Part shown: in pieces, positions 1 to 60,460 of the stretch
Position numbering within the stretch: the first letter of the stretch is position 1
How the letters are laid out: every line of letters starts with the position of its first letter
Source of the DNA: a virus
Reading direction: 5' to 3' (one strand)
DNA length: 60,460 nucleotides
IMG/VR virus record: IMGVR_UViG_3300042923_000250
Coordinates: 1 to 60,460 of that record
The notes under the pieces: generated by a model
Databases searched by the model: none
Seen by the model: the letters and a program-made list of their open reading frames with translations, nothing else
What the model was told of the DNA's origin: nothing
Translations under genes and position numbers: made by a program

Positions 1-127
1 AGCAATTAACCAATGGATGGATACCAGTAAGTCAACTTCCGGATGGAAATTATCCCGTGCTTATAAAAGTAATGATTGAAGGAAGAATGGAACCAAGCAT
101 AGGAAGCTATGACCAATTTAGGAAGAA
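1..127. repeat. Terminal direct repeat (circular join), left copy
   Basis: These 127 bases are identical to 60334-60460. An exact overlap of 127 at both ends is what a de Bruijn assembler with k=127 leaves on a circular contig. Joining the copies restores one open reading frame across the ends, so the genome is circular or circularly permuted, about 60,333 bp. Confidence 0.93.
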
Positions 128-236
128 GTGGATAATAGGAAACGAAACTATAGGATGGGATTGGGAAAATGATAGCCCGATAGATGCTGTTATAGAATGG
201 ATGCCACTACCGGACCCTTGGAAGGAGGCACTATGA
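1..236 (+). CDS. DUF551-like protein, C-terminal part (continues from 60180)
   Basis: Frame open from base 3 to the TGA at 234-236. The start of the gene is at 60180 at the other end of the window; joined, it makes 129 residues. The C-terminal half carries the DUF551 pattern: GWIPVSQLPDGNYPVLI near the middle and the closing VIEWMPLPDPW. DUF551 proteins are small, frequent in phages of Gram-positive and enteric hosts, and have no proven role. It overlaps the next gene by an ATGA junction. Confidence 0.88.
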   Translation, partial: QLTNGWIPVSQLPDGNYPVLIKVMIEGRMEPSIGSYDQFRKKWIIGNETIGWDWENDSPIDAVIEWMPLPDPWKEAL

Positions 237-415
237 CAGGAGCAATTGAGTTCTTACGCAAGGCAAAGGCAATATGTGAGAGCAGGAAAACGTGCCACAA
301 TTGTGAAATATGCGAGATATGTGGGTGTCCAGAAAACTTTTATGATGAAGCCGACCTTGTACGCAAGGTAATGGATTATCAGATTAAGGAGGATATAAAT
401 GCAGAGAGAAATTAA
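233..415 (+). CDS. Small Cys-rich protein
   Basis: 60 residues. Start chosen at 233 (ATGA overlap with the DUF551-like gene) because GGAGG lies just upstream; a longer reading from 197 has no ribosome site. A Cys cluster (CHNCEICEICGC, about residues 21-32) suggests metal binding. It overlaps the start of the YopX gene, so the three genes are probably translationally coupled. Function unknown. Confidence 0.75.
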   Translation: MTGAIEFLRKAKAICESRKTCHNCEICEICGCPENFYDEADLVRKVMDYQIKEDINAERN

Positions 416-884
416 GTTCAGAGCATGGGATAAGAAACAGAAAGCTTTCATCAATGGATTTAACATGGTAGGGTTTTCAACAGGACAAGGTGCTCCAAAA
501 AGAAAACTGCAAAGATTTTCAAGTTATTGGGATGAAGAAGAAGTTGAGCTGATGCAATACACCGGATTAAAAGATAAGAACGGTAAAGAAATTTATGATG
601 GAGATATTCTACAGGTGGAAACTGCCTGGTACAAGGCAAAAATAACACCTACGCAAGGTGAGGATGAAACGGACGCTATTTTCGGTTATCGAAGAAACGG
701 AATTACATACTGGACGGTAGAGCACAAGATATTCACAAGCCGGGTCGGATTTATGATTTACGGTATCGATAGGAGATTTCACAAGGTTCTTACGCCGAAC
801 ATGATATACAACAATAAGGCAGAGGTTATCGGAAATATCTACGAGAACCCAGAACTACTCACCCAATCACCCACAAACAATTAA
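399..884 (+). CDS. YopX family protein
   Basis: 161 residues. The N-terminus REIKFRAWDKKQKAF and the later YTGLKDKNGKEIYDGDI are the signature of the YopX family (named from B. subtilis phage SPbeta), and GNIYENPELL near the C-terminus is the usual ending. These are widespread phage early proteins, probably oligomeric, of unknown role. Good AAGGAGG before the ATG. The 3' end overlaps a convergent gene at 859-1140. Confidence 0.92.
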   Translation: MQREIKFRAWDKKQKAFINGFNMVGFSTGQGAPKRKLQRFSSYWDEEEVELMQYTGLKDKNGKEIYDGDILQVETAWYKAKITPTQGEDETDAIFGYRRNGITYWTVEHKIFTSRVGFMIYGIDRRFHKVLTPNMIYNNKAEVIGNIYENPELLTQSPTNN

Positions 885-1140
885 CAATATCAAAACTTAA
901 AACTATGTCATTTTTATATCCATTATCTACATAGCTACAATAAAATATTTTAACCATATGCTGGTCTTTGATAGCTTTGATAGATGCGATTTTATATTTA
1001 AACAGCTCACAATTATCATCCTCAACGCAGAAATACCTTGGACGTAAATCACCTACGGTATTAAAGGCTGCAATGACGGATACTGGATGACCTTGGGGAT
1101 GGCGGATTATTGGACTATGGTCTGGTTTTAAAAATGGCAT
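859..1140 (-). CDS. Conserved-looking hypothetical protein, reverse strand
   Basis: 93 residues if started at the ATG at 1140, which has AGAGGTG eight or nine bases upstream; the longer reading from 1182 has no ribosome site. The sequence is not low-complexity, with HPQGHPVSVIAAFNTVGDLRPRYF followed by alternating hydrophobic strands, and looks like a small beta-rich domain. It is the only reverse gene inside the rightward early arm and runs tail-to-tail over the YopX gene by 26 bases. Function unknown. Confidence 0.65.
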   Translation of the reverse strand: MPFLKPDHSPIIRHPQGHPVSVIAAFNTVGDLRPRYFCVEDDNCELFKYKIASIKAIKDQHMVKIFYCSYVDNGYKNDIVLSFDIVNCLWVIG

Positions 1141-1236
1141 GGGATGCACCTCTGATAGAATAATAAAATTATTATAGAACATTTGTTTGGAATTTTCAAT
1201 GGTAAGTAAATGTAAATTAAGATTGGAGGAATGAAA

Positions 1237-1374
1237 ATGGAAGAAATAATGAAAATTTGTATGGAAGCTTTAGAAAATGCAGGATATGAGACTTATGGAT
1301 ATTCAGAAGCATATCAGATATTTACAGTTAGTACAAGTGAGGGCGAAATTACAGTAGATTTCGATGAGAATTAA
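1237..1374 (+). CDS. Small hypothetical protein (45 aa)
   Basis: Short frame starting MEEIMKICMEALENAGYETYG. GGAGG lies 7 bases before this ATG; the in-frame ATG at 1231 sits too close to it. Acidic C-terminus. Function unknown. Confidence 0.6.
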   Translation: MEEIMKICMEALENAGYETYGYSEAYQIFTVSTSEGEITVDFDEN

Positions 1375-1429
1375 ATTTAATCAATCCATCCGGCAAGTCC
1401 GGTATAGCTGACAAGGAGGAAACGCATAA

Positions 1430-1651
1430 ATGAAAATAGAATTAAAGAAATGTCCGTCATGCGGCGGAGATATAAAACTAATGGCTAATCCATTCCACAT
1501 CGAAAGGGATTGCGATTGTTTCATAAGATGCAAGGAGTGCAAAAAAGAATATGATTTGCCAGCAGTAAAGTTAAAAATATTAAAAAATCTCAAGGTATCT
1601 AAAACTACGATACGTGAAGCAAGTATTGCATGGAATAAATTGATTAGCTGA
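1430..1651 (+). CDS. Lar-like zinc-ribbon protein
   Basis: 73 residues. CPSCGGDIKL near the start and CDCFIRCKEC in the middle form a two-knuckle zinc ribbon, and the C-terminal AIAWNKL-type end (SIAWNKLIS) matches the Lar restriction-alleviation family found in phages. In E. coli Lar modulates type I restriction; whether this homologue does is inference. Strong AGGAGG upstream. Confidence 0.75.
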   Translation: MKIELKKCPSCGGDIKLMANPFHIERDCDCFIRCKECKKEYDLPAVKLKILKNLKVSKTTIREASIAWNKLIS

Positions 1652-1672
1652 TAACAGCGGAAAGGAAAATGT

Positions 1673-1918
1673 ATGGATAACTTACAAGCACTTGAGATTA
1701 TAAATTCCTGGCATGGAGAAGATGGTGAGAGCGATCAGACAATAGAATTAGCATCGAAAGCGCTGGAAAAGCAGATAGCAGAAAAATTAAATAACGGGCT
1801 ATGTCCTACATGTAACACAGATATAATGCTTTGTTCTGATTGTGGAGATTTGCTATATATAAAGCATTGTATGGAATGCAGTCAAGCTCTCGATTGGACT
1901 GGTTACAGACATGATTAA
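1673..1918 (+). CDS. Zinc-ribbon hypothetical protein
   Basis: 81 residues: a helical N-terminal part (residues 1-40) followed by three CxxC pairs (CPTC, CSDC, CMEC), enough for one or two zinc sites. GGAAAGGA ribosome site. Same rightward cluster of small early proteins. Function unknown. Confidence 0.7.
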   Translation: MDNLQALEIINSWHGEDGESDQTIELASKALEKQIAEKLNNGLCPTCNTDIMLCSDCGDLLYIKHCMECSQALDWTGYRHD

Positions 1919-1975
1919 TTTCACACAGATATAGGAGTGACAGTATAGTTGCTCCTATATCGGAAAGGAAGATAT

Positions 1976-2353
1976 ATGGATTGGAAACAGATAATCAGAT
2001 TGCGGTTACTCGCTGATTTTGACGGTTCATTTTTTAATGAACGAGACGAATTTATAGCACATAGATATTCTAATACATATTTCATCTTCAATAACTGTGA
2101 AACAGAAGAAGATGTAAATTGCAAGATTTTAGAGTGGCTCTCCAGATCGGCACACAAAGGTATTCCATATTCGCAAGAGTGGAGAAATAAGCAGTTCAGA
2201 AAATTCATGCTCAACGGAATAAATATGTTTCTTCACACAGATTTCGATGATAACGACATTGAGTGCATTTATACATATTTAGGAAATGCATGTAATCACA
2301 AAAAGACGATACGTTTCATTCAGAGTGGATATGATATGAGCATATTAATTTGA
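1976..2353 (+). CDS. Hypothetical protein (125 aa)
   Basis: Start at MDWKQIIRLRLLADFDGS is preferred because GGAAAGGAAG lies just upstream. Mixed alpha/beta composition with conserved-looking aromatic and acidic positions; no domain recognised. It is a member of the early small-gene cluster. Confidence 0.7.
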   Translation: MDWKQIIRLRLLADFDGSFFNERDEFIAHRYSNTYFIFNNCETEEDVNCKILEWLSRSAHKGIPYSQEWRNKQFRKFMLNGINMFLHTDFDDNDIECIYTYLGNACNHKKTIRFIQSGYDMSILI

Positions 2354-2374
2354 TTTATCAAGAAGGAAGATAGT

Positions 2375-2557
2375 ATGGCAGATAGTTGGTTAACGGACGG
2401 AAATTGCAAAGAGTGTAGAAGAAAGAATTATTGTCAAAAAGCATGCACTATACATAAACGACGGAGAGAAATGGGAATCCGTAATGCGGATAGAAAGGTA
2501 TTTAATGAGAGATTAGGAATGGATAAGATAGAAGAAGCGTTGAAAGAAGGGAGATAA
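2375..2557 (+). CDS. Small Cys-rich basic protein
   Basis: 60 residues with CKECRRKNYCQKAC near the N-terminus, a probable single zinc site, followed by a charged helix. It ends in the residues EGR encoded by the first of three copies of the repeated junction described at 2546-2819. Confidence 0.65.
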   Translation: MADSWLTDGNCKECRRKNYCQKACTIHKRRREMGIRNADRKVFNERLGMDKIEEALKEGR

Positions 2558-2562
2558 AGCCT

Positions 2563-2634
2563 ATGGGTTGGATAGTTGCAATAGTATTATTAATCTGTTT
2601 CAAAACAAATCTATTCAGAGGTGAAGGGAGATAA
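2563..2634 (+). CDS. 23-residue hydrophobic peptide
   Basis: MGWIVAIVLLICFKTN followed by a polar tail. It has the same ribosome site as its neighbours and one predicted membrane helix over most of its length. It could be a real micro-protein or simply a spacer between two copies of the junction repeat. Confidence 0.5.
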   Translation: MGWIVAIVLLICFKTNLFRGEGR

Positions 2635-2638
2635 AGCC

Positions 2639-2815
2639 ATGAGTGAACACGAAAAAGACGATGATAAAGAACTTGTAAATAAAATGGCAAACAAATTTAA
2701 AGCAGAGGCAATCACAACATATGGGAAGAGTTACAAGAGCCTAACTAAGGAAGAAAAAACATATGTGCAAAAGGTTGCGTGGGGTAAGATTTTAGGGGTT
2801 GAAGAAGGGAGATAA
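2639..2815 (+). CDS. Hypothetical protein (58 aa)
   Basis: Starts MSEHEKDDDKELVNKMANKF, 8 bases after GGGAG in the second junction repeat. Highly charged and helical. Ends in EGR like the two genes before it. No domain recognised. Confidence 0.65.
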   Translation: MSEHEKDDDKELVNKMANKFKAEAITTYGKSYKSLTKEEKTYVQKVAWGKILGVEEGR

Positions 2816-2822
2816 AGCCTAT

Positions 2823-3209
2823 ATGTACACGTTAAAAGAAATAAATGATAAATTGAGAAACGGTAGCTTTACCGAAAGAAATGTAGCAATGGCGATACTT
2901 ACCGATTATGCAGACGCAGAGGAACAAGGATTATTGATTAAGCTGCCGTGCAAGGTTGGGGATGAAGTCTATTTTATAAAATCGATGTTTTCATATTCAA
3001 AAAGTCCAATGAGAGGGATTGTATGTATAATTAAGACATTTTCCTCAAATGGAACGTTTACATTTAACGTTATTACTGATAACGGCAATCAAGCAAGAAC
3101 ATTTATTAATTGCGATATCGGTAAGACTGTATTCCTTACCAGAGAAGCAGCCGAAGAAGCTTTGAAAGGAAGTGTATCCGCACCAAGGATTAAAACCGCT
3201 GTCAAATGA
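2823..3209 (+). CDS. Conserved-looking hypothetical protein (128 aa)
   Basis: A helical N-terminus is followed by LLIKLPCKVGDEVYFI and a C-terminal IGKTVFLTREAAEEALK. This layout, a small SH3-like barrel bounded by those two phrases, is common in unnamed Clostridia phage proteins. The ATG at 2823 is 11 bases from GGGAG; a TTG at 2799 is the alternative. The final codons contain a copy of the dispersed 8-mer at 3198. Confidence 0.7.
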   Translation: MYTLKEINDKLRNGSFTERNVAMAILTDYADAEEQGLLIKLPCKVGDEVYFIKSMFSYSKSPMRGIVCIIKTFSSNGTFTFNVITDNGNQARTFINCDIGKTVFLTREAAEEALKGSVSAPRIKTAVK

Positions 3210-3269
3210 GATATTCCTTGACGGCCGATAAAATTATACATAACTTTGTTGAACATTGACAATTGGATG

Positions 3270-3298
3270 TTGATAGTTGGATAATAAAACCTTATAAT
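3270..3298 (+). promoter_or_regulatory. Probable sigma-A promoter for 3322
   Basis: TTGATA at 3270-3275, a 17-base spacer and a consensus TATAAT at 3293-3298, 24 bases before the start codon. A second, overlapping TTGACA (3256) with GATAAT (3280) is possible. Two copies of the dispersed 8-mer, facing each other (3198 and 3218), lie just upstream. Confidence 0.7.
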
Positions 3299-3321
3299 TA
3301 ATTCAAAAAGGAGAAAAAACA

Positions 3322-3687
3322 ATGGATTTATTTAATGAGTTAGACAGACTTCCGTACTTTTTCTATGTTTTAGGAGATGATTATAAGCTTCTTGGAGGAC
3401 AACAGACAAAACCGGACAAACCAATGTCTTTTAATATGATTTATGATTTGTGGGAAAAGATGATGAGTACTCATCAAAACAATAACCTTAATTATGAAGA
3501 TAAAGTCTATTTAGCGAAAAGCATGAAGAAGATGCGAATCTGGTGTGAAGGTCAAAATATGGCAAGGGAAGAACTAAAAGATTACATAGTCAAATTATCA
3601 GAATCGCAGAAAAAGGAATTAGAGGCACAAATTAAAATGTATAAAGATGCTCGTGAATATCACAGGCTATATGTCTTTAATAAATAG
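3322..3687 (+). CDS. Hypothetical protein with its own promoter and terminator
   Basis: 121 residues, largely helical, aromatic-rich N-terminus (RLPYFFYVLGDDYKLL) and a charged C-terminal helix. AAAGGAG ribosome site. A consensus promoter before it and a hairpin terminator after it make it a separate transcription unit inside the early arm. Function unknown. Confidence 0.75.
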   Translation: MDLFNELDRLPYFFYVLGDDYKLLGGQQTKPDKPMSFNMIYDLWEKMMSTHQNNNLNYEDKVYLAKSMKKMRIWCEGQNMAREELKDYIVKLSESQKKELEAQIKMYKDAREYHRLYVFNK

Positions 3688-3698
3688 TCATTGTTTTT

Positions 3699-3733
3699 AC
3701 TACCAACTATCAATATTCGGTTGGTAGTTTTTT
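3699..3733 (+). terminator. Rho-independent terminator
   Basis: ACTACCAA at 3699-3706 pairs with TTGGTAGT at 3721-3728 around a 14-base loop, followed by five T. Confidence 0.85.
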
Positions 3734-3810
3734 ATGAAGCAGATTACCATTCATCAACGGATTTAAGTAATTGCATAGGCGCATACTAAAATTAAAAAAG
3801 GATTCCAAGT

Positions 3811-4743
3811 ATGGGTGATTTATTCGATGATAAAAATATAAAACCAATGTTAATAGCTGAGCAACAAGAACCCTTTGATTCTGAGGAATATATCTTTGAA
3901 ATTAAGTTTGATGGAATAAGATGTATAGCTTACTTAGGTGATAGCACAGACATTCGAAACAAGAAAGATGTAATGATGGTCCCAAAACTTCCCGAGTTAA
4001 TGAATATTCATGAGCAAATATTACACAAATGTATATTAGACGGAGAGCTAGTTGTTTTAAAGAATGGAGATCCAGATTTTTATGAAATACAACGTAGAGC
4101 AATACTTACAGATAAATTTAAAATTCAACTAGCAGCCAATAAGCTTCCGGCTACATTTATAGCCTATGACATTTTGTATTATAAAGATAAAGAAATATTA
4201 AATATGCCATTGATAGAAAGAAAGCAATTATTACAAATCATTGTAAGAGAGAATGACAGAATTATAGTGTCTAGATATATAGAACAATACGGAACCCAGT
4301 TATACAACATAGTTAAGCAGAAAAAGCTAGAAGGAATTGTGGCAAAGAAAAAAGATAGTAAATACCAGTTAGATAAGAGGTCAAAGCTTTGGATTAAGTG
4401 CAAGATATATAATTCAGTAGATGCTGTAGTTTGCGGATTTATTAGGAACAAAGATGATACAACAAGCATTATAATTGGTCAATATAAAGGTACTAAATTG
4501 GTATATAAGGGACACGTCAAACTTGGCGCAGGAATGAGGTACATTAGCAAACATGGATATAGAAGAATTGACACATCTCCTTTTGGGTATATACCTTATG
4601 GTAGTGAAGATGCAGTTTGGATAGAACCTAATATTGTTTGTTTAATCGAATACATGCCGAGTGACAGAGAAGCAATGAGATTAGCAGTATTTAAAGGAAT
4701 AAGAAAGGATAAAACACCTATGGAATGTCAATCAGATGAATAA
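3811..4743 (+). CDS. ATP-dependent DNA ligase
   Basis: 310 residues, the usual size for a short phage/LigD-type ligase with only the adenylation and OB domains. Motif I is KFDGIR with the nucleotidyl-accepting Lys at about residue 32; motif III is ILDGELV near 75, motif IV EGIVAKKK near 170 and motif V LWIKCK near 189. A C-terminal OB fold follows. It would seal nicks during replication and recombination. It is the last gene of the rightward arm and faces the endolysin across a shared terminator. Confidence 0.95.
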   Translation: MGDLFDDKNIKPMLIAEQQEPFDSEEYIFEIKFDGIRCIAYLGDSTDIRNKKDVMMVPKLPELMNIHEQILHKCILDGELVVLKNGDPDFYEIQRRAILTDKFKIQLAANKLPATFIAYDILYYKDKEILNMPLIERKQLLQIIVRENDRIIVSRYIEQYGTQLYNIVKQKKLEGIVAKKKDSKYQLDKRSKLWIKCKIYNSVDAVVCGFIRNKDDTTSIIIGQYKGTKLVYKGHVKLGAGMRYISKHGYRRIDTSPFGYIPYGSEDAVWIEPNIVCLIEYMPSDREAMRLAVFKGIRKDKTPMECQSDE

Positions 4744-4767
4744 TGAGTTTGAAAAAGAGGGTATAAA

Positions 4768-4800
4768 TACCCCTAGACCATTTCGATTAGCCTAGGGGTA
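4768..4800. terminator. Bidirectional terminator between early and late arms
   Basis: TACCCCTAG at 4768-4776 and CTAGGGGTA at 4792-4800 form a 9-bp stem between two convergent genes, the ligase and the endolysin. Confidence 0.85.
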
Positions 4801-4803
4801 AAA

Positions 4804-5490
4804 TTATTTAGTGATGCCGTCAAGGCGATTAATTGTTTTTAATCCGCATCTATCGCCTTTATCGAGTCCAAGTTTATTCCATCCCTGAAGTGTCCAGAAT
4901 GCCCGTACAGCCGATTTAGATTGACCGCCGAGTTTTCCATCCTCTTCAATCTGAATATACCCAGATTGACCGTTCATGGCTTTATTAATCTTAACTTGAA
5001 CCCATCTAATTTCTTCTTCGGGAGAATCCTTCGTGACGGTTTTGATTGGCTTAACAATTTCCCATGATTTGAAGAAATTTTCTGGAGTACCATATTTAGA
5101 TTGGATTTGACTTCGAGTACCCAATCCTTTATATTCGAAATGAGGCCCGTCATAGAGCGACTTGAAATCTCCACCCCAACATAATCCGAGCGACTTTCCG
5201 ACTTGTCCAACTTTAAAGAAGAAGTTTCCCTTTTGGTTGTAGGCATCATCGGAGATTTTACCGTCTTTATCAACATCCTCAAAACGGCAGAAATCAAAAG
5301 CCAATCCCCAATTATGATAAGATTTCGGATATTTACAATTTGTCCGGCTTGCGTTAATTCCGTTTTGTTCATCCATGGAGCGGACACAATCAGTAATCTT
5401 AATATGTAAACCTTTTTTCTTGCATTCATCAACTAGCTTGACGGCAAGGTCTTGTACTTTCGGGTGCAACTTTGTGATATCTCTAGCCAT
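4804..5490 (-). CDS. Endolysin: M15-family L,D/D-Ala peptidase with PG-binding domain
   Basis: 228 residues. The catalytic part matches VanY/L-alanyl-D-glutamate peptidases: His59 and Asp66 in SYHNWGLAFDF, and WGGDF with DGPHFEY around residues 105-120 giving the last zinc ligand (His117). From about residue 160 a helical repeat (VQVKINKAMNG ... LGGQSKSAVRAFW) is a peptidoglycan-binding-1 type domain. It cuts the host wall at lysis. It lies last in the late arm, next to the holin-like genes. Confidence 0.92.
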   Translation of the reverse strand: MARDITKLHPKVQDLAVKLVDECKKKGLHIKITDCVRSMDEQNGINASRTNCKYPKSYHNWGLAFDFCRFEDVDKDGKISDDAYNQKGNFFFKVGQVGKSLGLCWGGDFKSLYDGPHFEYKGLGTRSQIQSKYGTPENFFKSWEIVKPIKTVTKDSPEEEIRWVQVKINKAMNGQSGYIQIEEDGKLGGQSKSAVRAFWTLQGWNKLGLDKGDRCGLKTINRLDGITK

Positions 5491-5492
5491 GA

Positions 5493-5672
5493 TTATTCAC
5501 CTTCTTTTTTCGTTTTCTGTGTTCCGAAGTAAAAGCCATAAACAGTTGAGATTACAATTAAAAATTCTGCTCCTGTGATTTCTCCTTTGACAGCCAGATA
5601 CGCAAAAACTGCTGTCAATATGATTGTTACTATAGATTTTACATCAATTAATTTACTCCACTTTTCTTTCAT
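5493..5672 (-). CDS. Holin-like small membrane protein (59 aa)
   Basis: Start MKEKWSKLIDVKSIV with AGAGGAT upstream. Two predicted membrane helices (about residues 12-28 and 33-50) and a lysine-rich C-terminus are typical of small holins. It sits between the endolysin and a second membrane protein, which is the classic lysis cassette. Two copies of the dispersed 8-mer (5587, 5611) lie inside it in opposite orientations. Confidence 0.75.
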   Translation of the reverse strand: MKEKWSKLIDVKSIVTIILTAVFAYLAVKGEITGAEFLIVISTVYGFYFGTQKTKKEGE

Positions 5673-5977
5673 TTTATATCCTCTTTTCTATGTGGCAATT
5701 CCAACAGTTGCTTATATAATTCTGTGATAGTTCCGTTTCCACCCAACGCATGATATTCTTTATACATAGCCGTGACATTCTCCATTGCGTAAATAGGTAT
5801 GTAATCCCTGTCCATATATTTATTGTACTGGTCTATAATTCTGTCTCTTAAAATGGCTTGCACGCCTAATTTTAAGGCTTTAAACTGACGGAATATATAT
5901 AATCCTCCACCACTTAAAACAGTTGTAATGCCTCCGAATAAAACTTCAATCCAATATTTTGTGATAAACTCTATCAT
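5669..5977 (-). CDS. Membrane-anchored lysis-cassette protein
   Basis: 102 residues: one N-terminal membrane helix (IEVLFGGITTVLSGGGLYIF) followed by a soluble part with ILRDRIIDQYNKYMDR and YHALGGNGTITEL. This arrangement is common in Clostridia phages immediately before the holin and is often labelled holin-like. Overlaps the holin-like gene by 4 bases. A role in lysis is inferred from position. Confidence 0.72.
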   Translation of the reverse strand: MIEFITKYWIEVLFGGITTVLSGGGLYIFRQFKALKLGVQAILRDRIIDQYNKYMDRDYIPIYAMENVTAMYKEYHALGGNGTITELYKQLLELPHRKEDIK

Positions 5978-6076
5978 GCATGGGGTACCTTCTTCCCTTG
6001 ATATTTATTTATAAATGCGTTCTGATTAATTAGCTAATCGCAAGGGCAACAGTTAAGTCGCCCTTGCGTGGTACTT

Positions 6077-6214
6077 CTAAGCCAGAGAGTCCAATACTCC
6101 CCAAACTACTACTTGCAGATTGAATAGATTTGGAACCTCTTCTCTCGTATATGCTCCACACAATACAAGTGATACCCAAGACTTAACAATTGCGCTGTTT
6201 GGTGTAAAAATCAT
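6077..6214 (-). CDS. XkdX-like small tail-module protein, paralogue 1
   Basis: 45 residues starting MIFTPNSAIVKSWVSLV, with AAAGGAAGTGA upstream. About half its residues match the next protein (AYTREEVPNLFNLQ against TYTREEIPNIGNLQ), so the two are tandem duplicates. Small proteins of this kind follow tail-fibre genes in many Gram-positive phages. Function unknown. Confidence 0.75.
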   Translation of the reverse strand: MIFTPNSAIVKSWVSLVLCGAYTREEVPNLFNLQVVVWGVLDSLA

Positions 6215-6231
6215 AAAATCACTTCCTTTCA

Positions 6232-6363
6232 TTATTTATCTAAAATTCCGCAAACAATCTCTTGTAAATTGCCGATGTTTGGAATTTCCTCTCTTGTGTA
6301 TGTTCCATTATTAATTAACCTAACCCATGATTGAACTACGGGGCTTTTATCTGTAAAATTCAT
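6232..6363 (-). CDS. XkdX-like small tail-module protein, paralogue 2
   Basis: 43 residues starting MNFTDKSPVVQSWVRLI, with a perfect AGGAGGG ribosome site. Tandem paralogue of 6077-6214, sharing the SWV, YTREE and PNxxNLQ blocks. Too short for most gene callers. Confidence 0.78.
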   Translation of the reverse strand: MNFTDKSPVVQSWVRLINNGTYTREEIPNIGNLQEIVCGILDK

Positions 6364-6373
6364 TGTATCCCTC

Positions 6374-6727
6374 CTAAACCATGCCGTATAACATGGAAAT
6401 CATTATTGTTAACTCTCCGACTGCGCTGTCTGTGAATTTTTGCACATCGGCTATTTTTCTTTCAATTGCATCAATGGATATCTCTACTGTATACGTCCCA
6501 TCATCCATATTTTTTGACAACGATTTCAAAGCTATCCCATCAAGATAGGTTGCGAGGATTTCGTTGGACTCTGACAAATATTCAATTCTATCAACTTTAG
6601 AAAAAGCTAATTCGATATCGGCATAAGGCAATACGGATGAAATTGTGAAGCTTCTTTTCTTATCATTAGTGACGATACCATTTGGTACAAGGTCAAAGAT
6701 TTGACTATTTAATGATATTTTTTCCAT
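6374..6727 (-). CDS. Hypothetical tail-module protein (117 aa)
   Basis: Starts MEKISLNSQIFDLVPNG. Alternating beta-strand pattern for the first 90 residues and a helical C-terminus. Proteins of this look lie between tail fibre and lysis genes in Clostridia phages. AGGAGTAA ribosome site. No catalytic motif. Confidence 0.72.
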   Translation of the reverse strand: MEKISLNSQIFDLVPNGIVTNDKKRSFTISSVLPYADIELAFSKVDRIEYLSESNEILATYLDGIALKSLSKNMDDGTYTVEISIDAIERKIADVQKFTDSAVGELTIMISMLYGMV

Positions 6728-6747
6728 GAATTACTCCTTTCTTGATA

Positions 6748-6772
6748 TAAAAATAAGCCCTCGTGAGGACTT
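6748..6772 (-). terminator. Hairpin terminator after the fibre locus
   Basis: Top-strand AAGCCCT (6755-6761) and AGGACTT (6766-6772) form a 7-bp stem with a 4-base loop; read leftward it is followed by ATTTTT. It closes transcription coming from the tail-fibre gene and lies just outside the left copy of the fibre inverted repeat. Confidence 0.65.
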
Positions 6773-6782
6773 TTCTTAGTGA

Positions 6783-6801
6783 GTTAAATGATAATTTAGC
6801 T
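6783..6801 (+). repeat. Inverted repeat of the fibre inversion segment, left copy
   Basis: TGATAATTTAGCT at 6789-6801 is an exact inverted copy of 7505-7517; extending to 19 bases (6783-6801 against 7505-7523) gives 17 matches. In both copies the repeat encodes DNLA in the same codon phase, so exchange here would swap C-termini in frame. Confidence 0.72.
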
Positions 6802-7119
6802 TGGTCTAACGTAACGCTTACCGGAGTAGCAGGAGTTACTGTAGATGGTACACTGCAGCGCAATGGATATGGATCGTTAAAATACAACCTGTACTTTACA
6901 GGAATAACAGCAGCCGTAAATAGTATTGCATCTATAGCAACACATAATTTGTCGCTTACCGGTTATCCAAGGGTTCTACCTGCTGTAATATTGTCTAGTG
7001 GTGGTAGTATTATTGGTAGTTGCTCTATAATTATTAACACCAATGGTACTGTTTTTGTAGCAACAGATAACACCGCAATAACACCGACGAATACAATTAG
7101 ACTTGGTAACGCTGCATAA
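6790..7119 (+). pseudogene. Silent alternative tail-fibre C-terminus (headless cassette)
   Basis: The frame DNLAWSNVTLTGVAGV... runs to the TAA at 7117-7119 on the strand opposite to every neighbour. The first in-frame start codon is a GTG at 6763 with no ribosome site and with stops just before it, so it is not expected to be translated as it stands. It is Gly/Thr/Ser-rich with beta-strand periodicity, like receptor-binding fibre tips. It faces the C-terminal part of the expressed fibre (stops 16 bases apart), the layout seen in the Mu and P1 invertible fibre loci. I read it as the spare tip. Confidence 0.75.
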
Positions 7120-7135
7120 TCTACCAAATAGCTAT

Positions 7136-7747
7136 TTATGTCGTCATATACGACCCACTAATATAAATATCTGCACTTGCTGGTATCTGAAAGTAACTTG
7201 CAGCACCGCTTTGTATTAAATATAGACGCACCGTGTTACCATAGATTAATGCTTGCAACTCAACCCCTGCAGCAATTGTTATTCCTGTTGCAAATGTCAA
7301 CACGGGGATATCGTTTCCAAAAGCTGCAACAGGTAAACTTCCAATCAGTGTACCTCCCGTGCCTGTGTGCCCTGTCCATTTCACGCGAATGTAAAAATTG
7401 ACTATTTTACCGGCCTTAGAGTAGTATCCGACTTGGTTGACATACGTTGCTACACCGGAAGTTGTTAAACCAGAAACAGTTGGAGTAAACGCAATTCTTT
7501 CAGGAGCTAAATTATCAATTAGCGTATTAATCGCCTGTCCATGTGCATATGTCACTGCAGTACTCGGATATTTGGTAGTATCGTTAATGGCATCAGATTG
7601 TACCATATTTGCTATGGACTGCTTATTCTCGATTTCAGTATCACATGCATCCAGAGCATCGCTTATTTTATTAAGATTAGTAGCATTGAGCGGTGTTGCT
7701 GTAGATGGGCTATTTTGGAACGTTATCTTTATGTATCTCTTTGACAT
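7136..7747 (-). CDS. Tail fibre / receptor-binding protein, currently expressed form
   Basis: 203 residues from the ATG at 7747, which is 8 bases from GGAGG (the ATG at 7753 is too close). Residues 1-75 are the constant part (RYIKITFQNSPSTATPLNATNLNKI..., an N-terminal phrase common in Gram-positive phage fibres). From DNLA (about residue 78) a variable tip begins: PERIAFTPTVSGLTTSG... ending SGSYMTT. An in-frame 13-bp inverted repeat at this boundary matches the silent tip on the other strand. Likely distal host-binding fibre. Confidence 0.8.
   Translation of the reverse strand: MSKRYIKITFQNSPSTATPLNATNLNKISDALDACDTEIENKQSIANMVQSDAINDTTKYPSTAVTYAHGQAINTLIDNLAPERIAFTPTVSGLTTSGVATYVNQVGYYSKAGKIVNFYIRVKWTGHTGTGGTLIGSLPVAAFGNDIPVLTFATGITIAAGVELQALIYGNTVRLYLIQSGAASYFQIPASADIYISGSYMTT
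7505..7523 (-). repeat. Inverted repeat of the fibre inversion segment, right copy
   Basis: Copy inside the expressed tail-fibre gene, about codons 77-81 (IDNLA). Inversion between this and 6783-6801 would turn round about 700 bp and attach the other C-terminus. Confidence 0.72.
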
Positions 7748-7934
7748 CCTCATTGCCTCCTTCCTCGTATGCCTTGCGTTCTGCCTCGATTGTTTGTACG
7801 GCTATTCCGTTCACTTGCGATGATAATTCAAATAATGTCATCTGAGTTATCGCGATAGGCATATTTGCGTCATTTATGACCTTTAAAATTTTCTCTTTCA
7901 TTTCAAATATTTGTAGATTAATACCCTTTGCCAT
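7710..7934 (-). CDS. Small tail-module protein (74 aa)
   Basis: MAKGINLQIFEMKEKILKVIND..., mostly helical and acidic at the C-terminus. AAGGATGTGA ribosome site. It overlaps the fibre start by 38 bases, suggesting coupled translation; a role as fibre chaperone or connector is possible but not shown. Confidence 0.7.
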   Translation of the reverse strand: MAKGINLQIFEMKEKILKVINDANMPIAITQMTLFELSSQVNGIAVQTIEAERKAYEEGGNEDVKEIHKDNVPK

Positions 7935-7994
7935 GTTCTCACATCCTTTTTAGGCATAATGAAAGAGCAGTTCCTTTCGGTTCCGCTCTCATGT

Positions 7995-10121
7995 TTATAT
8001 ATCAATCATTCCGTATCCTCCGCTATTTCCAAATACATCTAATATCGCATTGACTTTGTTTATTACATCGCTCAATGTTGCACCTGTTGATAGTTTAGAT
8101 ATGGCTTTTTGTGTTGTTGGGGTGTTTCCAAAAAAACCTATGCTGGAGCCATCGTGTCTTAATGTAGTGGAATAAAGTGTTGTAAAGTATCCTGTAGTCC
8201 ATCTATTTCCTGTTCTTCCTAAATTGAAAATATTGTTGGCAGACGGATAAATATCCGCACCACTAAAGATTATATTATCTGTATATCCGATATGAGAATA
8301 TATCCTAAGCGCACCGTTTATATTGGTGCTTCCATGCATATTGATGGAGGCCCATGTATCGCTTGAAACATCACCGATATTTACTTCTTTCATAATCAAT
8401 GTCAGCCTTGTACTATATGCTCCAGAATATTCGCCGAGCATGATTGATGATACTCCAAATGAAAGAACGTTATTGTATGCCGCTCCGATATCCCTGGTAA
8501 TACTTCCGGTGCTGTAAAACATTATGTTGTTATCGTTTATTTCTATTGCAGAATTTTTTATTGTTACGCTGTTCATTGAAGAAGCTGTTATTTCTCCGCT
8601 GAACTTCCCGTTAACCGCTTCGATGCTTCCGTCTAATAGGATTTTAAAATTATTATTCGCGGTAACAAGTCCTTCGAACGTGATTTTACTTGCCGCTATC
8701 TTGGCTTCCTCGGAAGTAAGATTGATAGCGCCAATGACGCCATTTTTATCAACCTTTAATGCTACATTATCGGCCATAACGGTTATGCTACCGCTAAGTG
8801 CTCCTTCTGCCTGTGTTGCTCTTGTAACCTCCGCTGATATTTGCTGGGTAGTCTGTGTAAATTGTGATTGAGTATTTTCTGCTAAGTCGGTTAAAGTAAT
8901 ACTTACTTCGTCGACCGTTTTCTTAATTAAGGCGGTACGTCGCTGGAGTTGTATTATTTCTTTGTTCAATCCAAAGTTCTGTTCTCTTTTCTCTGAGCCT
9001 TCTGCAACAAATGAATCCTTTAATGCTTGGATTCCTGTCAATGTCCTCTGAAATACATATCCGGTCACAACATCATCTGTGCTTATTGCAATAGTATCTC
9101 CTACCTCAACATAAGGCAAGCCGATATTCTCGCTCTGATAGGGTCTATAAGGTCTCTTTGCTATATTGCCATACGTATTTAATGCTATGGTTTCTAGCTC
9201 GGCAGCTCCCTTACCGAATACCAAAAAGTTTCCTTCAATGACATAGGCATTTGTTCCGGTGCCGACAATTGCCCCGATATCATCCTCTTCTTGCCTGATC
9301 TGTAGCTTATCAATTTCCTTTACGGTGTATTCCTCAAATTTAACCGAACGATACATGGCTTTACTTATTGTCTCGGAAATTAAATTCGGATCTACAAAAG
9401 ATGTATCCGATTCCGATACCGGATATAAATCATCTGCCGGATAAAGTGTTTCGCTTGGATATAATCCATATGCCGGTTCCAGCACGACGTGAGTAAACTT
9501 GCCTAACCTGTTTATATGCCCGAAACAGCCGTTTATTTCTTCACAGGCCTGTATTGTATTCCTACCGCTTAATTGAGTAGGTTCTATGGTCTTTGCGACT
9601 ATCATAGTGTCATTCGGAAGAGGAAGGGCGGTAATATCCTCTGCCAATCCTAAATGCGACATGAGAGATGCGCGAAAAGCAGCTAGAGTATAAGTTTCGC
9701 TTCCTGTTGGAAATAATCCGTTATACCACCCAGATACATCAGCATCAAATTTCCTCATGCAGTCATAAGCAACAACATCCTTATATCTCAAATCTTCTTG
9801 CTTCTTGCATGAATCGACTTTGTATGTGCCGAATGGAATCGTGTATGCTCCGACTGTCTGTGTAACAGTAAATTCCAAATCCTTTAAGTCTTGCGAAATA
9901 TCAGCTACGGTAAATTTTATTTGAGACGATTCACATGAACCAAAAACCAAATCGCTGTCAGCACATAGCATCTCTGTTAATTTAAATGTTCCGGCTTTTA
10001 ATTTATTGTTTTTCCCGGCTTCATTAATCGTAAGATCGATTGCAGGAAAATAAATTATGTAATACTTCGGGATACTATTTTGTTTGTAAAGTGCTTTTAA
10101 ACCGTTGTCAATCGGCAACAT
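7995..10121 (-). CDS. Tail-associated structural protein (Tal/tail-spike type)
   Basis: 708 residues, after the tape measure and the distal-tail-like gene, the position of the baseplate/Tal protein in Gram-positive siphoviruses. Residues 1-350 form the phage-tail hub part. A coiled segment follows (about 370-430, KEIIQLQRRTALIKKTVDEVSITL), then a long beta-rich part with VALKVDKNGVIGAINLTSEEAKI and a C-terminal RTGNRWTTGYFTTLYS region typical of tail-spike endings. No peptidase motif is visible. Confidence 0.8.
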   Translation of the reverse strand: MLPIDNGLKALYKQNSIPKYYIIYFPAIDLTINEAGKNNKLKAGTFKLTEMLCADSDLVFGSCESSQIKFTVADISQDLKDLEFTVTQTVGAYTIPFGTYKVDSCKKQEDLRYKDVVAYDCMRKFDADVSGWYNGLFPTGSETYTLAAFRASLMSHLGLAEDITALPLPNDTMIVAKTIEPTQLSGRNTIQACEEINGCFGHINRLGKFTHVVLEPAYGLYPSETLYPADDLYPVSESDTSFVDPNLISETISKAMYRSVKFEEYTVKEIDKLQIRQEEDDIGAIVGTGTNAYVIEGNFLVFGKGAAELETIALNTYGNIAKRPYRPYQSENIGLPYVEVGDTIAISTDDVVTGYVFQRTLTGIQALKDSFVAEGSEKREQNFGLNKEIIQLQRRTALIKKTVDEVSITLTDLAENTQSQFTQTTQQISAEVTRATQAEGALSGSITVMADNVALKVDKNGVIGAINLTSEEAKIAASKITFEGLVTANNNFKILLDGSIEAVNGKFSGEITASSMNSVTIKNSAIEINDNNIMFYSTGSITRDIGAAYNNVLSFGVSSIMLGEYSGAYSTRLTLIMKEVNIGDVSSDTWASINMHGSTNINGALRIYSHIGYTDNIIFSGADIYPSANNIFNLGRTGNRWTTGYFTTLYSTTLRHDGSSIGFFGNTPTTQKAISKLSTGATLSDVINKVNAILDVFGNSGGYGMIDI

Positions 10122-10133
10122 AATATCCCTCCT

Positions 10134-10523
10134 CTAGTATTCGATAAATGCGATTCGGATAGGTTTGTACAAAATATCGGTATCGGATGTGCTATAAATT
10201 TCAAACGTAATATCTGGTACATAAAATTTTCCAGTCTGATATTCATTATCTTCATCGTTCCAATATGTAACGCTTAATTCAACCCTTGACGGCAATAGCG
10301 CCTGTAAGGCAATTTTATCCGCCAAGCGTAAGTAAGGGGTGTTAAATTCAATTTTAGAACGTGTGTGAGGCACTGTGCTCCTATGTAATAGACCGTCACC
10401 GTCCACGTAGGTGTCATCATCTGTAATTTGGTTTGGAGTTGATATGTAACTTCCATGTGAAATATATTTATTGGTGGAGAGAACCACTTCACCAACTTTA
10501 ATTAAATATCCTAAAAAAGCCAT
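10134..10523 (-). CDS. Distal-tail-position protein (DUF6711-like)
   Basis: 129 residues starting MAFLGYLIKVGEVVLS, with VPHTRSKIEFNTPYLR in the middle. Position between tape measure and Tal, size and beta-rich pattern fit the DUF6711-type proteins that take the place of Dit in some Clostridia phages. AGGAGGG ribosome site. A copy of the dispersed 8-mer lies at 10286. Confidence 0.7.
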   Translation of the reverse strand: MAFLGYLIKVGEVVLSTNKYISHGSYISTPNQITDDDTYVDGDGLLHRSTVPHTRSKIEFNTPYLRLADKIALQALLPSRVELSVTYWNDEDNEYQTGKFYVPDITFEIYSTSDTDILYKPIRIAFIEY

Positions 10524-10538
10524 TGTGATTCCCTCCTT

Positions 10539-13500
10539 TTATTTTTGAAATGGGTCTTTGCCCGTTTGTTTTCGAAATGCGTCGCTTTCAGTTTTGACAA
10601 GTTTGAAAACGCCTTTTGCATCACCCTCAAGAACAACGGTTGTTTGACCGTTGCCTATATTTGCCATTGCCGGAACCAAAACATTAATCAATGCGCCTTC
10701 AACTGCCGATGCGATACTATTTGTGATTTGGTCGTTATTGGCTACTGCGGTACGATTGCCGATGCGTCCAACCATTTCAGGGATACCGTTTTCTCTTGCG
10801 ATGAATGCTTCTCCTGTGTTGGGAAAGCCTCCTGTTTTGTATCCTTTAGTCTTAGGGATTATCCCTAATGGGTCGGTAGTGTCTATTCCGCTAATATTAA
10901 GCAGTAAATTAGTTGAAAGGCTAACAGTGGGAAGTTTATGGCTCGTTATTTCACTGTCAATCTTGGCGAGCCAACCTTTAACTGATAGCACCGCCGTTCC
11001 GTCACTATCGAAAGCACTCTTATAACCCTTGATAAGATTATTGGCATATCTCGGCATATTATCTTTTTGGTATTCCTCTGACTTGTCCTTGATGGCTTTT
11101 CCAACTGTAAATACAAGCTTCGTTCCTTGCACTTGCAAGTCAGGAATTTTACTTTTAAGTCCATTAATAATGCTTTCATCCAGATCACTACCAGCCGTTT
11201 CACTCGCTGCCAACATTTCTAAATATTCTGGGCTGTCAGCCATTCCCTGTCCAATTAAATAAAGAATTGCGTCTCTATCGCCAGTCAATGCTTTCAAGTT
11301 TGCAATGTCGGTTAGCTGTGAAGATATTCCATCTGGAACTTGTGAGCCAGTTTTTAAAGCATCATCGTATATTTTTTTGTACTGTTCTTCGCTTGGCTCT
11401 AATCCAGCAAGCATTTCATTCAATCCGTCTTTCGTGGCTTGACTCAAACCGCTTTCATCAAGTGCGGATAAGTAATTAAATTCCATTCCATCAACAAGAG
11501 CATTAATTCCTTCCGATGGGTCGGAATTTGTAATTCCGGTTACTATTTCTTCTGTGAAATATGTCTCGGTCTTATCTTTAATATTTCCTTTTGCGCTGGT
11601 TAATTCCGTACCATATTTATCAATCAAACTATCAAGCGAAAACTGCGTGCCATCAAAAGATATCTCTGCTTTAGTTTTTGAAAGATTATTGGTGATTTCC
11701 TTGACAGCAGAATCCCATTCGTTTTGGATTGCTTTCTTTTCGGTAGCCGTGGTTGCGTTTTCCATTTTTAATGAATAAGCGGCGTTAACACTTGCCAAAA
11801 CCGTATAGCTTGCTTCTTCGGCTTTACCTATTCTTTCCCCGATTATCTCTTGAATTTTTGCTGTCAGTTCCTTGAAGCTATCTGGTGTTAAATCACCGTC
11901 AACCGTAATCATTTGTAGCTTTGCTTTAAACTCAGCGTCAGCAACCTTGCTGTTGATTTCTGCTATTTCCTTAATTAAGTTATCAATTGTCTTTTGTTCT
12001 GTCGCATCAATAATTCCATCGGCAAGCGCATTATCCATTTCTGATCTAAGGTCTTTGCCAAGCTGTGCCATTTTATCTTTCGAACCATTGAAATATTCAT
12101 CAACCAATTGAGTAATTTCAGTGTTGAAATTTGCATCATTTATAACCGCATCAATCGCAAGTTTCGTTACATAATGTTGTTGTTCGATATATGCTTCGGA
12201 ATCTGTGATAAACTTTTCTACCGTTGCCCCGTATTCGGCAACTTCCTCCGGCGTTAATTCCAGTCCCACGGAAATTTTCCAATTTAACTTGTTGAGGGCG
12301 TTCACATCATCTGTGATGCTTGTTTCTAGTTCATCAAGTTTTGCCTTCTCCGAGATATAAACATCTAATTTTGCAGAATACTCAGTATCGGTAATTCGCT
12401 GTGCGACTTTTTCCATTTCTTCCATGGAAAGTTGAATATCTCCAAACCTTGAAGCCAAGTCTTCTTCAACGAGTTTCTTGTTGTATTCTTTCACGGCTTC
12501 ATAAATCAATATAATTGCACCAACTGCAAGAGCAGCGATTCCGGCGGGTCCAAGATGGAATTTTCCTATTGCTGTTGCTAACTCTCCAAACCATGTGACA
12601 ACTTTATATGTAACAAAGGCTGCTCCGATTGCTTTTAAAATAGGAGAAATTTTATCCATAGTGTCAACGAACGCCTGTATCTTTGGCTGTATTTTATCCG
12701 CTAATTCTTCGGCTTTATTTTTCATATTTGCCAACTCTTCATTGAATTTCGCCATATATGAAGTTGTTTTGTCATTAATAGCATTATCTAATTCGCCATA
12801 TCCCGACCCAACATCAAGCTTTATCCCCTTAGACTTTCCACTCGATAAAATATTCAATTCATCAAAACTCATAAGGGATTTTTTTAAACTGTCAACGGAG
12901 TCCTTAGCTTCATCTGCACCGTCGCCAATACCTTCGATATCGCCCGTGACATCGGTATAAATATTAGTGTCAGTATAGTCGGGCAACTCAAATCCCATGG
13001 CTGTAGCGAGAGTATCCACCATTCTGCGGAGCGCAATTACTAAAGCGTTTATATAAGGAAGAACAGTAGTGACGATGGGTAAAAATACATTACCTATAGA
13101 ACGAGTTAGATTAACCCATTGTTGTTGTAGGATTCGCAATTGGTTAGCTGGGGAATCGATTGTTTTAGCCATATCGCCGAATGCAACCTCAGCTTGATCC
13201 ATGATTGACAGCCATCTTAATTGAACTTTGGCAGCTTGACTCATATTTTCAACTGAGTCCTTAATTCCATAATTCAAAGCGGTCATTTCGAGGGACGTTT
13301 GAGATATGTCAATGCCTAATGTACGAAGCGGTCTAATCTGTCCAGCAAGTCCACTTTGTAACTTTTTCATTGCATCATCCGTATCAATATTCCATAACGA
13401 CGCAATATCATTTCCAAGCAGAGTAAACGACTCTGATATATTCATAGCAGAATTTGCTACCAAACCCATAGAATTAGACATCTGAGCGAATACCGCTTGA

Positions 13501-14402
13501 TAATTCATCATTAGGTTGGGGTCGAGCGATAAAGCATCGGTTATTCTATCGTTGAAAGCTTGCGCCCTATTAATAAACCCTTTTGCAAATTCTTCCGATG
13601 CAGCTGAACCCATTTCCATGCCGAGATCAGTTGCGGTGTCTACTCCAATTTTCTTAAAGGAAGTCTGGAATAAGTTGATTGTCTCGGTGAAGTCCATAGA
13701 CTTCTTAATTGAACCGAATAGAAGATTAACTGCTCGTCTAACCAACCATAATTTTGCATATAATCCAGCGAGGGATAGTGAGAAGTTTTTAGTGTTGGTA
13801 GATGCTTGTTTAGCGGTGTTGGAATATTTTTTGAGCGAACTATTTATACCATTGGTGGCTGACCGAACCTTTGAACCTTGGTTTGCCAAATTGGACAGAG
13901 CATTTGTCATATCGATTAAGTTTTTTGATACGTTCGGAGAGGTCGAGAGGGTCTGCATGAGTCCTCTTAACGCATTTGCCATTAATGGAATATTAGTGAT
14001 AGCAGTAGAAGCGGATTTATAGCCGAGTTTCGAAATGCTATTAGCTAGTTCCGTAATTTGGGTTGCTCCGTTTGTAAGTCCAGTGCTTGCTGTCAAGGCA
14101 GAAGAAATTGTTCGGAGTGCCGAGGCTGTTCCGTTGATTTTGGATTGGTCGATGTTTCCTAGCTTTTCAATATTCTTGGCAAGTCTCGAAAAATCGGCGG
14201 TCTTAACATTGCTCATTGACTGCATGGAGGTTGACAAACTCTGGATACTATTTGCCATGCCTTTTAAGCCAGAAGCGTTAATTCTGGAAAGAGAACTCGA
14301 AACCTTATCTAGCTTACCGACTAATTTTTCTAACTCTGCATTTGCCTTACTTGCTTGTGCTTGGACTTCAATTTCTAAGCGGTCTATAGTCCCGTCTGCC
14401 AT
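10539..14402 (-). CDS. Tail tape measure protein
   Basis: 1287 residues, the largest gene of the window, beginning with coiled heptads (LEIEVQAQASKANAELEKLVGKLD) and containing membrane-like segments near residues 580-625 (AIGAAFVTYKVVTWF ... GIAALAVGAIILIYEAV). Long helical stretches follow and the C-terminus is compact. It sets tail length and probably helps DNA enter the cell. It is preceded by the chaperone frameshift gene as expected. Confidence 0.93.
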   Translation of the reverse strand: MADGTIDRLEIEVQAQASKANAELEKLVGKLDKVSSSLSRINASGLKGMANSIQSLSTSMQSMSNVKTADFSRLAKNIEKLGNIDQSKINGTASALRTISSALTASTGLTNGATQITELANSISKLGYKSASTAITNIPLMANALRGLMQTLSTSPNVSKNLIDMTNALSNLANQGSKVRSATNGINSSLKKYSNTAKQASTNTKNFSLSLAGLYAKLWLVRRAVNLLFGSIKKSMDFTETINLFQTSFKKIGVDTATDLGMEMGSAASEEFAKGFINRAQAFNDRITDALSLDPNLMMNYQAVFAQMSNSMGLVANSAMNISESFTLLGNDIASLWNIDTDDAMKKLQSGLAGQIRPLRTLGIDISQTSLEMTALNYGIKDSVENMSQAAKVQLRWLSIMDQAEVAFGDMAKTIDSPANQLRILQQQWVNLTRSIGNVFLPIVTTVLPYINALVIALRRMVDTLATAMGFELPDYTDTNIYTDVTGDIEGIGDGADEAKDSVDSLKKSLMSFDELNILSSGKSKGIKLDVGSGYGELDNAINDKTTSYMAKFNEELANMKNKAEELADKIQPKIQAFVDTMDKISPILKAIGAAFVTYKVVTWFGELATAIGKFHLGPAGIAALAVGAIILIYEAVKEYNKKLVEEDLASRFGDIQLSMEEMEKVAQRITDTEYSAKLDVYISEKAKLDELETSITDDVNALNKLNWKISVGLELTPEEVAEYGATVEKFITDSEAYIEQQHYVTKLAIDAVINDANFNTEITQLVDEYFNGSKDKMAQLGKDLRSEMDNALADGIIDATEQKTIDNLIKEIAEINSKVADAEFKAKLQMITVDGDLTPDSFKELTAKIQEIIGERIGKAEEASYTVLASVNAAYSLKMENATTATEKKAIQNEWDSAVKEITNNLSKTKAEISFDGTQFSLDSLIDKYGTELTSAKGNIKDKTETYFTEEIVTGITNSDPSEGINALVDGMEFNYLSALDESGLSQATKDGLNEMLAGLEPSEEQYKKIYDDALKTGSQVPDGISSQLTDIANLKALTGDRDAILYLIGQGMADSPEYLEMLAASETAGSDLDESIINGLKSKIPDLQVQGTKLVFTVGKAIKDKSEEYQKDNMPRYANNLIKGYKSAFDSDGTAVLSVKGWLAKIDSEITSHKLPTVSLSTNLLLNISGIDTTDPLGIIPKTKGYKTGGFPNTGEAFIARENGIPEMVGRIGNRTAVANNDQITNSIASAVEGALINVLVPAMANIGNGQTTVVLEGDAKGVFKLVKTESDAFRKQTGKDPFQK

Positions 14403-14451
14403 AATCTCACCTACCTTTGCCTGAAAAATCTAAAAAAAATAGCGCCTATCA

Positions 14452-15179
14452 CTAGACGCTAGTCGTATTCGATTGCTGAAATTTCTTATTAAACACATTC
14501 GCCCAATCCTCGAATTTTCTTGCTTGGATTTCTGGATATTGCTGAATTGTATTTTCTTCTTCTTTACCGAATGGTTTGTCGGGATACTTTGCTTTCTTGG
14601 GGTCGAGAGCCTTTTGAATAGCAGAAATTATATATTGTCCGTTTGTCCATGCGGTATAGTTGATTTTTTCATACTCGTTTTCTATACCCTTGATATATTC
14701 TTTCTGTTTAATTTCCATATACTTCGGGTTATAACTATTAAAAAATTCTTTAAGAGGTATTCCATACCTAAAAGCAGCCGGAAGCCATATTCTGTCTATG
14801 GCTTCCGTGAATGTTTCTGGTGGGATTATTCGGTTGGAGTCGTCTCCTTGATTGCTTTGACAGTCGTCTTTGCTTTCTTCTTCTCCTCCTGGGTTTCCAG
14901 GAGTTTCTTGAAAAAATGGCTGTCACTGATTGCGGTTATGTAGGCTTTGTAAATATCCTCTATGGTTCCACCGCCTAAAATATGCTGTTCGATTAAATAA
15001 TCTGCTTCCTCTGGAACGGTTCCGACTACGACTGCCACAAATGCGCTTACAATCGTAAACATCATGTCTGGGTCGATTAGTCGTCTTAGCGGAACACCGA
15101 ATTGTTCCAATCTCTTAGAGTGCGCAAAGTTTAATTCTGGAACCTCGTATAGTTTATTGTTAATTTTTATCATACTCAT
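14452..15179 (-). CDS. Tail assembly chaperone GT, made by -1 frameshift
   Basis: Proposed product of complement(join(14452-14910, 14910-15179)), 242 residues. Ribosomes reading the short chaperone (start 15179) slip back one base at T TTT TTC (14916-14910) into the overlapping frame, which is open from just upstream and has no good start of its own. The added part contains PPETFTEAIDRIWLPAAFRYGIPLKEFFNSYNPKY, the expected T-domain type sequence, and ends at 14452. G and GT proteins guide tape-measure folding during tail assembly. Confidence 0.85.
14826..15179 (-). CDS. Tail assembly chaperone G (unshifted product)
   Basis: 117 residues, MSMIKINNKLYEVPELNFAHSKRLEQFGVP..., with GAGGAGG upstream. 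Sits between tail tube and tape measure like lambda G. The unshifted product stops at 14826; the -1 product is listed separately. Confidence 0.85.
   Translation of the reverse strand: MSMIKINNKLYEVPELNFAHSKRLEQFGVPLRRLIDPDMMFTIVSAFVAVVVGTVPEEADYLIEQHILGGGTIEDIYKAYITAISDSHFFKKLLETQEEKKKAKTTVKAIKETTPTE
14886..14916 (-). promoter_or_regulatory. Programmed -1 frameshift signal
   Basis: Reading leftward: slippery heptamer T TTT TTC (14916-14910) in the zero-frame codon phase, a 6-base spacer AAGAAA, then a perfect 7-bp hairpin CTCCTGG-AAAC-CCAGGAG (14903-14886). All three parts have textbook spacing. Confidence 0.85.
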
Positions 15180-15199
15180 TCTTATTTTCCTCCTCTAAA

Positions 15200-15616
15200 T
15201 TACGCCACGTCTTTTGTAATAACCGTGGACGGTACAATAGTGATTGTCATTTCAACAACACCATTAACAGCAGTTTCATTGATGAATACGGAAAGCTGAC
15301 CGCTAAATTTGTATTTTCCATCCGCGCCAGTTCCGGCATTTCCAAACCAAACGGCATACGATTTTGTAAGATTTTCAAGCAGTTTTAAATCGTCGTATTT
15401 ATCGCTATCATAATTAGCGGTAAACGTCATAGCCTCTGATGTTTGAATACCATTTATAAATGTCTGCATTGCATCATCAAGAGTGGTTGTCTCAAGCATT
15501 TCAGGTGCGCCACCTAATTGAGGAGTTGTTTTAACAGGAAGTAACTGCGCCCATACAGGTGCGACATCTGTTCCCGTATTATTCATAAGTTTAGCGTTAT
15601 AACTGGAAATAGCCAT
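15200..15616 (-). CDS. Major tail (tube) protein
   Basis: 138 residues from the ATG at 15616 with GAAAGGAG upstream; the longer reading to 15664 has no site. Contains GAPEMLETTTLDDAMQTFINGIQ and YDDLKLLENLTKSYAVWFGNAG, and ends in VVEMTITIVPSTVITK, the pattern of phi13/TP901-type tail tube proteins. Position upstream of the chaperones agrees. Confidence 0.85.
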   Translation of the reverse strand: MAISSYNAKLMNNTGTDVAPVWAQLLPVKTTPQLGGAPEMLETTTLDDAMQTFINGIQTSEAMTFTANYDSDKYDDLKLLENLTKSYAVWFGNAGTGADGKYKFSGQLSVFINETAVNGVVEMTITIVPSTVITKDVA

Positions 15617-15696
15617 GTGTTTGCTCCTTTCGAATTTAAACATAAAAAAGAAGAGTGCCGTCAAATGGTCACTCTCTGGTTGGTGTTATTATAAAA

Positions 15697-16080
15697 TTAA
15701 AATATATCTCCACTGCCGATAATCCTTGTGTATCTTGCAATTAATCGGCAAATAGATGTATCTGCTATATTGGTTATTTGTTGTGGCCCGAACGTTCTTC
15801 TGAATCCCATGGAACGCATTTGCGTGTCGGCGATAGCATGGATTTTCTTGGCCGTTGTCAACTTGGATGTGTCGTTAGTGTAGATTGTAATTTCAATGGT
15901 TGCATTGACAGCGTTTTCATTGTTGTCGAGATCGTCAGCGGTTGTTGGATTGTCCTTCTGGTCAAAAAACATAAACGGGAATGCAGTGGGAGTATTTGTG
16001 AATGTTTGACTTGAGTCTTTAAGAAGTGTTGTTCCGATTGCGTTTTTGACTAATGTGTAAATTTTATTAGCGTAATCCAC
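15697..16080 (-). CDS. Tail terminator / head-tail joining protein
   Basis: 127 residues. A GTG at 16080 is the likely start (AAGGAGG nine bases upstream); the ATG-based longer reading lacks a site. Contains QTFTNTPTAFPFMFFDQKDNP and NATIEITIYTNDT. Lies between the HK97-gp10-like gene and the tail tube, where tail terminators are found. Confidence 0.75.
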   Translation of the reverse strand: MDYANKIYTLVKNAIGTTLLKDSSQTFTNTPTAFPFMFFDQKDNPTTADDLDNNENAVNATIEITIYTNDTSKLTTAKKIHAIADTQMRSMGFRRTFGPQQITNIADTSICRLIARYTRIIGSGDIF

Positions 16081-16582
16081 TTCCAAACACCTCCTTGGCA
16101 ATCTTCTGAACAATCAATCGCAATTCCTTGCCTGTCTCGTACATGAATGGTCTTGATGGCATGCCTTTAGTCCAGTGCCATTGTCCGTCGGTATCATTGA
16201 AGTAATGCCATCCAGCAACGCCATGTTCTCCAATATCATATCTCCAATTAACCAACGAAGTATCGGGGTGAGGGGATTGGCTTCCGACTAATCCAGTTCC
16301 AAATTCAACGAAGGGAGCCCATTCGCATCCAGTATAAACAATCCACTTCCCACCATGTTGAACAACTCCACCGTATTCAGATTTGATACTTTGAAGTAAT
16401 TCCGTGGTGTAGATTGCATCGTATTCAGCAATTTTCAGACGAGCAATAAATACTCCTTCTTCGGCAAGTCGCTGAGCGAGAATTCGGCATTTGTAGTCTA
16501 TGTCAGATTGGTATTTTCGGACTTCCTTGATTGCGTTATTGATGCTTGACGGTGAGAGAGTAAATGTAATTTTTTTTGCCAT
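16067..16582 (-). CDS. HK97 gp10-like head-tail joining protein
   Basis: 171 residues. WAPFVEFGTGLVG and the C-terminal MPSRPFMYETGKELR are the usual landmarks of the gp10 family of neck proteins. Unusual Trp/His-rich insert (VAGWHYFNDTDGQWHW, about 122-137). Overlaps the downstream gene by 14 bases. Confidence 0.85.
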   Translation of the reverse strand: MAKKITFTLSPSSINNAIKEVRKYQSDIDYKCRILAQRLAEEGVFIARLKIAEYDAIYTTELLQSIKSEYGGVVQHGGKWIVYTGCEWAPFVEFGTGLVGSQSPHPDTSLVNWRYDIGEHGVAGWHYFNDTDGQWHWTKGMPSRPFMYETGKELRLIVQKIAKEVFGSGLR

Positions 16583-16840
16583 TTATTGATAACACCCAAC
16601 CCCATGTCGAAAATTGAAAGCTTTTGCCCATTCCTCGAATGCTTTTGCCTGTTTTTTTGTTTGAGCTTCGTTTATCGCCTTTTCGATTTCTTTATAATCA
16701 AGCGTAACATTTACAGTTCCTGTGGTTGTTGTTGTAACTGATTGTTGATTACCATTACATGGACACATCGTCATAAACGGTGCCAACACTTTTCCACATA
16801 CTGGACATTGCCAACCTTGCATTGCTCCCATTGTCATCAT
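16583..16840 (-). CDS. Zinc-ribbon protein inside the head-tail module
   Basis: 85 residues from the ATG at 16840 (GGAGG eight bases before). CPVCGKVLAPFMTMCPC is a zinc knuckle, followed by a Thr-rich linker and a charged helix. Abuts the gp10-like gene directly. Related small zinc proteins occur in some Clostridia phages at this place; role unknown. Confidence 0.7.
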   Translation of the reverse strand: MMTMGAMQGWQCPVCGKVLAPFMTMCPCNGNQQSVTTTTTGTVNVTLDYKEIEKAINEAQTKKQAKAFEEWAKAFNFRHGVGCYQ

Positions 16841-16857
16841 TCTTATTTCCTCCATTT

Positions 16858-17253
16858 TTATGATACTTTTTTAATCGCATATTGAGCCACATTCAAATCC
16901 TTCGCAACCCTAACCACCGTATATTCATGAGGCGTGATAGGTTCGTCCAACTCATTCAAGGAAAGACTTCCGTCAGCTTCCAACAAAGGACTGCTGTCAA
17001 TCCAAATAATTGAAAATTCAGTTATTGGCAACTTGTCAGTTGTTGTCATGGTTCGGTCATAGTCGAGAGACAATCCAAATGCTTGGGAGTTTGACTCGCC
17101 TTTATTCGGGGATACTCTAATTTTTATACTGACGGGATTTGCGTAACCATTTTTGAAATCGCCAGTTTCATAGCCATCAGAATCGAGGACGGGAACTTTA
17201 CCGAGATATAAGGCATAAAATATAGTTTGTTTATTAATTTCCAGTGTCCTCAT
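16858..17253 (-). CDS. Head closure / adaptor protein
   Basis: 131 residues, beta-rich with a Pro-containing loop (VSPNKGESNSQAFG) and the C-terminal HEYTVVRVAKDLNVAQYAI. Order connector - closure - gp10 - terminator fits the siphovirus neck. Family assignment rests on position and size. Confidence 0.72.
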   Translation of the reverse strand: MRTLEINKQTIFYALYLGKVPVLDSDGYETGDFKNGYANPVSIKIRVSPNKGESNSQAFGLSLDYDRTMTTTDKLPITEFSIIWIDSSPLLEADGSLSLNELDEPITPHEYTVVRVAKDLNVAQYAIKKVS

Positions 17254-17267
17254 ATTGCCTCCTCTTA

Positions 17268-17591
17268 TTAAAATACTTTACACATTGGAACAATATCTCG
17301 AACATAACTATCTGGAATAGAAGCGCTCTCATAACCTCTATTAATACCATTCTCATTGTGGCTTGTTTGCCCTTCTGCGCCTCTTTTATTCCATAGGTAT
17401 ACCGCAATATCTAATTCGATATCTGAGTACTTTAAAAGGGTTTCCGTGGCTTGTTCGTCGGTGTATCCGAACGGGTATCTTTTGTTGAGAATTTTTTTAT
17501 CTGCTGAACTAAGCAAAAGGGACAACAACCCATCCTTGTCCGCATCCGTTATACTTAAATAAGTTTTTAGATTTTCCAAGTTAGTTGCCAT
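17268..17591 (-). CDS. Head-tail connector (gp6-like)
   Basis: 107 residues, LENLKTYLSITDADKDGLLSLLLSSADKKI..., the all-helical start of phage gp6/YqbG-like adaptor proteins that bind the portal. CDS immediately after the small gene behind the capsid gene. Confidence 0.82.
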   Translation of the reverse strand: MATNLENLKTYLSITDADKDGLLSLLLSSADKKILNKRYPFGYTDEQATETLLKYSDIELDIAVYLWNKRGAEGQTSHNENGINRGYESASIPDSYVRDIVPMCKVF

Positions 17592-17602
17592 CCCTTAAAC
17601 AC

Positions 17603-17722
17603 CTACTTTCCCTTTTTAACTGGTTCTTTTGGTTCTTCTTTAGGTTTAATTTCCTCTACTGGCACGTTAGCACCAGTAGGGTAGTAAACTCCTTTATATT
17701 TAACCATATGATCATATTTCAT
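17603..17722 (-). CDS. Small basic hypothetical protein (39 aa)
   Basis: MKYDHMVKYKGVYYPTGANVP followed by a Glu/Lys/Pro-rich tail. GGAGG ten bases upstream. Between major capsid and connector, a place where very short proteins of this type are common. Too short for most callers. Confidence 0.7.
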   Translation of the reverse strand: MKYDHMVKYKGVYYPTGANVPVEEIKPKEEPKEPVKKGK

Positions 17723-17740
17723 AATTTACAAACCTCCATC

Positions 17741-18811
17741 CTAGTAACACTTAATAACAAAGGTTTCATCCATTCTTTCAAATGACGGAAGAACGATTTC
17801 GGAAACGGTTGTCTTAGTGTTTACGGGGTCAGTCGTGGTTGTTACTGTTACGGCTACGCCAGTGTCAACGATAGAAACATCTGCTTCGCCAGAACCCATA
17901 AGAGTTCTTTCCTCGGGAGTAGTGCCATACCATGTATTACCTAAAGGAGCACCACTTGGAACTAATGTAGCAAAACCATCAGCAAAGAACTTAGTGGTTG
18001 TTCCAGCTTCGTTCTTGTACTGCTTGGAATAAACAACAATACTAACACCCAGTAAAGTCTTGAATAAATTCTTAACGAGTTCATCCGTAACAAAGAGAGT
18101 GGCAGTTGTGTTCTGTGCTAAAAGAGCGGAGCGAACCTTCGCATTAGCAACCAGATAACTCATTGTCTGACGAGAAACAATCATGATGTCAGGTCTTGTG
18201 CCTGTCTTAGACTCAACCGAATCTTGCCCTGTTCTAACATCATCCAACGGGTCGGAGTTAACGGTATCACTCCATTTATCCGTAGATGTGGATAATGCTA
18301 AATAGTTGTTCGCTACATAAGTAGCGTTCGGGTCATAATTATAAGCGTATGTAACACCGTTTGCTTGGATGGAAATCTTAGGACTGCCATCAGCCGGAGT
18401 CAACAACTGCATAATCATTCTTTCAGGAACAACATTAGCTGCATCAATCAGAGTGTTGGCATCGTCATAGATGTGATTTAATACATCTGTTGCGTAAGGG
18501 TCGCTTGCTTCCTGTACTCTTGCAATATCGATTTCGTCTTGCTCTTTTACAAGCATGGACTCGCGGAAGAATGCCATTTCTGTGTTGTCGATTGTGAATC
18601 CTTCTCTTGATCGAATAGTTGACTTCGCATCAAAGTTAGAAGGAGCTAAGGAAACGGGAAGACCCTTAGATGTCTTAATCCATTTTAAATCTAAACCCTG
18701 TTTCTTTTTCGGTGTGAAAAAGCCAGAGCCGAGATATTTAATTTTATTGCTTGCTACCGTAGTTCTATTTATAGCGATTGCTCTCGCGCTAAAAATTTCT
18801 CTTATATTCAT
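17741..18811 (-). CDS. Major capsid protein (lambda gpE-like)
   Basis: 356 residues. SREGFTIDNTEMAFFRESMLVKEQDEIDIARVQ and the C-terminal FERMDETFVIKCY fit the major capsid protein E family. Directly follows decoration and scaffold genes. Start with AGGTAG-type site. Likely HK97 fold shell protein. Confidence 0.9.
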   Translation of the reverse strand: MNIREIFSARAIAINRTTVASNKIKYLGSGFFTPKKKQGLDLKWIKTSKGLPVSLAPSNFDAKSTIRSREGFTIDNTEMAFFRESMLVKEQDEIDIARVQEASDPYATDVLNHIYDDANTLIDAANVVPERMIMQLLTPADGSPKISIQANGVTYAYNYDPNATYVANNYLALSTSTDKWSDTVNSDPLDDVRTGQDSVESKTGTRPDIMIVSRQTMSYLVANAKVRSALLAQNTTATLFVTDELVKNLFKTLLGVSIVVYSKQYKNEAGTTTKFFADGFATLVPSGAPLGNTWYGTTPEERTLMGSGEADVSIVDTGVAVTVTTTTDPVNTKTTVSEIVLPSFERMDETFVIKCY

Positions 18812-18839
18812 AAATTTCTACCTCCGTTTAGTTTATTGG

Positions 18840-19178
18840 TTATTCAAATGAGATCAATGGCAAAGCGGTCTTAACTGCCGCCGCAATTGTTAATCCGCTG
18901 TTGCTGTTGCAGTTAGCAAGGTTTACAATTCCGTGTGTTATAATGGTTCCGATTGGTCTTTCTTTGTAAACGTCAGAAAGTAAAATGCCAATTGGTGCGG
19001 TTGCGTTATCAACAACTCCGGCTGCGCTGATGGGTGAACCAGCTTTTACGATGTATTGACCGTCAGAATTGGCGACTACTGCTGTAAAATCCAAGGTAAT
19101 TTCTTTTGTCCAATCACCTTCGGTTTTTCTCTTAAAAATTTCCTTTTGCATTGTTACTACTTTTGAACTAAAATTCAT
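18840..19178 (-). CDS. Head decoration protein
   Basis: 112 residues with IVKAGSPISAAGVV and APIGILLSDVYKERPIGTIITHGIVNLANC, the usual features of capsid decoration/stabilisation proteins next to a gpE capsid gene. AGGAGG upstream. Confidence 0.83.
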   Translation of the reverse strand: MNFSSKVVTMQKEIFKRKTEGDWTKEITLDFTAVVANSDGQYIVKAGSPISAAGVVDNATAPIGILLSDVYKERPIGTIITHGIVNLANCNSNSGLTIAAAVKTALPLISFE

Positions 19179-19191
19179 AATTAAATACCTC

Positions 19192-19788
19192 CTATAGATA
19201 ATTTGCTAAAACATCATTGGTTGCTTTTTGGTTGTCAACACTGGCTTTTGCGATTCCTTCAGCGATTTTCTCGGCTTCGGTTTTTTCTTTATCTCCACCA
19301 TTGCCTTTTCCGCCGCCAGGAGTAGGGGAGCCGTCAAGCAGTGACTCTTTGGTTTTTTGAATTGCGGTATCTTTCTGCTTAGTGATTGTAGTCACTAAAC
19401 TATTTGCTAACTTCGTGGACAGCTCTGCGTTATCGCTGACGATATCTCCAATAAAATCCTTATAATCTTCCTCTGTAAGTCCGGCAGCTACGAAGATTTT
19501 TTCTATTGAAAGTTGATTGGTTTTCTTGGAAAAATCCTTTTGTAACTGAGTGGCTTTTTGAAGTTCGGCTTGAAGCTTTTCTTCTGCGGTAAGATTTTTA
19601 TTTTTTTCGGTTTCGAGTTCCTTTTCGATTTCTTTCAAGCGATCAAGTTCTGCTTTTTGTGCGTCTGTCTTAACTTTTTCTTTTTGAACTTCACCATTCA
19701 CGGAATTAAGATAGTTTGTTATTTGTTCCTCGGTCGGTGTTTCAATTCCAAATGTAATTAAAAGTTGTTTTGCTTCTGCTCGTGACAT
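19192..19788 (-). CDS. Capsid scaffolding protein
   Basis: 198 residues, strongly charged, coiled coil over about residues 30-90 (KTDAQKAELDRLKEIEKELE), a GAGLTEEDYKDFIGDIV-type segment and a Gly-rich linker (PTPGGGKGNGG, about 154-164) before a helical C-terminus. This is the GP20-type scaffold layout. Confidence 0.85.
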   Translation of the reverse strand: MSRAEAKQLLITFGIETPTEEQITNYLNSVNGEVQKEKVKTDAQKAELDRLKEIEKELETEKNKNLTAEEKLQAELQKATQLQKDFSKKTNQLSIEKIFVAAGLTEEDYKDFIGDIVSDNAELSTKLANSLVTTITKQKDTAIQKTKESLLDGSPTPGGGKGNGGDKEKTEAEKIAEGIAKASVDNQKATNDVLANYL

Positions 19789-19889
19789 AAATTCATTCCT
19801 TTCTTGCCCTCACTTTTTAACGTTGGTCGTTCAACATCGGCTTAACTATTTCACGGATAGTTCCATTTTTAAGTAATAAAAAATAGCGG

Positions 19890-20096
19890 TCAGTTAAAGC
19901 ATTTTCCGCTACTTGATTGTCTTTCTTTAATTTTTCGTAACCGTGATGTGTATTTGATTTCCTTTGTGAAATAGGATAGGAGATTAATTCCTCCGCAACA
20001 CGGGCAAATTATTTCGGTGTCACCTTTAGTTTTGCCTAATAATTTTCCACATTTCTGACAGTGAAAATCATAAAACTCATTCAAGGTTATCACCAA
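19890..20096 (-). CDS. Com-like zinc-finger protein
   Basis: 68 residues: FHCQKCGKLLGKTKGDTEIICPCCGGIN is the four-Cys knuckle of the Com family. In phage Mu, Com is an RNA-binding protein that allows translation of the Mom DNA-modification gene; in other phages it often overlaps the portal gene, as here (20 bases). Target here unknown. Confidence 0.8.
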   Translation of the reverse strand: MVITLNEFYDFHCQKCGKLLGKTKGDTEIICPCCGGINLLSYFTKEIKYTSRLRKIKERQSSSGKCFN

Positions 20097-21528
20097 CCTT
20101 TGGCGGAACGGTAGCTTTAATCTGCTTGTCCATTTCCGCTTTTGTTAAATATTTTACATCCAAATAATCTTTAGATTGTAAATAAACCTTCTCGGGGTCT
20201 GGATACAATCCGCAAGTCTCAATTGCAATCTTTGGATGAATACCTGCTGTCAACTGGTTTGTGAGTCCTTGCGTTTTCACAATCATGTTGTCAGTTTTGT
20301 TTCTGGTTATTTTTATGTCGATGTCGCTTAATTTTAATTGAATTCCAGTTTTGGATTGTTTCGTGTTTACGATATGCAAAATCAATTTAAGAAAATCTTT
20401 TTCTGACCGTGCAATAACTGGTTCGTCAAGTTTGGCTCTTTGCTCTGCGAAATCCCAACCATTACGAAGATATACGGCTTGTCCAGTATCACCACCTGTG
20501 TTTTGCTCTCGATTGGGCATACCATTGATGATTAGCATATTTTTGTATAAATCATCTTTTGAAATCTGTGATTGTTCTTGATTAAGCTCTTTTGCTACCA
20601 AATCAACATCCGATTGAACCCCGGGTTGACCACCTTTTATCAAGAAAGCCCCAAGTTCTGCCATCGTTTTAAATTCTTTTTCGTCAATCTCACAATTTAC
20701 AAATTTCATAAATGCTTGGATGAATTGTTCAATTCCATTCATTCTATTTGACTGCATGTTATTAATTGCATCAAGCATTGTAATAACGATTTCAGTGTCG
20801 CTTATTCGTCTAGAGTTATTGGGATACTCTGTGAGTGGAATATAGCCAAGAGCATGTGATTGACCGTCAACTATTTTACTATTTTGTATTTCGAAATATC
20901 TATTTTTGGTATAGATGCAATATTTATTTTTATTGTCTTCATCCTTGATTTGTTGAACAGAGAATAATTTTGGCTTGCCTTTTTCAGTCGAATAAACCAC
21001 AAAACAACATCTAGGGTCGGGAATCTCAAAGTCAAAAGGAGGTTCACCGTCGTCTATGGTTGCGTTTGCATCATTCCATGTGAAGCGATAGGCGGTTCCG
21101 ACTGCGCTTTGCCATTCACCTATCTGTACATCGTGAAAAGCCTTGTCACGAAACAGCATATATTTATTGAGCTTATCAATCATATCCGAGATCGCTTTAT
21201 CTTTCTCACGGCTCACATATTGGATTGGTTCGCCAAAATTCTGAGAAGCCATAAATCTTACAATTTCAAGTGCGTGATTTTCAACTATCCGGTTGTTAAT
21301 CTCTGGTCTAATCCGTTTTTCCTTATAAAGGATTGGTTGATCGCCACGATAATACCGGTCAAGGTAATCAATCTCTTCGCGGTTCTGCCAATGGATAGAC
21401 AATGCCTTACCAAGCTCCAGCACGACATTTGTTTCTGTAATTTCTTTGGCTGAACTATATATAATTTTTCTTCCAAAACTCCCTTGACATATGTCGATAA
21501 AGGATTTTCGATTTTTTGTATATAACAT
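20077..21528 (-). CDS. Portal protein (SPP1 gp6-like)
   Basis: 483 residues. YLDRYYRGDQPIL, RIVENHALEIVRF and INGMPNREQNTGGDTGQAVYLRNGW are the recognisable blocks of SPP1-type portals. It forms the dodecameric ring for DNA entry and the connector base. AGGTGAT precedes the start. Confidence 0.92.
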   Translation of the reverse strand: MLYTKNRKSFIDICQGSFGRKIIYSSAKEITETNVVLELGKALSIHWQNREEIDYLDRYYRGDQPILYKEKRIRPEINNRIVENHALEIVRFMASQNFGEPIQYVSREKDKAISDMIDKLNKYMLFRDKAFHDVQIGEWQSAVGTAYRFTWNDANATIDDGEPPFDFEIPDPRCCFVVYSTEKGKPKLFSVQQIKDEDNKNKYCIYTKNRYFEIQNSKIVDGQSHALGYIPLTEYPNNSRRISDTEIVITMLDAINNMQSNRMNGIEQFIQAFMKFVNCEIDEKEFKTMAELGAFLIKGGQPGVQSDVDLVAKELNQEQSQISKDDLYKNMLIINGMPNREQNTGGDTGQAVYLRNGWDFAEQRAKLDEPVIARSEKDFLKLILHIVNTKQSKTGIQLKLSDIDIKITRNKTDNMIVKTQGLTNQLTAGIHPKIAIETCGLYPDPEKVYLQSKDYLDVKYLTKAEMDKQIKATVPPKVGDNLE

Positions 21529-21555
21529 ATAATCACCTATCTTTCACAACAAAAT

Positions 21556-21593
21556 GACCGCCATACCGAAAGGGGGAGGAACGGTAGGCGGTC
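21556..21593 (-). terminator. Strong hairpin between regulator and portal genes
   Basis: GACCGCC-A-TACCG (21556-21568) pairs with CGGTAGGCGGTC (21582-21593), a 12-bp stem with one bulge. Read leftward it is followed by ATTTTG. It may be an attenuator ahead of the portal gene. The adjoining 86 bases up to 21680 hold no convincing gene. Confidence 0.6.
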
Positions 21594-21679
21594 GTTTATG
21601 AAAAGGAGAATAAGAATGAGGGGCAAATTAGTGGGATATCTATATTTGGATATAGTTTCTCCGTCTTTATTATAACACG

Positions 21680-22141
21680 TCAGTTTATGATATTTATGCG
21701 ACTTTCATTATATATCTTCAAATAGTCGGTTATTTTCTTGGATACATTACTTTGGTCGATGTTTAACTTTATTGCAACTTCCACTTGGTTCATTCCCTTG
21801 ATATAGACGTATGTAAATATTAACTTCTCAAATGCTTTTTCTTTCGGCATATCAGTAATGAAGGTTTCAATTTCTAATTTCATTTCTTCGTATTCCCGTA
21901 GTTGGTTAACTAATTTTTCGTAGAGGGAGCGAAGTTTTTTACCCCACGCATCCGCCTTGCTTCCGTTATATCCCGACACTTTAAAACTTCTTGGAGTGTA
22001 AGGAAATGAACTTGAGGAACCAAAAACTTTTCCATATTGCACCGAAGGAGGGCGTTCCTCGGTGCGCTTTATTGCGTCCTTAGTTTCTTTTATACAGTCT
22101 TCTAAGTGTTTATAACTTGCTAATTGTTCCTTTGTTATCAT
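21680..22141 (-). CDS. ArpU/sigma-like late transcription regulator (DUF1492 type)
   Basis: 153 residues. The N-terminal half is a charged helix, with a Ser-rich linker (about 37-50); the C-terminus ends in a helix-turn-helix, MNQVEVAIKLNIDQSNVSKKITDYLKIY, like sigma-70 region 4. ArpU/RinA-type proteins activate late genes. It lies inside the late arm, between large terminase and portal, so it could give positive feedback; inference. Confidence 0.72.
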   Translation of the reverse strand: MITKEQLASYKHLEDCIKETKDAIKRTEERPPSVQYGKVFGSSSSFPYTPRSFKVSGYNGSKADAWGKKLRSLYEKLVNQLREYEEMKLEIETFITDMPKEKAFEKLIFTYVYIKGMNQVEVAIKLNIDQSNVSKKITDYLKIYNESRINIIN

Positions 22142-22152
22142 TCTTATCCCTC

Positions 22153-23808
22153 CTATATTCCTAATTTACTACGGTCAAAAACAGTTACTTTTGCGGTTGG
22201 TGAATTCGTCACATATAATGCTAGTTGAGCGAATCCATCTGGAACATCATCCGTTAGATTTTTACCCTTCACGGAATATCCCAATAAAAATCCCATCATC
22301 TTACCGTACTGGCTTTTTGAAGTATACATAGATTTGTCTTTAAATAATACATGCTTCTTGACCCAATCGGCATTAACAATGATTTTAGTCTCCTTGTTCG
22401 AAGTAGTGGTTTTTGAAGTAATGTTGCATCTTCCATGCTTCTTCTCTACAAGTGCATTAACATTATAAGCTACTCGACTACCGCCATTGTTTGATTCGAA
22501 TTGGCATTGTTGCATTTTGTGATTAACAATAATATTTGCACAGTTTTCTTCTTGAATACCGAAATTTGGATTATCGTCACATACACAGTCTGGGCAGTAG
22601 AAATCTTCTCCGTATTGGTATATGGCTGGTAAGAACATATAGTCGCTGCCTTCATTTTTGGTATCACATATACCAATAATCGCATCAGGTTCATGGAGAG
22701 GTAATTCAAGATAACGACGTAATTCTTCATCCGTATAAAGTAATCCCTCACGTTCGATAGGTTCATTTTTATATAAACATCTATATGAAATATCGTCCAT
22801 TGAAAGAGCCTGGTCATTGAAGAATTCAACGGAAAAACCATTGTATTCATAATCAAAATTAGATTTTCCCGTAACAGGGTCAATATCCGGGATTGAAATA
22901 AATCTAACTCTGTTGCTTCCCTCGTACAAATTTTGTATTCTTCCGATTATGTCATGAACAGACCATCTTGTTGCAATGTGAAGCTCCTTGCATCCGTCCA
23001 TTTTTCTTTGTTTGCCGTCAACGCTATAAATTGACCAGAGTTTATCTAGTCTGTTTTTGTTCAAGGCCTCTTCGATACCACCGATTAAGTCATCACAATA
23101 CAAATATCTATTACACCGAACTTTACCAGCGTTCTTCGCACCCACGGAACTGCATTGGATATTGGCAAACGGCTTATATTTTCCAAAATTAATAGTCTCT
23201 GTTTTGGCATTGGTATCCTGCAATTTAATCCCCGGGAATATATCGCCCCATTTATACTCAATAGAATCGGTTGTTATAGATAATATACCATCGTAGAACA
23301 TTCTGGTAATATCTCCACTATGGGAATAAAATAGGCTATAATCATCCGGGTGCCTACCTATAACCCATGAAGCAAAGAATTTCTCAAGAGTTGTTTTTTG
23401 CGTTCCCGGAGGCATTGATATGCTCCCGATGTCAAGCTTATCATCTTCCAAGTCTTGCAATGTTTGAATTAACCCATGGTGAATTAATTGCCTACGTTTC
23501 GGAAGATAAAATCTATCTTTATATTCGCGGTCTTTCTCCAAATATAATAAATAGGAGTCGAATAGGTGCGGTGCCTCGAACAACAAACATTTATTATATA
23601 ACTCAAAAAATCTCGTATCGGTAGTGGAGAGTTCGGCGGCTTTGGATTTAATTAGTTTACATAACTGCAGTGATTTCTTAATATCCTTGCTTACTTCATA
23701 TCTTGACAAACACATTTCAAATAACCCATTGAGATTTTTATAATCGTTTAGGTTTGATAGTTTTAATCTTGCTATATTTTTTTTAATTTGGTCTAAATCT
23801 GATAACAT
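22153..23808 (-). CDS. terL: Terminase large subunit
   Basis: 551 residues. A helical N-terminal extension (1-110) precedes the ATPase: SMPPGTQKTTLEKFF (about 150) is the P-loop-like motif, RYLYCDDLIGG (about 240) the Walker B. The nuclease part begins near 370 with an acidic IIGICDTKNEGSDY. It powers DNA packaging and cuts the concatemer. Confidence 0.92.
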   Translation of the reverse strand: MLSDLDQIKKNIARLKLSNLNDYKNLNGLFEMCLSRYEVSKDIKKSLQLCKLIKSKAAELSTTDTRFFELYNKCLLFEAPHLFDSYLLYLEKDREYKDRFYLPKRRQLIHHGLIQTLQDLEDDKLDIGSISMPPGTQKTTLEKFFASWVIGRHPDDYSLFYSHSGDITRMFYDGILSITTDSIEYKWGDIFPGIKLQDTNAKTETINFGKYKPFANIQCSSVGAKNAGKVRCNRYLYCDDLIGGIEEALNKNRLDKLWSIYSVDGKQRKMDGCKELHIATRWSVHDIIGRIQNLYEGSNRVRFISIPDIDPVTGKSNFDYEYNGFSVEFFNDQALSMDDISYRCLYKNEPIEREGLLYTDEELRRYLELPLHEPDAIIGICDTKNEGSDYMFLPAIYQYGEDFYCPDCVCDDNPNFGIQEENCANIIVNHKMQQCQFESNNGGSRVAYNVNALVEKKHGRCNITSKTTTSNKETKIIVNADWVKKHVLFKDKSMYTSKSQYGKMMGFLLGYSVKGKNLTDDVPDGFAQLALYVTNSPTAKVTVFDRSKLGI

Positions 23809-23842
23809 AAGTTCAACTCACATTCTTTATGTCGTATCAACA

Positions 23843-24193
23843 TTAACAATTGGGGTTAAGCGAAAATCCTATTGATATTTCGTTTAGATTTAAATTTTTA
23901 TCATCAATAAAATAGTCAGCTCCGATTTTTCGGGGATCATTATTATATTTAATGATTTCATCCGGCAAATTCTCGTTGACAGCATCAAAGAACAATCCTC
24001 GGTCATTGCACCACTTGACGGCTTTTTCTGTCTGCTCACCGGTTCTGCATGTCCACAATATCAGTTTGTGACCTTCTTCACGCTTTCGAATACAAAAATC
24101 AATCACTGGCTGGATGGGTTCGCCTATCTCGGGCCATTTGTTTTCTGCCAAAGTACCATCAAAATCCACAGCATATATTTTATAATCATTCAT
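23843..24193 (-). CDS. HAD-family phosphatase
   Basis: 116 residues from the ATG at 24193 with AGGAGG six bases upstream. AVDFDGTLAE holds the nucleophile Asp of the HAD superfamily, ILWTCRTGEQ gives the Ser/Thr motif and ADYFIDDKN the acidic motif. Such small HAD proteins occur in phages beside nucleotide enzymes; substrate unknown. The next gene upstream is a nucleotide diphosphohydrolase-like protein, overlapping by 8 bases. Confidence 0.85.
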   Translation of the reverse strand: MNDYKIYAVDFDGTLAENKWPEIGEPIQPVIDFCIRKREEGHKLILWTCRTGEQTEKAVKWCNDRGLFFDAVNENLPDEIIKYNNDPRKIGADYFIDDKNLNLNEISIGFSLNPNC

Positions 24194-24668
24194 GTAAAGC
24201 CTCCTTAAATGGTAAATCAATCAATTCAGGATGGTTCTCATGCATCCAAATTGCTCCAAGTATATTCCAAATGAAGGCTCTGGAATGGGGTTCATCTGTA
24301 TCACCACGCAAATATTTAAAAAAGTGTCTTAGTGCGCTGTCAATGAAGCAGTGAACTGGCATACCCTTTTCCCAATTACGATCAGAATATTTTTTCGCAC
24401 CCTCTTCGTACTGCTTTGATACTTCAAGAATTGCAGTGATTATATCTGGAAATTCATCAGCCATAAGCACAAATGACTCTAAAGTATCAAAAAGACAGTC
24501 TATTGTTCCGGTATGTATATAATCATTAATATGAATAATTTCTGGCCTTTCAATAAATTTGTATATTACATCAAGGGGAAGTAAATCACATCTGCCTTTA
24601 CCCTCTGCAATATCCCTTACTGCTCCACTTTCAAATTCTCTGCGTGAACCACTATCTAAAATTGCCAT
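24186..24668 (-). CDS. dATP/dGTP diphosphohydrolase-like protein
   Basis: 160 residues. The N-terminal DSGSRREFESGAVRDIAEGKGRCDLLPLDVI is the hallmark of the family annotated as dATP/dGTP diphosphohydrolase. Start at 24668 with AAGGAGGA. A role in balancing the dNTP pool is plausible given the adjacent HAD phosphatase. Experimental activity varies in the family. Confidence 0.85.
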   Translation of the reverse strand: MAILDSGSRREFESGAVRDIAEGKGRCDLLPLDVIYKFIERPEIIHINDYIHTGTIDCLFDTLESFVLMADEFPDIITAILEVSKQYEEGAKKYSDRNWEKGMPVHCFIDSALRHFFKYLRGDTDEPHSRAFIWNILGAIWMHENHPELIDLPFKEALHE

Positions 24669-24681
24669 AATCAAATCCTCC

Positions 24682-25980
24682 TTAAATCGCCGTATACCAA
24701 GTTTCTCTTAAACCGGTTACCTCATTTCTAATATCACAAACCATTGCCCTCATGGATGAACCATATAATTGTTGGTGTTCCCATGATGATGAGCTGCAGA
24801 TTGTCGGGAAGTATCTCACCCTTGCTCCATTAATAGTTTTAACTTCCTGGTCGTGAAAGTGTCCAAGATTTACTTCTATGTACTTTGCAAATGAGATTTC
24901 TTTTCTCGCAAAATTCATAGGCATTTCAGCAATGTTCTTTTTTGGAGCATCGCCGTGATGGTATAATACAAGTGTTACGCCAAAGCGTCTGTATTTGACT
25001 GGATTAGGCTTAATATCAAACGTAACGTTGTTATCATTGCGGAATGCATTAGAAACGCTCCTTGCAAGCATATAACCACAAACACGATCGTGATTTCCTT
25101 CGGTATATATGTATTCCACTGGTGCTATTTTGCCGAGTAAAGTGATGCCGTCAATAAGAATGTCCTCTGCGCATTGCGTGATTTTTGCCATTCTTCCATC
25201 GACTTGCTGAACCGTACCCTTTGTGGTAGTGTTTGAATCGTTATCTACGTGAAGGATATCACCAAGCGAGGTTAGTATAACCCTTTTAAATTTTCTTCCT
25301 TGACAGCGATTTACAATATCATTTATACACATCAAAAAACGTTGTTTTACAATTTTTAAATCATAATCTTCGCCTGTTTCTTCTCTCCACGACATTAAAC
25401 CAACGTGCAAATCAGAAATTTTTATGTCTAATATTTCGCCGTCACTATCATACTGGATACATTCAATCGGCAGTTTATCCTTAGAATAATTCTTGGTTTC
25501 AAAATACCTATCTATATCCTCGAATGTTATATCTTGTTTTAACTTCGGGCGCACTGTAATCTTGGATTGGTACAAGAGCAGTTTTTTGCCCTGTTTAGCT
25601 TGAGTCTGCCAGAAGTTAGATTTATAAGTCACCACATCGAATTTATCACTATCAAGGTTGTGGGCCTCCATGATAATCTCAGGAGTAATCGGTTCGCCTT
25701 CCATGAGCTCGATAATCCCCTCGAAGGTTGCAGATCCGTCAGATTTATATTCAACTGATTTCGTATGAACGCAATCACTCTTGACGGTATCTTTTGGGGT
25801 TTTGACTTCAACGCCATTAATACGAAGCTTCCACTTTCTTAGTGCTCGACTGAACGTATCATAGGTGGAATTACTGATACCCCTATAATAATTATCATAA
25901 ATATCTTGTGCTGACTTGCCAGTGTTCGACATCTCAACACATTTTTGTTTGACTTGTTCGGGAATAGGTAATTTCTTCAA
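24682..25980 (-). CDS. Calcineurin-like metallophosphoesterase
   Basis: 432 residues. An N-terminal helix-turn-helix-like part (IPEQVKQKCVEMSNTGKSAQDIYDNYY) is followed by the phosphoesterase: ISDLHVG (about 187), SLGDILHVDN (237), YTEGNHDR (292), LYHHGD (344) and LGHFHDQ (370), which together supply the two-metal site. Found in many Clostridia phages near the terminase; substrate unknown, nucleic acid likely. Confidence 0.9.
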   Translation of the reverse strand: MKKLPIPEQVKQKCVEMSNTGKSAQDIYDNYYRGISNSTYDTFSRALRKWKLRINGVEVKTPKDTVKSDCVHTKSVEYKSDGSATFEGIIELMEGEPITPEIIMEAHNLDSDKFDVVTYKSNFWQTQAKQGKKLLLYQSKITVRPKLKQDITFEDIDRYFETKNYSKDKLPIECIQYDSDGEILDIKISDLHVGLMSWREETGEDYDLKIVKQRFLMCINDIVNRCQGRKFKRVILTSLGDILHVDNDSNTTTKGTVQQVDGRMAKITQCAEDILIDGITLLGKIAPVEYIYTEGNHDRVCGYMLARSVSNAFRNDNNVTFDIKPNPVKYRRFGVTLVLYHHGDAPKKNIAEMPMNFARKEISFAKYIEVNLGHFHDQEVKTINGARVRYFPTICSSSSWEHQQLYGSSMRAMVCDIRNEVTGLRETWYTAI

Positions 25981-26043
25981 TAATTCACCATCTTTCTATG
26001 ATTTTTATCTGAGTTGCTGTCAATGAAAATGATTTTAATGTAA

Positions 26044-26107
26044 TGCGCCCGGGTGAATCGAACACCCATGAAATCCTGCAACAATTGTTCAGCAGCCAGA
26101 TAGCGCA
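26044..26107 (-). tRNA. tRNA-like element lacking a D-arm
   Basis: Read leftward: the 5' end TGCGCTA pairs at 6 of 7 positions with GGGCGCA, and a perfect T-arm (GGGTG-TTCGATT-CACCC) is present. Only five bases separate the acceptor from a hairpin CTGC...GCAG with a 12-base loop that contains the palindrome AACAATTGTT. No D-arm and no clear anticodon. Likely decayed or a tRNA mimic. Confidence 0.45.
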
Positions 26108-26229
26108 ACGATACGCCTGTTTGACAGCATGATCCGTATCAACCCCATACCAACTATCCTATAATGCCGATAGCCCTGCTTGTCATACCGCTATGCAATC
26201 AAACAATGATTACTTACATAATGACAAAG

Positions 26230-26307
26230 TGGGAAGTGTTGGAATCGAACCAACTTCGATAAGTTTACCTAGGTGCTTATCTGCTATATCCAATCAGCTA
26301 ACCTCCC
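26230..26307 (-). tRNA. tRNA-like gene with oversized anticodon loop
   Basis: Acceptor GGGAGGT/ACTTCCC (one G-U), D-arm GCTG/TAGC and T-arm GTTGG-TTCGATT-CCAAC are all good. The anticodon stem GATAAG/CTTATC is perfect but closes a 12-base loop containing the palindrome ACCTAGGT instead of a 7-base loop, so no anticodon can be assigned. Confidence 0.65.
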
Positions 26308-26536
26308 AAACGTTATTTCCCATGATACGTTCATGCGAAACCATTTCATGCAAAGGCTAAACGATGCTTCATCTGTTTTTCGAGATTATCGAGAAGCAAT
26401 AACAATCCTCGTGCTAGTTTTGCTTAAGGTCAAAACTCTACACCCGTGAAACACCTAATTTATTCTTGGTATAAATCAAACCAACACTTTCTTTTCGGGA
26501 AAGGCCGAACAAAGAAGTATGAAGAAAATCGCCTCT
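26308..26536. other. Spacer between tRNA-like genes, no gene seen
   Basis: 229 bases without a credible reading frame or T-loop. The same holds for 26610-26780 and 26108-26229. These long spacers are unusual for a phage tRNA cluster. A copy of the dispersed 8-mer lies at 26121. Confidence 0.6.
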
Positions 26537-26609
26537 TGGAATTAATAGGAGTCGAACCTATGACCTGACCCTTTTCAGTGCCTTGCTCTACCAACTGAGC
26601 TACAATTCC
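26537..26609 (-). tRNA. tRNA-Phe(GAA)-like, anticodon stem mispaired
   Basis: 73 bases with canonical geometry: acceptor GGAATTG/TAATTCC, D-arm GCTC/GAGC, T-arm ATAGG-TTCGACT-CCTAT and loop CTGAAAA, giving anticodon GAA. The anticodon stem AGGCA/GGGTC has at most two pairs, so function is doubtful. Confidence 0.65.
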
Positions 26610-26780
26610 ACTCTGCGTTGTTATCGGTATACGCTTACCCACCGCCTACTTAATACCTATGTTGGAAAAATAGGAAAACCCAGCACCTAAATGTCTTTTA
26701 AGGTAAAGAGTCGTTAGCACAAGAACCTTCGCTTATAGAGTTTTTGGTAAGAGTTCATAAGCTTTGAAGATTACTCTTAA

Positions 26781-26850
26781 GGGCGATGATGGAATCGAAC
26801 CATCATATACAGATTAACAGTCTGCTGTTCTGCCGTTGGACTAATCACCC
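26781..26850 (-). tRNA. tRNA-Asn (anticodon GTT)
   Basis: 70 bases: acceptor GGGTGAT/ATCGCCC, D-arm GTCC/GAAC (one mismatch), anticodon arm GCAGA-CTGTTAA-TCTGT, T-arm GATGG-TTCGATT-CCATC. No encoded CCA. This is the only one of the four that looks fully functional. Confidence 0.85.
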
Positions 26851-26854
26851 ATTA

Positions 26855-26887
26855 TGGTTCTGGCAAAGGAGAGGGAAGCCAGAACCA
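26855..26887. promoter_or_regulatory. Perfect 10-bp inverted repeat beside tRNA-Asn
   Basis: TGGTTCTGGC (26855-26864) and GCCAGAACCA (26878-26887), 13-base loop, no T-run on either side. It lies five bases from the 5' end of tRNA-Asn; a processing signal or attenuator is possible. Confidence 0.55.
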
Positions 26888-26931
26888 CCTATATGAAGGA
26901 AAAATTAATTTGTTTATTGTAGAGTAAAATC

Positions 26932-27147
26932 TTATTTACCAATCAGTAAACTAGTTTCCTCAACTGCAATTCTAAAAAATGCATTTCGATAATAGCCATC
27001 CTTCGTGCTATAGCTAGCATTAACGCGATCAACTCCATCTGACAGCATTTGTCGTACAGCTAAGTTATGAGCCTGCAATCTGCGTCCAAGAACTCGACCA
27101 GTACTTTGCTCTAGAAATTGTAAATATGAAAAATCAATTTTATCCAC
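26932..27147 (-). CDS. Hypothetical protein (71 aa)
   Basis: GTG start at 27147 with GAAGGGA upstream (no ATG available). Arg-rich helical sequence, QSTGRVLGRRLQAHNLAVRQML. First protein gene after the small terminase going leftward, at the head of the tRNA cluster. No domain recognised. Confidence 0.55.
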   Translation of the reverse strand: MDKIDFSYLQFLEQSTGRVLGRRLQAHNLAVRQMLSDGVDRVNASYSTKDGYYRNAFFRIAVEETSLLIGK

Positions 27148-27831
27148 GGAAGATCCCTTCAAAAAAACGCTGTCAAGTAAATATCCCTTATATATCTACA
27201 CCACTACATCTAGTGGCTCAACCTCACAATTTATGTCTCTATATACAACATATCATACATTTCATAAATGTTCATTGGGTGATAAGGGATTTTGGGATAT
27301 TTATTTTAGAATGTATCTAGTTTGGGGTAGGATGCCGATAAAATAAGGGGTTGTGTAGGTTTATAGAATTAGATGGGTAGAAGAGATGAGAGGCTTTTTT
27401 GTATTTTTAGAAATTTTGATACTTCAAAGAGAGGGAGTCTTTTTGCTTTTTAGAATTTTTTTAAGATTGAATAGAAGAGGGGTCTTTTTTATTAAAAATT
27501 TGCTCGGAGGGTTGACGTGACCCACCCTGGGTCATTCTCCATAAACCCCTGCCCCCTTATTCCCAACGTAAAAAAGCATCCAAGGAGGTGCGATATATTT
27601 ATATAATAAATATCAATACAAATTAGAACTTCAATACATTAACGTGTAAACTCTTCGCGAAAGTCTAGGTTCTAGAATAGTTCTAATTGATACCATTAAC
27701 GCTACAACATGCATAAAATAAGGCTTTCCACCATATCGCCTATATGCATCACACATATTACGAATAGTTGAAAAGCCTAATGTATAAACTTTATTCATAT
27801 TATACATAGAATATACAGTAATTATGTATAA
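27148..27831. other. 684-bp non-coding region beside small terminase; candidate cos/pac and control region
   Basis: No credible gene. It holds a copy of the dispersed 8-mer (27169), poly-T-rich runs (27388-27500), a palindrome TGACCCA-ccc-TGGGTCA (27518-27534) followed by the C-rich stretch CCCCTGCCCCC (27547-27557), a 10-bp inverted repeat (27621-27630 with 27679-27688) and a 7-bp one (27721-27727 with 27772-27778). The GC-rich palindrome in an AT-rich setting next to terS is where a cos or pac site is expected. The 27621-27778 part could fold as an RNA. Assignment is inference. Confidence 0.5.
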
Positions 27832-28344
27832 TTATTCCTCTGACCAATCCACATCCACTGGGATGTCTTGAGGTATCTGTTTGGCGATTTCATCGGGCGT
27901 GAGAGTAGGAGAGAGTTGATTGTTGGCTTTGACTTCGATAGTTTGAGTATCAGCCATACCGAAATAATTCTTCGCGTAGAATATCCAAGTGATAGGATTT
28001 ATGTTGCCATTCATAGCCTCGTTACTCATTAAAAACGAAATATAATCCTTCGCTTTTTTTACCATGTCCGACCTTGAACTACCGAGTTGCGCCCTAGAAA
28101 CTCCACTTTCCCAGTCCCACAATGTCTTACGTGACACTCCAATAGCTAATGCCAATCCCTCTACATTTGGTTTTAATCCCTGCTCCATCGAATAGTCAAA
28201 GTAAAGACTAATTCTTTCTTGTACAGCCTCATCGCTATCTAAATCTATTTTAGGCAAGTCATAGATTACTTTAAGCTTCTGCATAGTTGCCCTGAGTTCT
28301 GCAGGTGTTGCTTTAATTGGATTTTTTGGATTTGTTCCAGCCAT
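27832..28344 (-). CDS. terS: Terminase small subunit
   Basis: 170 residues. An N-terminal basic stretch and a helix-turn-helix (VEGLALAIGVSRKTLWDWESG, about 62-82) for packaging-site recognition, a central oligomerisation region with AKDYISFLMSNEAMNGNINPITWIFYAKNYFGM, typical of Gram-positive phage small terminases, and an acidic tail. AAGGAATG ribosome site. It is separated from terL by 4 kb holding the tRNA cluster and nucleotide enzymes. Confidence 0.87.
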   Translation of the reverse strand: MAGTNPKNPIKATPAELRATMQKLKVIYDLPKIDLDSDEAVQERISLYFDYSMEQGLKPNVEGLALAIGVSRKTLWDWESGVSRAQLGSSRSDMVKKAKDYISFLMSNEAMNGNINPITWIFYAKNYFGMADTQTIEVKANNQLSPTLTPDEIAKQIPQDIPVDVDWSEE

Positions 28345-28501
28345 TTATACCATTCCTTTCTGGGATATCATATATTTCTATGTTAAATTCATAAAATGTC
28401 TTAATTGTCAAAATACAATGTTGTGTTAATATTGCAGCCTATCTAAATTTATAGTCCCGTGCTGTCAAGGGGTGTATCAGATTTTATATTTCATCCAAGA
28501 T
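28345..28501. other. Short non-coding spacer with one dispersed 8-mer
   Basis: 157 bases between terS and the HNH-like gene. Only a GCTGTCAAG copy at 28461 stands out. Confidence 0.6.
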
Positions 28502-28828
28502 TTATTTCTCGACCCATTCTAGATTATCTGATTTCCAATCATACACATTTCCATTAATAAACTTTACCTTCGTGTATTCGTGAGAGTTTGGAACAAAATG
28601 TTCCGCTACTATGTAATGTAATGATTTTGATATTGTATGGCCCGTATTATCTCGAAGTCTTACAATTATCCTTGGATGTTTATTGTTATTTGAATGCTTG
28701 CTTACTGTTCCGGCTTTAGAAAATCTTTTATCAGTGGATGCCTTTTGATCTAAACTTCTAACATCTCCACTATTACTAATTTGATATAATCCCTCAAATC
28801 CTTTTATATCTAACCATATTTTATCCAA
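28502..28828 (-). CDS. NUMOD4/HNH-type homing endonuclease remnant
   Basis: 108 residues. The N-terminal IWLDIKGFEGLYQISNSGDVRSL is NUMOD4. The C-terminal part LHYIVAEHFVPN ... VKFINGNVYDWKSDNLEWV aligns with the HNH fold, but the usual first catalytic His (VNH) is replaced by Phe (VKF), so cutting activity is doubtful. HNH proteins next to terminase genes can assist cos cleavage; this one may keep DNA binding only. Confidence 0.8.
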   Translation of the reverse strand: MDKIWLDIKGFEGLYQISNSGDVRSLDQKASTDKRFSKAGTVSKHSNNNKHPRIIVRLRDNTGHTISKSLHYIVAEHFVPNSHEYTKVKFINGNVYDWKSDNLEWVEK

Positions 28829-28859
28829 ATTATCACTTCCTTTCTGATTGGTAAATTTC

Positions 28860-29063
28860 TTAAAAATGGACTAAATGGAAAAAATGGAACTTCTTTTGGT
28901 TTTTATTTATATATAAAATTACATTTACATATTATACTTTCTCTACGTACATAGAAAATAAAAGAAGTTGCACAAGTTGCACAAGTGTTGCAAGGCAAGG
29001 GTTTCAGCGATTCTGAAATATTCCATTTTTTCCACTTTTGACCCGATTTACTCCAATTATTCC
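28860..29063. other. AT-rich non-coding stretch with GCACAAG half-sites
   Basis: About 200 bases without a gene. TTGCACAAG occurs twice in tandem at about 28968-28985, a half-match to the operator array that follows. Confidence 0.55.
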
Positions 29064-29196
29064 ATACTTACACAAGTATATCTATACTTACACAAGTATA
29101 ATATTACACAAGTATAGATTTTATACTTACACAAGTATAGATTATATACTTGCACAAGATTATCATTACACAAGTATATTTCGCTTACACAAGTAT
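29064..29196. repeat. Operator array: seven ATACTT-N4-AAGTAT units
   Basis: Copies at 29064-29079, 29084-29099, 29101-29115, 29123-29138, 29146-29161, 29164-29177 and 29184-29196, spaced about 16-23 bp. Full copies are 16-bp palindromes with central ACAC or GCAC; others keep the right half (ACACAAGTAT). Located just downstream of a ribbon-helix-helix gene whose own promoter carries two related half-sites. Confidence 0.85.
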
Positions 29197-29272
29197 ATGA
29201 AAATGGAACTTTCAAGCAGTAAAAATGGAATATTTAAATGATAAAATGGAATAATTGAAATGAAATATTCCA

Positions 29273-29686
29273 CTACAAAGTACCTCTTGGTATCCCTTTA
29301 CTATTTACCCAATAACCACCTTTGGATAGATCAGGGATTATCATTTGTCCTTGATATAGGATAAACCAATTCCCTGTTTCCTTACTGTAATGCGTATAAA
29401 TATTTCCGTCTAAGTCCACCCAATAGCAAGGTGAAGGAAAGGCATCCTTTGGGATTGCTACCTTTGGATATTTTACTTGTGGGCGTTGTTTGACTTCTTC
29501 CAGTGTTGGCTCTGGATAACCAGCTTCTTTGTATATAGCGTATCGGATAAACTCATTTAATTTCATTCCTTTTTCGGCAGCCACTTCTTTAAGAGATTCC
29601 ATTTCCCCACGATATACTGTTAATGGTATGCGGTCATACATCCTGTCATTATATTTATTGCTGGCTTTCGTCTGTGCTTTTGCCAT
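29273..29686 (-). CDS. Ribbon-helix-helix DNA-binding protein
   Basis: 137 residues. IPLTVYRGEMESLKEVAAEKGMKLNEFIRYAIYKEAG (about 20-56) is an Arc/MetJ-type ribbon-helix-helix: a short beta-strand then two helices. The C-terminal half (CYWVDLDGNIYTHYSKETGNWFIL) is a separate beta-rich domain. GAAAGGAG upstream. Repeats flanking the gene suggest autoregulation. A plasmid-type partition protein with a centromere-like array is an alternative. Confidence 0.82.
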   Translation of the reverse strand: MAKAQTKASNKYNDRMYDRIPLTVYRGEMESLKEVAAEKGMKLNEFIRYAIYKEAGYPEPTLEEVKQRPQVKYPKVAIPKDAFPSPCYWVDLDGNIYTHYSKETGNWFILYQGQMIIPDLSKGGYWVNSKGIPRGTL

Positions 29687-29722
29687 GTGTTTTCACTCCT
29701 TTCTTGTTTATTAGTTATCATA

Positions 29723-29748
29723 GCACAAGTATATCATAGCACAAGTAT
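29723..29748 (-). promoter_or_regulatory. Two GCACAAGTAT half-sites upstream of the RHH gene
   Basis: GCACAAGTAT at 29723-29732 and 29739-29748, 16 bp apart, placed 37-62 bases upstream of the start codon, where an autoregulatory operator would lie. Confidence 0.7.
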
Positions 29749-29840
29749 ATTTACAATGGATATATGGATATATTTGTATTGATATATTTGGTTTACGTCC
29801 CATGAAAAAAGCACCCTTTCGGATGCTCTGGTTGAATATA

Positions 29841-30134
29841 TTAAAAATATTGTGGAGCTGCTCGAAGTATCTCTTTGATTTCTCCGATCGTTACCATATT
29901 TTCCATGATTCCAATGTCGTAATATCTAGGATTACTGATGTAGGTTAATATTGTGAATGTATTGTGGGTGGAGATATATACTTTATAGGTTCTATTTTCC
30001 CCGTTAAACGATTGATGCACAACGCATGATATAATTTTAGGTGATTGATTATATTCGGCGCCTTTGGCCAATTCACCCTTGACGGCGTCGTTTAAAATCT
30101 CTGGACAATCCTCTAATTTGATTTGATCTGACAT
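29841..30134 (-). CDS. Hypothetical protein (97 aa)
   Basis: Start MSDQIKLEDCPEILND at 30134 with GGAGGCGG upstream. Beta-rich centre (NRTYKVYISTHNTFTILTYI). Its start codon is immediately after the previous gene's stop. No domain recognised. Confidence 0.72.
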   Translation of the reverse strand: MSDQIKLEDCPEILNDAVKGELAKGAEYNQSPKIISCVVHQSFNGENRTYKVYISTHNTFTILTYISNPRYYDIGIMENMVTIGEIKEILRAAPQYF

Positions 30135-30136
30135 GT

Positions 30137-30316
30137 TTACCGCCTCCATTCTGCCGACTTCACAACCGGAGTGATAGCCATCATATAAGAAATATGGAAT
30201 GCTTTCCGCTTGGCTTCATCTGTGATCCGTTCGGCTTCTTGTCGTGCATCCTCTTCTTCGCACCATGCTAATGCAGCGTCAATTCCTTTTGTAAACTCCT
30301 CTGAAAATTTAATCAT
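30137..30316 (-). CDS. Small helical hypothetical protein (59 aa)
   Basis: MIKFSEEFTKGIDAALAWCEEE..., Glu/Ala/Arg-rich, one long helix. GGAGGG ribosome site five bases before ATG. Its last codons contain the ribosome site of the next gene, so the two are coupled. Function unknown. Confidence 0.72.
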   Translation of the reverse strand: MIKFSEEFTKGIDAALAWCEEEDARQEAERITDEAKRKAFHISYMMAITPVVKSAEWRR

Positions 30317-30326
30317 GATAACCCTC

Positions 30327-31805
30327 CTATGCTATTTTCTTTAATTGTTCTAACACTTGCTTTGTTGCATATCTTCCGTTCGATGTCATTTGACGCTGCC
30401 ATGCTCCATGAGAAGGAGCCCAAACAAAACCGTTAGATTTTAAAATGTTCCTGATCTGCTCGGATGGCTTGCCGTCAAAGATGAGCTGTATTCTCATGAT
30501 CTCGCTATTTTCTACGACTTTGCAAATATCGCTTTGTACTGTTTCATTAGTTCCGGCTGTCTTAGCCTTTTGTAGCTGCTCAATGCGGTCTTTAGTGGCT
30601 TTAATCTTGGCGTTATTATTAGTGAGTGAATAACCCTCAAACGGTCGTGTGTGGTATGTGTTCCGGCTCATAAAATCCATAATGGAGTCGATAGTCTTTT
30701 GTTGCAATCCTTGGAAGCCTTGAAGGGTGCTATTCTTTTTATAGTAGGCGTTAGCGTCTTTCATAGTCTGCTGATATGCTTCTAACTCTACAAGTTTTTC
30801 CTGTAACTTTCTGATTGCGTCAGCGTCAGCACTTTTAATAATTTCTTTCCCTGTTAAAATATCGTGTAACTTCTTCACATAGCCGTTGATATAATCCAAC
30901 TCTTTCATGTGGGAATCTCTTGCGCTGTTCTGCTTTTCTTTGCGTCTTGTCGGAAAGTTTCCGGCTCCGCATATCATCACGCTGGGACACATCATTTCTA
31001 TATGGTTGCTTTTATTAATCCACTCGGCATATTTACGGGAATATCTTTCTGCTACGATTAAAGCGTCAGCCAATCTATGCGGTTTCTTTGTGCTGATCTG
31101 CTCTACAATGTCATATACTCGATTTACTTCTGCCTTGTAGCTGTTGGTCGTGCTGTTTGCTTTGTAATCCGAAAAGCTCCACATTCCAAGTGATTGTCTT
31201 GCGAGTGTTTCGTTGATAGAAAAATATATCCTTTCTATTGACGGCAGCTCTTCAGCGGTTTCTGGCTTCGTCTCTCCTTCTGGTTGCTCCGGTGTTTCTT
31301 CTATGGCTTCAATAACTTCCGGTTGCGCTTCAGTGATCTGCTCCGGTGCTTCTTTCGCTTTGAGATAATCGACAACATTATTGTAATGAGCCACCATTTC
31401 AAGTTGTTTCTTGTAGTATTCGCTATTCTCTCCAAAGTTCCATTTTTCACGGTCTGCATATTTCTGTGTTTGCTCTGCTTCTTCTTCGAAATGTGATTGA
31501 ATATGTTCAGTTGTGATGCCATGAATTATTTCGATTGTTGCGTGTTCCGGGTTCCACTCGTGAGCCGCTGCGTTCTTTGTCGGGTTGCTAGTGCAGATGA
31601 AAAGAGGCCAGAAAGCAACTGAAGATTTCGCGATGCTTAATTCTCCGTTTTTCTTAATCTTCTTTAGCGAAACATCATTGCCGCACCAGGTAACATTCCC
31701 GGGAACGTTTTCAACAAAATATAAACCATTATCATTTTTAAAGTAAGATCCTTCAATTTTTACAATATCGCCTGTTTTGATTTCAATTAAATTCTTATCT
31801 AACAT
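30327..31805 (-). CDS. Large hypothetical protein with DUF3560-like C-terminus
   Basis: 492 residues from the ATG at 31805 (GGAGG eight bases upstream); an upstream ATG at 31913 would translate the structured leader and is rejected. N-terminal beta part with IKTGDIVKIEGSYFKNDNGLYFVENV, an acidic Pro/Glu linker (about 160-190), a helical region with a metal-like CPSVMICGAG phrase, a coiled segment, and a C-terminus IQLIFDGKPSEQIRNILKSNGFVWAPSHGAWQR, which recurs in DUF3560 and related plasmid/phage proteins. Function unknown. Confidence 0.72.
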   Translation of the reverse strand: MLDKNLIEIKTGDIVKIEGSYFKNDNGLYFVENVPGNVTWCGNDVSLKKIKKNGELSIAKSSVAFWPLFICTSNPTKNAAAHEWNPEHATIEIIHGITTEHIQSHFEEEAEQTQKYADREKWNFGENSEYYKKQLEMVAHYNNVVDYLKAKEAPEQITEAQPEVIEAIEETPEQPEGETKPETAEELPSIERIYFSINETLARQSLGMWSFSDYKANSTTNSYKAEVNRVYDIVEQISTKKPHRLADALIVAERYSRKYAEWINKSNHIEMMCPSVMICGAGNFPTRRKEKQNSARDSHMKELDYINGYVKKLHDILTGKEIIKSADADAIRKLQEKLVELEAYQQTMKDANAYYKKNSTLQGFQGLQQKTIDSIMDFMSRNTYHTRPFEGYSLTNNNAKIKATKDRIEQLQKAKTAGTNETVQSDICKVVENSEIMRIQLIFDGKPSEQIRNILKSNGFVWAPSHGAWQRQMTSNGRYATKQVLEQLKKIA

Positions 31806-31837
31806 TTTCAAATCCTCCATAATTTTATTTGCTTGCC

Positions 31838-31893
31838 TATCGGATTTGGAACCGTCTGGCCGATGCATTACAGCCTTTCGGCTGTCCTCTGCG
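31838..31893 (-). ncRNA. Structured 5'-UTR element, copy A
   Basis: Leftward RNA 33 bases before the start of 30327-31805. Order: GCAGAGG, hairpin ACAGCC-GAAA-GGCTGT, AATGCA, then ACGGTTCCAAATCCGAT. Copy B (32149-32209) keeps the flanks but has a different, compensated stem. Likely a cis-regulatory RNA. Confidence 0.75.
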
Positions 31894-31894
31894 G

Positions 31895-32131
31895 TTAATC
31901 TTGAATTTTCCATCCTTGTTTTATTCTAATAACTATAATCGTGCCTTCTGGTGCTTTAAATGGTTCTCTTGTTACTGTTTCTGCACTCCAAAGGGTAACA
32001 CCGCTAAAATTATGAGGTTGCATTTCAAAATCTGTGTTTTTATGAAATGCCTTGCCTTTATTTAAAACATCCTTGAAATCATAACCACTCGGTATAACTC
32101 TCGCCCTGCCTATGCATTTTCTTGCTGCCAT
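31895..32131 (-). CDS. Small basic hypothetical protein (78 aa)
   Basis: Start MAARKCIGRARVIPSGYDFKD at 32131 with AAAGGAG. Beta-rich centre (FSGVTLWSAETVTREPF, GTIIVIRIKQGW). Its stop overlaps the distal edge of RNA element A, and its own leader is RNA element B. Function unknown. Confidence 0.7.
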   Translation of the reverse strand: MAARKCIGRARVIPSGYDFKDVLNKGKAFHKNTDFEMQPHNFSGVTLWSAETVTREPFKAPEGTIIVIRIKQGWKIQD

Positions 32132-32148
32132 ACTATCTCCTTTCTGAT

Positions 32149-32209
32149 GTATCGGAATTTGGAACCGTGTCAGCCATTGCATTACTGGGATTTCTCCCAG
32201 TCCTCTGCG
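32149..32209 (-). ncRNA. Structured 5'-UTR element, copy B
   Basis: Leader of 31895-32131, 18 bases before its start. Same flanks as copy A (GCAGAGG, AATGCA, ACGGTTCCAAAT then CCGAT) but the hairpin is ACTGGG-AGAAAT-CCCAGT. Four of six base pairs differ in a compensated way, which is direct evidence for RNA structure. Confidence 0.75.
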
Positions 32210-32217
32210 AGGGATTA

Positions 32218-32544
32218 CTATAATATTTCAATGTTTGCGAAACAACCACCTAAACCTCTTTGATGTATTTTCACTATTACATAACACCCAACAAGATTAA
32301 CATTCCATGATTTCAGAGGTACAAATATATTTTGCTGTGCAGGGTTTACTGTATTTGCTTCAATTTCTCTAATATCGCATTGACCGAATAATCTATATAC
32401 TGCCTCTTGTACTCTGTACATGCTTTCTAATATCTCTTCATTCATTTCCTCTGTTGTTGCAGATAATTTACACTTGCATTCATTATCTTCAATAATATGT
32501 TGTGGCATTTTCAATTCGAATAACTCCTGATTTAATCCCTTCAT
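32218..32544 (-). CDS. Hypothetical protein (108 aa)
   Basis: MKG start at 32544 (AAGGG nine bases upstream). Acidic helical N-half, and a beta-rich C-half with QQNIFVPLKSWNVNLVGCYVIVKI. First gene of the leftward unit divergent from the RHH gene at 32719. No domain recognised. Confidence 0.7.
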   Translation of the reverse strand: MKGLNQELFELKMPQHIIEDNECKCKLSATTEEMNEEILESMYRVQEAVYRLFGQCDIREIEANTVNPAQQNIFVPLKSWNVNLVGCYVIVKIHQRGLGGCFANIEIL

Positions 32545-32599
32545 AATTTCCATCCCTTCCGCTTCGTAGAGCTAACATCTATTTGGTATACTCAGTATA

Positions 32600-32683
32600 A
32601 TCTATATCCCCATAGATGTAAATAGACATATTTCACAAAATATATCCCCATAGATTGTGCAAAATATCTATATACCCATAGAT
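32600..32683. promoter_or_regulatory. Three operators ATCTAT-N6-ATAGAT between divergent genes
   Basis: 18-bp units at 32600-32617, 32638-32655 (left half degenerate) and 32666-32683, each with a CCCC or CCC core. A rightward extended -10 (TGGTATACT, 32691-32699) follows the third unit, whose position covers the expected -35. Probably bound by the small RHH protein encoded next door. Confidence 0.8.
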
Positions 32684-32718
32684 GGTTATTTGGTATACTT
32701 AAGCAAAGGAGTGGTGTT

Positions 32719-32913
32719 ATGGCAAAATATACAGAAGCCCAAGCGAGGGCAGTAAAAAAGTATTTGGATAATATCGGGGAGACAAAAGTTAGAGCCCCGA
32801 AAGAAGATATGCAGCGGTATAAACTAGAAGCAGAGAAAGCCGGATGCAGCCTTAACCAATTTATTATTGAAGCAATAGAAGAGAAGATAGCCAGGGCTAA
32901 TGGATATCATTAA
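32719..32913 (+). CDS. Small ribbon-helix-helix repressor (Arc-like)
   Basis: 64 residues. KVRAPKEDMQRYKLEAEKAGCSLNQFIIEAIEEKI fits Arc-type ribbon-helix-helix proteins. Monocistronic, divergent from 32218-32544, with three palindromic operators in the shared promoter region and a hairpin terminator after it. Confidence 0.85.
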   Translation: MAKYTEAQARAVKKYLDNIGETKVRAPKEDMQRYKLEAEKAGCSLNQFIIEAIEEKIARANGYH

Positions 32914-32986
32914 ACTACATGAACTACACGAGGGTCAAAACTATAACTACACGAACCAAAAGCACAAATCCCCCAAAACTACACGA
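32913..32986 (+). repeat. Four AACTACAYGA direct repeats
   Basis: Copies at 32913-32922 (C/T variant), 32922-32931, 32945-32954 and 32977-32986; two are followed by GGGT. They lie in the 3' untranslated region of the small RHH gene, ahead of and inside its terminator. Role unknown. Confidence 0.75.
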
Positions 32987-33006
32987 GGGTATCTGTGCTT
33001 TTTTAT
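32959..33006 (+). terminator. Terminator of the small RHH gene
   Basis: AAAGCACA (32959-32966) pairs with TGTGCTTT (32994-33001), followed by T-rich TTTTAT. Confidence 0.75.
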
Positions 33007-33023
33007 ATCGTTATACATAATAA

Positions 33024-33053
33024 ACCCCTCAAGGTCGGTTGACAATGAGGGGT
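33024..33053 (-). terminator. Terminator of the lipoprotein gene
   Basis: ACCCCTCA (33024-33031) pairs with TGAGGGGT (33046-33053), ten bases after the leftward stop at 33064. Confidence 0.75.
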
Positions 33054-33063
33054 AATTTTTAGC

Positions 33064-33519
33064 TTAATTAATTATTTCAGAAATTTCATCTATGTGCTCT
33101 GGTGCTATCAAGTAGGTAGTGCCGTCGGAAGTAAAACAAAATTCAAACATCGGAGAATTGTTTGCATCGACTGTTTTTATATAAACAGCATCAATCCCAA
33201 ATGATTCACACGTTGATGATATCGCTTCTCCCGAATATTCATAATAATGTTTAAATTCATCTAGCGGTTTTTCTTCCGCAACCACAATAATTTGCAAAAC
33301 GGTATCAGAAATAAAATTACTTATATAATCACGTCCATATGCTGTCAAGCCAATAATTGTATCGGCTATGATTTCATCGTTGTCTTCGGTGGATGTTTCA
33401 TTATTAATACTAGTTGTCGAAATATTGTCCCCTGCCAATGCAATATCTTTGTTTGGATTACTTGAGCACCCTGACAGCATAGTGCTTATGGACAGTAATA
33501 AAATAATACCTTTTTTCAT
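33064..33519 (-). CDS. Lipoprotein (probable lysogenic-conversion or exclusion gene)
   Basis: 151 residues. MKKGIILLLSISTMLSGCSSN is a bacterial lipoprotein signal peptide with lipobox LSGC (lipidated Cys about residue 18). The mature part is acidic and then mixed alpha/beta, with no known domain. It has its own terminator and lies in the lysogeny block, the pattern of a prophage-expressed moron. A superinfection-exclusion role is inference. A dispersed 8-mer copy is at 33341. Confidence 0.78.
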   Translation of the reverse strand: MKKGIILLLSISTMLSGCSSNPNKDIALAGDNISTTSINNETSTEDNDEIIADTIIGLTAYGRDYISNFISDTVLQIIVVAEEKPLDEFKHYYEYSGEAISSTCESFGIDAVYIKTVDANNSPMFEFCFTSDGTTYLIAPEHIDEISEIIN

Positions 33520-33590
33520 AGCGACCTCCTTTGTTTATGCCAATCATTACCAAACAATTATAATACTGATAGAATATTTTGTAAACAAAA

Positions 33591-33639
33591 AAGATACCCC
33601 ATGCACCAGTTCTCTCTCCTGATGCACAGGGTCTTTATT
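33591..33639 (-). terminator. Terminator-like hairpin
   Basis: AAGATACCC and GGGTCTT flank an inner TGCA/TGCA pairing. Read leftward it is followed by a run of six T. Probably blocks read-through towards the lipoprotein gene. Confidence 0.55.
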
Positions 33640-33910
33640 TCTATATCGCATCCAAGGCAATAATAACATATATGGATTATTATGTAAATTATTTAATATG
33701 ACGAAATATTTTTAATTTATAGTGCAAATTAACAGTATAGTAATAAAATACCAAGATATTGTCTATTCTGCATAATTTTATTATTATCCTGCAATTTACC
33801 AAAATATAATACATAATAACCCATAAATGGTAAGATATACCATTGTTAATTATATGGCAGAAATGTAAAATATTTGTATACATATCGATGCGTGGCTATA
33901 TATTGACAAC

Positions 33911-33947
33911 AAAAAAGTGATTTGCGTAATTGTTGCACACAAATCAC
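33911..33947 (-). terminator. Terminator of the 34008 repressor
   Basis: GTGATTTG (33917-33924) and CAAATCAC (33940-33947), 8-bp stem; read leftward it is followed by six T. Confidence 0.85.
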
Positions 33948-34007
33948 AAATGCTTGCATTATAATTAATTTATGATACATATTTACCAGATTATTACCTT
34001 TAAATAA

Positions 34008-34301
34008 TTAGATCTTTTTACGAATGCTTATAATGTATTGCCTATATTTTTCCAACTCAAGACGTTCGGTGTTTGTTAACTGTGGCGAACTATTCTCGCC
34101 GATCAGCCACGATACAGGAACATCAAGAATGGATGCTATTTTGCAAAGGAGAGTAATTGATATGTTAGATTTTCCACCTTCTATTTTAGAATAAGCGGAC
34201 TGACTGATCCCTAACCGCTTATAGACTTCATACTGCTTCAAGCCGTTATCCTGTCGGGCCATATATATTCTATTTCCTATGTTTTCGATATCATAACGCA
34301 T
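34008..34301 (-). CDS. Xre-family repressor (switch 2)
   Basis: 97 residues. IGNRIYMARQDNGLKQYEVYKRLGISQSAYSKIEGGKSNISITLLCKIASILDVPVSWLIG is a complete HTH-3/Xre domain (residues about 7-67), followed by a short helical tail. Divergent from the small gene at 34498 across two palindromic operators. With the other repressor (36350) it flanks the integrase, so it may control the integrase side or be a second immunity function. Confidence 0.85.
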   Translation of the reverse strand: MRYDIENIGNRIYMARQDNGLKQYEVYKRLGISQSAYSKIEGGKSNISITLLCKIASILDVPVSWLIGENSSPQLTNTERLELEKYRQYIISIRKKI

Positions 34302-34359
34302 GATTTCACCCCATGGAATGATATCATATTAAAATTTCCAGTACAATACAAAGGCGGGT

Positions 34360-34398
34360 AATATTCCTATACGGAATATTATATTCTGTGACAGAATA
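34360..34398. promoter_or_regulatory. Two adjacent palindromic operators of switch 2
   Basis: AATATTCC-N5-GGAATATT (34360-34380) and TATTCTG-N3-CAGAATA (34382-34398). They lie between the divergent repressor and the 34498 gene, just upstream of a rightward promoter. Confidence 0.8.
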
Positions 34399-34416
34399 AC
34401 GATGTAAAATATGGGA

Positions 34417-34445
34417 TTGAAAACAAACAAATGTTCTGGTATAAT
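34417..34445 (+). promoter_or_regulatory. Sigma-A promoter for 34498
   Basis: TTGAAA (34417-34422), 17-base spacer, TATAAT (34440-34445) with an extended TGG before it. Confidence 0.8.
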
Positions 34446-34497
34446 GTTATTAATTTCACCGCAATAACAACTACATAGTGTACAGAAGGGGGTTACT

Positions 34498-34680
34498 ATG
34501 AATAATCTTGCAACGATCAATGTACTTGATGACTTAACACGCATCAAAAAAATGACGGAAAGTGAAAAGAGGGTAGATATTCGGTTTGTAATGGAAAGGA
34601 TGTCGTCTTATAGCAGAAGCGATTTGTATTTGTTTAGAGATTGTATTGATTTAGTGCTGATATGCAAAGACAACCAATAG
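34498..34680 (+). CDS. Small protein under switch-2 control (60 aa)
   Basis: MNNLATINVLDDLTRIKKMTESEKRVD..., helical; AGAAGGGGG ribosome site. Monocistronic with its own promoter and terminator, opposite an Xre repressor. It may be an antirepressor, Cro-like factor or recombination directionality factor; no domain recognised. Confidence 0.7.
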   Translation: MNNLATINVLDDLTRIKKMTESEKRVDIRFVMERMSSYSRSDLYLFRDCIDLVLICKDNQ

Positions 34681-34693
34681 AACATAAATTAAT

Positions 34694-34733
34694 AACACCC
34701 CGATTACAGTAAAATACTGAGCGGGGTGTTTGT
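34694..34733 (+). terminator. Terminator of 34498
   Basis: AACACCCCG (34694-34702) pairs with CGGGGTGTT (34722-34730), perfect 9-bp stem. Confidence 0.85.
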
Positions 34734-34822
34734 ATGTTTAAATTCAAATACTAATTTATTATTGTGTTTCTTCTATTATAAATGATATTTATCGAAGAAG
34801 AATAAACAGGAGAATAATTTTA

Positions 34823-34866
34823 ATGCAAGTTATACATACGGATGAAACCGTATAATAAATTTGCAT
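34823..34866. other. Candidate phage attachment site attP
   Basis: A 44-bp imperfect palindrome centred between 34844 and 34845, with outer arms ATGCAA (34823-34828) and TTGCAT (34861-34866) and inner arms ATACGG (34836-34841) and CCGTAT (34848-34853). It starts four bases after the integrase stop. Serine-integrase attP sites are about 50 bp, imperfectly palindromic and usually next to int. The central dinucleotide would be GA. Confidence 0.6.
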
Positions 34867-34869
34867 AAA

Positions 34870-36324
34870 TTATTCATAATTATAATTAATGAACTTCCAA
34901 TAGATTTTTATTTCATTACTAAATATAACTATTCTACTTATCAATGTATTTACCAAATTTCTTTTTTCATCAACTGTACCATTTTCAAAAATATATTCCG
35001 CGGTTCGAACGATTTTTTTACCGTCTTCTATGGAAAGATTAGGAGTATTATTGTTAGCCAATTCATTAAGCTCACTTTCAAGTTGACCGCGCTCTTTTTG
35101 TAAAGGTTCTATTCTAGACGAGATGTCTGATAATGGGATTGTACCTATTTGATATAAATCCATTAATTTATTTACTTGTTTACCGATTTCTGAAATTCTA
35201 TGATTAATTATAATTGCTTTATCGTCTGATGTTTTACTTTGACCTTGTTCTTTCATTTGTTGAATTATATCTGGATTATGAGACAATATTAATATTTGTT
35301 CTTTTATCATCTCATCAAGTACATCTTCCCTGTAGTTTGGGTTTTTGCAGAAGTCAATCTTTTTCATTTCTCGGTTTCCGTCTCTAGAATAACAAATATA
35401 GTAGAAATATGTTCCTGATTTTTTGCTAATTACGCATTTTGTAAAATATCTAGCTCCACAGTTTCCACAAAATATCATTCCAGACAATAGATGTTTTCCT
35501 TTGTATGGGGATTTTTGCGAATCGGTCAACCCACGTTCTAATTCTCTATAACGCTTTTGCGTGCTTATAAATATATCATCGGATATAATTGGCTCGTGTT
35601 GTCCTTGATACTCTTGTTCTTTATACTTTATCTTTCCAATATAAACTGTATTTTTTAGAATTTTCCCGACGGTTCCGTGATTGTTCCATCCAGAATATCT
35701 ATTACTATATTTTGATTTCATGATATCAGTTATTCCGTGAATTGTGTTGCCATGCAAGAATAGGTCAAATATTTCTCTAACTTGCATCGCCTCATATTCG
35801 TTTACAATAAGGTCACCGTCAACAAAGTCGTATCCGATTGGCGCGCCGCTTCCACCATGCCAATATCCATCCTTTGCCCTACCTATATGACCCATAGCCA
35901 TACGTTCTTTAATTTGCTCCCTCTCTAACTGTGCAAACACAGACAGGATTCCGATCATGGCCCGACCGAACGGAGACGATGTATCGAAGTTTTCATTCAT
36001 TGAAACAAAATCTACATTGTTTTTTAGAAATACATCCTCGATTAAATACAAGGTATCTTTTTGGGAACGAGATAATCGGTCAAGTTTATAAACCAACACT
36101 AAATCGATATTGCCAGATTTTATGTCGGATGTCATCTTTGATAGCGCAGGACGTTCTAAATTTCCGCCAGAATATCCGGGGTCTGTATATGTATTTGCAA
36201 CTATCCACCCTTTAGCTTCACTGTATTTTTTTAAACGTTCTGTTTGCATCGGTATAGAATACCCTTCATCTGCTTGCTCTTGCGTTGATACTCTTATATA
36301 AATAGCAGCTCTAATATTGTCCAT
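34870..36324 (-). CDS. int: Large serine recombinase (integrase)
   Basis: 484 residues. Resolvase domain with the nucleophile Ser13 in IYIRVSTQEQ and the supporting DLVLVYKLDRLSRS (about 75-88) and FGRAMIGILSVFAQLEREQIKERM helix; the recombinase domain with PIGYDF; a zinc ribbon with CGNCGARY (about 292-299) and a later Cys pair; and a coiled-coil region (370-430). It would integrate the phage at a single att site. It is the only recombinase in the genome. Confidence 0.95.
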   Translation of the reverse strand: MDNIRAAIYIRVSTQEQADEGYSIPMQTERLKKYSEAKGWIVANTYTDPGYSGGNLERPALSKMTSDIKSGNIDLVLVYKLDRLSRSQKDTLYLIEDVFLKNNVDFVSMNENFDTSSPFGRAMIGILSVFAQLEREQIKERMAMGHIGRAKDGYWHGGSGAPIGYDFVDGDLIVNEYEAMQVREIFDLFLHGNTIHGITDIMKSKYSNRYSGWNNHGTVGKILKNTVYIGKIKYKEQEYQGQHEPIISDDIFISTQKRYRELERGLTDSQKSPYKGKHLLSGMIFCGNCGARYFTKCVISKKSGTYFYYICYSRDGNREMKKIDFCKNPNYREDVLDEMIKEQILILSHNPDIIQQMKEQGQSKTSDDKAIIINHRISEIGKQVNKLMDLYQIGTIPLSDISSRIEPLQKERGQLESELNELANNNTPNLSIEDGKKIVRTAEYIFENGTVDEKRNLVNTLISRIVIFSNEIKIYWKFINYNYE

Positions 36325-36349
36325 GTTTTAACCTCGATATGATATTGTT

Positions 36350-36832
36350 TTAATTGGTTTCAGTGTATTTAGGTACAAAAGTAAGTTCAGTGATTCTGTT
36401 TATAGCTTCTCTTTTTCCTTCATAATTAAGTTTTTTAAATTCTGCAATGAGTTCGTAGTCTATGCTTTCGAATTTAATGTTATCAGACAATTTTTTCATA
36501 ATAAATTCTGTTGCAATGCTTGTATCCTTTAAATCAGAATTGTAGATAGCTTGTAAGACTGGACTTTCATTTGACTGTGGCATCGAGCTTCGCTCTTTGG
36601 GAACATCATAACCCATTAACCATGCTTCATTTACATCTAACGCCATTCCTAAAATAGATAAAGTGTGTTGACCTGGTTCAACTTTTCCAGATACATATTG
36701 ACTTAAATAGTTTTTAGTGAGCTTTACATTGTATTTCTCACAGTATGGCTCGCACTTTTTAATAATATCAACTTGTTTTAAATTGCGTTCTTCCATAATT
36801 TTTTTAAGCCTAATCGACGTGCTCTCTTTCAT
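36350..36832 (-). CDS. CI-like repressor (switch 1)
   Basis: 160 residues. The N-terminal HTH (IRLKKIMEERNLKQVDIIKKCEPYCEKY ... LTKNYLSQYVSGKVEPGQHTLSILGMALDV, about 7-70) is an Xre type with an insertion. The C-terminal half is helical and lacks a LexA-type Ser/Lys self-cleavage dyad, so induction must use another route. Divergent from the Cro-like gene. Confidence 0.85.
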   Translation of the reverse strand: MKESTSIRLKKIMEERNLKQVDIIKKCEPYCEKYNVKLTKNYLSQYVSGKVEPGQHTLSILGMALDVNEAWLMGYDVPKERSSMPQSNESPVLQAIYNSDLKDTSIATEFIMKKLSDNIKFESIDYELIAEFKKLNYEGKREAINRITELTFVPKYTETN

Positions 36833-36929
36833 AATTTACAATTTCTCCTATCTGTTAATATCAGTATTATAAAGCATATTGAATAAAAGTTCAATAGAAA
36901 AGTGATAAAATGTTCTATTAAATTGAAGT

Positions 36930-36959
36930 TTGATATTGCGATGTGTTTCTACATATGAT
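36930..36959 (+). promoter_or_regulatory. Early promoter (PR-like)
   Basis: TTGATA (36930-36935), 18-base spacer, TATGAT (36954-36959). Operator O1 begins 13 bases after it. Other TTGAA/TTCAA half-sites at about 36883-36930 may be repressor contacts. Confidence 0.55.
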
Positions 36960-36971
36960 ATATTAAAGGTG

Positions 36972-36990
36972 AGTTCTACGATATAGAACT
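36972..36990. promoter_or_regulatory. Operator O1 (AGTTCTA-N5-T AGAACT)
   Basis: Perfect 7-bp arms AGTTCTA and TAGAACT around CGATA, between the early promoter and the Cro-like gene. Confidence 0.8.
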
Positions 36991-37015
36991 TATAAAATGA
37001 TTGGAGGCGAGAAAA

Positions 37016-37234
37016 ATGTCATATGATTATAGTAAACTAAATGGCAAAATCATTGAAAAATTCGGAAAACAATATGCTTTTGCCAAAGCTATAGGCTGGT
37101 CAGAGAGGACTTGTTGTTTAAAACTTAATAATAAAATCGAATGGAAACAATCTGAAATTATGAGAGCGTGCAAGTTACTGGGTATTCCAGAAGTTGAAAT
37201 GTGTACTTATTTTTTTACATACGAGGTTCTATAA
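37016..37234 (+). CDS. Cro-like protein (DUF739 type)
   Basis: 72 residues from the ATG at 37016 (GGAGG eight bases upstream). YSKLNGKIIEKFGKQYAFAKAIGWSERTCCLKLNNKIEWKQSEIMRACKLLGI is the DUF739/Cro-like HTH that opposes CI in Gram-positive phages. First gene of the rightward arm. Operator O2 overlaps its last codons. Confidence 0.85.
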   Translation: MSYDYSKLNGKIIEKFGKQYAFAKAIGWSERTCCLKLNNKIEWKQSEIMRACKLLGIPEVEMCTYFFTYEVL

Positions 37235-37242
37235 AGTAGAAC
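37226..37242. promoter_or_regulatory. Operator O2 (GTTCTA-N5-TAGAAC)
   Basis: Same operator as O1 (GTTCTA, TAAAG, TAGAAC) placed across the stop codon of the Cro-like gene, 250 bp from O1. It could let repressor block transcription into the arm or loop with O1. Confidence 0.75.
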
Positions 37243-37274
37243 TTATTGCGGCGCTACTGAAATTGGAGGACAAA

Positions 37275-37481
37275 ATGAAAAAACAATTCAAATTTCCTTA
37301 TCGTCTTCCGCCTAATGTAAAAATCACTCATGTTTTACCAGACGGCACGGAAGTAGATAGCATAGAAGGAATGAGCATTCCATATTTACCGGAAACACAC
37401 GCGATATACGAACTATTTGCAAAATATGAAAGCATAGCTGAGCGCAAGAAAGGAAGTGAAAAAGTTGCAATTAAAAATTGA
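37275..37481 (+). CDS. Hypothetical protein (68 aa)
   Basis: Start MKKQFKFPYRLPPNVKITHVLPDG at 37275 with TTGGAGG. Ends in a helix (HAIYELFAKYESIAERKKG). Overlaps the ParB-like gene start. No domain recognised; position right after Cro suggests an early regulatory role. Confidence 0.7.
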   Translation: MKKQFKFPYRLPPNVKITHVLPDGTEVDSIEGMSIPYLPETHAIYELFAKYESIAERKKGSEKVAIKN

Positions 37482-38427
37482 TGAAGAGTTTAAGAGTCTG
37501 ATACCTCCGTTGACGGCAGAAGAGTTTCAACAGTTAAAGGAAAATATTATCAAAGATGGTTGTCGCGATGCATTGGTTATTTGGAACGAGACAATAATTG
37601 ATGGTCATAACAGATATCGGATTTGTACGGAGAATGAGATTGAGTTTCAGACAGTGGACAAGCATTTTGACAGCAGGGACGATGCAACCGAGTGGATTAT
37701 TAGAAATCAGTTTGGAAGAAGAAATATAACTACGGCACAGAGATGTAATTTGGTTTTAGTATTAGAACCAATCGTACAAGCCAAGGCGAGAGAAAATTTA
37801 AAAACCAATGCGGATAATCAAAACCGCATGCCTAATCCGAAATCGGACAAGGCATCAACACCCATCAACACCAATAATGAACTAGCAAAAGCCGCAGGGG
37901 TAGGTCATAACACAATTCACCAATTCAGAGTTATTAAGAATGAGGGCGAACCGGAATTGTTCGGCAAGGTACTGAATGGTGAGGTTTCTATTAATAAGGC
38001 CTATCAAGAAGTTCGAAAGCCAGAAACAAAAGATGTTGTTCTTCCAGAAACCAAAACTTGTAGTGACTGTCATGAAGAACTTCCAATCTCAGAATTTTAC
38101 ATTAAAAAAAAAGACGGCAAACCAGAAGGTAGATGCAAAGAGTGTTCTAAAAGGGCGGGAATAAGAAATAGAACATTGTCTGGTGTTCCATCGGAATTGC
38201 GCAACATATCAGACGAACAACTAATTGGTGGATTGTACGATATCGACAACGTACCAGAATATACTATCCGCGATTTAGTTGATGAAGTATCTGGAAAAGT
38301 AAACGAGTTTAACAGAGTCATAAATATCATCATCGAGGGGCGTTCCGAATTATTACAATCAGAATCAGATTATCTTCTATTGGAAAGTGAATTAACGAAA
38401 CTACAAATCAAATTAAGGAGGATGTAA
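37465..38427 (+). CDS. ParB/Spo0J-like nuclease-domain protein
   Basis: 320 residues if started at the TTG at 37465 (AAAGGA about ten bases upstream), the alternative being GTG 37456. IPPLTAEEFQQLKENIIKDGCRDALVIWNETIIDGHNRYRI (13-53) is the ParB N-terminal domain, followed by IRNQFGRRNITTAQR and an HTH (LAKAAGVGHNTIHQFRVI). A four-Cys zinc knuckle (CSDCHEELP ... CKEC) lies near 195-225. Partition or transcription regulation are both possible. Confidence 0.88.
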   Translation: MQLKIDEEFKSLIPPLTAEEFQQLKENIIKDGCRDALVIWNETIIDGHNRYRICTENEIEFQTVDKHFDSRDDATEWIIRNQFGRRNITTAQRCNLVLVLEPIVQAKARENLKTNADNQNRMPNPKSDKASTPINTNNELAKAAGVGHNTIHQFRVIKNEGEPELFGKVLNGEVSINKAYQEVRKPETKDVVLPETKTCSDCHEELPISEFYIKKKDGKPEGRCKECSKRAGIRNRTLSGVPSELRNISDEQLIGGLYDIDNVPEYTIRDLVDEVSGKVNEFNRVINIIIEGRSELLQSESDYLLLESELTKLQIKLRRM

Positions 38428-38430
38428 GAA

Positions 38431-39264
38431 ATGAATATGAAAGGGAAATTTACGATTGAGGATTACCAAAACATGAAATACGAATACCGTCAGATTAACT
38501 CCAAGTTTATTGTATCTGATACCGACTACCAGCGATTGCTCAAAACCGAAAGAGTGAAGAAAATCATTAATGAATTTAATCCAATGAAGGTTAATCCACC
38601 AAAGTTGAGTCTTCGTGATGGTAAGTTTTATGTGTGGGATGGTCAAACAACTGCTACAGTTTTAAAACATATCAACGGAGGAAACGACATTGTAATAAAT
38701 TGTCTGGTTTATTGTGGACTAACGAAAGAGGATGAGGGTTGGTTATTTATTACCCAGGACAACGGTAAAACCAAAGTCAGCGGAAATGACAAAATCAAAG
38801 CATCGTACACTTTAAAGCTTAATGATTCCGATGTTCAAATGGTTGATATCGCAAGAAGTCTCGGGCTGATTATTGATTTCGCCGGGAGCAACGGAGTTAA
38901 CAAAATAATTTGTCTCGCCACTCTCAAATACATATTTTCTCATACTGACATTGACACATATAAAAACATCTTGACGGTTGCAAAAGAAAGTTGGTTTGGT
39001 CAGCCCGAAAGTTTTAGTGGCGAAATTCTTAAGGGTCTGCATATTGTGTTTGATGTTTATAAAGATGAAATCAGTGTATCAACTATGATTAAACAGTTAA
39101 GAAACAAGACCACACCCAATGCTATAAAGGCGAAGGGAAACAACAACCTTTCACTAAGAGGTAATTCCAAATACGCCATTGAGATTGTGGACATATATAA
39201 TCATAACTTAACCGCTAAAAACAAATTGGACAAGTCGTTATTGTTTGCAAAGGACAACGGATAA
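38431..39264 (+). CDS. ParB-like DUF6551 protein
   Basis: 277 residues. DTDYQRLLKTERVKKIINEFNPMKVNPPKLSLRDGKFYVWDGQTTATVL is the ParB-like core of DUF6551 proteins, which accompany ParB-like genes in Clostridia phages and integrative elements. AGGAGG upstream. Probably works with the previous gene. Confidence 0.85.
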   Translation: MNMKGKFTIEDYQNMKYEYRQINSKFIVSDTDYQRLLKTERVKKIINEFNPMKVNPPKLSLRDGKFYVWDGQTTATVLKHINGGNDIVINCLVYCGLTKEDEGWLFITQDNGKTKVSGNDKIKASYTLKLNDSDVQMVDIARSLGLIIDFAGSNGVNKIICLATLKYIFSHTDIDTYKNILTVAKESWFGQPESFSGEILKGLHIVFDVYKDEISVSTMIKQLRNKTTPNAIKAKGNNNLSLRGNSKYAIEIVDIYNHNLTAKNKLDKSLLFAKDNG

Positions 39265-39265
39265 T

Positions 39266-39811
39266 ATGAAAAAATTCCTTATAATCGCAATACTGGCATT
39301 CTTATTTTTACCGTCAAAAGAAGCACAAGCCTACGAGGAACCAATCGCCGGAATAGTCGTCAGCCTAGAAGCCTATAACCTCAATACAGCCATTAAAGAG
39401 TTATCTCCTATAGAAACACACATAAATTACTATTCAGCCATCTACGGGGTCGACAGCGACTTAATCAAAGCAATCATTGACGGTGAGAGTAACGGAGATA
39501 TCCAAGCTTACAACATAAACAATAACGGTACACATGACAGAGGTTTAATGCAGATTAATTCGGTAAATTTTGATTGGCTCGAGGAGGAACTAGGTATCAC
39601 GGATTTTTACGACCCGAAACAAAATATTCAATGTGGGGTATTTATGATTGCGGATTTGATGGACAGGCATAGTGAGATACATGAGATTTTAATGTGTTAC
39701 AACATGGGTGAGAAACGAACGAGGGAATTACATAATGAGGGAAAGTATTCTTCGAAATATTCAAGGAAGGTTGTTAAAAAATTAAATAAATTAAAGGAGG
39801 ATTTGAAATGA
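39266..39811 (+). CDS. Secreted lytic transglycosylase (SLT fold)
   Basis: 181 residues. MKKFLIIAILAFLFLPSKEAQA is a signal peptide ending in a type I site. The SLT domain has YGVDSDLIKAIIDGESNGD (catalytic Glu in GES), THDRGLMQINSVNFDWL and the C-terminal ILMCYNMGEKRTREL. It would cut peptidoglycan glycan strands outside the membrane. It is far from the lysis cassette, in the early operon next to ParB-like genes, where one does not expect a wall enzyme. Confidence 0.88.
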   Translation: MKKFLIIAILAFLFLPSKEAQAYEEPIAGIVVSLEAYNLNTAIKELSPIETHINYYSAIYGVDSDLIKAIIDGESNGDIQAYNINNNGTHDRGLMQINSVNFDWLEEELGITDFYDPKQNIQCGVFMIADLMDRHSEIHEILMCYNMGEKRTRELHNEGKYSSKYSRKVVKKLNKLKEDLK

Positions 39812-40155
39812 AGAAGGCAGATTTGAGAACAGGAATGAGAGTTACAACAAGAAGTGGAAGATGTTTTTTAGTATTGCTCAACATCAAACATGAATACGAC
39901 AAGGCTACGGATGTATTGGTAGGGTTCGGTGAAAGGTCATGGTATGAACTTAAAAACTTTAATGACGATTTATCTAATATCTATGCTGACGATACGATTA
40001 TGAAGGTAGAAGTTCCAAAGCATCTATATGCCATTACTAAGGTTAACGGATACGATTACGAAATAATTTGGGAACGCGACTCCACAAAAGAAATGACCAT
40101 CGAAGAAATCCAACAAGCCCTCGGCTACAAGATTAAGGTAGTGGAAAACAAATAA
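39808..40155 (+). CDS. Hypothetical protein (115 aa)
   Basis: MKKADLRTGMRVTTRSGRCFLVL... beta-rich SH3-like start, followed by a helical end with MTIEEIQQALGYKIKVV. Overlaps the transglycosylase stop by 4 bases (ATGA). Related small proteins are frequent in Clostridia phages; role unknown. Confidence 0.75.
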   Translation: MKKADLRTGMRVTTRSGRCFLVLLNIKHEYDKATDVLVGFGERSWYELKNFNDDLSNIYADDTIMKVEVPKHLYAITKVNGYDYEIIWERDSTKEMTIEEIQQALGYKIKVVENK

Positions 40156-40174
40156 AACAAGGAGGACAACCCCA

Positions 40175-40447
40175 ATGATTAAGTCTACAAAACCTCATAT
40201 TAGTTTGACAGCAGTACTTAGGGTTTTAAAAATCTTCCTCTCCATTGCTTGTGTAATTTGCGCATTTGGACTCTGGTTGGTTGTACATATGTTTGATGTT
40301 GGGACAACATCAATGGAATTAACGTTGGGCAGTGGTGTGTTATGTGTTATGGGTTTTATTATATCGGTGCTGGGTTACAAAATTTTAGATGACCACAAAG
40401 AAAACGCCCGAGAAGATTACGGCTTCATCGAGCGCAAAGGTAAATAA
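40175..40447 (+). CDS. Membrane protein, two helices
   Basis: 90 residues with membrane helices about 15-37 (VLRVLKIFLSIACVICAFGLWLV) and 48-68 (LTLGSGVLCVMGFIISVLGY), and a charged cytoplasmic tail. AAGGAGGA upstream. A dispersed 8-mer lies at 40205. Function unknown. Confidence 0.75.
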   Translation: MIKSTKPHISLTAVLRVLKIFLSIACVICAFGLWLVVHMFDVGTTSMELTLGSGVLCVMGFIISVLGYKILDDHKENAREDYGFIERKGK

Positions 40448-40484
40448 CTTAATTTAATCATATCAGAAAGGGGAAAACAAATCA

Positions 40485-40715
40485 ATGAGAAAATTACAGC
40501 GATCAATTTTAAGGCATCAAGCTTACAGAGGAACAGGTGGAATTGAGTTGTTTCATTATCTCTGGAAGAAACTAAGAATTAAGCAGGGCAAATGGAAGTT
40601 TAATTCTAAACGATTGAACAATCAACAATCAAAAACTGCCGTCAAGGCTGAAACAGGCAAGGATACAACATGGAGTAAGTTAATCAACTTTTTGAAGAAT
40701 AGAGGGAGGAAATAA
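40485..40715 (+). CDS. Basic hypothetical protein (76 aa)
   Basis: Very Lys/Arg-rich (KKLRIKQGKWKFNSKRL), suggesting nucleic-acid contact. GAAAGGGG upstream. The dispersed 8-mer at 40638 encodes residues AVK here. Confidence 0.65.
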   Translation: MRKLQRSILRHQAYRGTGGIELFHYLWKKLRIKQGKWKFNSKRLNNQQSKTAVKAETGKDTTWSKLINFLKNRGRK

Positions 40716-40717
40716 TT

Positions 40718-42943
40718 ATGGGTGGAAATTTTAAAGCAAAATGTGTTGATTTACAAGGTGCAAACAAAGATGGTTACACCGTAGGCAAGGTATACGAGAT
40801 CATAGACGGTCAATTTGTGGATGACCAAGGTAGCAAAAGACCATTTGGCGGATGCTTAAAGAAATTTGAGGACTTGGTAGATTACTCGATGTCAAAGTGG
40901 GAACTTGTAACCGAAAAGCAATATTCCGGTGAATACATATCAATAAAGCGTTGCAAGAAGGACAAGCGTGTCGTTGCGGTTCTGTCTATGGATGGTAAGT
41001 TTCAGAAGTCCGCTAATGTAAAGCTGAAGGACTTTGATGGGGATTTCGGTAAGGCAGCTAAGGCAGCGGTGGAGAAATTGTTAGGTGTCATCTCAAGACC
41101 AGAGACAGCCGTTAATATTACCGCAGAGGACACTCCACTGACGGCAGACGGTTTCAATGTTGGGGATAGAGTACATCACGAAACGTATGGAAATGGCACC
41201 GTGCTTGGCGTTAATAGTGGAAATCCTCCAATAGCCGTTGAGTTTGATAATGCAATGGGCGGTCACGATTGCTGTTTACTCGGAACAGGACATGGAAAAG
41301 ACAACCATTGTTGGTGGTGTAGACCAAGCGAACTTAAATTAGTAGAAACTGCCGTCAATGAACCCACCTCCTTCGATTGGCAATCCTTCAAATCCGGTAA
41401 ATGCGCCGTACATTGCGATACTGAGGAAAAGGCTATGGAGTTTTTGAAGGAATGTGATGCTCAGGGGATTAAGTGGGCTGATGGAATTAAAGCCACCAAT
41501 AAAACAAACTTTAAAGGCGCATCAAGTTATGGAATTTTGTATTTTGGTGACAGTAGCTGTCTTACATATTCCATATACCCGGATCTGCATACAAGAGATA
41601 TCAAAATCGACTACATCCCCACAAAACCCACTGTCAAAGAAGTGAAGCGCCTCGCGAAACCAGATGAGTATGTAAAGATTGTCGATGCACAAAAAGTTCC
41701 AAGGACAGATGGTGTTCCAGAATATAAGAATGGCGATATCTTGAAGATACTTGAATCTGAGAATGGAATGTCAAAATACGGTGAAGGATATGCAGGAAAT
41801 GGATGGGCAAGAAATTTATATAATAGCGAGTATGTAGTTCTCGAAGATTACATTCCGGAGGACAAGCCCGCTGTCAAAGAAATTAATCGCACTGCAAAAG
41901 TCAATGAATACGTTAAGGCACTTAGAGGCGAGGGCGGATTTATTCACCCAGATACGATTTATAAAGTCGAGAGGGTTTGCGGCGTTAGTGTTTATGTTAC
42001 TGACCCAACCGGAGAGTATTCGTGTCAAAACTCCATTTCTCATGATAATTATATTATCCTTGAAAATTACAATCCAATTAAGGAAGTTAAACGTCCTGCA
42101 AAGGTTGGTGAGTGGATTAAGGTTATTGGTGATGGAGGACATCCAAACGTTAAGACTGGAGAAATAGCAAAGGTTACTTCACTGGTTGAGGATGAACATG
42201 GGTGGGTTCGTGTGAATGGATATAAACAATACGGAGGCGGATGTATAAAGTTAGATCAATATGTTGTCCTAGAAAACTACCAACCCGAAACAACTCCCGC
42301 TGTCAAAGCAGAATTCCGTAAGGCAAAGGTTGGCGACAAGATTGAGGTTGTGAAAAAGCGTAAATGTCATGTTTCAGCCGAGATTGGGAATATTCACACA
42401 GTTAATCGTGTCGACCGTCAAGGGCTTTACACTGATAATAACTCAATTTATTTTTGGGACGAGAACGAAGAATATATCATCGTCGAAGAAGCCAAACCAG
42501 AGGTTAAGAGGGTTGGCCGTCAAGCAAGAACGGGTGAATATGTTGAAGTTATCAATGCAAGTAGTATCCCCATCACTAACGGTAAGCCAGAATATAAAAA
42601 TGGCGATGTATTAAAAATCATCGAAGGTGGACACCAAGCGAGATATGCCGAGGGTTCATCGGATGACGGTAGACGCAGAGTGTTAAACACGGAAGAATAT
42701 GTGGTCTTGGAAAACTATCAGCCAGAGGTTAAGAGAGTTAAGCGTTCAGCTACAAAAAATGAATGGATTGAAATAGCTAAAAACGCTGACAGTCGAGTAA
42801 ACGAAGGTGAAAAATATCAAGTAGTTGATACTGACGTTTCGGGCAGATGGGTTGATATTAAACACCCCAAGGGAACGAATAAAGGCAAATTATGCTTGTA
42901 CACATCGGAATATGTAGTCCTCGAAAACTATCAACCAAAGTAA
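40718..42943 (+). CDS. Large protein of tandem SH3-like repeats
   Basis: 741 residues. An N-terminal barrel (KAKCVDLQGANKDGYTVGKVYEI) and a tudor-like unit near 145-175 (VGDRVHHETYGNGTVLGV) are followed from about residue 307 by six repeats of 65-80 residues, each starting (V/I)KR-x-AK-x-x-E(Y/W)(V/I)KV and ending (Y/I)VVLENYxP. Repeat starts are near 307, 387, 454, 530, 597 and 671. Pro-rich linkers carry copies of the dispersed 8-mer. Probably an extended protein-binding array; function unknown. Confidence 0.8.
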   Translation: MGGNFKAKCVDLQGANKDGYTVGKVYEIIDGQFVDDQGSKRPFGGCLKKFEDLVDYSMSKWELVTEKQYSGEYISIKRCKKDKRVVAVLSMDGKFQKSANVKLKDFDGDFGKAAKAAVEKLLGVISRPETAVNITAEDTPLTADGFNVGDRVHHETYGNGTVLGVNSGNPPIAVEFDNAMGGHDCCLLGTGHGKDNHCWWCRPSELKLVETAVNEPTSFDWQSFKSGKCAVHCDTEEKAMEFLKECDAQGIKWADGIKATNKTNFKGASSYGILYFGDSSCLTYSIYPDLHTRDIKIDYIPTKPTVKEVKRLAKPDEYVKIVDAQKVPRTDGVPEYKNGDILKILESENGMSKYGEGYAGNGWARNLYNSEYVVLEDYIPEDKPAVKEINRTAKVNEYVKALRGEGGFIHPDTIYKVERVCGVSVYVTDPTGEYSCQNSISHDNYIILENYNPIKEVKRPAKVGEWIKVIGDGGHPNVKTGEIAKVTSLVEDEHGWVRVNGYKQYGGGCIKLDQYVVLENYQPETTPAVKAEFRKAKVGDKIEVVKKRKCHVSAEIGNIHTVNRVDRQGLYTDNNSIYFWDENEEYIIVEEAKPEVKRVGRQARTGEYVEVINASSIPITNGKPEYKNGDVLKIIEGGHQARYAEGSSDDGRRRVLNTEEYVVLENYQPEVKRVKRSATKNEWIEIAKNADSRVNEGEKYQVVDTDVSGRWVDIKHPKGTNKGKLCLYTSEYVVLENYQPK

Positions 42944-42966
42944 TCCAACAGAAAAGGGGAATAAGA

Positions 42967-44922
42967 ATGAACATCATATTAAAACGCTTACATATGGAAA
43001 ACTTCAAAATTTTCCAGAATGTCACATTAAATTTTTCACAGCTGACAAAAATTTTCGCACAGAATTATAAAGGTAAATCAAGTATTGTTGATGGATTTTT
43101 TTGGACAATGTTTGGAAAATCATCAACAGGCAACTCCGAGGGTAAGCAGTTTCACCCTCGGAGGTACGATGAAAACGGAGTGGATATCGATCGTGTTGAC
43201 ATTGTGGTGGAATTACTTCTTGAGATAGACGGCAGAGAAATAATCATCCGTAAAGTCCAGAAACAAAATTGGGTTCGCAAAAGAAGGGATGAAATCGAGA
43301 CTTATGAGGGCGACAAGAATTTCTACTTCTGGAACGAAGTACCCACCTCTGAAACCGAACACAAGAAAAAGGTTGCCGAGATTATCGACGAGGAAGTTTT
43401 CAAAATGATAACTAATCCTCATGCTTTTGTCGGTAAGAAGCAAGACGAACAGAGAAAATTCCTAGTTGAGAAAGTCGCAAAGATTACGGATGCCGATGTT
43501 TTCTCACTTGACGGTAAGTTTTTAGAACTCTCCGAAAAAATGAAATCCGAACAACGAACCATCGAAGAAATCAAGGCTCTTAATAAGAAGGAACTGAGTG
43601 GATATAAGGAATCGCAAGTATCTATTCCCACTCGAATTGATGAAGTTTCGAAATCGATTATCGAGGTGGATTTTTCCGCACAGGAATTAGCATTAGGGGC
43701 GCTCAAGGAGCGGTTATCCGAGGTTGAGTTGAAAATTTCCGACACCTCAAAATCCTATGAGGAAGTTGGAAAGTTGAAAACCGAAATCGCACAATATAAA
43801 TCCAAAATTGCCGAAATCGAAAGAACCGAAAAAGACCTGCTGTCAACGAAAAGACGTGAAGCGTCTACTAAACTCGACAACATCACATATACACTGCTAA
43901 AACAATCCACACAAAATAACACTGTCAACAAGGACATTGAATTACTCACCGAAAAGATATCATCCTCAGAAATATTTTTCGACACATTGAGAAAACGGTA
44001 TGCCGAAGAGAAATCAAAGGAAATGGATCCAAGCCAGAATATTTGTCCGGTATGCAGCCAGGAGTTTCCGCCGGATAAGAAAGCCGAAATGCTCACACAG
44101 TTTGAATCCGATAAGAAGCAAAAGCTTCACACCACTAATCTTGACGGTCAGAAAATATCGGAAGAATTGAAATCCAATAAATCTAAGTTGGATGAACTCA
44201 AAAAGCAACTAACCAGTTTGACCGCAGAGGTATTGGGGTTAACCGAACAAGAAACCGCCGTCAAAGAAGAGTTAAACAAGCTACCAACCGAGATTGATTT
44301 ATCCGCTAATCAAGAATACGCCGATTTCAAATCAACCGTTTCTGCCCTCGAATTCAGCCTTAAAGAGACAGAGGAAAGTCTAGTTGATACAAATACACTT
44401 AAGACTAATTTGACCGCCCAGAAAGCCGAAATTCAAAGCCAAATTGAGATTGTCCAAGGAGTGTTGGCATCAAAGCAGCATATTGATGATGCAAAAGACA
44501 GAGTGATTGAGTTAAGGGAAGAATTAAGACAATCTACCGGAAAGGCTGCTGAATGTGAAAGGTTGGACTTCCTATTAGAAAAGTTCGAAAAAGCCAAGAT
44601 GGATTTACTCTCCGAGAGAATTAACCAGAAATTTAAGGTTGTTAAATGGCAGTTATTCAGAACTCAAAAAAATGGCGGTATCGAGAATGTTTGTGTGGCT
44701 ATGATACATGGTTCGCCATATGGCGAAAACACCACATCGACCACTGAGCGATTAATGGCGGGGTTAGATATTATCGGCACGCTACAAGAAATTTACGAGG
44801 TTAAGGCTCCTATTTGGGTTGATAACGCAGAGAGTTATAACGACTTCAACATCCCTCAAATGGGTTGTCAAATGGTTCTATTGTCAGTATCTACGGATAC
44901 GGAAATTAAAGTGGAGGAATAA
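42967..44922 (+). CDS. Rad50/SbcC-like AAA ATPase
   Basis: 651 residues from the ATG at 42967 (AAAAGGGG upstream). N-terminal FKIFQNVTLNFSQLTKIFAQNYKGKSSIVDGFFWTMFG contains the P-loop (GKS at about 36-38), long coiled coils run from about 200 to 570, and CPVC near 358 is a zinc hook. The C-terminal part has TTERLMAGLDI (signature-like) and APIWVDNAESYN (Walker B). Likely phage recombination/DNA-end processing. Confidence 0.9.
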   Translation: MNIILKRLHMENFKIFQNVTLNFSQLTKIFAQNYKGKSSIVDGFFWTMFGKSSTGNSEGKQFHPRRYDENGVDIDRVDIVVELLLEIDGREIIIRKVQKQNWVRKRRDEIETYEGDKNFYFWNEVPTSETEHKKKVAEIIDEEVFKMITNPHAFVGKKQDEQRKFLVEKVAKITDADVFSLDGKFLELSEKMKSEQRTIEEIKALNKKELSGYKESQVSIPTRIDEVSKSIIEVDFSAQELALGALKERLSEVELKISDTSKSYEEVGKLKTEIAQYKSKIAEIERTEKDLLSTKRREASTKLDNITYTLLKQSTQNNTVNKDIELLTEKISSSEIFFDTLRKRYAEEKSKEMDPSQNICPVCSQEFPPDKKAEMLTQFESDKKQKLHTTNLDGQKISEELKSNKSKLDELKKQLTSLTAEVLGLTEQETAVKEELNKLPTEIDLSANQEYADFKSTVSALEFSLKETEESLVDTNTLKTNLTAQKAEIQSQIEIVQGVLASKQHIDDAKDRVIELREELRQSTGKAAECERLDFLLEKFEKAKMDLLSERINQKFKVVKWQLFRTQKNGGIENVCVAMIHGSPYGENTTSTTERLMAGLDIIGTLQEIYEVKAPIWVDNAESYNDFNIPQMGCQMVLLSVSTDTEIKVEE

Positions 44923-44924
44923 GT

Positions 44925-45200
44925 ATGAAAACAGAAGTATTTACATGTGATATTTGCAAGCAATCAAAGAGCATGGGAGATTTGGCAAAGATTACGGTCA
45001 AGGCAGAGGGAATTAAAATGAAGAATGTTGGATACGGTGGCATTCAGATTGATATTTGTCCTGATTGTTTAAAGAAAAAAGGTTTCATTGTTGAGCCGAA
45101 GCCAGAAACTGTTGAACAAGCAGAAATGCAGAACAAGAAAACGCTAGAGGATAAAATATATGATTTTCTATCTGATATAGGCGTTGCGTTTGTGGAATAG
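44925..45200 (+). CDS. Zinc-binding hypothetical protein (91 aa)
   Basis: CDICKQSKSM at the N-terminus and CPDCLKKKGF near residue 45 form a four-Cys site; acidic helical C-terminus. Immediately after the ATPase (two bases). Function unknown. Confidence 0.72.
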   Translation: MKTEVFTCDICKQSKSMGDLAKITVKAEGIKMKNVGYGGIQIDICPDCLKKKGFIVEPKPETVEQAEMQNKKTLEDKIYDFLSDIGVAFVE

Positions 45201-45211
45201 GAGGAACCCAA

Positions 45212-45436
45212 ATGAACCGATACATAAAAATCCAACTCCTAAAAGACGGTAAACCTCTCTCCCCCACGCTTTATACCTATAAAACCTCACTTGACGTACA
45301 GTTGGGTGAGGTGGTGCAAGCTACCGAGAAGTTGCAGGGAGTTGTCGCAGGGTTTGAGGTTATTAGCAATATTGAACATCCCGAGAGGATAAAGGAGATT
45401 GTAGGGCAGATATTAAAGGAGGATAAACAGATATGA
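45212..45436 (+). CDS. Hypothetical protein (74 aa)
   Basis: [37 protein letters not shown]..., small alpha/beta protein. AGGAGGA upstream; its stop overlaps the next start (ATGA). Function unknown. Confidence 0.7.
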
Positions 45437-45636
45437 AGATAATGGAACTCGGCTTATCAGTAAGAGCCTATAACTGCCTGCAAAGAGCCGGAGTAAGAAC
45501 CACTGAGGATTTATGTAACAAGACACCAGAGGATATAATGAGTGTCAGAAACCTCGGAAGAAGATGCTTAGAAGAAATATTGGAAGTCATGAAATCCCAT
45601 GGATTAAAATTTAAAGAAGTTGAGGTGGCTGAATGA
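45433..45636 (+). CDS. RNA polymerase alpha C-terminal-domain-like protein
   Basis: 67 residues covering just the alpha-CTD helix-hairpin-helix: [57 protein letters not shown], which follows the bacterial RpoA pattern (LSVRSYNCLKRAG ... VRNLGRKSLEE) closely. A free alpha-CTD could compete for or redirect host polymerase contacts at UP elements or with activators. The rest of RpoA is absent. Confidence 0.85.
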
Positions 45637-45827
45637 CCGATAAAAATCTATCCGAATTGAAATCTGCCGTCAAGTCACATCGAGCAGAAGCCGAACAATC
45701 TAAGGCTTTCAATGATGGTGCAAAAACCACAATGATATTGTACGAGTCATATCTTGCGGCTGGATTTAAAGAAGAACAGGCATTATATTTGACGGCAACA
45801 ATGATAACGGCAAATATTAAAAAATAA
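45633..45827 (+). CDS. Hypothetical protein (64 aa)
   Basis: Helical, [26 protein letters not shown]..., ending in [18 protein letters not shown], a form common in Clostridia phage small proteins. Overlaps the previous stop by ATGA. It contains two dispersed 8-mers, 45666 (forward) and 45789 (reverse). Confidence 0.72.
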
Positions 45828-45840
45828 TGGAGGTAGCCGA

Positions 45841-46407
45841 ATGAAAGAACGTTTTGAAAAACTGCTGTCAAGTGTGCAACGAGAGGGGATGGATAAACTT
45901 TTAGACTTTATCCGTAAGAGTGATTTTTATACGGCTCCGGCATCAACGAGATTTCATGGAGCTAAAGAGGGTGGATTGCTAGAGCATAGCTTGAATGTGT
46001 ATACATGCTTGCAGAGTAAGGCTTGTAATCCAGTGTGGGAATATTTGGAGGAAATTGATAAAGACACTTTAATAATTATCGCTTTACTTCACGACTTATG
46101 CAAAACCTATTACTGCACCATAGAAATGCGAAATGCTAAAAATGAATATGGTGTATGGGAAAAGGTTCCCTTCTATACGGTTGATGATAAAATCCCATAC
46201 GGTCACGGAGAAAAATCCGTAATGATGATTGAAGAATACATAAAGCTTAAGCCAGTTGAACGGTATGCAATAAGGTGGCATATGGGCGCATATAGTGGCG
46301 AAAAGGATTGGAATACATTAGGAACCGCAATGGAGAAATATCCGCTTGTATTAGCCTTACATGAAGCCGATATGGAAGCAACCTATCTCATGGAAAAGGG
46401 GGAATAA
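45841..46407 (+). CDS. HD-domain hydrolase
   Basis: 188 residues. FHGAKEGGLLEHSLNVY gives the first His, IIIALLHDLCKTYYC the HD pair, and YGHGEKSVMMIEEY and IRWHMGAY later His residues, as in HD phosphohydrolases. These act on nucleotides or nucleic acids; in phages they are often annotated only as HD protein. GGAGG upstream. Confidence 0.85.
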   Translation: MKERFEKLLSSVQREGMDKLLDFIRKSDFYTAPASTRFHGAKEGGLLEHSLNVYTCLQSKACNPVWEYLEEIDKDTLIIIALLHDLCKTYYCTIEMRNAKNEYGVWEKVPFYTVDDKIPYGHGEKSVMMIEEYIKLKPVERYAIRWHMGAYSGEKDWNTLGTAMEKYPLVLALHEADMEATYLMEKGE

Positions 46408-46410
46408 CCA

Positions 46411-46596
46411 ATGCAAGCACCGTGCTATAAATGCACCGAGCGAAGTCCGGCTTGCCACGATGAATGTTCCAAGTATCAAGCCTACAAAGACCACCGTCAA
46501 GGCATAAACAACGCAAGGGCAAGACAAAATTTTCTACAAGATTATTTCAGAGATACTATAAATAAAGCAGAGAAACAAAGGAAATTACACGCATGA
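46411..46596 (+). CDS. Cys-rich small protein
   Basis: 61 residues with CYKCTERSPACHDECSKY near the start, a known phage small zinc-binding pattern, then a charged helix. Function unknown. Confidence 0.72.
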   Translation: MQAPCYKCTERSPACHDECSKYQAYKDHRQGINNARARQNFLQDYFRDTINKAEKQRKLHA

Positions 46597-46611
46597 GTTA
46601 GGAGAGTGAAT

Positions 46612-46851
46612 ATGCCAAACTGGGTAAAAACGTACAGAGATAAAGAGAAAGCCAGAACCCTTCGCAATATGCACAGAAAAAGAAACTACTCTAAAACTCA
46701 AGGCTATGTCAAAAGGGAATGGACACTTCAAGAGTTAGATATGATCGTAAATTCAGACAAAACAGACAGGAAACTATCTCATGAATTAAACCGCTCAATC
46801 CAATCCATTCAAATAAAGCGTTGCAGATTAAGGAAGGAAGTTGAGGTATAG
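46612..46851 (+). CDS. Myb/SANT-like DNA-binding small protein
   Basis: 79 residues from the ATG at 46612 (AGGAG upstream). REWTLQELDMIVNSDKTDRKLSHELNRSIQSIQIKRCRLRKE resembles a SANT/Myb-like helix-turn-helix, preceded by a basic arm. Possibly a regulator. Confidence 0.7.
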   Translation: MPNWVKTYRDKEKARTLRNMHRKRNYSKTQGYVKREWTLQELDMIVNSDKTDRKLSHELNRSIQSIQIKRCRLRKEVEV

Positions 46852-46853
46852 AT

Positions 46854-47060
46854 ATGGCAAGTATAACTGGGAAATACAGAAATATGCTTGATGGGTTACA
46901 GAAGACAGCTCGTCAAGTTGTTATGGATGAAATCGAGGAAGAGGTTAAGAGGGTTCGAGATTACGCAACCAACCTTGATACAAATAATTTCGAAGAGTTA
47001 CAAACCGGAATTGACACTATCAAGTTGGGATTGAAGGAATTGGCGGAAAAATTATATTAG
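46854..47060 (+). CDS. Helical hypothetical protein (68 aa)
   Basis: MASITGKYRNMLDGLQKTARQVVMDEIEEEVKRVRDYA..., almost all helix, likely coiled coil. Two bases after the previous stop. Function unknown. Confidence 0.68.
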   Translation: MASITGKYRNMLDGLQKTARQVVMDEIEEEVKRVRDYATNLDTNNFEELQTGIDTIKLGLKELAEKLY

Positions 47061-47072
47061 GAGGGTGGAAAT

Positions 47073-47342
47073 TTGGAAAATATAAACGCAACCTATGATG
47101 CATCAATGGCAAATACAGCACAGACAATATTATGCAAGGAAAAAGGGTATCCGCATTTTGCACCAGGCAATGGAGTTTGCTGGAAATGTCATCAAAATAT
47201 TTACAAGCCAATTGAGCACGAACGAAGAGATTGGCAGACTCACGCAATAATTGGAAAATACATAACCGGAGTTTCAGTGGAAAAAGCAAGCACAGAACTA
47301 GTAACTGGTTGTCCGCATTGTAACCGTTCGTATTGTGATTAA
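47073..47342 (+). CDS. Zinc-binding hypothetical protein (89 aa)
   Basis: TTG start (GGAGGG upstream, no ATG in place). CWKCHQNIY and CPHCNRSYC supply Cys/His pairs for zinc. Related proteins in Clostridia phages share the GVSVEKASTELVTGCPHCNRSYCD ending. Function unknown. Confidence 0.72.
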   Translation: MENINATYDASMANTAQTILCKEKGYPHFAPGNGVCWKCHQNIYKPIEHERRDWQTHAIIGKYITGVSVEKASTELVTGCPHCNRSYCD

Positions 47343-47361
47343 GAAAATAGAGGATAAAAAA

Positions 47362-47562
47362 ATGGCATTAGATAAAATCAAAGAAATTGCACGGCTGCTT
47401 GATGGCAAGGGTGAAATTCTCATTAGGAACGACGTGGTGAGCGGCGTATGGTATGTACATTGTTGGTGGGAGGATGGATACAGAGATATTCATAATCAAT
47501 TTACGCCAAATCTAGATAAGACACTTGACTTAATTATAGAAAAATTAGGAGGTACCGAATGA
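47362..47562 (+). CDS. Hypothetical protein (66 aa)
   Basis: MALDKIKEIARLLDGKGEILIRNDVVSGVWYVHCWWEDGYRD..., small alpha/beta protein. AGAGGA upstream. Its stop overlaps the recT start by ATGA. Function unknown. Confidence 0.68.
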   Translation: MALDKIKEIARLLDGKGEILIRNDVVSGVWYVHCWWEDGYRDIHNQFTPNLDKTLDLIIEKLGGTE

Positions 47563-48566
47563 CCAAAAAAAACGAAGTAACCACCCAACAACACACCACC
47601 GAATTATCCCCAAGTGCTAAATTTTCAACCTACGCACTAAAGGAATTTGCATCACAAGTCGGAGGAGAAGTCAACGCTACACAATATCAAACTTCCCTCA
47701 TGCAAGGTTATTTTATAGGGATTGATAGAGCATTAAGAATAGCTGACGAAAGGCGAATAACCAAAAATGAAACCAACACCAATAAAGCCTATAACAACGA
47801 CTTACCTATCACATGGAATACGATCAAATTAAACGAAACCGTCCTTGATGCTGTCCACTACGCAAAAATGGGATTGGATATGCTGCAGCCGAACCACTTA
47901 ACAGTAATTCCTTATAAGGACAAAAAAACCAATAAATATGATATTACCTTCATAAAGGGTTATGCCGGAATCCAATACATAGCTGAAAAATACGCATTGG
48001 ACAAGCCCAAGGACGTAACCACCGAATTAGTTTATTCCACTGATGTGTTTAAGCCTGTTAAAAAGAATGCTGTCAATGCAGTCGAATCCTACGAGTTTGA
48101 AATTATCAATCCGTTTGACCGTGGAAAAGTAATCGGGGGCTTCGGATACATACAATACGACGACCCCACCAAAAACAAACTAATCATCATGACCATGAAG
48201 GATATCGAAAAACGCAAACCGAAATTTGCTTCTGCTGAATTCTGGGGCGGTACGAAAATCGAATATCAGAACGGTAAAAAGGTTGAAGTCGAAACAGATG
48301 GATGGTTCGAAGAGATGTGTATGAAGACTCTAAAACGATATGTGTATGGTGAAAAATTCATTGAAACTGACCCTATGAAAGTTGATGAAAATTACCAATA
48401 TATGAAGATAGCGGAGTCCCGATATGTGGAACTTGAAACCAAAGCTATTATCGATGAACAAGCCAATACGGAAGAATTTGAAATGCCTGAGAGTGAGTCA
48501 GAAAAAGAAACTGTCAGAGCGGAAGTAGTTGAACCTGAGCAATCAGTATTCGAACAGGAGGAATAA
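47559..48566 (+). CDS. recT: RecT-family single-strand annealing protein
   Basis: 335 residues. FIGIDRALRIADERR, LDAVHYAKMGLDMLQPNHLTVIPYKDKK and FIKGYAGIQYIAEKY are the RecT core; the acidic C-terminal tail is usual. It anneals complementary single strands during phage recombination. The MBL-fold gene two genes on is the usual partner in Gram-positive phages. Confidence 0.93.
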   Translation: MTKKNEVTTQQHTTELSPSAKFSTYALKEFASQVGGEVNATQYQTSLMQGYFIGIDRALRIADERRITKNETNTNKAYNNDLPITWNTIKLNETVLDAVHYAKMGLDMLQPNHLTVIPYKDKKTNKYDITFIKGYAGIQYIAEKYALDKPKDVTTELVYSTDVFKPVKKNAVNAVESYEFEIINPFDRGKVIGGFGYIQYDDPTKNKLIIMTMKDIEKRKPKFASAEFWGGTKIEYQNGKKVEVETDGWFEEMCMKTLKRYVYGEKFIETDPMKVDENYQYMKIAESRYVELETKAIIDEQANTEEFEMPESESEKETVRAEVVEPEQSVFEQEE

Positions 48567-48569
48567 ATC

Positions 48570-48839
48570 ATGAGCAAAGAAAGTGGAAGCAATAACAGCA
48601 GTTCAAGCGGAATTGGATTTTGTGGATTATTAACAATTGTATTTATCGTTTTGAAATTAACGCATTTTATTAATTGGTCATGGTTGTGGGTGCTTGCACC
48701 GTCATGGATACCATTAGCAATCGTTATTGTAGTTGCGCTTATATGTGTAGCTGTTGGAGTAATTCAACACATTATTAGAATTATTAAGCATAACAAACGA
48801 TTAAAAGCCAAAAGGAAAAGCCAAGGTGATGTAGCGTGA
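48570..48839 (+). CDS. Membrane protein (89 aa)
   Basis: Two membrane helices (about 16-37 and 43-70) after a Ser/Asn-rich N-terminus, with a Lys/Arg-rich tail. It sits between recT and the MBL gene and overlaps the latter by 4 bases. Role in recombination is not suggested by sequence. Confidence 0.75.
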   Translation: MSKESGSNNSSSSGIGFCGLLTIVFIVLKLTHFINWSWLWVLAPSWIPLAIVIVVALICVAVGVIQHIIRIIKHNKRLKAKRKSQGDVA

Positions 48840-49582
48840 AATTAATTTGTTTGGGTTCTTCATCTGCCGGAAATACATATTTACTTGAATCTGATACGGA
48901 ATGCCTTGTCTTAGAGGCGGGCATTCCCTTTAAAAAAGTTAAAGAGGCTTTGAGTTTTGATGTGTTAAAGATTGTCGGAGTAGTTGCTTCTCATTTACAC
49001 AAAGACCATTTCGGCTACGCAGAAGAATATTTGAAATGTGGTATCCCTGTTTATGCAAGCGAAGAAACTCATAGTTCCATCGGCAAGAAATACGAAAACC
49101 AAATTACTGTCAAGTGTGGCTACTGGTATCAGATAGGTGGATTTAATATTACCCCCTTTGAATGTACCCACGATGTGGAGTGTTATGGATTTATAATCCG
49201 TCATGACGAAATCGGAACATTATTATTTGCTACCGATACCTCATTTATAAAAACCAATTTCAAAAAACTTGCCGTCAACCATATCCTAATTGAAGCTAAC
49301 TACTCCGAGGAAATCGTAAATGAATATTTGAGGTTAGGAACCATAGACCAAGCAAGAGTAGATAGGACTTTGAGAACCCACATGGAAATTGGAACTACGA
49401 AGGAATTTATTCGGAGCAATCAAACCGCTTCGCTTGACAGCATCGTACTTCTCCACTTGTCGGATGGAAATTCGAATGAGAATCAATTCCTCGAAGAAGT
49501 CCAAGAGGTTGTCGGGGATGGCGTAAAGGTGTTTGTGGCAGATAAGGGATTAACTATTAACTTGGACATTTGTCCATTCTAA
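48836..49582 (+). CDS. MBL-fold (YycJ-like) hydrolase, probable exonuclease
   Basis: 248 residues, GTG start overlapping the previous stop (GTGA). GSSSAGNTYLLES and VVASHLHKDHFGY (HxHxDH type) with a later CTHDVECYGF and TDTS supply the metal site. YycJ/MBL proteins paired with recT are thought to provide the 5'-3' exonuclease step. Confidence 0.88.
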   Translation: MKLICLGSSSAGNTYLLESDTECLVLEAGIPFKKVKEALSFDVLKIVGVVASHLHKDHFGYAEEYLKCGIPVYASEETHSSIGKKYENQITVKCGYWYQIGGFNITPFECTHDVECYGFIIRHDEIGTLLFATDTSFIKTNFKKLAVNHILIEANYSEEIVNEYLRLGTIDQARVDRTLRTHMEIGTTKEFIRSNQTASLDSIVLLHLSDGNSNENQFLEEVQEVVGDGVKVFVADKGLTINLDICPF

Positions 49583-49600
49583 GAAAGGAAATGCTAAATT

Positions 49601-49798
49601 ATGATTTTATTAATTATTGCAATAATCTTATTTGCAATCAATATCGTCACTGACATAGCTTATTGCACTACAAAGAATAAATACATCAAGGTGATGGAAC
49701 AACAGAACGCATTATTGTTTGAGACTTTGCATGAAAGCAATCAAATTATGGGTGAAATTATTAAGGAGTCCACTAGGAAAGAAGGTGAACCCAAATGA
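49601..49798 (+). CDS. Small membrane protein (65 aa)
   Basis: One N-terminal membrane helix (LLIIAIILFAINIVTDIAY) and a helical soluble part. AGAAAGGAA upstream; ATGA overlap with the next gene. Function unknown. Confidence 0.7.
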   Translation: MILLIIAIILFAINIVTDIAYCTTKNKYIKVMEQQNALLFETLHESNQIMGEIIKESTRKEGEPK

Positions 49799-49938
49799 AA
49801 GTTTATTGCATTGATACGGATTGCCCGAATAAACCCGATGGTTACGCAATATGTACGGCACTAATGAAACCTCAAGATTGTCCTAAGAGATTAAACAAAG
49901 ATGCCGTCAAGTCAGTAACTGAACCGAAGAAAAATTAA
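49795..49938 (+). CDS. Small Cys-containing protein (47 aa)
   Basis: MKVYCIDTDCPNKPDGYAICTAL..., with four Cys in C-x4-C-x9-C-x9-C spacing, possibly one zinc site. GAAGGTGA upstream; overlaps the previous gene. Contains a dispersed 8-mer at 49903. Confidence 0.68.
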   Translation: MKVYCIDTDCPNKPDGYAICTALMKPQDCPKRLNKDAVKSVTEPKKN

Positions 49939-49956
49939 TTAAGGGTGGGAAAAAGA

Positions 49957-50496
49957 ATGAGTACAGCAAAAACAACCGTAAGGGTTATTGTTACATATGA
50001 ATGCAATCGGAGTTGTCCGGGGTGTTGTAATGGACATGGGAACGTGGTTAGAAAGATTGAGGACGTTCAAGAGTTGTTGGGATATGAAGAGATTATTTTA
50101 ACTGGTGGAGAACCGATGTTGTACTTGATGGAACTAAATGACTTTGTTGTTGCACTTAGAAATATCGGATATAAAGGCAATATATATTTGTATACGGCAA
50201 CCGTAAATATTTCAAGTCCAGGCGTTATGCGACTATTGCGAGATATTGATGGAATTACATATACAATCCATGCAGAGGCTAATGATAGCGACATTAAGTT
50301 ACTGAAATCATTATCCAGCTTATCAATCCTTGGTTATGAGAATTTTAGTAGCCGACTCATCATTGACAGCAGGGTTTATGACCGTTACGACTTCTCGAAT
50401 ATTGATTTAACAAATTGGGATGTTATTCGGAAATTACAGTGGAAGGATTATTGTCCACCAGCACCAAACGAAGAATTAGTGGAGTTTTTATTATAG
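49957..50496 (+). CDS. Radical SAM protein
   Basis: 179 residues from the ATG at 49957 (GGGTGGG upstream). YECNRSCPGCC is the CxxxCxxC iron-sulfur motif (three Cys around residues 16-23), followed by EEIILTGGEPMLY, the GGEP motif that binds SAM. It is shorter than most of the superfamily, so probably a partial barrel. Substrate unknown; base modification is possible since two methyltransferases are also present. Confidence 0.88.
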   Translation: MSTAKTTVRVIVTYECNRSCPGCCNGHGNVVRKIEDVQELLGYEEIILTGGEPMLYLMELNDFVVALRNIGYKGNIYLYTATVNISSPGVMRLLRDIDGITYTIHAEANDSDIKLLKSLSSLSILGYENFSSRLIIDSRVYDRYDFSNIDLTNWDVIRKLQWKDYCPPAPNEELVEFLL

Positions 50497-50508
50497 GAAG
50501 GAGTAATT

Positions 50509-50754
50509 ATGAAAATAGGCGACAGAGTAAAAGTTATTCAATTGGTCTGTGATGATCAAAGCACGAATTTAGAAATCGGAACAATAGGCACTATAAAGGG
50601 TGGTAATGGCTCTATGTCAGTTGTTGATGTTGATTTTAGCGAGACGTTTCCTTTCTCGGGAAGTAATGCAAGTTGCAATAGCGATGGTACATATCAGATG
50701 TATGCACATCAATTAGAAATAATCGAAGAAAACGGAGGAAACAACAATGAATAA
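50509..50754 (+). CDS. SH3/KOW-like hypothetical protein (81 aa)
   Basis: MKIGDRVKVIQLVCDD..., EIGTIGTIKGG and a C-terminal YQMYAHQLEIIEE follow the small KOW-like barrel seen in phage proteins. GGAAGGAG upstream; overlaps ssb. Confidence 0.72.
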   Translation: MKIGDRVKVIQLVCDDQSTNLEIGTIGTIKGGNGSMSVVDVDFSETFPFSGSNASCNSDGTYQMYAHQLEIIEENGGNNNE

Positions 50755-51178
50755 ATGGATAGGATGCGGAAGACTCACGAGAGACCCAGAAGTTAGATAT
50801 TCACAAGGAGAAAACTCAACAGCAATCGCAAGATTTACATTAGCGGTTGACCGCAAGTTCAAGAGAGCAGGCGAGACACAGGATGCTGATTTCATCGGCT
50901 GCATCGCTTTCGGCAAACAGGCAGAATTCGTAGAGAAGTATTTCAAGCAGGGTATGAAGATGGTTCTGGTAGGAAAAATTCAATCCGGCAGCTATACCAA
51001 CAAAGACGGTCAAAAAGTATACACGACCGATGTTGTAGCAGAAGATATAGAATTTGCAGAGAGCAAGAGAGATAATGGCGGTCAAGGTGGTTCAAGTAGA
51101 CCGGAGCCGAGTTCCGCAATGGGTGACGGGTTCATTAACATCCCGGACGGTATTGACGAAGAATTACCATTCAACTAG
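50747..51178 (+). CDS. ssb: Single-stranded DNA-binding protein
   Basis: 143 residues. MNKWIGCGRLTRDPEVRYSQGENSTAIARFTLAVDRKF is the bacterial SSB OB-fold, with FIGCIAFGKQAEFVEKYF, and the acidic C-terminal tip DEELPFN that recruits partner proteins. Works with recT and the primase/helicase. Confidence 0.95.
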   Translation: MNKWIGCGRLTRDPEVRYSQGENSTAIARFTLAVDRKFKRAGETQDADFIGCIAFGKQAEFVEKYFKQGMKMVLVGKIQSGSYTNKDGQKVYTTDVVAEDIEFAESKRDNGGQGGSSRPEPSSAMGDGFINIPDGIDEELPFN

Positions 51179-51188
51179 GAGGTTGCTT

Positions 51189-51407
51189 ATGAAAATTACG
51201 GTAACAGATTGTAATCAATGTATACATAATAAGGTTTGTTCGCATAAGGGAGAATTAAATTACCTTAAGAGTAAATTCGAAAATATGCAATACAGAGATC
51301 CACCGAACGGTGATTATGCCGTCAAGGATATAAACCCGAATGTTGATATCGATTTTAAATGTCCTGACTTTTACAAAAACATTGTTCAAAGAGGGGTGGT
51401 TTCATGA
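51189..51407 (+). CDS. Cys-rich hypothetical protein (72 aa)
   Basis: MKITVTDCNQCIHNKVCSHKGEL..., with a Cys cluster early and CPDFYKN late. AGGAGG seven bases upstream. Same type of protein occurs in many Clostridia phages; role unknown. Confidence 0.72.
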   Translation: MKITVTDCNQCIHNKVCSHKGELNYLKSKFENMQYRDPPNGDYAVKDINPNVDIDFKCPDFYKNIVQRGVVS

Positions 51408-51781
51408 GTAATCAAAAACCATCCACCTACATAGAAGCCTTCCTCAACTTCATCGACTCCGCAAAATCCTCATATCAATTCGCCTACGACACCGTGGGCG
51501 AAGAGGACAAGCGATTACAAGATTATCTTCATGAGTTGGAGTTAGCCGAGGGTAAATCAGAGAAGGGTAAGGCTTCCACGAAGTTACGAAATAGTCGGAT
51601 TAGTCGGAGGATTAACAAAGATATAACACTTGAATATGAGGATATCGTTAATTTCTTCAACGAACCGAGAAACCGGGATACACTCAATCAACTTCGACAG
51701 CTTCTAGGTAGGCAGCGAAAAACCGAAAGTTATCTTTACGGTGAGAGGATTTATAAGCCGAGAAAGGATAAGGTAAATTGA
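51404..51781 (+). CDS. Hypothetical protein (125 aa)
   Basis: Highly charged helical protein, with IEAFLNFIDSAKSSYQFAYDTVGEEDKRLQDYLHELE at the N-terminus. ATGA overlaps on both sides (the homing endonuclease gene starts within its stop). Function unknown. Confidence 0.72.
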   Translation: MSNQKPSTYIEAFLNFIDSAKSSYQFAYDTVGEEDKRLQDYLHELELAEGKSEKGKASTKLRNSRISRRINKDITLEYEDIVNFFNEPRNRDTLNQLRQLLGRQRKTESYLYGERIYKPRKDKVN

Positions 51782-52626
51782 ACGAAAGTAACTATACGGT
51801 GTATATGCATATAACACCGAACGGGAAAAAATACATAGGCGTAACCAAACAAAAGTTAAGGGCAAGGTGGAAAAACGGTATTGGCTATAAACATAATCCA
51901 CTGTTTTATAAAGCTGTACTAAAATACGGCTGGGATAATATTCAACATATTGTACTACTCACTAATTTATCAAAACAAGATGCCGAGACAAATGAAATAC
52001 ATTTAATATCGGAACACAAAAGTAATCATCGGGATTTTGGATACAACATAGAAAACGGAGGTAACTGTTGCGGAACTCACAGCGAAGAAACAAAAAGAAA
52101 AATTGGTGCTAAAAGTAAGGGAAATCAGATTTGCAAAGGTCGTAAATTATCTAAATGGCACATCGAACAATTAAGAAAAGCGAATTTGGGACATGCAAGA
52201 TATAAAGGATGTCATCATTCAAAAGAAACTAAACTTAAAATGTCGGAAAGTGCAAAAAGGTATAAGAAAACTGAGCTGCATAGACTGCACATCAAGGAAA
52301 GCAGACGAGACACACATGGAATAAATAATCCTATGTACGGCAAACTCCAATCAGCTGAAACAAAGATCAAGATAAGCAATGCTTTAAAAGGAAGAAAGGC
52401 TACGCAAGAGCAGATTACGGCTATGTCTGAGAGGGCAAGAAAAAGAAAAGTGATTAAACTCGACATATACGGCAATGCAATTTGTGAATATGAAAGCTTA
52501 AAAGTTGCAGGCGAGGAAAACCATGTATTTCCTCAAAACATAGGATTGTGCTGTAAAAATAATAGCAAAACTATTGGTGGTTATAAATGGAGGTATGTAA
52601 ATGAACAGTCTGACCATACAGGTTGA
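51778..52626 (+). CDS. GIY-YIG homing endonuclease
   Basis: 282 residues, TTG start. YTVYMHITPNGKKYIGVTKQ is the GIY-YIG motif variant, with RARW and a Glu in LISEHKS. Then four NUMOD3-type repeats (HSEETKRKIGAKSKG, HSKETKLKMSES, SAETKIKISNALKG) and a C-terminal DNA-binding NUMOD1-like VIKLDIYGNAICEYESLKVAGEE. A free-standing selfish gene fitted into the operon. Confidence 0.9.
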   Translation: MNESNYTVYMHITPNGKKYIGVTKQKLRARWKNGIGYKHNPLFYKAVLKYGWDNIQHIVLLTNLSKQDAETNEIHLISEHKSNHRDFGYNIENGGNCCGTHSEETKRKIGAKSKGNQICKGRKLSKWHIEQLRKANLGHARYKGCHHSKETKLKMSESAKRYKKTELHRLHIKESRRDTHGINNPMYGKLQSAETKIKISNALKGRKATQEQITAMSERARKRKVIKLDIYGNAICEYESLKVAGEENHVFPQNIGLCCKNNSKTIGGYKWRYVNEQSDHTG

Positions 52627-53173
52627 CAGCAGGGAGAAGGCTAGAGCAATAACAAAAATTATCGCTGAATTTGAACGTCAAGGAATTAAGTATTACATAA
52701 GCAAATTGTGGACGGGTGATTATATGAGTTTAGACAATCCCAGACTGATAATTGACAGGAAACAATCGCTTTCCGAGACTTGTTCAAATGTATGTCAACA
52801 ACACGTTAGGTTTAGAAAAGAGTTGGTGCGAGCAAATGAGATGGGTATAAAGCTTATTATCTTGGTTGAGCATGGCGGCAACATTAAATCTCTTGAAGAT
52901 GTGAAATCATGGATAAACCCGAGAATTTTCCTCTATGAAAAGAAAATCCGTAAGGAATGGAATATATCGAAGGATGCTGATTTTCAGACCGAGATTACCG
53001 AGCTGAAATCCCATGGTGCAAAAATTGTCCGCGGGCCCACTACGGGAGAAGAGTTATACAAGGCAATGGTTACGATGCAAGAGAAATACGGTTGCCAATT
53101 CGTATTTACTGATAAAAAATCATGCGGTCAAATAATTATAGAGTTGTTGGGCGGTGATTCACATGATGATTAG
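52601..53173 (+). CDS. ERCC4/XPF-type nuclease
   Basis: 190 residues. IQVDSREKAR, LWTGDYMS and RLIIDRKQSLSE are the ERCC4 nuclease motifs (acidic residues and DRK). It cuts branched DNA, in keeping with the recombination gene set. GGAGG upstream; its start overlaps the endonuclease gene. Confidence 0.9.
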   Translation: MNSLTIQVDSREKARAITKIIAEFERQGIKYYISKLWTGDYMSLDNPRLIIDRKQSLSETCSNVCQQHVRFRKELVRANEMGIKLIILVEHGGNIKSLEDVKSWINPRIFLYEKKIRKEWNISKDADFQTEITELKSHGAKIVRGPTTGEELYKAMVTMQEKYGCQFVFTDKKSCGQIIIELLGGDSHDD

Positions 53174-53402
53174 ATTTGATACAGCACTCGTCCTCTTCCT
53201 CCTATTGATAATATTTTTCTTAATCCGTGAAATTTATATCAAGGCTGCATATAAAAACGGAGATTACTCCGAGGGATACCGTCAAGCAATTAATGATGTG
53301 GCGAAGAAATATAATGATTTGCATTATAAGGGCGTTAACAATCGACTAATGGTTGAGGGTATCCACAAGTACCTCCAAGGTAAATTGAACGGAGGCGGTT
53401 AA
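53163..53402 (+). CDS. Small membrane protein (79 aa)
   Basis: Start MMIRFDTALVLFLLLIIFFLIREIY at 53163: one membrane helix near the N-terminus and a soluble helical part. Overlaps the nuclease gene. Function unknown. Confidence 0.68.
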   Translation: MMIRFDTALVLFLLLIIFFLIREIYIKAAYKNGDYSEGYRQAINDVAKKYNDLHYKGVNNRLMVEGIHKYLQGKLNGGG

Positions 53403-53403
53403 T

Positions 53404-53586
53404 CTGATTGAGATTAAGTGTAACGAAGCACAACAAATTTTTCTCAAACGGAATTTAACCACTAAGGAGCATTGTACGATGTGTGATTATAAGCCGCGGT
53501 GTGAAAAGCCAGAGGATATGACTTGTGGGGAATATTGGATGAGTTTGATTAAATGGAATGTGGTCGATGAACCACGGAAAGGATAA
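53404..53586 (+). CDS. Cys-rich small protein with non-canonical (CTG) start
   Basis: 60 residues with no ATG, GTG or TTG between the upstream in-frame stop and the body of the gene. CTG at 53404 lies seven bases after GGAGG. C-terminal PEDMTCGEYWMSLI closely matches PEDMTCGEYALGLI in 58003-58179, so it is a real paralogue. CTMCDYKPRC is a possible zinc site. Confidence 0.65.
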   Translation: MIEIKCNEAQQIFLKRNLTTKEHCTMCDYKPRCEKPEDMTCGEYWMSLIKWNVVDEPRKG

Positions 53587-53588
53587 TT

Positions 53589-53816
53589 ATGAGTAAAGTT
53601 ATTGTTAAAATCAAAGACGAAGATGAAAACAGAATATACAGCGTAACCGAAAGAGATTGTGTTTTTAAATGTCCGTCATGTGGAAAAGAAAATAAAGTTA
53701 ATAAAACTAATGTTGAAAATCCTCCGATATGTAAATGCGGTCACAAAATGACATTTCGTTGGTGGGCTGACAGGGAAGATATTGAGTTTGAAGAACTCGA
53801 TGAAGTGAATGACTAA
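53589..53816 (+). CDS. Zinc-ribbon protein (75 aa)
   Basis: MSKVIVKIKDEDENRIY... CPSCGKENKV and CKCGHKMTF form a four-Cys ribbon. Directly precedes and overlaps the primase zinc-finger gene. Function unknown. Confidence 0.72.
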   Translation: MSKVIVKIKDEDENRIYSVTERDCVFKCPSCGKENKVNKTNVENPPICKCGHKMTFRWWADREDIEFEELDEVND

Positions 53817-54339
53817 AGAAGATTTCTATATCCTCCGCAACTCAATAACTATGCGTCAAGTAGCAGGGTATTACGGATTTCGCATTGACCGAAAAGGTTT
53901 CATCAAGTGTCCGTTTCATGGAAATGGCAGTGAGCGGACACCAAGCCTTAAGATTTTTCCAGAGTTTAGAGGTTTTCACTGCAAGGGATGCGGTCAAGGC
54001 GGCGATGTTACGAAGTTTGTTGAACTCTATGAAAATGTTACTCAAAAGGAAGCTGCCATCCTGCTATCTCAGAGATTTAACATTCCTATATCAGACAACT
54101 CCGAGATACCCGAGGAAGTCCTACATAGGGCGAAACAAGCCGAATTAGAGCGACAGGGTAAACTTGCACGGCAAATCGAAATTCAAAGCGAATTAAGGCA
54201 AATAGCAACGTTGATAAAGGGATATGAGGGCATTCGCTTGACAGCAGTTCCCTTCTCTGAAATTTGGTGTTACACCCAGAACGAATTACCGAAACTCATT
54301 GGAAGATGGGAATACCTATTTAGTGAAATGAGGAAATAA
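53809..54339 (+). CDS. CHC2 zinc-finger primase protein
   Basis: 176 residues. FIKCPFHGNGSERTPSLKIFPEFRGFHCKGCGQGGDVTKFVELYE is the CHC2 zinc finger of DnaG-type primases. The catalytic TOPRIM part is missing, so this is either the template-binding half or works with the D5 helicase protein at 54874. Confidence 0.9.
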   Translation: MTKEDFYILRNSITMRQVAGYYGFRIDRKGFIKCPFHGNGSERTPSLKIFPEFRGFHCKGCGQGGDVTKFVELYENVTQKEAAILLSQRFNIPISDNSEIPEEVLHRAKQAELERQGKLARQIEIQSELRQIATLIKGYEGIRLTAVPFSEIWCYTQNELPKLIGRWEYLFSEMRK

Positions 54340-54377
54340 CATATTGAAAACCTTACACAGAATCGAGGTGATAACTC

Positions 54378-54836
54378 ATGACGAAACCAATAATTGACGT
54401 ATGTTGCGGAAGTAAAATGTTTTGGTTTGACAAGGAAAATGAAAAAGTAATTTTTATGGACAATAGGCAGTTCGAAGATACTCTTTGCGATGGAAGAAAG
54501 CTTATCATAAACCCCGATGTTTTAGGAGATTTCAGACATATCCCGTATGAAGATAATTCGTTCAAGATGGTCGTGTTTGACCCTCCACATTTAATAAAAG
54601 TTGGTGAAAAATCTTGGTTGGCCAAGAAGTACGGAAAACTAAACGAAACATGGGCAAGCGATATAAAACAAGGCTTTAATGAGTGCATGAGAGTTTTGGA
54701 TTGCAACGGAGTCTTGATTTTCAAATGGAACGAGGAGCAAATTAAATTAAAACAAATACTTGATGCAATAGATTACAAACCTTTATTTGGCGACAGGAGA
54801 GGAAAAACACATTGGCTAGTATTTATGAAAATATAG
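54378..54836 (+). CDS. SAM-dependent methyltransferase (DPPH motif)
   Basis: 152 residues. IIDVCCGSKMFWFDKENEKVIFMDNR is the SAM-binding start and VVFDPPHLIKVGEKSWLAKKYG the catalytic motif IV of DPP(Y/H) type, as in adenine-N6 DNA methyltransferases. A small member widely seen in Clostridia phages. DNA is the likely substrate; site unknown. Confidence 0.82.
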   Translation: MTKPIIDVCCGSKMFWFDKENEKVIFMDNRQFEDTLCDGRKLIINPDVLGDFRHIPYEDNSFKMVVFDPPHLIKVGEKSWLAKKYGKLNETWASDIKQGFNECMRVLDCNGVLIFKWNEEQIKLKQILDAIDYKPLFGDRRGKTHWLVFMKI

Positions 54837-54873
54837 TGAATTGCATTCACGGTAGAATCGAGGTGACAACCTT

Positions 54874-56487
54874 GTGCCAAAAGATATAAAAGATATGAAC
54901 TCCGACGATGTCATATCAACCGAAACGTTTTGTTGGGCGTTTGATATAGAAAATTTATTCCTTCGGGAACAAACTATATCTGCATTGGAAGACCAAGCTG
55001 ATAAGTTAGGTATCAAAACAAAATTTGGGAAGCTCCTCACCGCATTTAAAGCCGAACGAAAGAGATTTGAAACCGAGAATAAACCCAAGCCAAATTATCC
55101 CGACAAGGAAGAACCCGATGACGGACAACCCAATAAAGCCAAATGGCATGAATACAACAAAGATGGAACCCCTATCAATGTAATGGATGCTAAGTTGGTT
55201 GATTATATCATAACAAATTATCACTTGTTTGTAATTTCGAAAATGCCATATATCTACGAGAATGGAGTCTACCGAATTGATGATACAGAAACCAGATTAA
55301 AGGCAATCATCCAAGAGTTAATACACGAAAGGTTGATAACAATCAATGTGGTTAATAGGATTTACGGACTGATTATTTCCAATGACAGGCTCCAAAGATA
55401 TTATGAGGACTTAAACAATATCCCGAGACATTGGATTAATTTTAAGAATTGTTACTTTGATGTAATTGAGTGGGAGGAAATCGAACACGACCCAAGGTAT
55501 TTAACAATAAATCAGATACCTCATGAGTTTCAAAAGGATGCAGAGTCAACAGGTGAGGTTACGGAAAATTTCTTGGAATTTGCAGTACCCGATAAAGCTG
55601 ACCGAGAAGTTATCTGGCAATATTTTGGTTACTCCATGACAACAGATTGTAGCTTGCAGAAGTTTCTAATCCTCAAAGGCCAAGGCGGAACAGGAAAGTC
55701 ATTATTGATAAAAATTATTGAAACGATTGTCGGCAGAGAAAATTCTAGTAGTATTTCTCTTCAACAACTCAATGAAAAGTTTTACCCGTATATGCTCCTG
55801 GGGAAATTACTTAACGCTTGCGCCGATATCCCATCGAAAGCTATGGAAGCAGTTGATGGAATAAAGAAAGCAACAGGCGAAGATAGTTTATTTGCAGAGA
55901 AAAAAGGTAAGGATGGATTTTCTTTCAACTCCTACGCAAAGTTGATTTTCTCAGCAAATGAAATCCCCATTAATATAGAAGAAAAATCCGAAGCACTCTA
56001 CCGCCGGATGATGATTATCAAGATGGAAAATAAGCCGGAGAAGAAAGACCCTTATCTCTGGAGTAAATTAAAAAAGGAAATCGATTACGACATTATGGCA
56101 GCTTGCAAAGCACTTAAGAGAATGTACGAGAATGGAAAAATCACTGAAAGCCAAAACGTCCTTGATAATGTCACAGAAGTACACATGGAAGCTGACAATG
56201 TTATGGCATTCTTGGGAGAACGAACCAAGAAATTGATTGGAAAATCCACAACCACATCCGATTTATTCGAGGAGTACGAAAAATATTGTAAGGACAATGG
56301 TCGTAATCCTATGGGTAGTCATGGTTTCCACCGGAATATGAAGAATAAAGGTTACATCAAGAAGAAAACAAGTATGAGTTGGAAGTATGAAGATATTGTG
56401 ATTTTGGATGAAACAGAAACGGCTGAAAATGAAGGGTTTGTAACTATTGATGAAGCAGATAGAGAGAAGTTGCCTTGGGAGGTATAA
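54874..56487 (+). CDS. D5-type primase-helicase (SF3 ATPase)
   Basis: 537 residues, GTG start with GAGGTGA. An N-terminal part, a D5 region (WINFKNCYFDVIEWE) and the SF3 core with ILKGQGGTGKSLLIKIIE (P-loop, about residue 265) and ACADIPSKAMEAVDGIKKATGED, then a C-terminal winged helix. Main replicative helicase of the phage, probably acting with the CHC2 protein and SSB. Confidence 0.93.
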   Translation: MPKDIKDMNSDDVISTETFCWAFDIENLFLREQTISALEDQADKLGIKTKFGKLLTAFKAERKRFETENKPKPNYPDKEEPDDGQPNKAKWHEYNKDGTPINVMDAKLVDYIITNYHLFVISKMPYIYENGVYRIDDTETRLKAIIQELIHERLITINVVNRIYGLIISNDRLQRYYEDLNNIPRHWINFKNCYFDVIEWEEIEHDPRYLTINQIPHEFQKDAESTGEVTENFLEFAVPDKADREVIWQYFGYSMTTDCSLQKFLILKGQGGTGKSLLIKIIETIVGRENSSSISLQQLNEKFYPYMLLGKLLNACADIPSKAMEAVDGIKKATGEDSLFAEKKGKDGFSFNSYAKLIFSANEIPINIEEKSEALYRRMMIIKMENKPEKKDPYLWSKLKKEIDYDIMAACKALKRMYENGKITESQNVLDNVTEVHMEADNVMAFLGERTKKLIGKSTTTSDLFEEYEKYCKDNGRNPMGSHGFHRNMKNKGYIKKKTSMSWKYEDIVILDETETAENEGFVTIDEADREKLPWEV

Positions 56488-56493
56488 GCCATT

Positions 56494-56736
56494 ATGAATG
56501 AATTAGGAATGAGGGTTTCTAATCCAACACCGGAACAAGTTAAGTTGATATTTAAAGATACATATAATTTCTACCTTAAATGGATTGCTGTTAATGAGGT
56601 TGATTGGGGTATGGTTATTTCGGAATCACATGAAATTGAAGCCAAATATCCGTTTGAGTTAAATAGAAAGATTTTAGTTGAAATTGTAGCGGTTATCCAA
56701 GCCGACTACATGGGAAGGAGTAACAATGGGAATTAG
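56494..56736 (+). CDS. Hypothetical protein (80 aa)
   Basis: MNELGMRVSNPTPEQVKLIFKDTYNFYLKWI..., helical. Common in Clostridia phages after the helicase gene. Function unknown. Confidence 0.7.
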   Translation: MNELGMRVSNPTPEQVKLIFKDTYNFYLKWIAVNEVDWGMVISESHEIEAKYPFELNRKILVEIVAVIQADYMGRSNNGN

Positions 56737-57031
56737 AACACTATATTGCTATTCGGTTTACGATAGAACCATAGAAGAATACGTCTTAGTTGATGCGAAA
56801 CTATCGGATGCGCATGAACTATTAAAAATCCCCAAAGACAAAGTTGTTCAGTATTCGCAAAACGGATACGTGTTGAATAAACAATACATAGTCAGCAGAC
56901 GGTTACTTGACGGTGAGGTTATTGAAGAGGAACACGAAACCTTTACGGTTAGTGAGGAATTTAAGAAAGATTGGGATGAAGCTTGTTTAAAGTTGAATCC
57001 GAAAGCGAGGGGAATAGATGGGAGTTTATAA
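56726..57031 (+). CDS. Hypothetical protein (101 aa)
   Basis: MGIRTLYCYSVYDRTIEEYVLVDAKLSDAHELLKIPKDKVVQYSQNGYVL..., short beta/alpha repeats. GGAAGGAG upstream; overlaps both neighbours. Function unknown. Confidence 0.7.
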   Translation: MGIRTLYCYSVYDRTIEEYVLVDAKLSDAHELLKIPKDKVVQYSQNGYVLNKQYIVSRRLLDGEVIEEEHETFTVSEEFKKDWDEACLKLNPKARGIDGSL

Positions 57032-57383
57032 GAGTAAGCAAAAAAGACGTAAGCCAAGCAAATTTGACCCTTATGTAGTTGAAATTGCCACCTATCTCTC
57101 CATGGGAAGGACAATTCAAGAAGTTGCGGAATTAATTGAATACCACTTTGATGATGCAGTAAGCAAGGATTCGCTTTATATGTTCATTCGGTCAAGAGGA
57201 TTAAAATCGAAGGTTACACAAGGAGGAACCAACCTCCAATATCAAGCTCCTTGCTGTCAAGGCTGTGAGAATTGTTTGAAAGTTATCAATACGAATGAGG
57301 TTGAGGTTAATGTTTGTTTGGTTGCTAAGAGGATTGTAAATAGGAGCTGCAAGACTTCTCCTCCATGGTGCATGAAGAGGTAA
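57018..57383 (+). CDS. HTH-like Cys-rich protein (121 aa)
   Basis: Basic start MGVYKSKQKRRKPSKFDPYVVEIATYLSMGRTIQEVAELIEYHF suggests a helix-turn-helix; the second half has APCCQGCENCL and more Cys, a probable zinc site. A regulatory role is plausible. Contains a dispersed 8-mer at 57253. Confidence 0.7.
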   Translation: MGVYKSKQKRRKPSKFDPYVVEIATYLSMGRTIQEVAELIEYHFDDAVSKDSLYMFIRSRGLKSKVTQGGTNLQYQAPCCQGCENCLKVINTNEVEVNVCLVAKRIVNRSCKTSPPWCMKR

Positions 57384-57399
57384 ATGGTGGTGTGATGGG

Positions 57400-57531
57400 A
57401 TGGAGGGCATGGACAATAAACCTCAGGACAAGCCAAAGCCACCTAATAATTTTCACAATGCACCGCAGCGAGAGTATACAGCAGATGATTACGCGAAACT
57501 TGAAAGGGAACTTATTAATAAAGGATTATAA
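57400..57531 (+). CDS. Small Pro-rich protein (43 aa)
   Basis: MEGMDNKPQDKPKPPNNFHNAPQREYTADDYAKLERELINKGL. Start at 57400 or 57409, both weak in ribosome-site spacing. Ending with an acidic helix. Too short for the usual callers. Confidence 0.6.
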   Translation: MEGMDNKPQDKPKPPNNFHNAPQREYTADDYAKLERELINKGL

Positions 57532-57542
57532 GAGGTAGATAG

Positions 57543-57992
57543 ATGAAATATACAGTAGAGCAGAAAGCTCAAGTTATGGCACTGCAAAATCAAGGCAATA
57601 TGGTGGCATGTGATTTTGGAGATATGGTCTTAATTACAGAAGGACACATCGGATATTACATAAAAAAGAAAGATTTAATTATAAACTACACAAAACTTAA
57701 AAAACCAATATCCTCAGCAGATCATTTGAAACCGGAAGCAATTTTTAAAGCAACAACTCAGGCTAAGAAAACCAGAAATGTATTCTTAATACCGAACGGA
57801 AAAATGGCAATAAAACTAGTAACTGATGATGGCAAAAAGGCATGGGTTAATATGAGCTATTTAAAAACATTCGGAGATTTTCCCTATTACAGAATATCCG
57901 GAGAAACCGAAGCCATATATGTAGTCGATATTAGAAATAATCCAATTGGAATTGTTATGCCAATGAGAATATACGACAATGAATCCGATTAA
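57543..57992 (+). CDS. Hypothetical protein (149 aa)
   Basis: MKYTVEQKAQVMALQNQGNMVACDFGDMVLITEGHIGYYI..., beta-rich with NVFLIPNGKMAIKLVTDDGKKAWVNMSYLKTF. No domain recognised. AGAGGTAG upstream. Confidence 0.72.
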   Translation: MKYTVEQKAQVMALQNQGNMVACDFGDMVLITEGHIGYYIKKKDLIINYTKLKKPISSADHLKPEAIFKATTQAKKTRNVFLIPNGKMAIKLVTDDGKKAWVNMSYLKTFGDFPYYRISGETEAIYVVDIRNNPIGIVMPMRIYDNESD

Positions 57993-58002
57993 GGAGGCTA
58001 TC

Positions 58003-58179
58003 ATGAAAATAACAATTGAATGTACAGCAGCCGAACAAGCAGAAATAAAACGCAACCTTAAAATTAACCAGAGTGACACAGAGATAACTTATACACAAGC
58101 AATACATGACAATCCGGAGGATATGACCTGCGGGGAATATGCCTTGGGGTTGATTGAGCGGGTGATTACGGAGGATTGA
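58003..58179 (+). CDS. Small protein, paralogue of 53404-53586
   Basis: 58 residues from the ATG at 58003 (AAGGAGG upstream). IECTAAEQAEIKRNLKIN ... NPEDMTCGEYALGLIERVI shares its C-terminal block with the CTG-start gene. Function unknown. Confidence 0.72.
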   Translation: MKITIECTAAEQAEIKRNLKINQSDTEITYTQAIHDNPEDMTCGEYALGLIERVITED

Positions 58180-58180
58180 T

Positions 58181-59173
58181 ATGTTACAGATACTTGAATT
58201 ATTCGGAGGTATAGGAAGTCCAAGGGTAGCACTAAGGAATATTGGCGTTCCGGTAAAATCTATTGATTATGTGGAAATAGATGAAAAGGCGGTTCGGTCA
58301 TACAATGCAATGTTTGCAAATGAGCTAACGCATAAAACTCAATCAGTAGTCGGATGGAATTTAATGCCGGATATTCTCATTCATGGATCGCCTTGCCAGA
58401 CATTTTCAATTGCCGGAAAGCAAACAGGGGCAGACGAGGGTAGTGGAACAACATCAAGCCTTATGTGGGAAACTATACATATCATTCAACAGATGGGTAC
58501 ATGGAAGCCTAGATTTGTTATTTGGGAGAATGTTAAGAATGTTTTGAGCAAACATATGATACATAATTTCAATCGCTATTTAAGCGAAATGGAAGCTTTA
58601 GGGTATACAAATAGTTTCGAAATATTAGACGCGAGAGAGTTCGGCCTACCTCAGGGGAGAGAAAGAGTATTTACTATTAGTTGTTTAGATAAAACACATT
58701 TCAGGTTTGATAATTTAATACGAACACCCATGAGGCACATACTCGAATTTCTACAACAAAACAATGAGGTAAGTGATATATATACACTCACTCAGCCAAG
58801 CATGCTCAACAAGATTAATTATCAAGGAAAAGACTTTAGCGGGCTAGAAATAATAAAAGATCAGTGCAAAACAATTACATGTAAACAGCTTAGGTGCCCA
58901 AACAGCGGAATAATCGATTTGGGTAATGGAAAATACAGATTACTCACAGAGCTTGAATGTTGGAGATTACAAGGATATTCAGACGAAGATTATTGCAATG
59001 CATTAAAGGTTAATCCGAGTCAGCCAGGGAAAATGAATGGCGCAATGTATAAGCAAGCCGGAAACTCTATACCGGTACCGATATTTGAAAGTATTTTCCG
59101 AAAAATTATTCTAGGAGAAACACAAGGACAGCTCACAGGGCAAATGTCAATCACTGATTGGCTAACAATTTAG
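58181..59173 (+). CDS. DNA cytosine-5 methyltransferase
   Basis: 330 residues with all main motifs: ILELFGGIGSPRVAL (I), GSPCQTFSIAGKQ with the catalytic Cys at about residue 72 (IV), FVIWENVKNV (VI), ILDAREFGLPQGRERVF (VIII) and a C-terminal QAGNSIPVPIFESI-type motif X. The target recognition part is short. No partner restriction gene is present, so it probably protects phage DNA from host restriction. Recognition sequence unknown. Confidence 0.93.
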   Translation: MLQILELFGGIGSPRVALRNIGVPVKSIDYVEIDEKAVRSYNAMFANELTHKTQSVVGWNLMPDILIHGSPCQTFSIAGKQTGADEGSGTTSSLMWETIHIIQQMGTWKPRFVIWENVKNVLSKHMIHNFNRYLSEMEALGYTNSFEILDAREFGLPQGRERVFTISCLDKTHFRFDNLIRTPMRHILEFLQQNNEVSDIYTLTQPSMLNKINYQGKDFSGLEIIKDQCKTITCKQLRCPNSGIIDLGNGKYRLLTELECWRLQGYSDEDYCNALKVNPSQPGKMNGAMYKQAGNSIPVPIFESIFRKIILGETQGQLTGQMSITDWLTI

Positions 59174-59197
59174 ATTTGCATAGGAGGATAACCCACC

Positions 59198-59221
59198 ATG
59201 AAAGGGGTAAACCATGAATAA
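59198..59221 (+). CDS. Seven-residue leader peptide overlapping the next start
   Basis: ATG AAA GGG GTA AAC CAT GAA TAA with TAGGAGGA upstream; its stop overlaps the ATG of 59214 (ATGAATAA). It may couple translation, since the second ATG has only AAAGGGG inside the mini-frame. Confidence 0.4.
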   Translation: MKGVNHE

Positions 59222-59372
59222 TAAAAACACCAAAGTAACAATATTCGCAGAACCCAAAATTTTATACTCAAAACATAATTTTGGTAATTTTACCATTAAA
59301 CCTATCGTAATTAAGGATGGAGTAGTACATACAGCGAGTAATAAGCAGTTGTCAGTAGAGGGAGGGAGATAA
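59214..59372 (+). CDS. Small hypothetical protein (52 aa)
   Basis: MNNKNTKVTIFAEPKILYSKHNFGNF... beta-rich; ends SVEGGR with GGAGGGAG serving as ribosome site of the next gene. Function unknown. Confidence 0.65.
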   Translation: MNNKNTKVTIFAEPKILYSKHNFGNFTIKPIVIKDGVVHTASNKQLSVEGGR

Positions 59373-59373
59373 T

Positions 59374-59526
59374 ATGCCAAAACGAACCGTAACCTACCCA
59401 ATGCGCATCAGCAAAGGCGAGCAGAAAATGAACAGCAATAAACAATATGATAAATACATAAAGCATCCTAGTAAGATTAATCCGGTGTTTCTGGAAAATC
59501 ATTATGAATTGGAGGGGAAGAAGTGA
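59374..59526 (+). CDS. Small basic protein (50 aa)
   Basis: MPKRTVTYPMRISKGEQKMNSNKQYDKYIKHPSKI..., Lys-rich. GGAGGGAG five to nine bases upstream. Overlaps the next gene (GTGA). Function unknown. Confidence 0.65.
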   Translation: MPKRTVTYPMRISKGEQKMNSNKQYDKYIKHPSKINPVFLENHYELEGKK

Positions 59527-59873
59527 GTGATTTAATCAGTAGACAAGCAGTATTGGAATATCTATCGGAGTTATGTGAAACAAAAGATACTTCGGCATAC
59601 GGAATGCAGTTAACAGGAAATTACACGGATATGAAGTCGAAACTTGCAGAAAGAGATTGCGTAAATGGTATTATCGAAAATATTAGAGGATTTAATTGTG
59701 CTTATGATGTGGATAAGGTTGTGGAGCAGTTAGAAGAACGCAAAGGAGATAATATTCGTTATGCAAAACTAAAAGGCAATTCAGATTATAAGAAAATAGG
59801 ACATATTTGCAGAAGCGATGAAGATGATTATGCCATTCGTATAGTGAAAGGAGCTGTCAAGGATGATATTTAA
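59523..59873 (+). CDS. Phage hypothetical protein (116 aa)
   Basis: GTG start, GGAGGGG upstream. SDLISRQAVLEYLSELC is the beginning of a protein type very common in Lachnospiraceae phages; C-terminal half charged, ending VKGAVKDDI, which contains the dispersed 8-mer at 59853 followed directly by the next start. Confidence 0.75.
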   Translation: MSDLISRQAVLEYLSELCETKDTSAYGMQLTGNYTDMKSKLAERDCVNGIIENIRGFNCAYDVDKVVEQLEERKGDNIRYAKLKGNSDYKKIGHICRSDEDDYAIRIVKGAVKDDI

Positions 59874-59973
59874 AATATTGGTTGTATTCTTACTCATTAT
59901 GATACTTCTTGATTTAGATGCGATTATTAGACTGCTAAGAGCATCAAAGGAAGGAGCTGTCAAGGATGAATGA
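59863..59973 (+). CDS. 36-residue membrane peptide
   Basis: MIFKILVVFLLIMILLDLDAIIRLLRASKEGAVKDE: one membrane helix and a short tail. Ribosome site AAAGGAG, separated from ATG by the dispersed 8-mer. Ends in the same EGAVKDE as its neighbour. Confidence 0.6.
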   Translation: MIFKILVVFLLIMILLDLDAIIRLLRASKEGAVKDE

Positions 59974-60187
59974 TATATTAATCGAAGCCGGAAAATTACA
60001 GGATGAATATGACAAGTTAGTTAGAAACAGAAAGCTCACGAAAAAAGCATTATGTGATTTATGTATACCTTTCAGAGATAAATACGGATTAACCGACATG
60101 CAGACGTTAAAAATTGCACGAAGAGAATTATCAATAACCCAGATAGTTGATTTTATACAGAGGGAAGGAGCTGTCAAGGATGAATAA
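59966..60187 (+). CDS. Hypothetical protein (73 aa)
   Basis: MNDILIEAGKLQDEYDKLVRNRKLTKKALCDLCIPFRDKYGLTD..., helical with a CDLC pair. Preceded by GAAGGAGCTGTCAAGG and ending EGAVKDE, again overlapping the next start. Function unknown. Confidence 0.7.
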   Translation: MNDILIEAGKLQDEYDKLVRNRKLTKKALCDLCIPFRDKYGLTDMQTLKIARRELSITQIVDFIQREGAVKDE

Positions 60188-60460
60188 GCAAGAGATTGAA
60201 AAAGCTATCGGAACTATTCAGAACGATATAAGCCAATTTAAAAAGCTTTTAATAGAACAACCCAATAGCCCGGTAAGAGAAAGAATTAAAAGCGAAATAT
60301 CGGCTTATGAGATTGCAGTAAAGTCACTTACCGAGCAATTAACCAATGGATGGATACCAGTAAGTCAACTTCCGGATGGAAATTATCCCGTGCTTATAAA
60401 AGTAATGATTGAAGGAAGAATGGAACCAAGCATAGGAAGCTATGACCAATTTAGGAAGAA
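60180..60460 (+). CDS. DUF551-like protein, N-terminal part (continues at base 1)
   Basis: MNKQEIEKAIGTIQNDISQFKKLL..., coiled N-terminus then the DUF551 start GWIPVSQLPDGNYPVL. The frame runs off the end of the window and resumes at base 3, stopping at 234-236, 129 residues in all. Ribosome site AAGGAG with the dispersed 8-mer (60170) between it and the ATG. Confidence 0.88.
   Translation, partial: MNKQEIEKAIGTIQNDISQFKKLLIEQPNSPVRERIKSEISAYEIAVKSLTEQLTNGWIPVSQLPDGNYPVLIKVMIEGRMEPSIGSYDQFRK
60334..60460. repeat. Terminal direct repeat (circular join), right copy
   Basis: Second copy of the 127-base end overlap, identical to 1-127. It lies inside the DUF551-like gene that begins at 60180, whose reading frame continues unbroken at base 3 of the window. 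Confidence 0.93.

Follow-up and report, generated by a model that had tools for sequence, protein, structure and literature searches.

Organization of the Fiber Locus

The window, that is, the whole 60,460-nucleotide stretch of viral DNA analyzed here (IMG/VR record IMGVR_UViG_3300042923_000250, positions 1 to 60,460), carries a leftward tail-fiber gene that converges with a headless open frame on the opposite strand. The features of this module, together with its neighbors and the integrase gene of the same record, are as follows.

6374-6727, minus strand: 117-aa protein on the downstream side of the module, conserved in the related loci L002 and L006
6755-6772, minus strand: hairpin resembling a terminator (AAGTCCTCACGAGGGCTT followed by ATTTTTAT), also present in L002 and L006
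6784-6801, plus strand: putative inversion site heading the silent tip, TTAAATGATAATTTAGCT, reading L-N-D-N-L-A
6790-7119, plus strand: silent alternative tip (about 110 aa), encoded by an open frame that has no start codon
7126-7137, no strand: perfect 12-bp palindrome AAATAGCTATTT between and over both convergent stops, also found in L002, L006, and L119
7136-7753, minus strand: expressed fiber, or receptor-binding protein, with a constant N-terminus (7523-7753) and the current tip (7136-7522)
7505-7522, minus strand: putative inversion site within the expressed fiber gene, CTAATTGATAATTTAGCT on the coding strand, reading L-I-D-N-L-A
7710-7934, minus strand: 74-aa protein upstream of the fiber, which adjoins the module also in L002, L006, and L031
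34870-36324, minus strand: large serine integrase of 484 aa (PHROG 95 integrase; PF00239, PF07508, and PF13408)

The present fiber has 205 aa, and an ATG at 7747 is an equally possible start of its ORF. It matched PHROG 2012 "minor tail protein" (1.5e-7) and PHROG 28473 "tail fiber" (4e-4), and a search of phage records returned distant minor tail proteins only, with no close relative. The open frame on the other strand, which spans 6757-7119(+) in full, holds no ATG, and its sole start-like codon, GTG at 6763, lies inside the hairpin; from its sequence, the silent tip would need inversion for expression. Neither a PHROG nor a Pfam family matched this tip, and no homologue was present in the viral contigs or phage records searched. 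A preliminary description had reported a fiber and a headless opposite-strand cassette converging with stops 16 bp apart, which is borne out by the ORFs 7136-7753(-) and 6790-7119(+). It had also expected inversion to fuse the constant N-terminus to the other tip, and joining the arms by script indeed gave an open 188-aa fiber bearing that tip. As the hairpin is positioned directly outside the invertible segment, fiber transcription would stop at it whichever way the segment is turned.

The palindrome AAATAGCTATTT, of which a near-identical version occurs in L031, may serve as a third, symmetric site of the recombinase type, or it may just be a stop that works in both directions. Mid-point palindromes of the AAATAGCTATTT or AAATGATCATTT kind, with recombinase-like AAAT/ATTT arms, were observed at 7126-7137 of the window, at 8660-8675 of L030, and at 915-925 of L052; in loci with a linked recombinase the palindrome is usually AAATGATCATTT-like and occupies the same place. 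Elsewhere, the window encodes an ATP-dependent DNA ligase (3811-4743), a RecT annealing protein (47559-48566, PF03837), and a phage-borne C5-cytosine methyltransferase (58181-59173, PF00145). No reverse transcriptase was noticed among the Pfam-scanned proteins of the window.

The Inverted Sites

The two arms form a 13-bp exact inverted repeat (6789-6801 and 7505-7517), which agrees at 17 of 19 positions when extended to 6783-6801 and 7505-7523, as previously described, and further at 21 of 26 positions over 6776-6801 and 7505-7530. Both arms read D-N-L-A in equal codon phase, and the synonymous codons GAT AAT TTA GCT are identical in the two, whereas the left halves of the sites are unlike (TTAAAT and CTAATT). 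With up to three mismatches allowed, the site sequence occurs at only three places in the window.

A detector that looks for convergent open frames carrying an inverted repeat of 11 bp or more in the same codon phase returned the module as its sole match in the 60,460 bases, and gave no match on 20 triplet shuffles, which also destroy long frames. In other viral loci, 399,879 bases in total, the detector had four matches of at least 13 bp. L107 (which is the L002 locus), L119, and L125 are loci with the same TAAAT-N4-ATTTA site form, and the remaining match, L099, is of low complexity, so the expected number of false hits is about 0.15 per 60 kb.

Conservation of the Module in Related Loci

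Nine related fiber loci show the whole anatomy: L002, L006, L119, L031 in genome G170, L032 in G209, L030 and L046 in G050, L050, and L051. The site form common to them is TAAAT-N4-ATTTA, always read L-N-x-N/D-L. This recurrence removes the remaining doubt about the observation, which is confirmed; rather than falling at random in relatives, the site keeps a constant position and codon phase in all nine loci. In L002 and L006, the gene order is likewise a 74-aa protein (80 and 68% identical to that of the window, respectively), the fiber, a convergent headless tip, and a protein of about 115 aa. The fiber N-terminus is 67% identical to that of the window in L002 and 61% identical in L006, and the tips are unlike. 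The arms of L002 are two copies of TAAATAATAATTTA, those of L006 follow A/TAAATG(A/T)TAATTTA with one core mismatch, and those of L119, a virus from the sample set of L002 (IMG 3300042934), are CTAAATGATAATTTA and TTAAATGATAATTTA.

A search of 397 genomes placed L031, L032, L030, and L046 in Lachnospiraceae prophages. The pattern scan of these genomes was too unspecific alone, with similar control counts, and only alternating or clustered groups of sites were taken further. In every module of the orphan kind seen, that is, without an adjoining recombinase gene, the silent frame is open and start-less, and the two tips of L032 remain full alternatives, at 45% identity. The module was not seen in the frames and repeats of the distant relatives L003, L004, L007, and L008, nor in regions where G033, G092, G108, G022, and G175 have additional site-like words. 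The detector likewise found none in L055-L060, human fecal phage records with relatives of the recombinase P0003 (see below). A collagen-like fiber gene with an orphan tip module was observed at 3050-6121 of L140 (G344:C1), and a second, displaced module copy lies about 6.5 kb away (11771-12649), near two serine recombinase genes.

Inversion and Tip Exchange in Relatives

Genome G050 carries two related prophage loci.

L030, 8278-10716: four-site fiber-tip shufflon with an internal tyrosine recombinase
L046, 8487-10820: four-site fiber-tip shufflon with an internal tyrosine recombinase

L030 has three silent tips, with the tyrosine-recombinase gene P0003 within the locus, and the recombinase of L046, in the second prophage, is 99% identical to it. 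Between L046 and L030, the segment from the third to the fourth site is inverted (98.8% identity, minus strand), and the flanks are collinear. Similarly, the DNA of L050 and L051 is 99% identical outside the sites, with unrelated tips exactly between them. In relatives with a linked recombinase, the module is a shufflon whose inversion is visible.

In G344, the modules are of the orphan type, as in the window. At the ends of contigs C8 and C10, two unrelated fiber N-termini lead into identical DNA from the first base of TAAATAATAATTTA on; the two contigs have 77 bp in common, and their upstream DNA is unrelated. Five contig ends of this genome (the starts of C8, C10, and C13 and the ends of C24 and C56) lie 63-64 bases past the TAAATAATAATTTA site and look as if the assembly had branched at such sites.

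No flipped copy of the window module was present in the viral, phage, and genome collections searched. The orphan modules that could be compared (L117 with L125, and the two modules of L140) have the same orientation, and a tip-versus-tip comparison of orphan loci gave no orientation swap. The flipped arrangement, to be looked for in relatives according to the preliminary description, is seen in L046 versus L030 but in none of the comparable orphan modules. Together, the nine loci and the inversion in relatives with the same site form support the earlier reading of the locus as an invertible tail-fiber tip.

Recombinases and Chromosomal hsdS Shufflons

As stated in the preliminary description, the record has no small invertase. 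Its one PF00239 match is the large serine integrase, the only site-specific recombinase found, and the 60-kb record gave no match to PF00589 (tyrosine recombinase) or to P0003-like or L203-like recombinases. The integrase is not thought to act at the fiber module. In relatives, the enzyme linked to TAAAT-N4-ATTTA sites is a tyrosine recombinase in each case. Its gene adjoins the fiber in L030, L046, L190, and L184, and in G344 it is found at C10:26199, on one contig with the fiber end at C10:64. The fiber-linked tyrosine recombinase of L184 (G268) goes with a GATA core, so that a co-resident prophage is an alternative source of the enzyme. At 2928-6472 of L184, a fiber-like gene and an opposite-strand copy were observed 3.3 kb apart with the tyrosine recombinase between them, and the two have 26 bp in common from TGATAATTTA on.

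The same site form was also found in chromosomal loci of Lachnospiraceae.

L137, 2626-7573 (G291:C88): hsdS shufflon with a linked PsrA-like recombinase
L207, L208, L209, and L210: hsdS shufflons with a linked PsrA-like recombinase

In G291, four sites CTAAATGATGATTTA surround the tyrosine recombinase P0004 in an hsdM-hsdS locus. This four-site match was rejected as a fiber shufflon, and its recognition as hsdM/hsdS gave rise to the host-enzyme hypothesis. P0003 from the fiber locus and P0004 from the hsdS locus, both PF00589 proteins, are 38% identical over their whole length, and their family is represented in 66 of the 397 genomes at E<=1e-30. The hsdS inversion sites of G106, G395, G107, and G033 are TAAATGATAATTTA, reading I/V-N-D-N-L in HsdS, and agree with the phage L-N-D-N-L site in bases, strand sense, and codon phase. 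The longest match to the window cassette site, taken with its preceding G, is 18 of 18 bp at the hsdS site of G106 (GTTAAATGATAATTTAGC; L207, near 3637), and 16 bp are common to the cassette site and the hsdS sites of G395, G107, and G033. Genome-wide, the searched 14-mer was located at the hsdS locus only in G106, G395, G042, G275, and G098, which indicates that the site is specific.

In the recombinase tree, the hsdS enzymes form one clade and the enzymes of AGTG-site fiber loci another. The orphan fiber cores, GATA and AATA, match cores of the hsdS clade rather than AGTG, the core of the main phage clade. The earlier suggestion that a host enzyme may invert the module is plausible and, through the 18-bp identity, now specific, but G170 and G209, which carry orphan modules, have no close recombinase of the P0003/P0004 family at E<=1e-30, only distant tyrosine recombinases. 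No report tying fiber switches to hsdS-type sites was found in the openly accessible literature.

Proposed Mechanism and Alternative Explanations

We propose that the module is probably an orphan two-state switch by which a temperate phage inverts its receptor-binding tip, with a PsrA-like tyrosine recombinase acting on it in trans. A PsrA/Rin-like enzyme of this class would bind the quasi-palindromic TAAAT-N4-ATTTA sites at 6784-6801 and 7505-7522, and recombination in the 4-bp core (GATA) would invert about 0.72 kb, so that the constant fiber N-terminus would be fused in frame with the alternative tip; transcription would still stop after inversion at the terminator beyond the segment. The enzyme that may act in trans on the window module would be supplied by a host hsdS invertase or by a co-resident prophage. 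The window copy is thus expected to invert, and its two tips would recognize different receptors. The phage host would be a member of the Lachnospiraceae, judging from the relatives only.

It is rather unlikely that the module is invertible but served by a recombinase of the phage itself, either one encoded outside the record or the large serine integrase. Relatives often carry a recombinase beside the fiber (L030, L046, L190, and L184) or elsewhere on the contig (G344), and the window record may be incomplete, which leaves room for a phage-borne enzyme outside it. However, the relative G001 resembles the window record in giving no PF00589, P0003-like, or L203-like match, G004 likewise gives no P0003/L203-like match and no PF00239 match of any kind, and the integrase is of a class unrelated to the tyrosine recombinases linked to this site form.

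Unlikely, too, is a frozen relic of an ancestor with a linked recombinase, in which inversion has been lost and the silent tip is left over. The record without an enzyme, the non-identical site arms of the window, and the uniform orientation of comparable orphan modules would all fit such a relic. Against it stand a silent frame that is open and lacks a start in all orphan modules seen, the agreement of the site arms at synonymous positions, the full-length alternatives kept in L032, and the unrelated N-termini that meet identical tips exactly at the site in the orphan-type G344.

A small serine invertase of the Gin/Cin/Min type, supplied by the host or another prophage, would give the equal genetic outcome of a constant part with two tips. 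This explanation is very improbable and was rejected on site form and enzyme class, as neither the record nor the relative G001 has a small serine invertase, and the sites are TAAAT-N4-ATTTA with tyrosine recombinases as the linked enzymes in relatives. Of the earlier analogy with Mu and P1, the outcome stands and the machinery does not, since both the sites and the enzymes linked to them in relatives are of the PsrA/Rin-like tyrosine-recombinase family. Repeats of 13-19 bp are too short for ordinary homologous recombination. For all the shortness of the repeat and the chance matches expected per 60 kb, it is scarcely credible that the repeat arose by chance between unrelated genes, or that homologous recombination alone exchanged the cassettes, given at least nine loci that repeat the site form, position, and codon phase, and given the inversion in relatives.

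Returning to a tyrosine recombinase acting in trans, the acting enzyme is perhaps the host's hsdS invertase, as the site sequences suggest. We tentatively raise the further possibility that one host enzyme switches both type I restriction specificity and prophage receptor specificity, via a copy of the hsdS site in the fiber gene. If true, a hijacked invertase would couple the host defense phase with phage host range, and the phage would be borrowing the phase-variation machinery of its host. An orphan switch with host hsdS-type sites predicts that the enzyme re-targeting restriction also re-targets the fiber. Invertible receptor tips explain how more than one host option stays available to temperate phages. 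In addition, inverted pairs of TAAAT-N4-ATTTA, read in frame as L-N-x-N/D-L at convergent open frames, provide a simple sequence rule by which such switches can be sought in unannotated gut viromes. Overall, the interpretation in the preliminary description is partly to largely supported, though another class of enzyme takes the place of the one named there.

Comparison with Known Systems

The Mu gin, P1 cin, and p15B min systems are alike in exchanging fiber tips in frame by inversion, but they depend on a serine enzyme and hix/gix-type sites, whereas the window has no small serine invertase. Closer in enzyme class are the PsrA-type tyrosine recombinases, which invert the phase-variable type I restriction gene hsdS at the cod locus of S. 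pneumoniae (PMC4948785, PMC7096588); in vitro, PsrA acts at a 15-bp repeat to invert hsdS segments (PMC7096588). The Lachnospiraceae hsdS shufflons share with the window the same 14-18 bp site and the codon phase, they too have headless alternative parts, in their case of HsdS, and their recombinase is homologous to the fiber recombinases. The window differs from a PsrA-type hsdS shufflon in that its target is a fiber, with neither a recombinase nor hsdM adjoining.

The Lachnospiraceae prophage fiber shufflons (L030, L046, L048-L052, and L190) resemble the window in site form, codon phase, convergent headless tips, and mid-point palindrome, and are unlike it in having more cassettes (four sites in L030), an AGTG core, and the recombinase gene inside the locus. 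Of the features of a Rin-type RBP shufflon, the window has the constant N-terminus with alternative tips and the in-frame inverted sites heading the tips; a flanking tyrosine invertase is absent from the window and present in L030, L046, and L190.

In Bifidobacterium phages, besides the Rin shufflon, a second inverted locus without a recombinase was described in phages 689b-1/Bb423phi2, and an enzyme acting in trans was proposed to flip it (Mavrich et al., 2018; PMC6109161). This recombinase-less locus is a precedent for the orphan form. The Rin shufflon and the systems of Eggerthella lenta clade 1 prophages (PMC8778435) resemble the window in a constant receptor-binding N-terminus with alternative C-terminal tips, in short crossover sites, and in tyrosine-recombinase logic. 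Their crossover sequences are TTCCCTAACCC, CAGGGTTA, and ttccgtat, as against TAAAT-N4-ATTTA here, and, compared with the Bifidobacterium and Eggerthella systems, it is only in the window that site identity points to a candidate family for the enzyme acting in trans.
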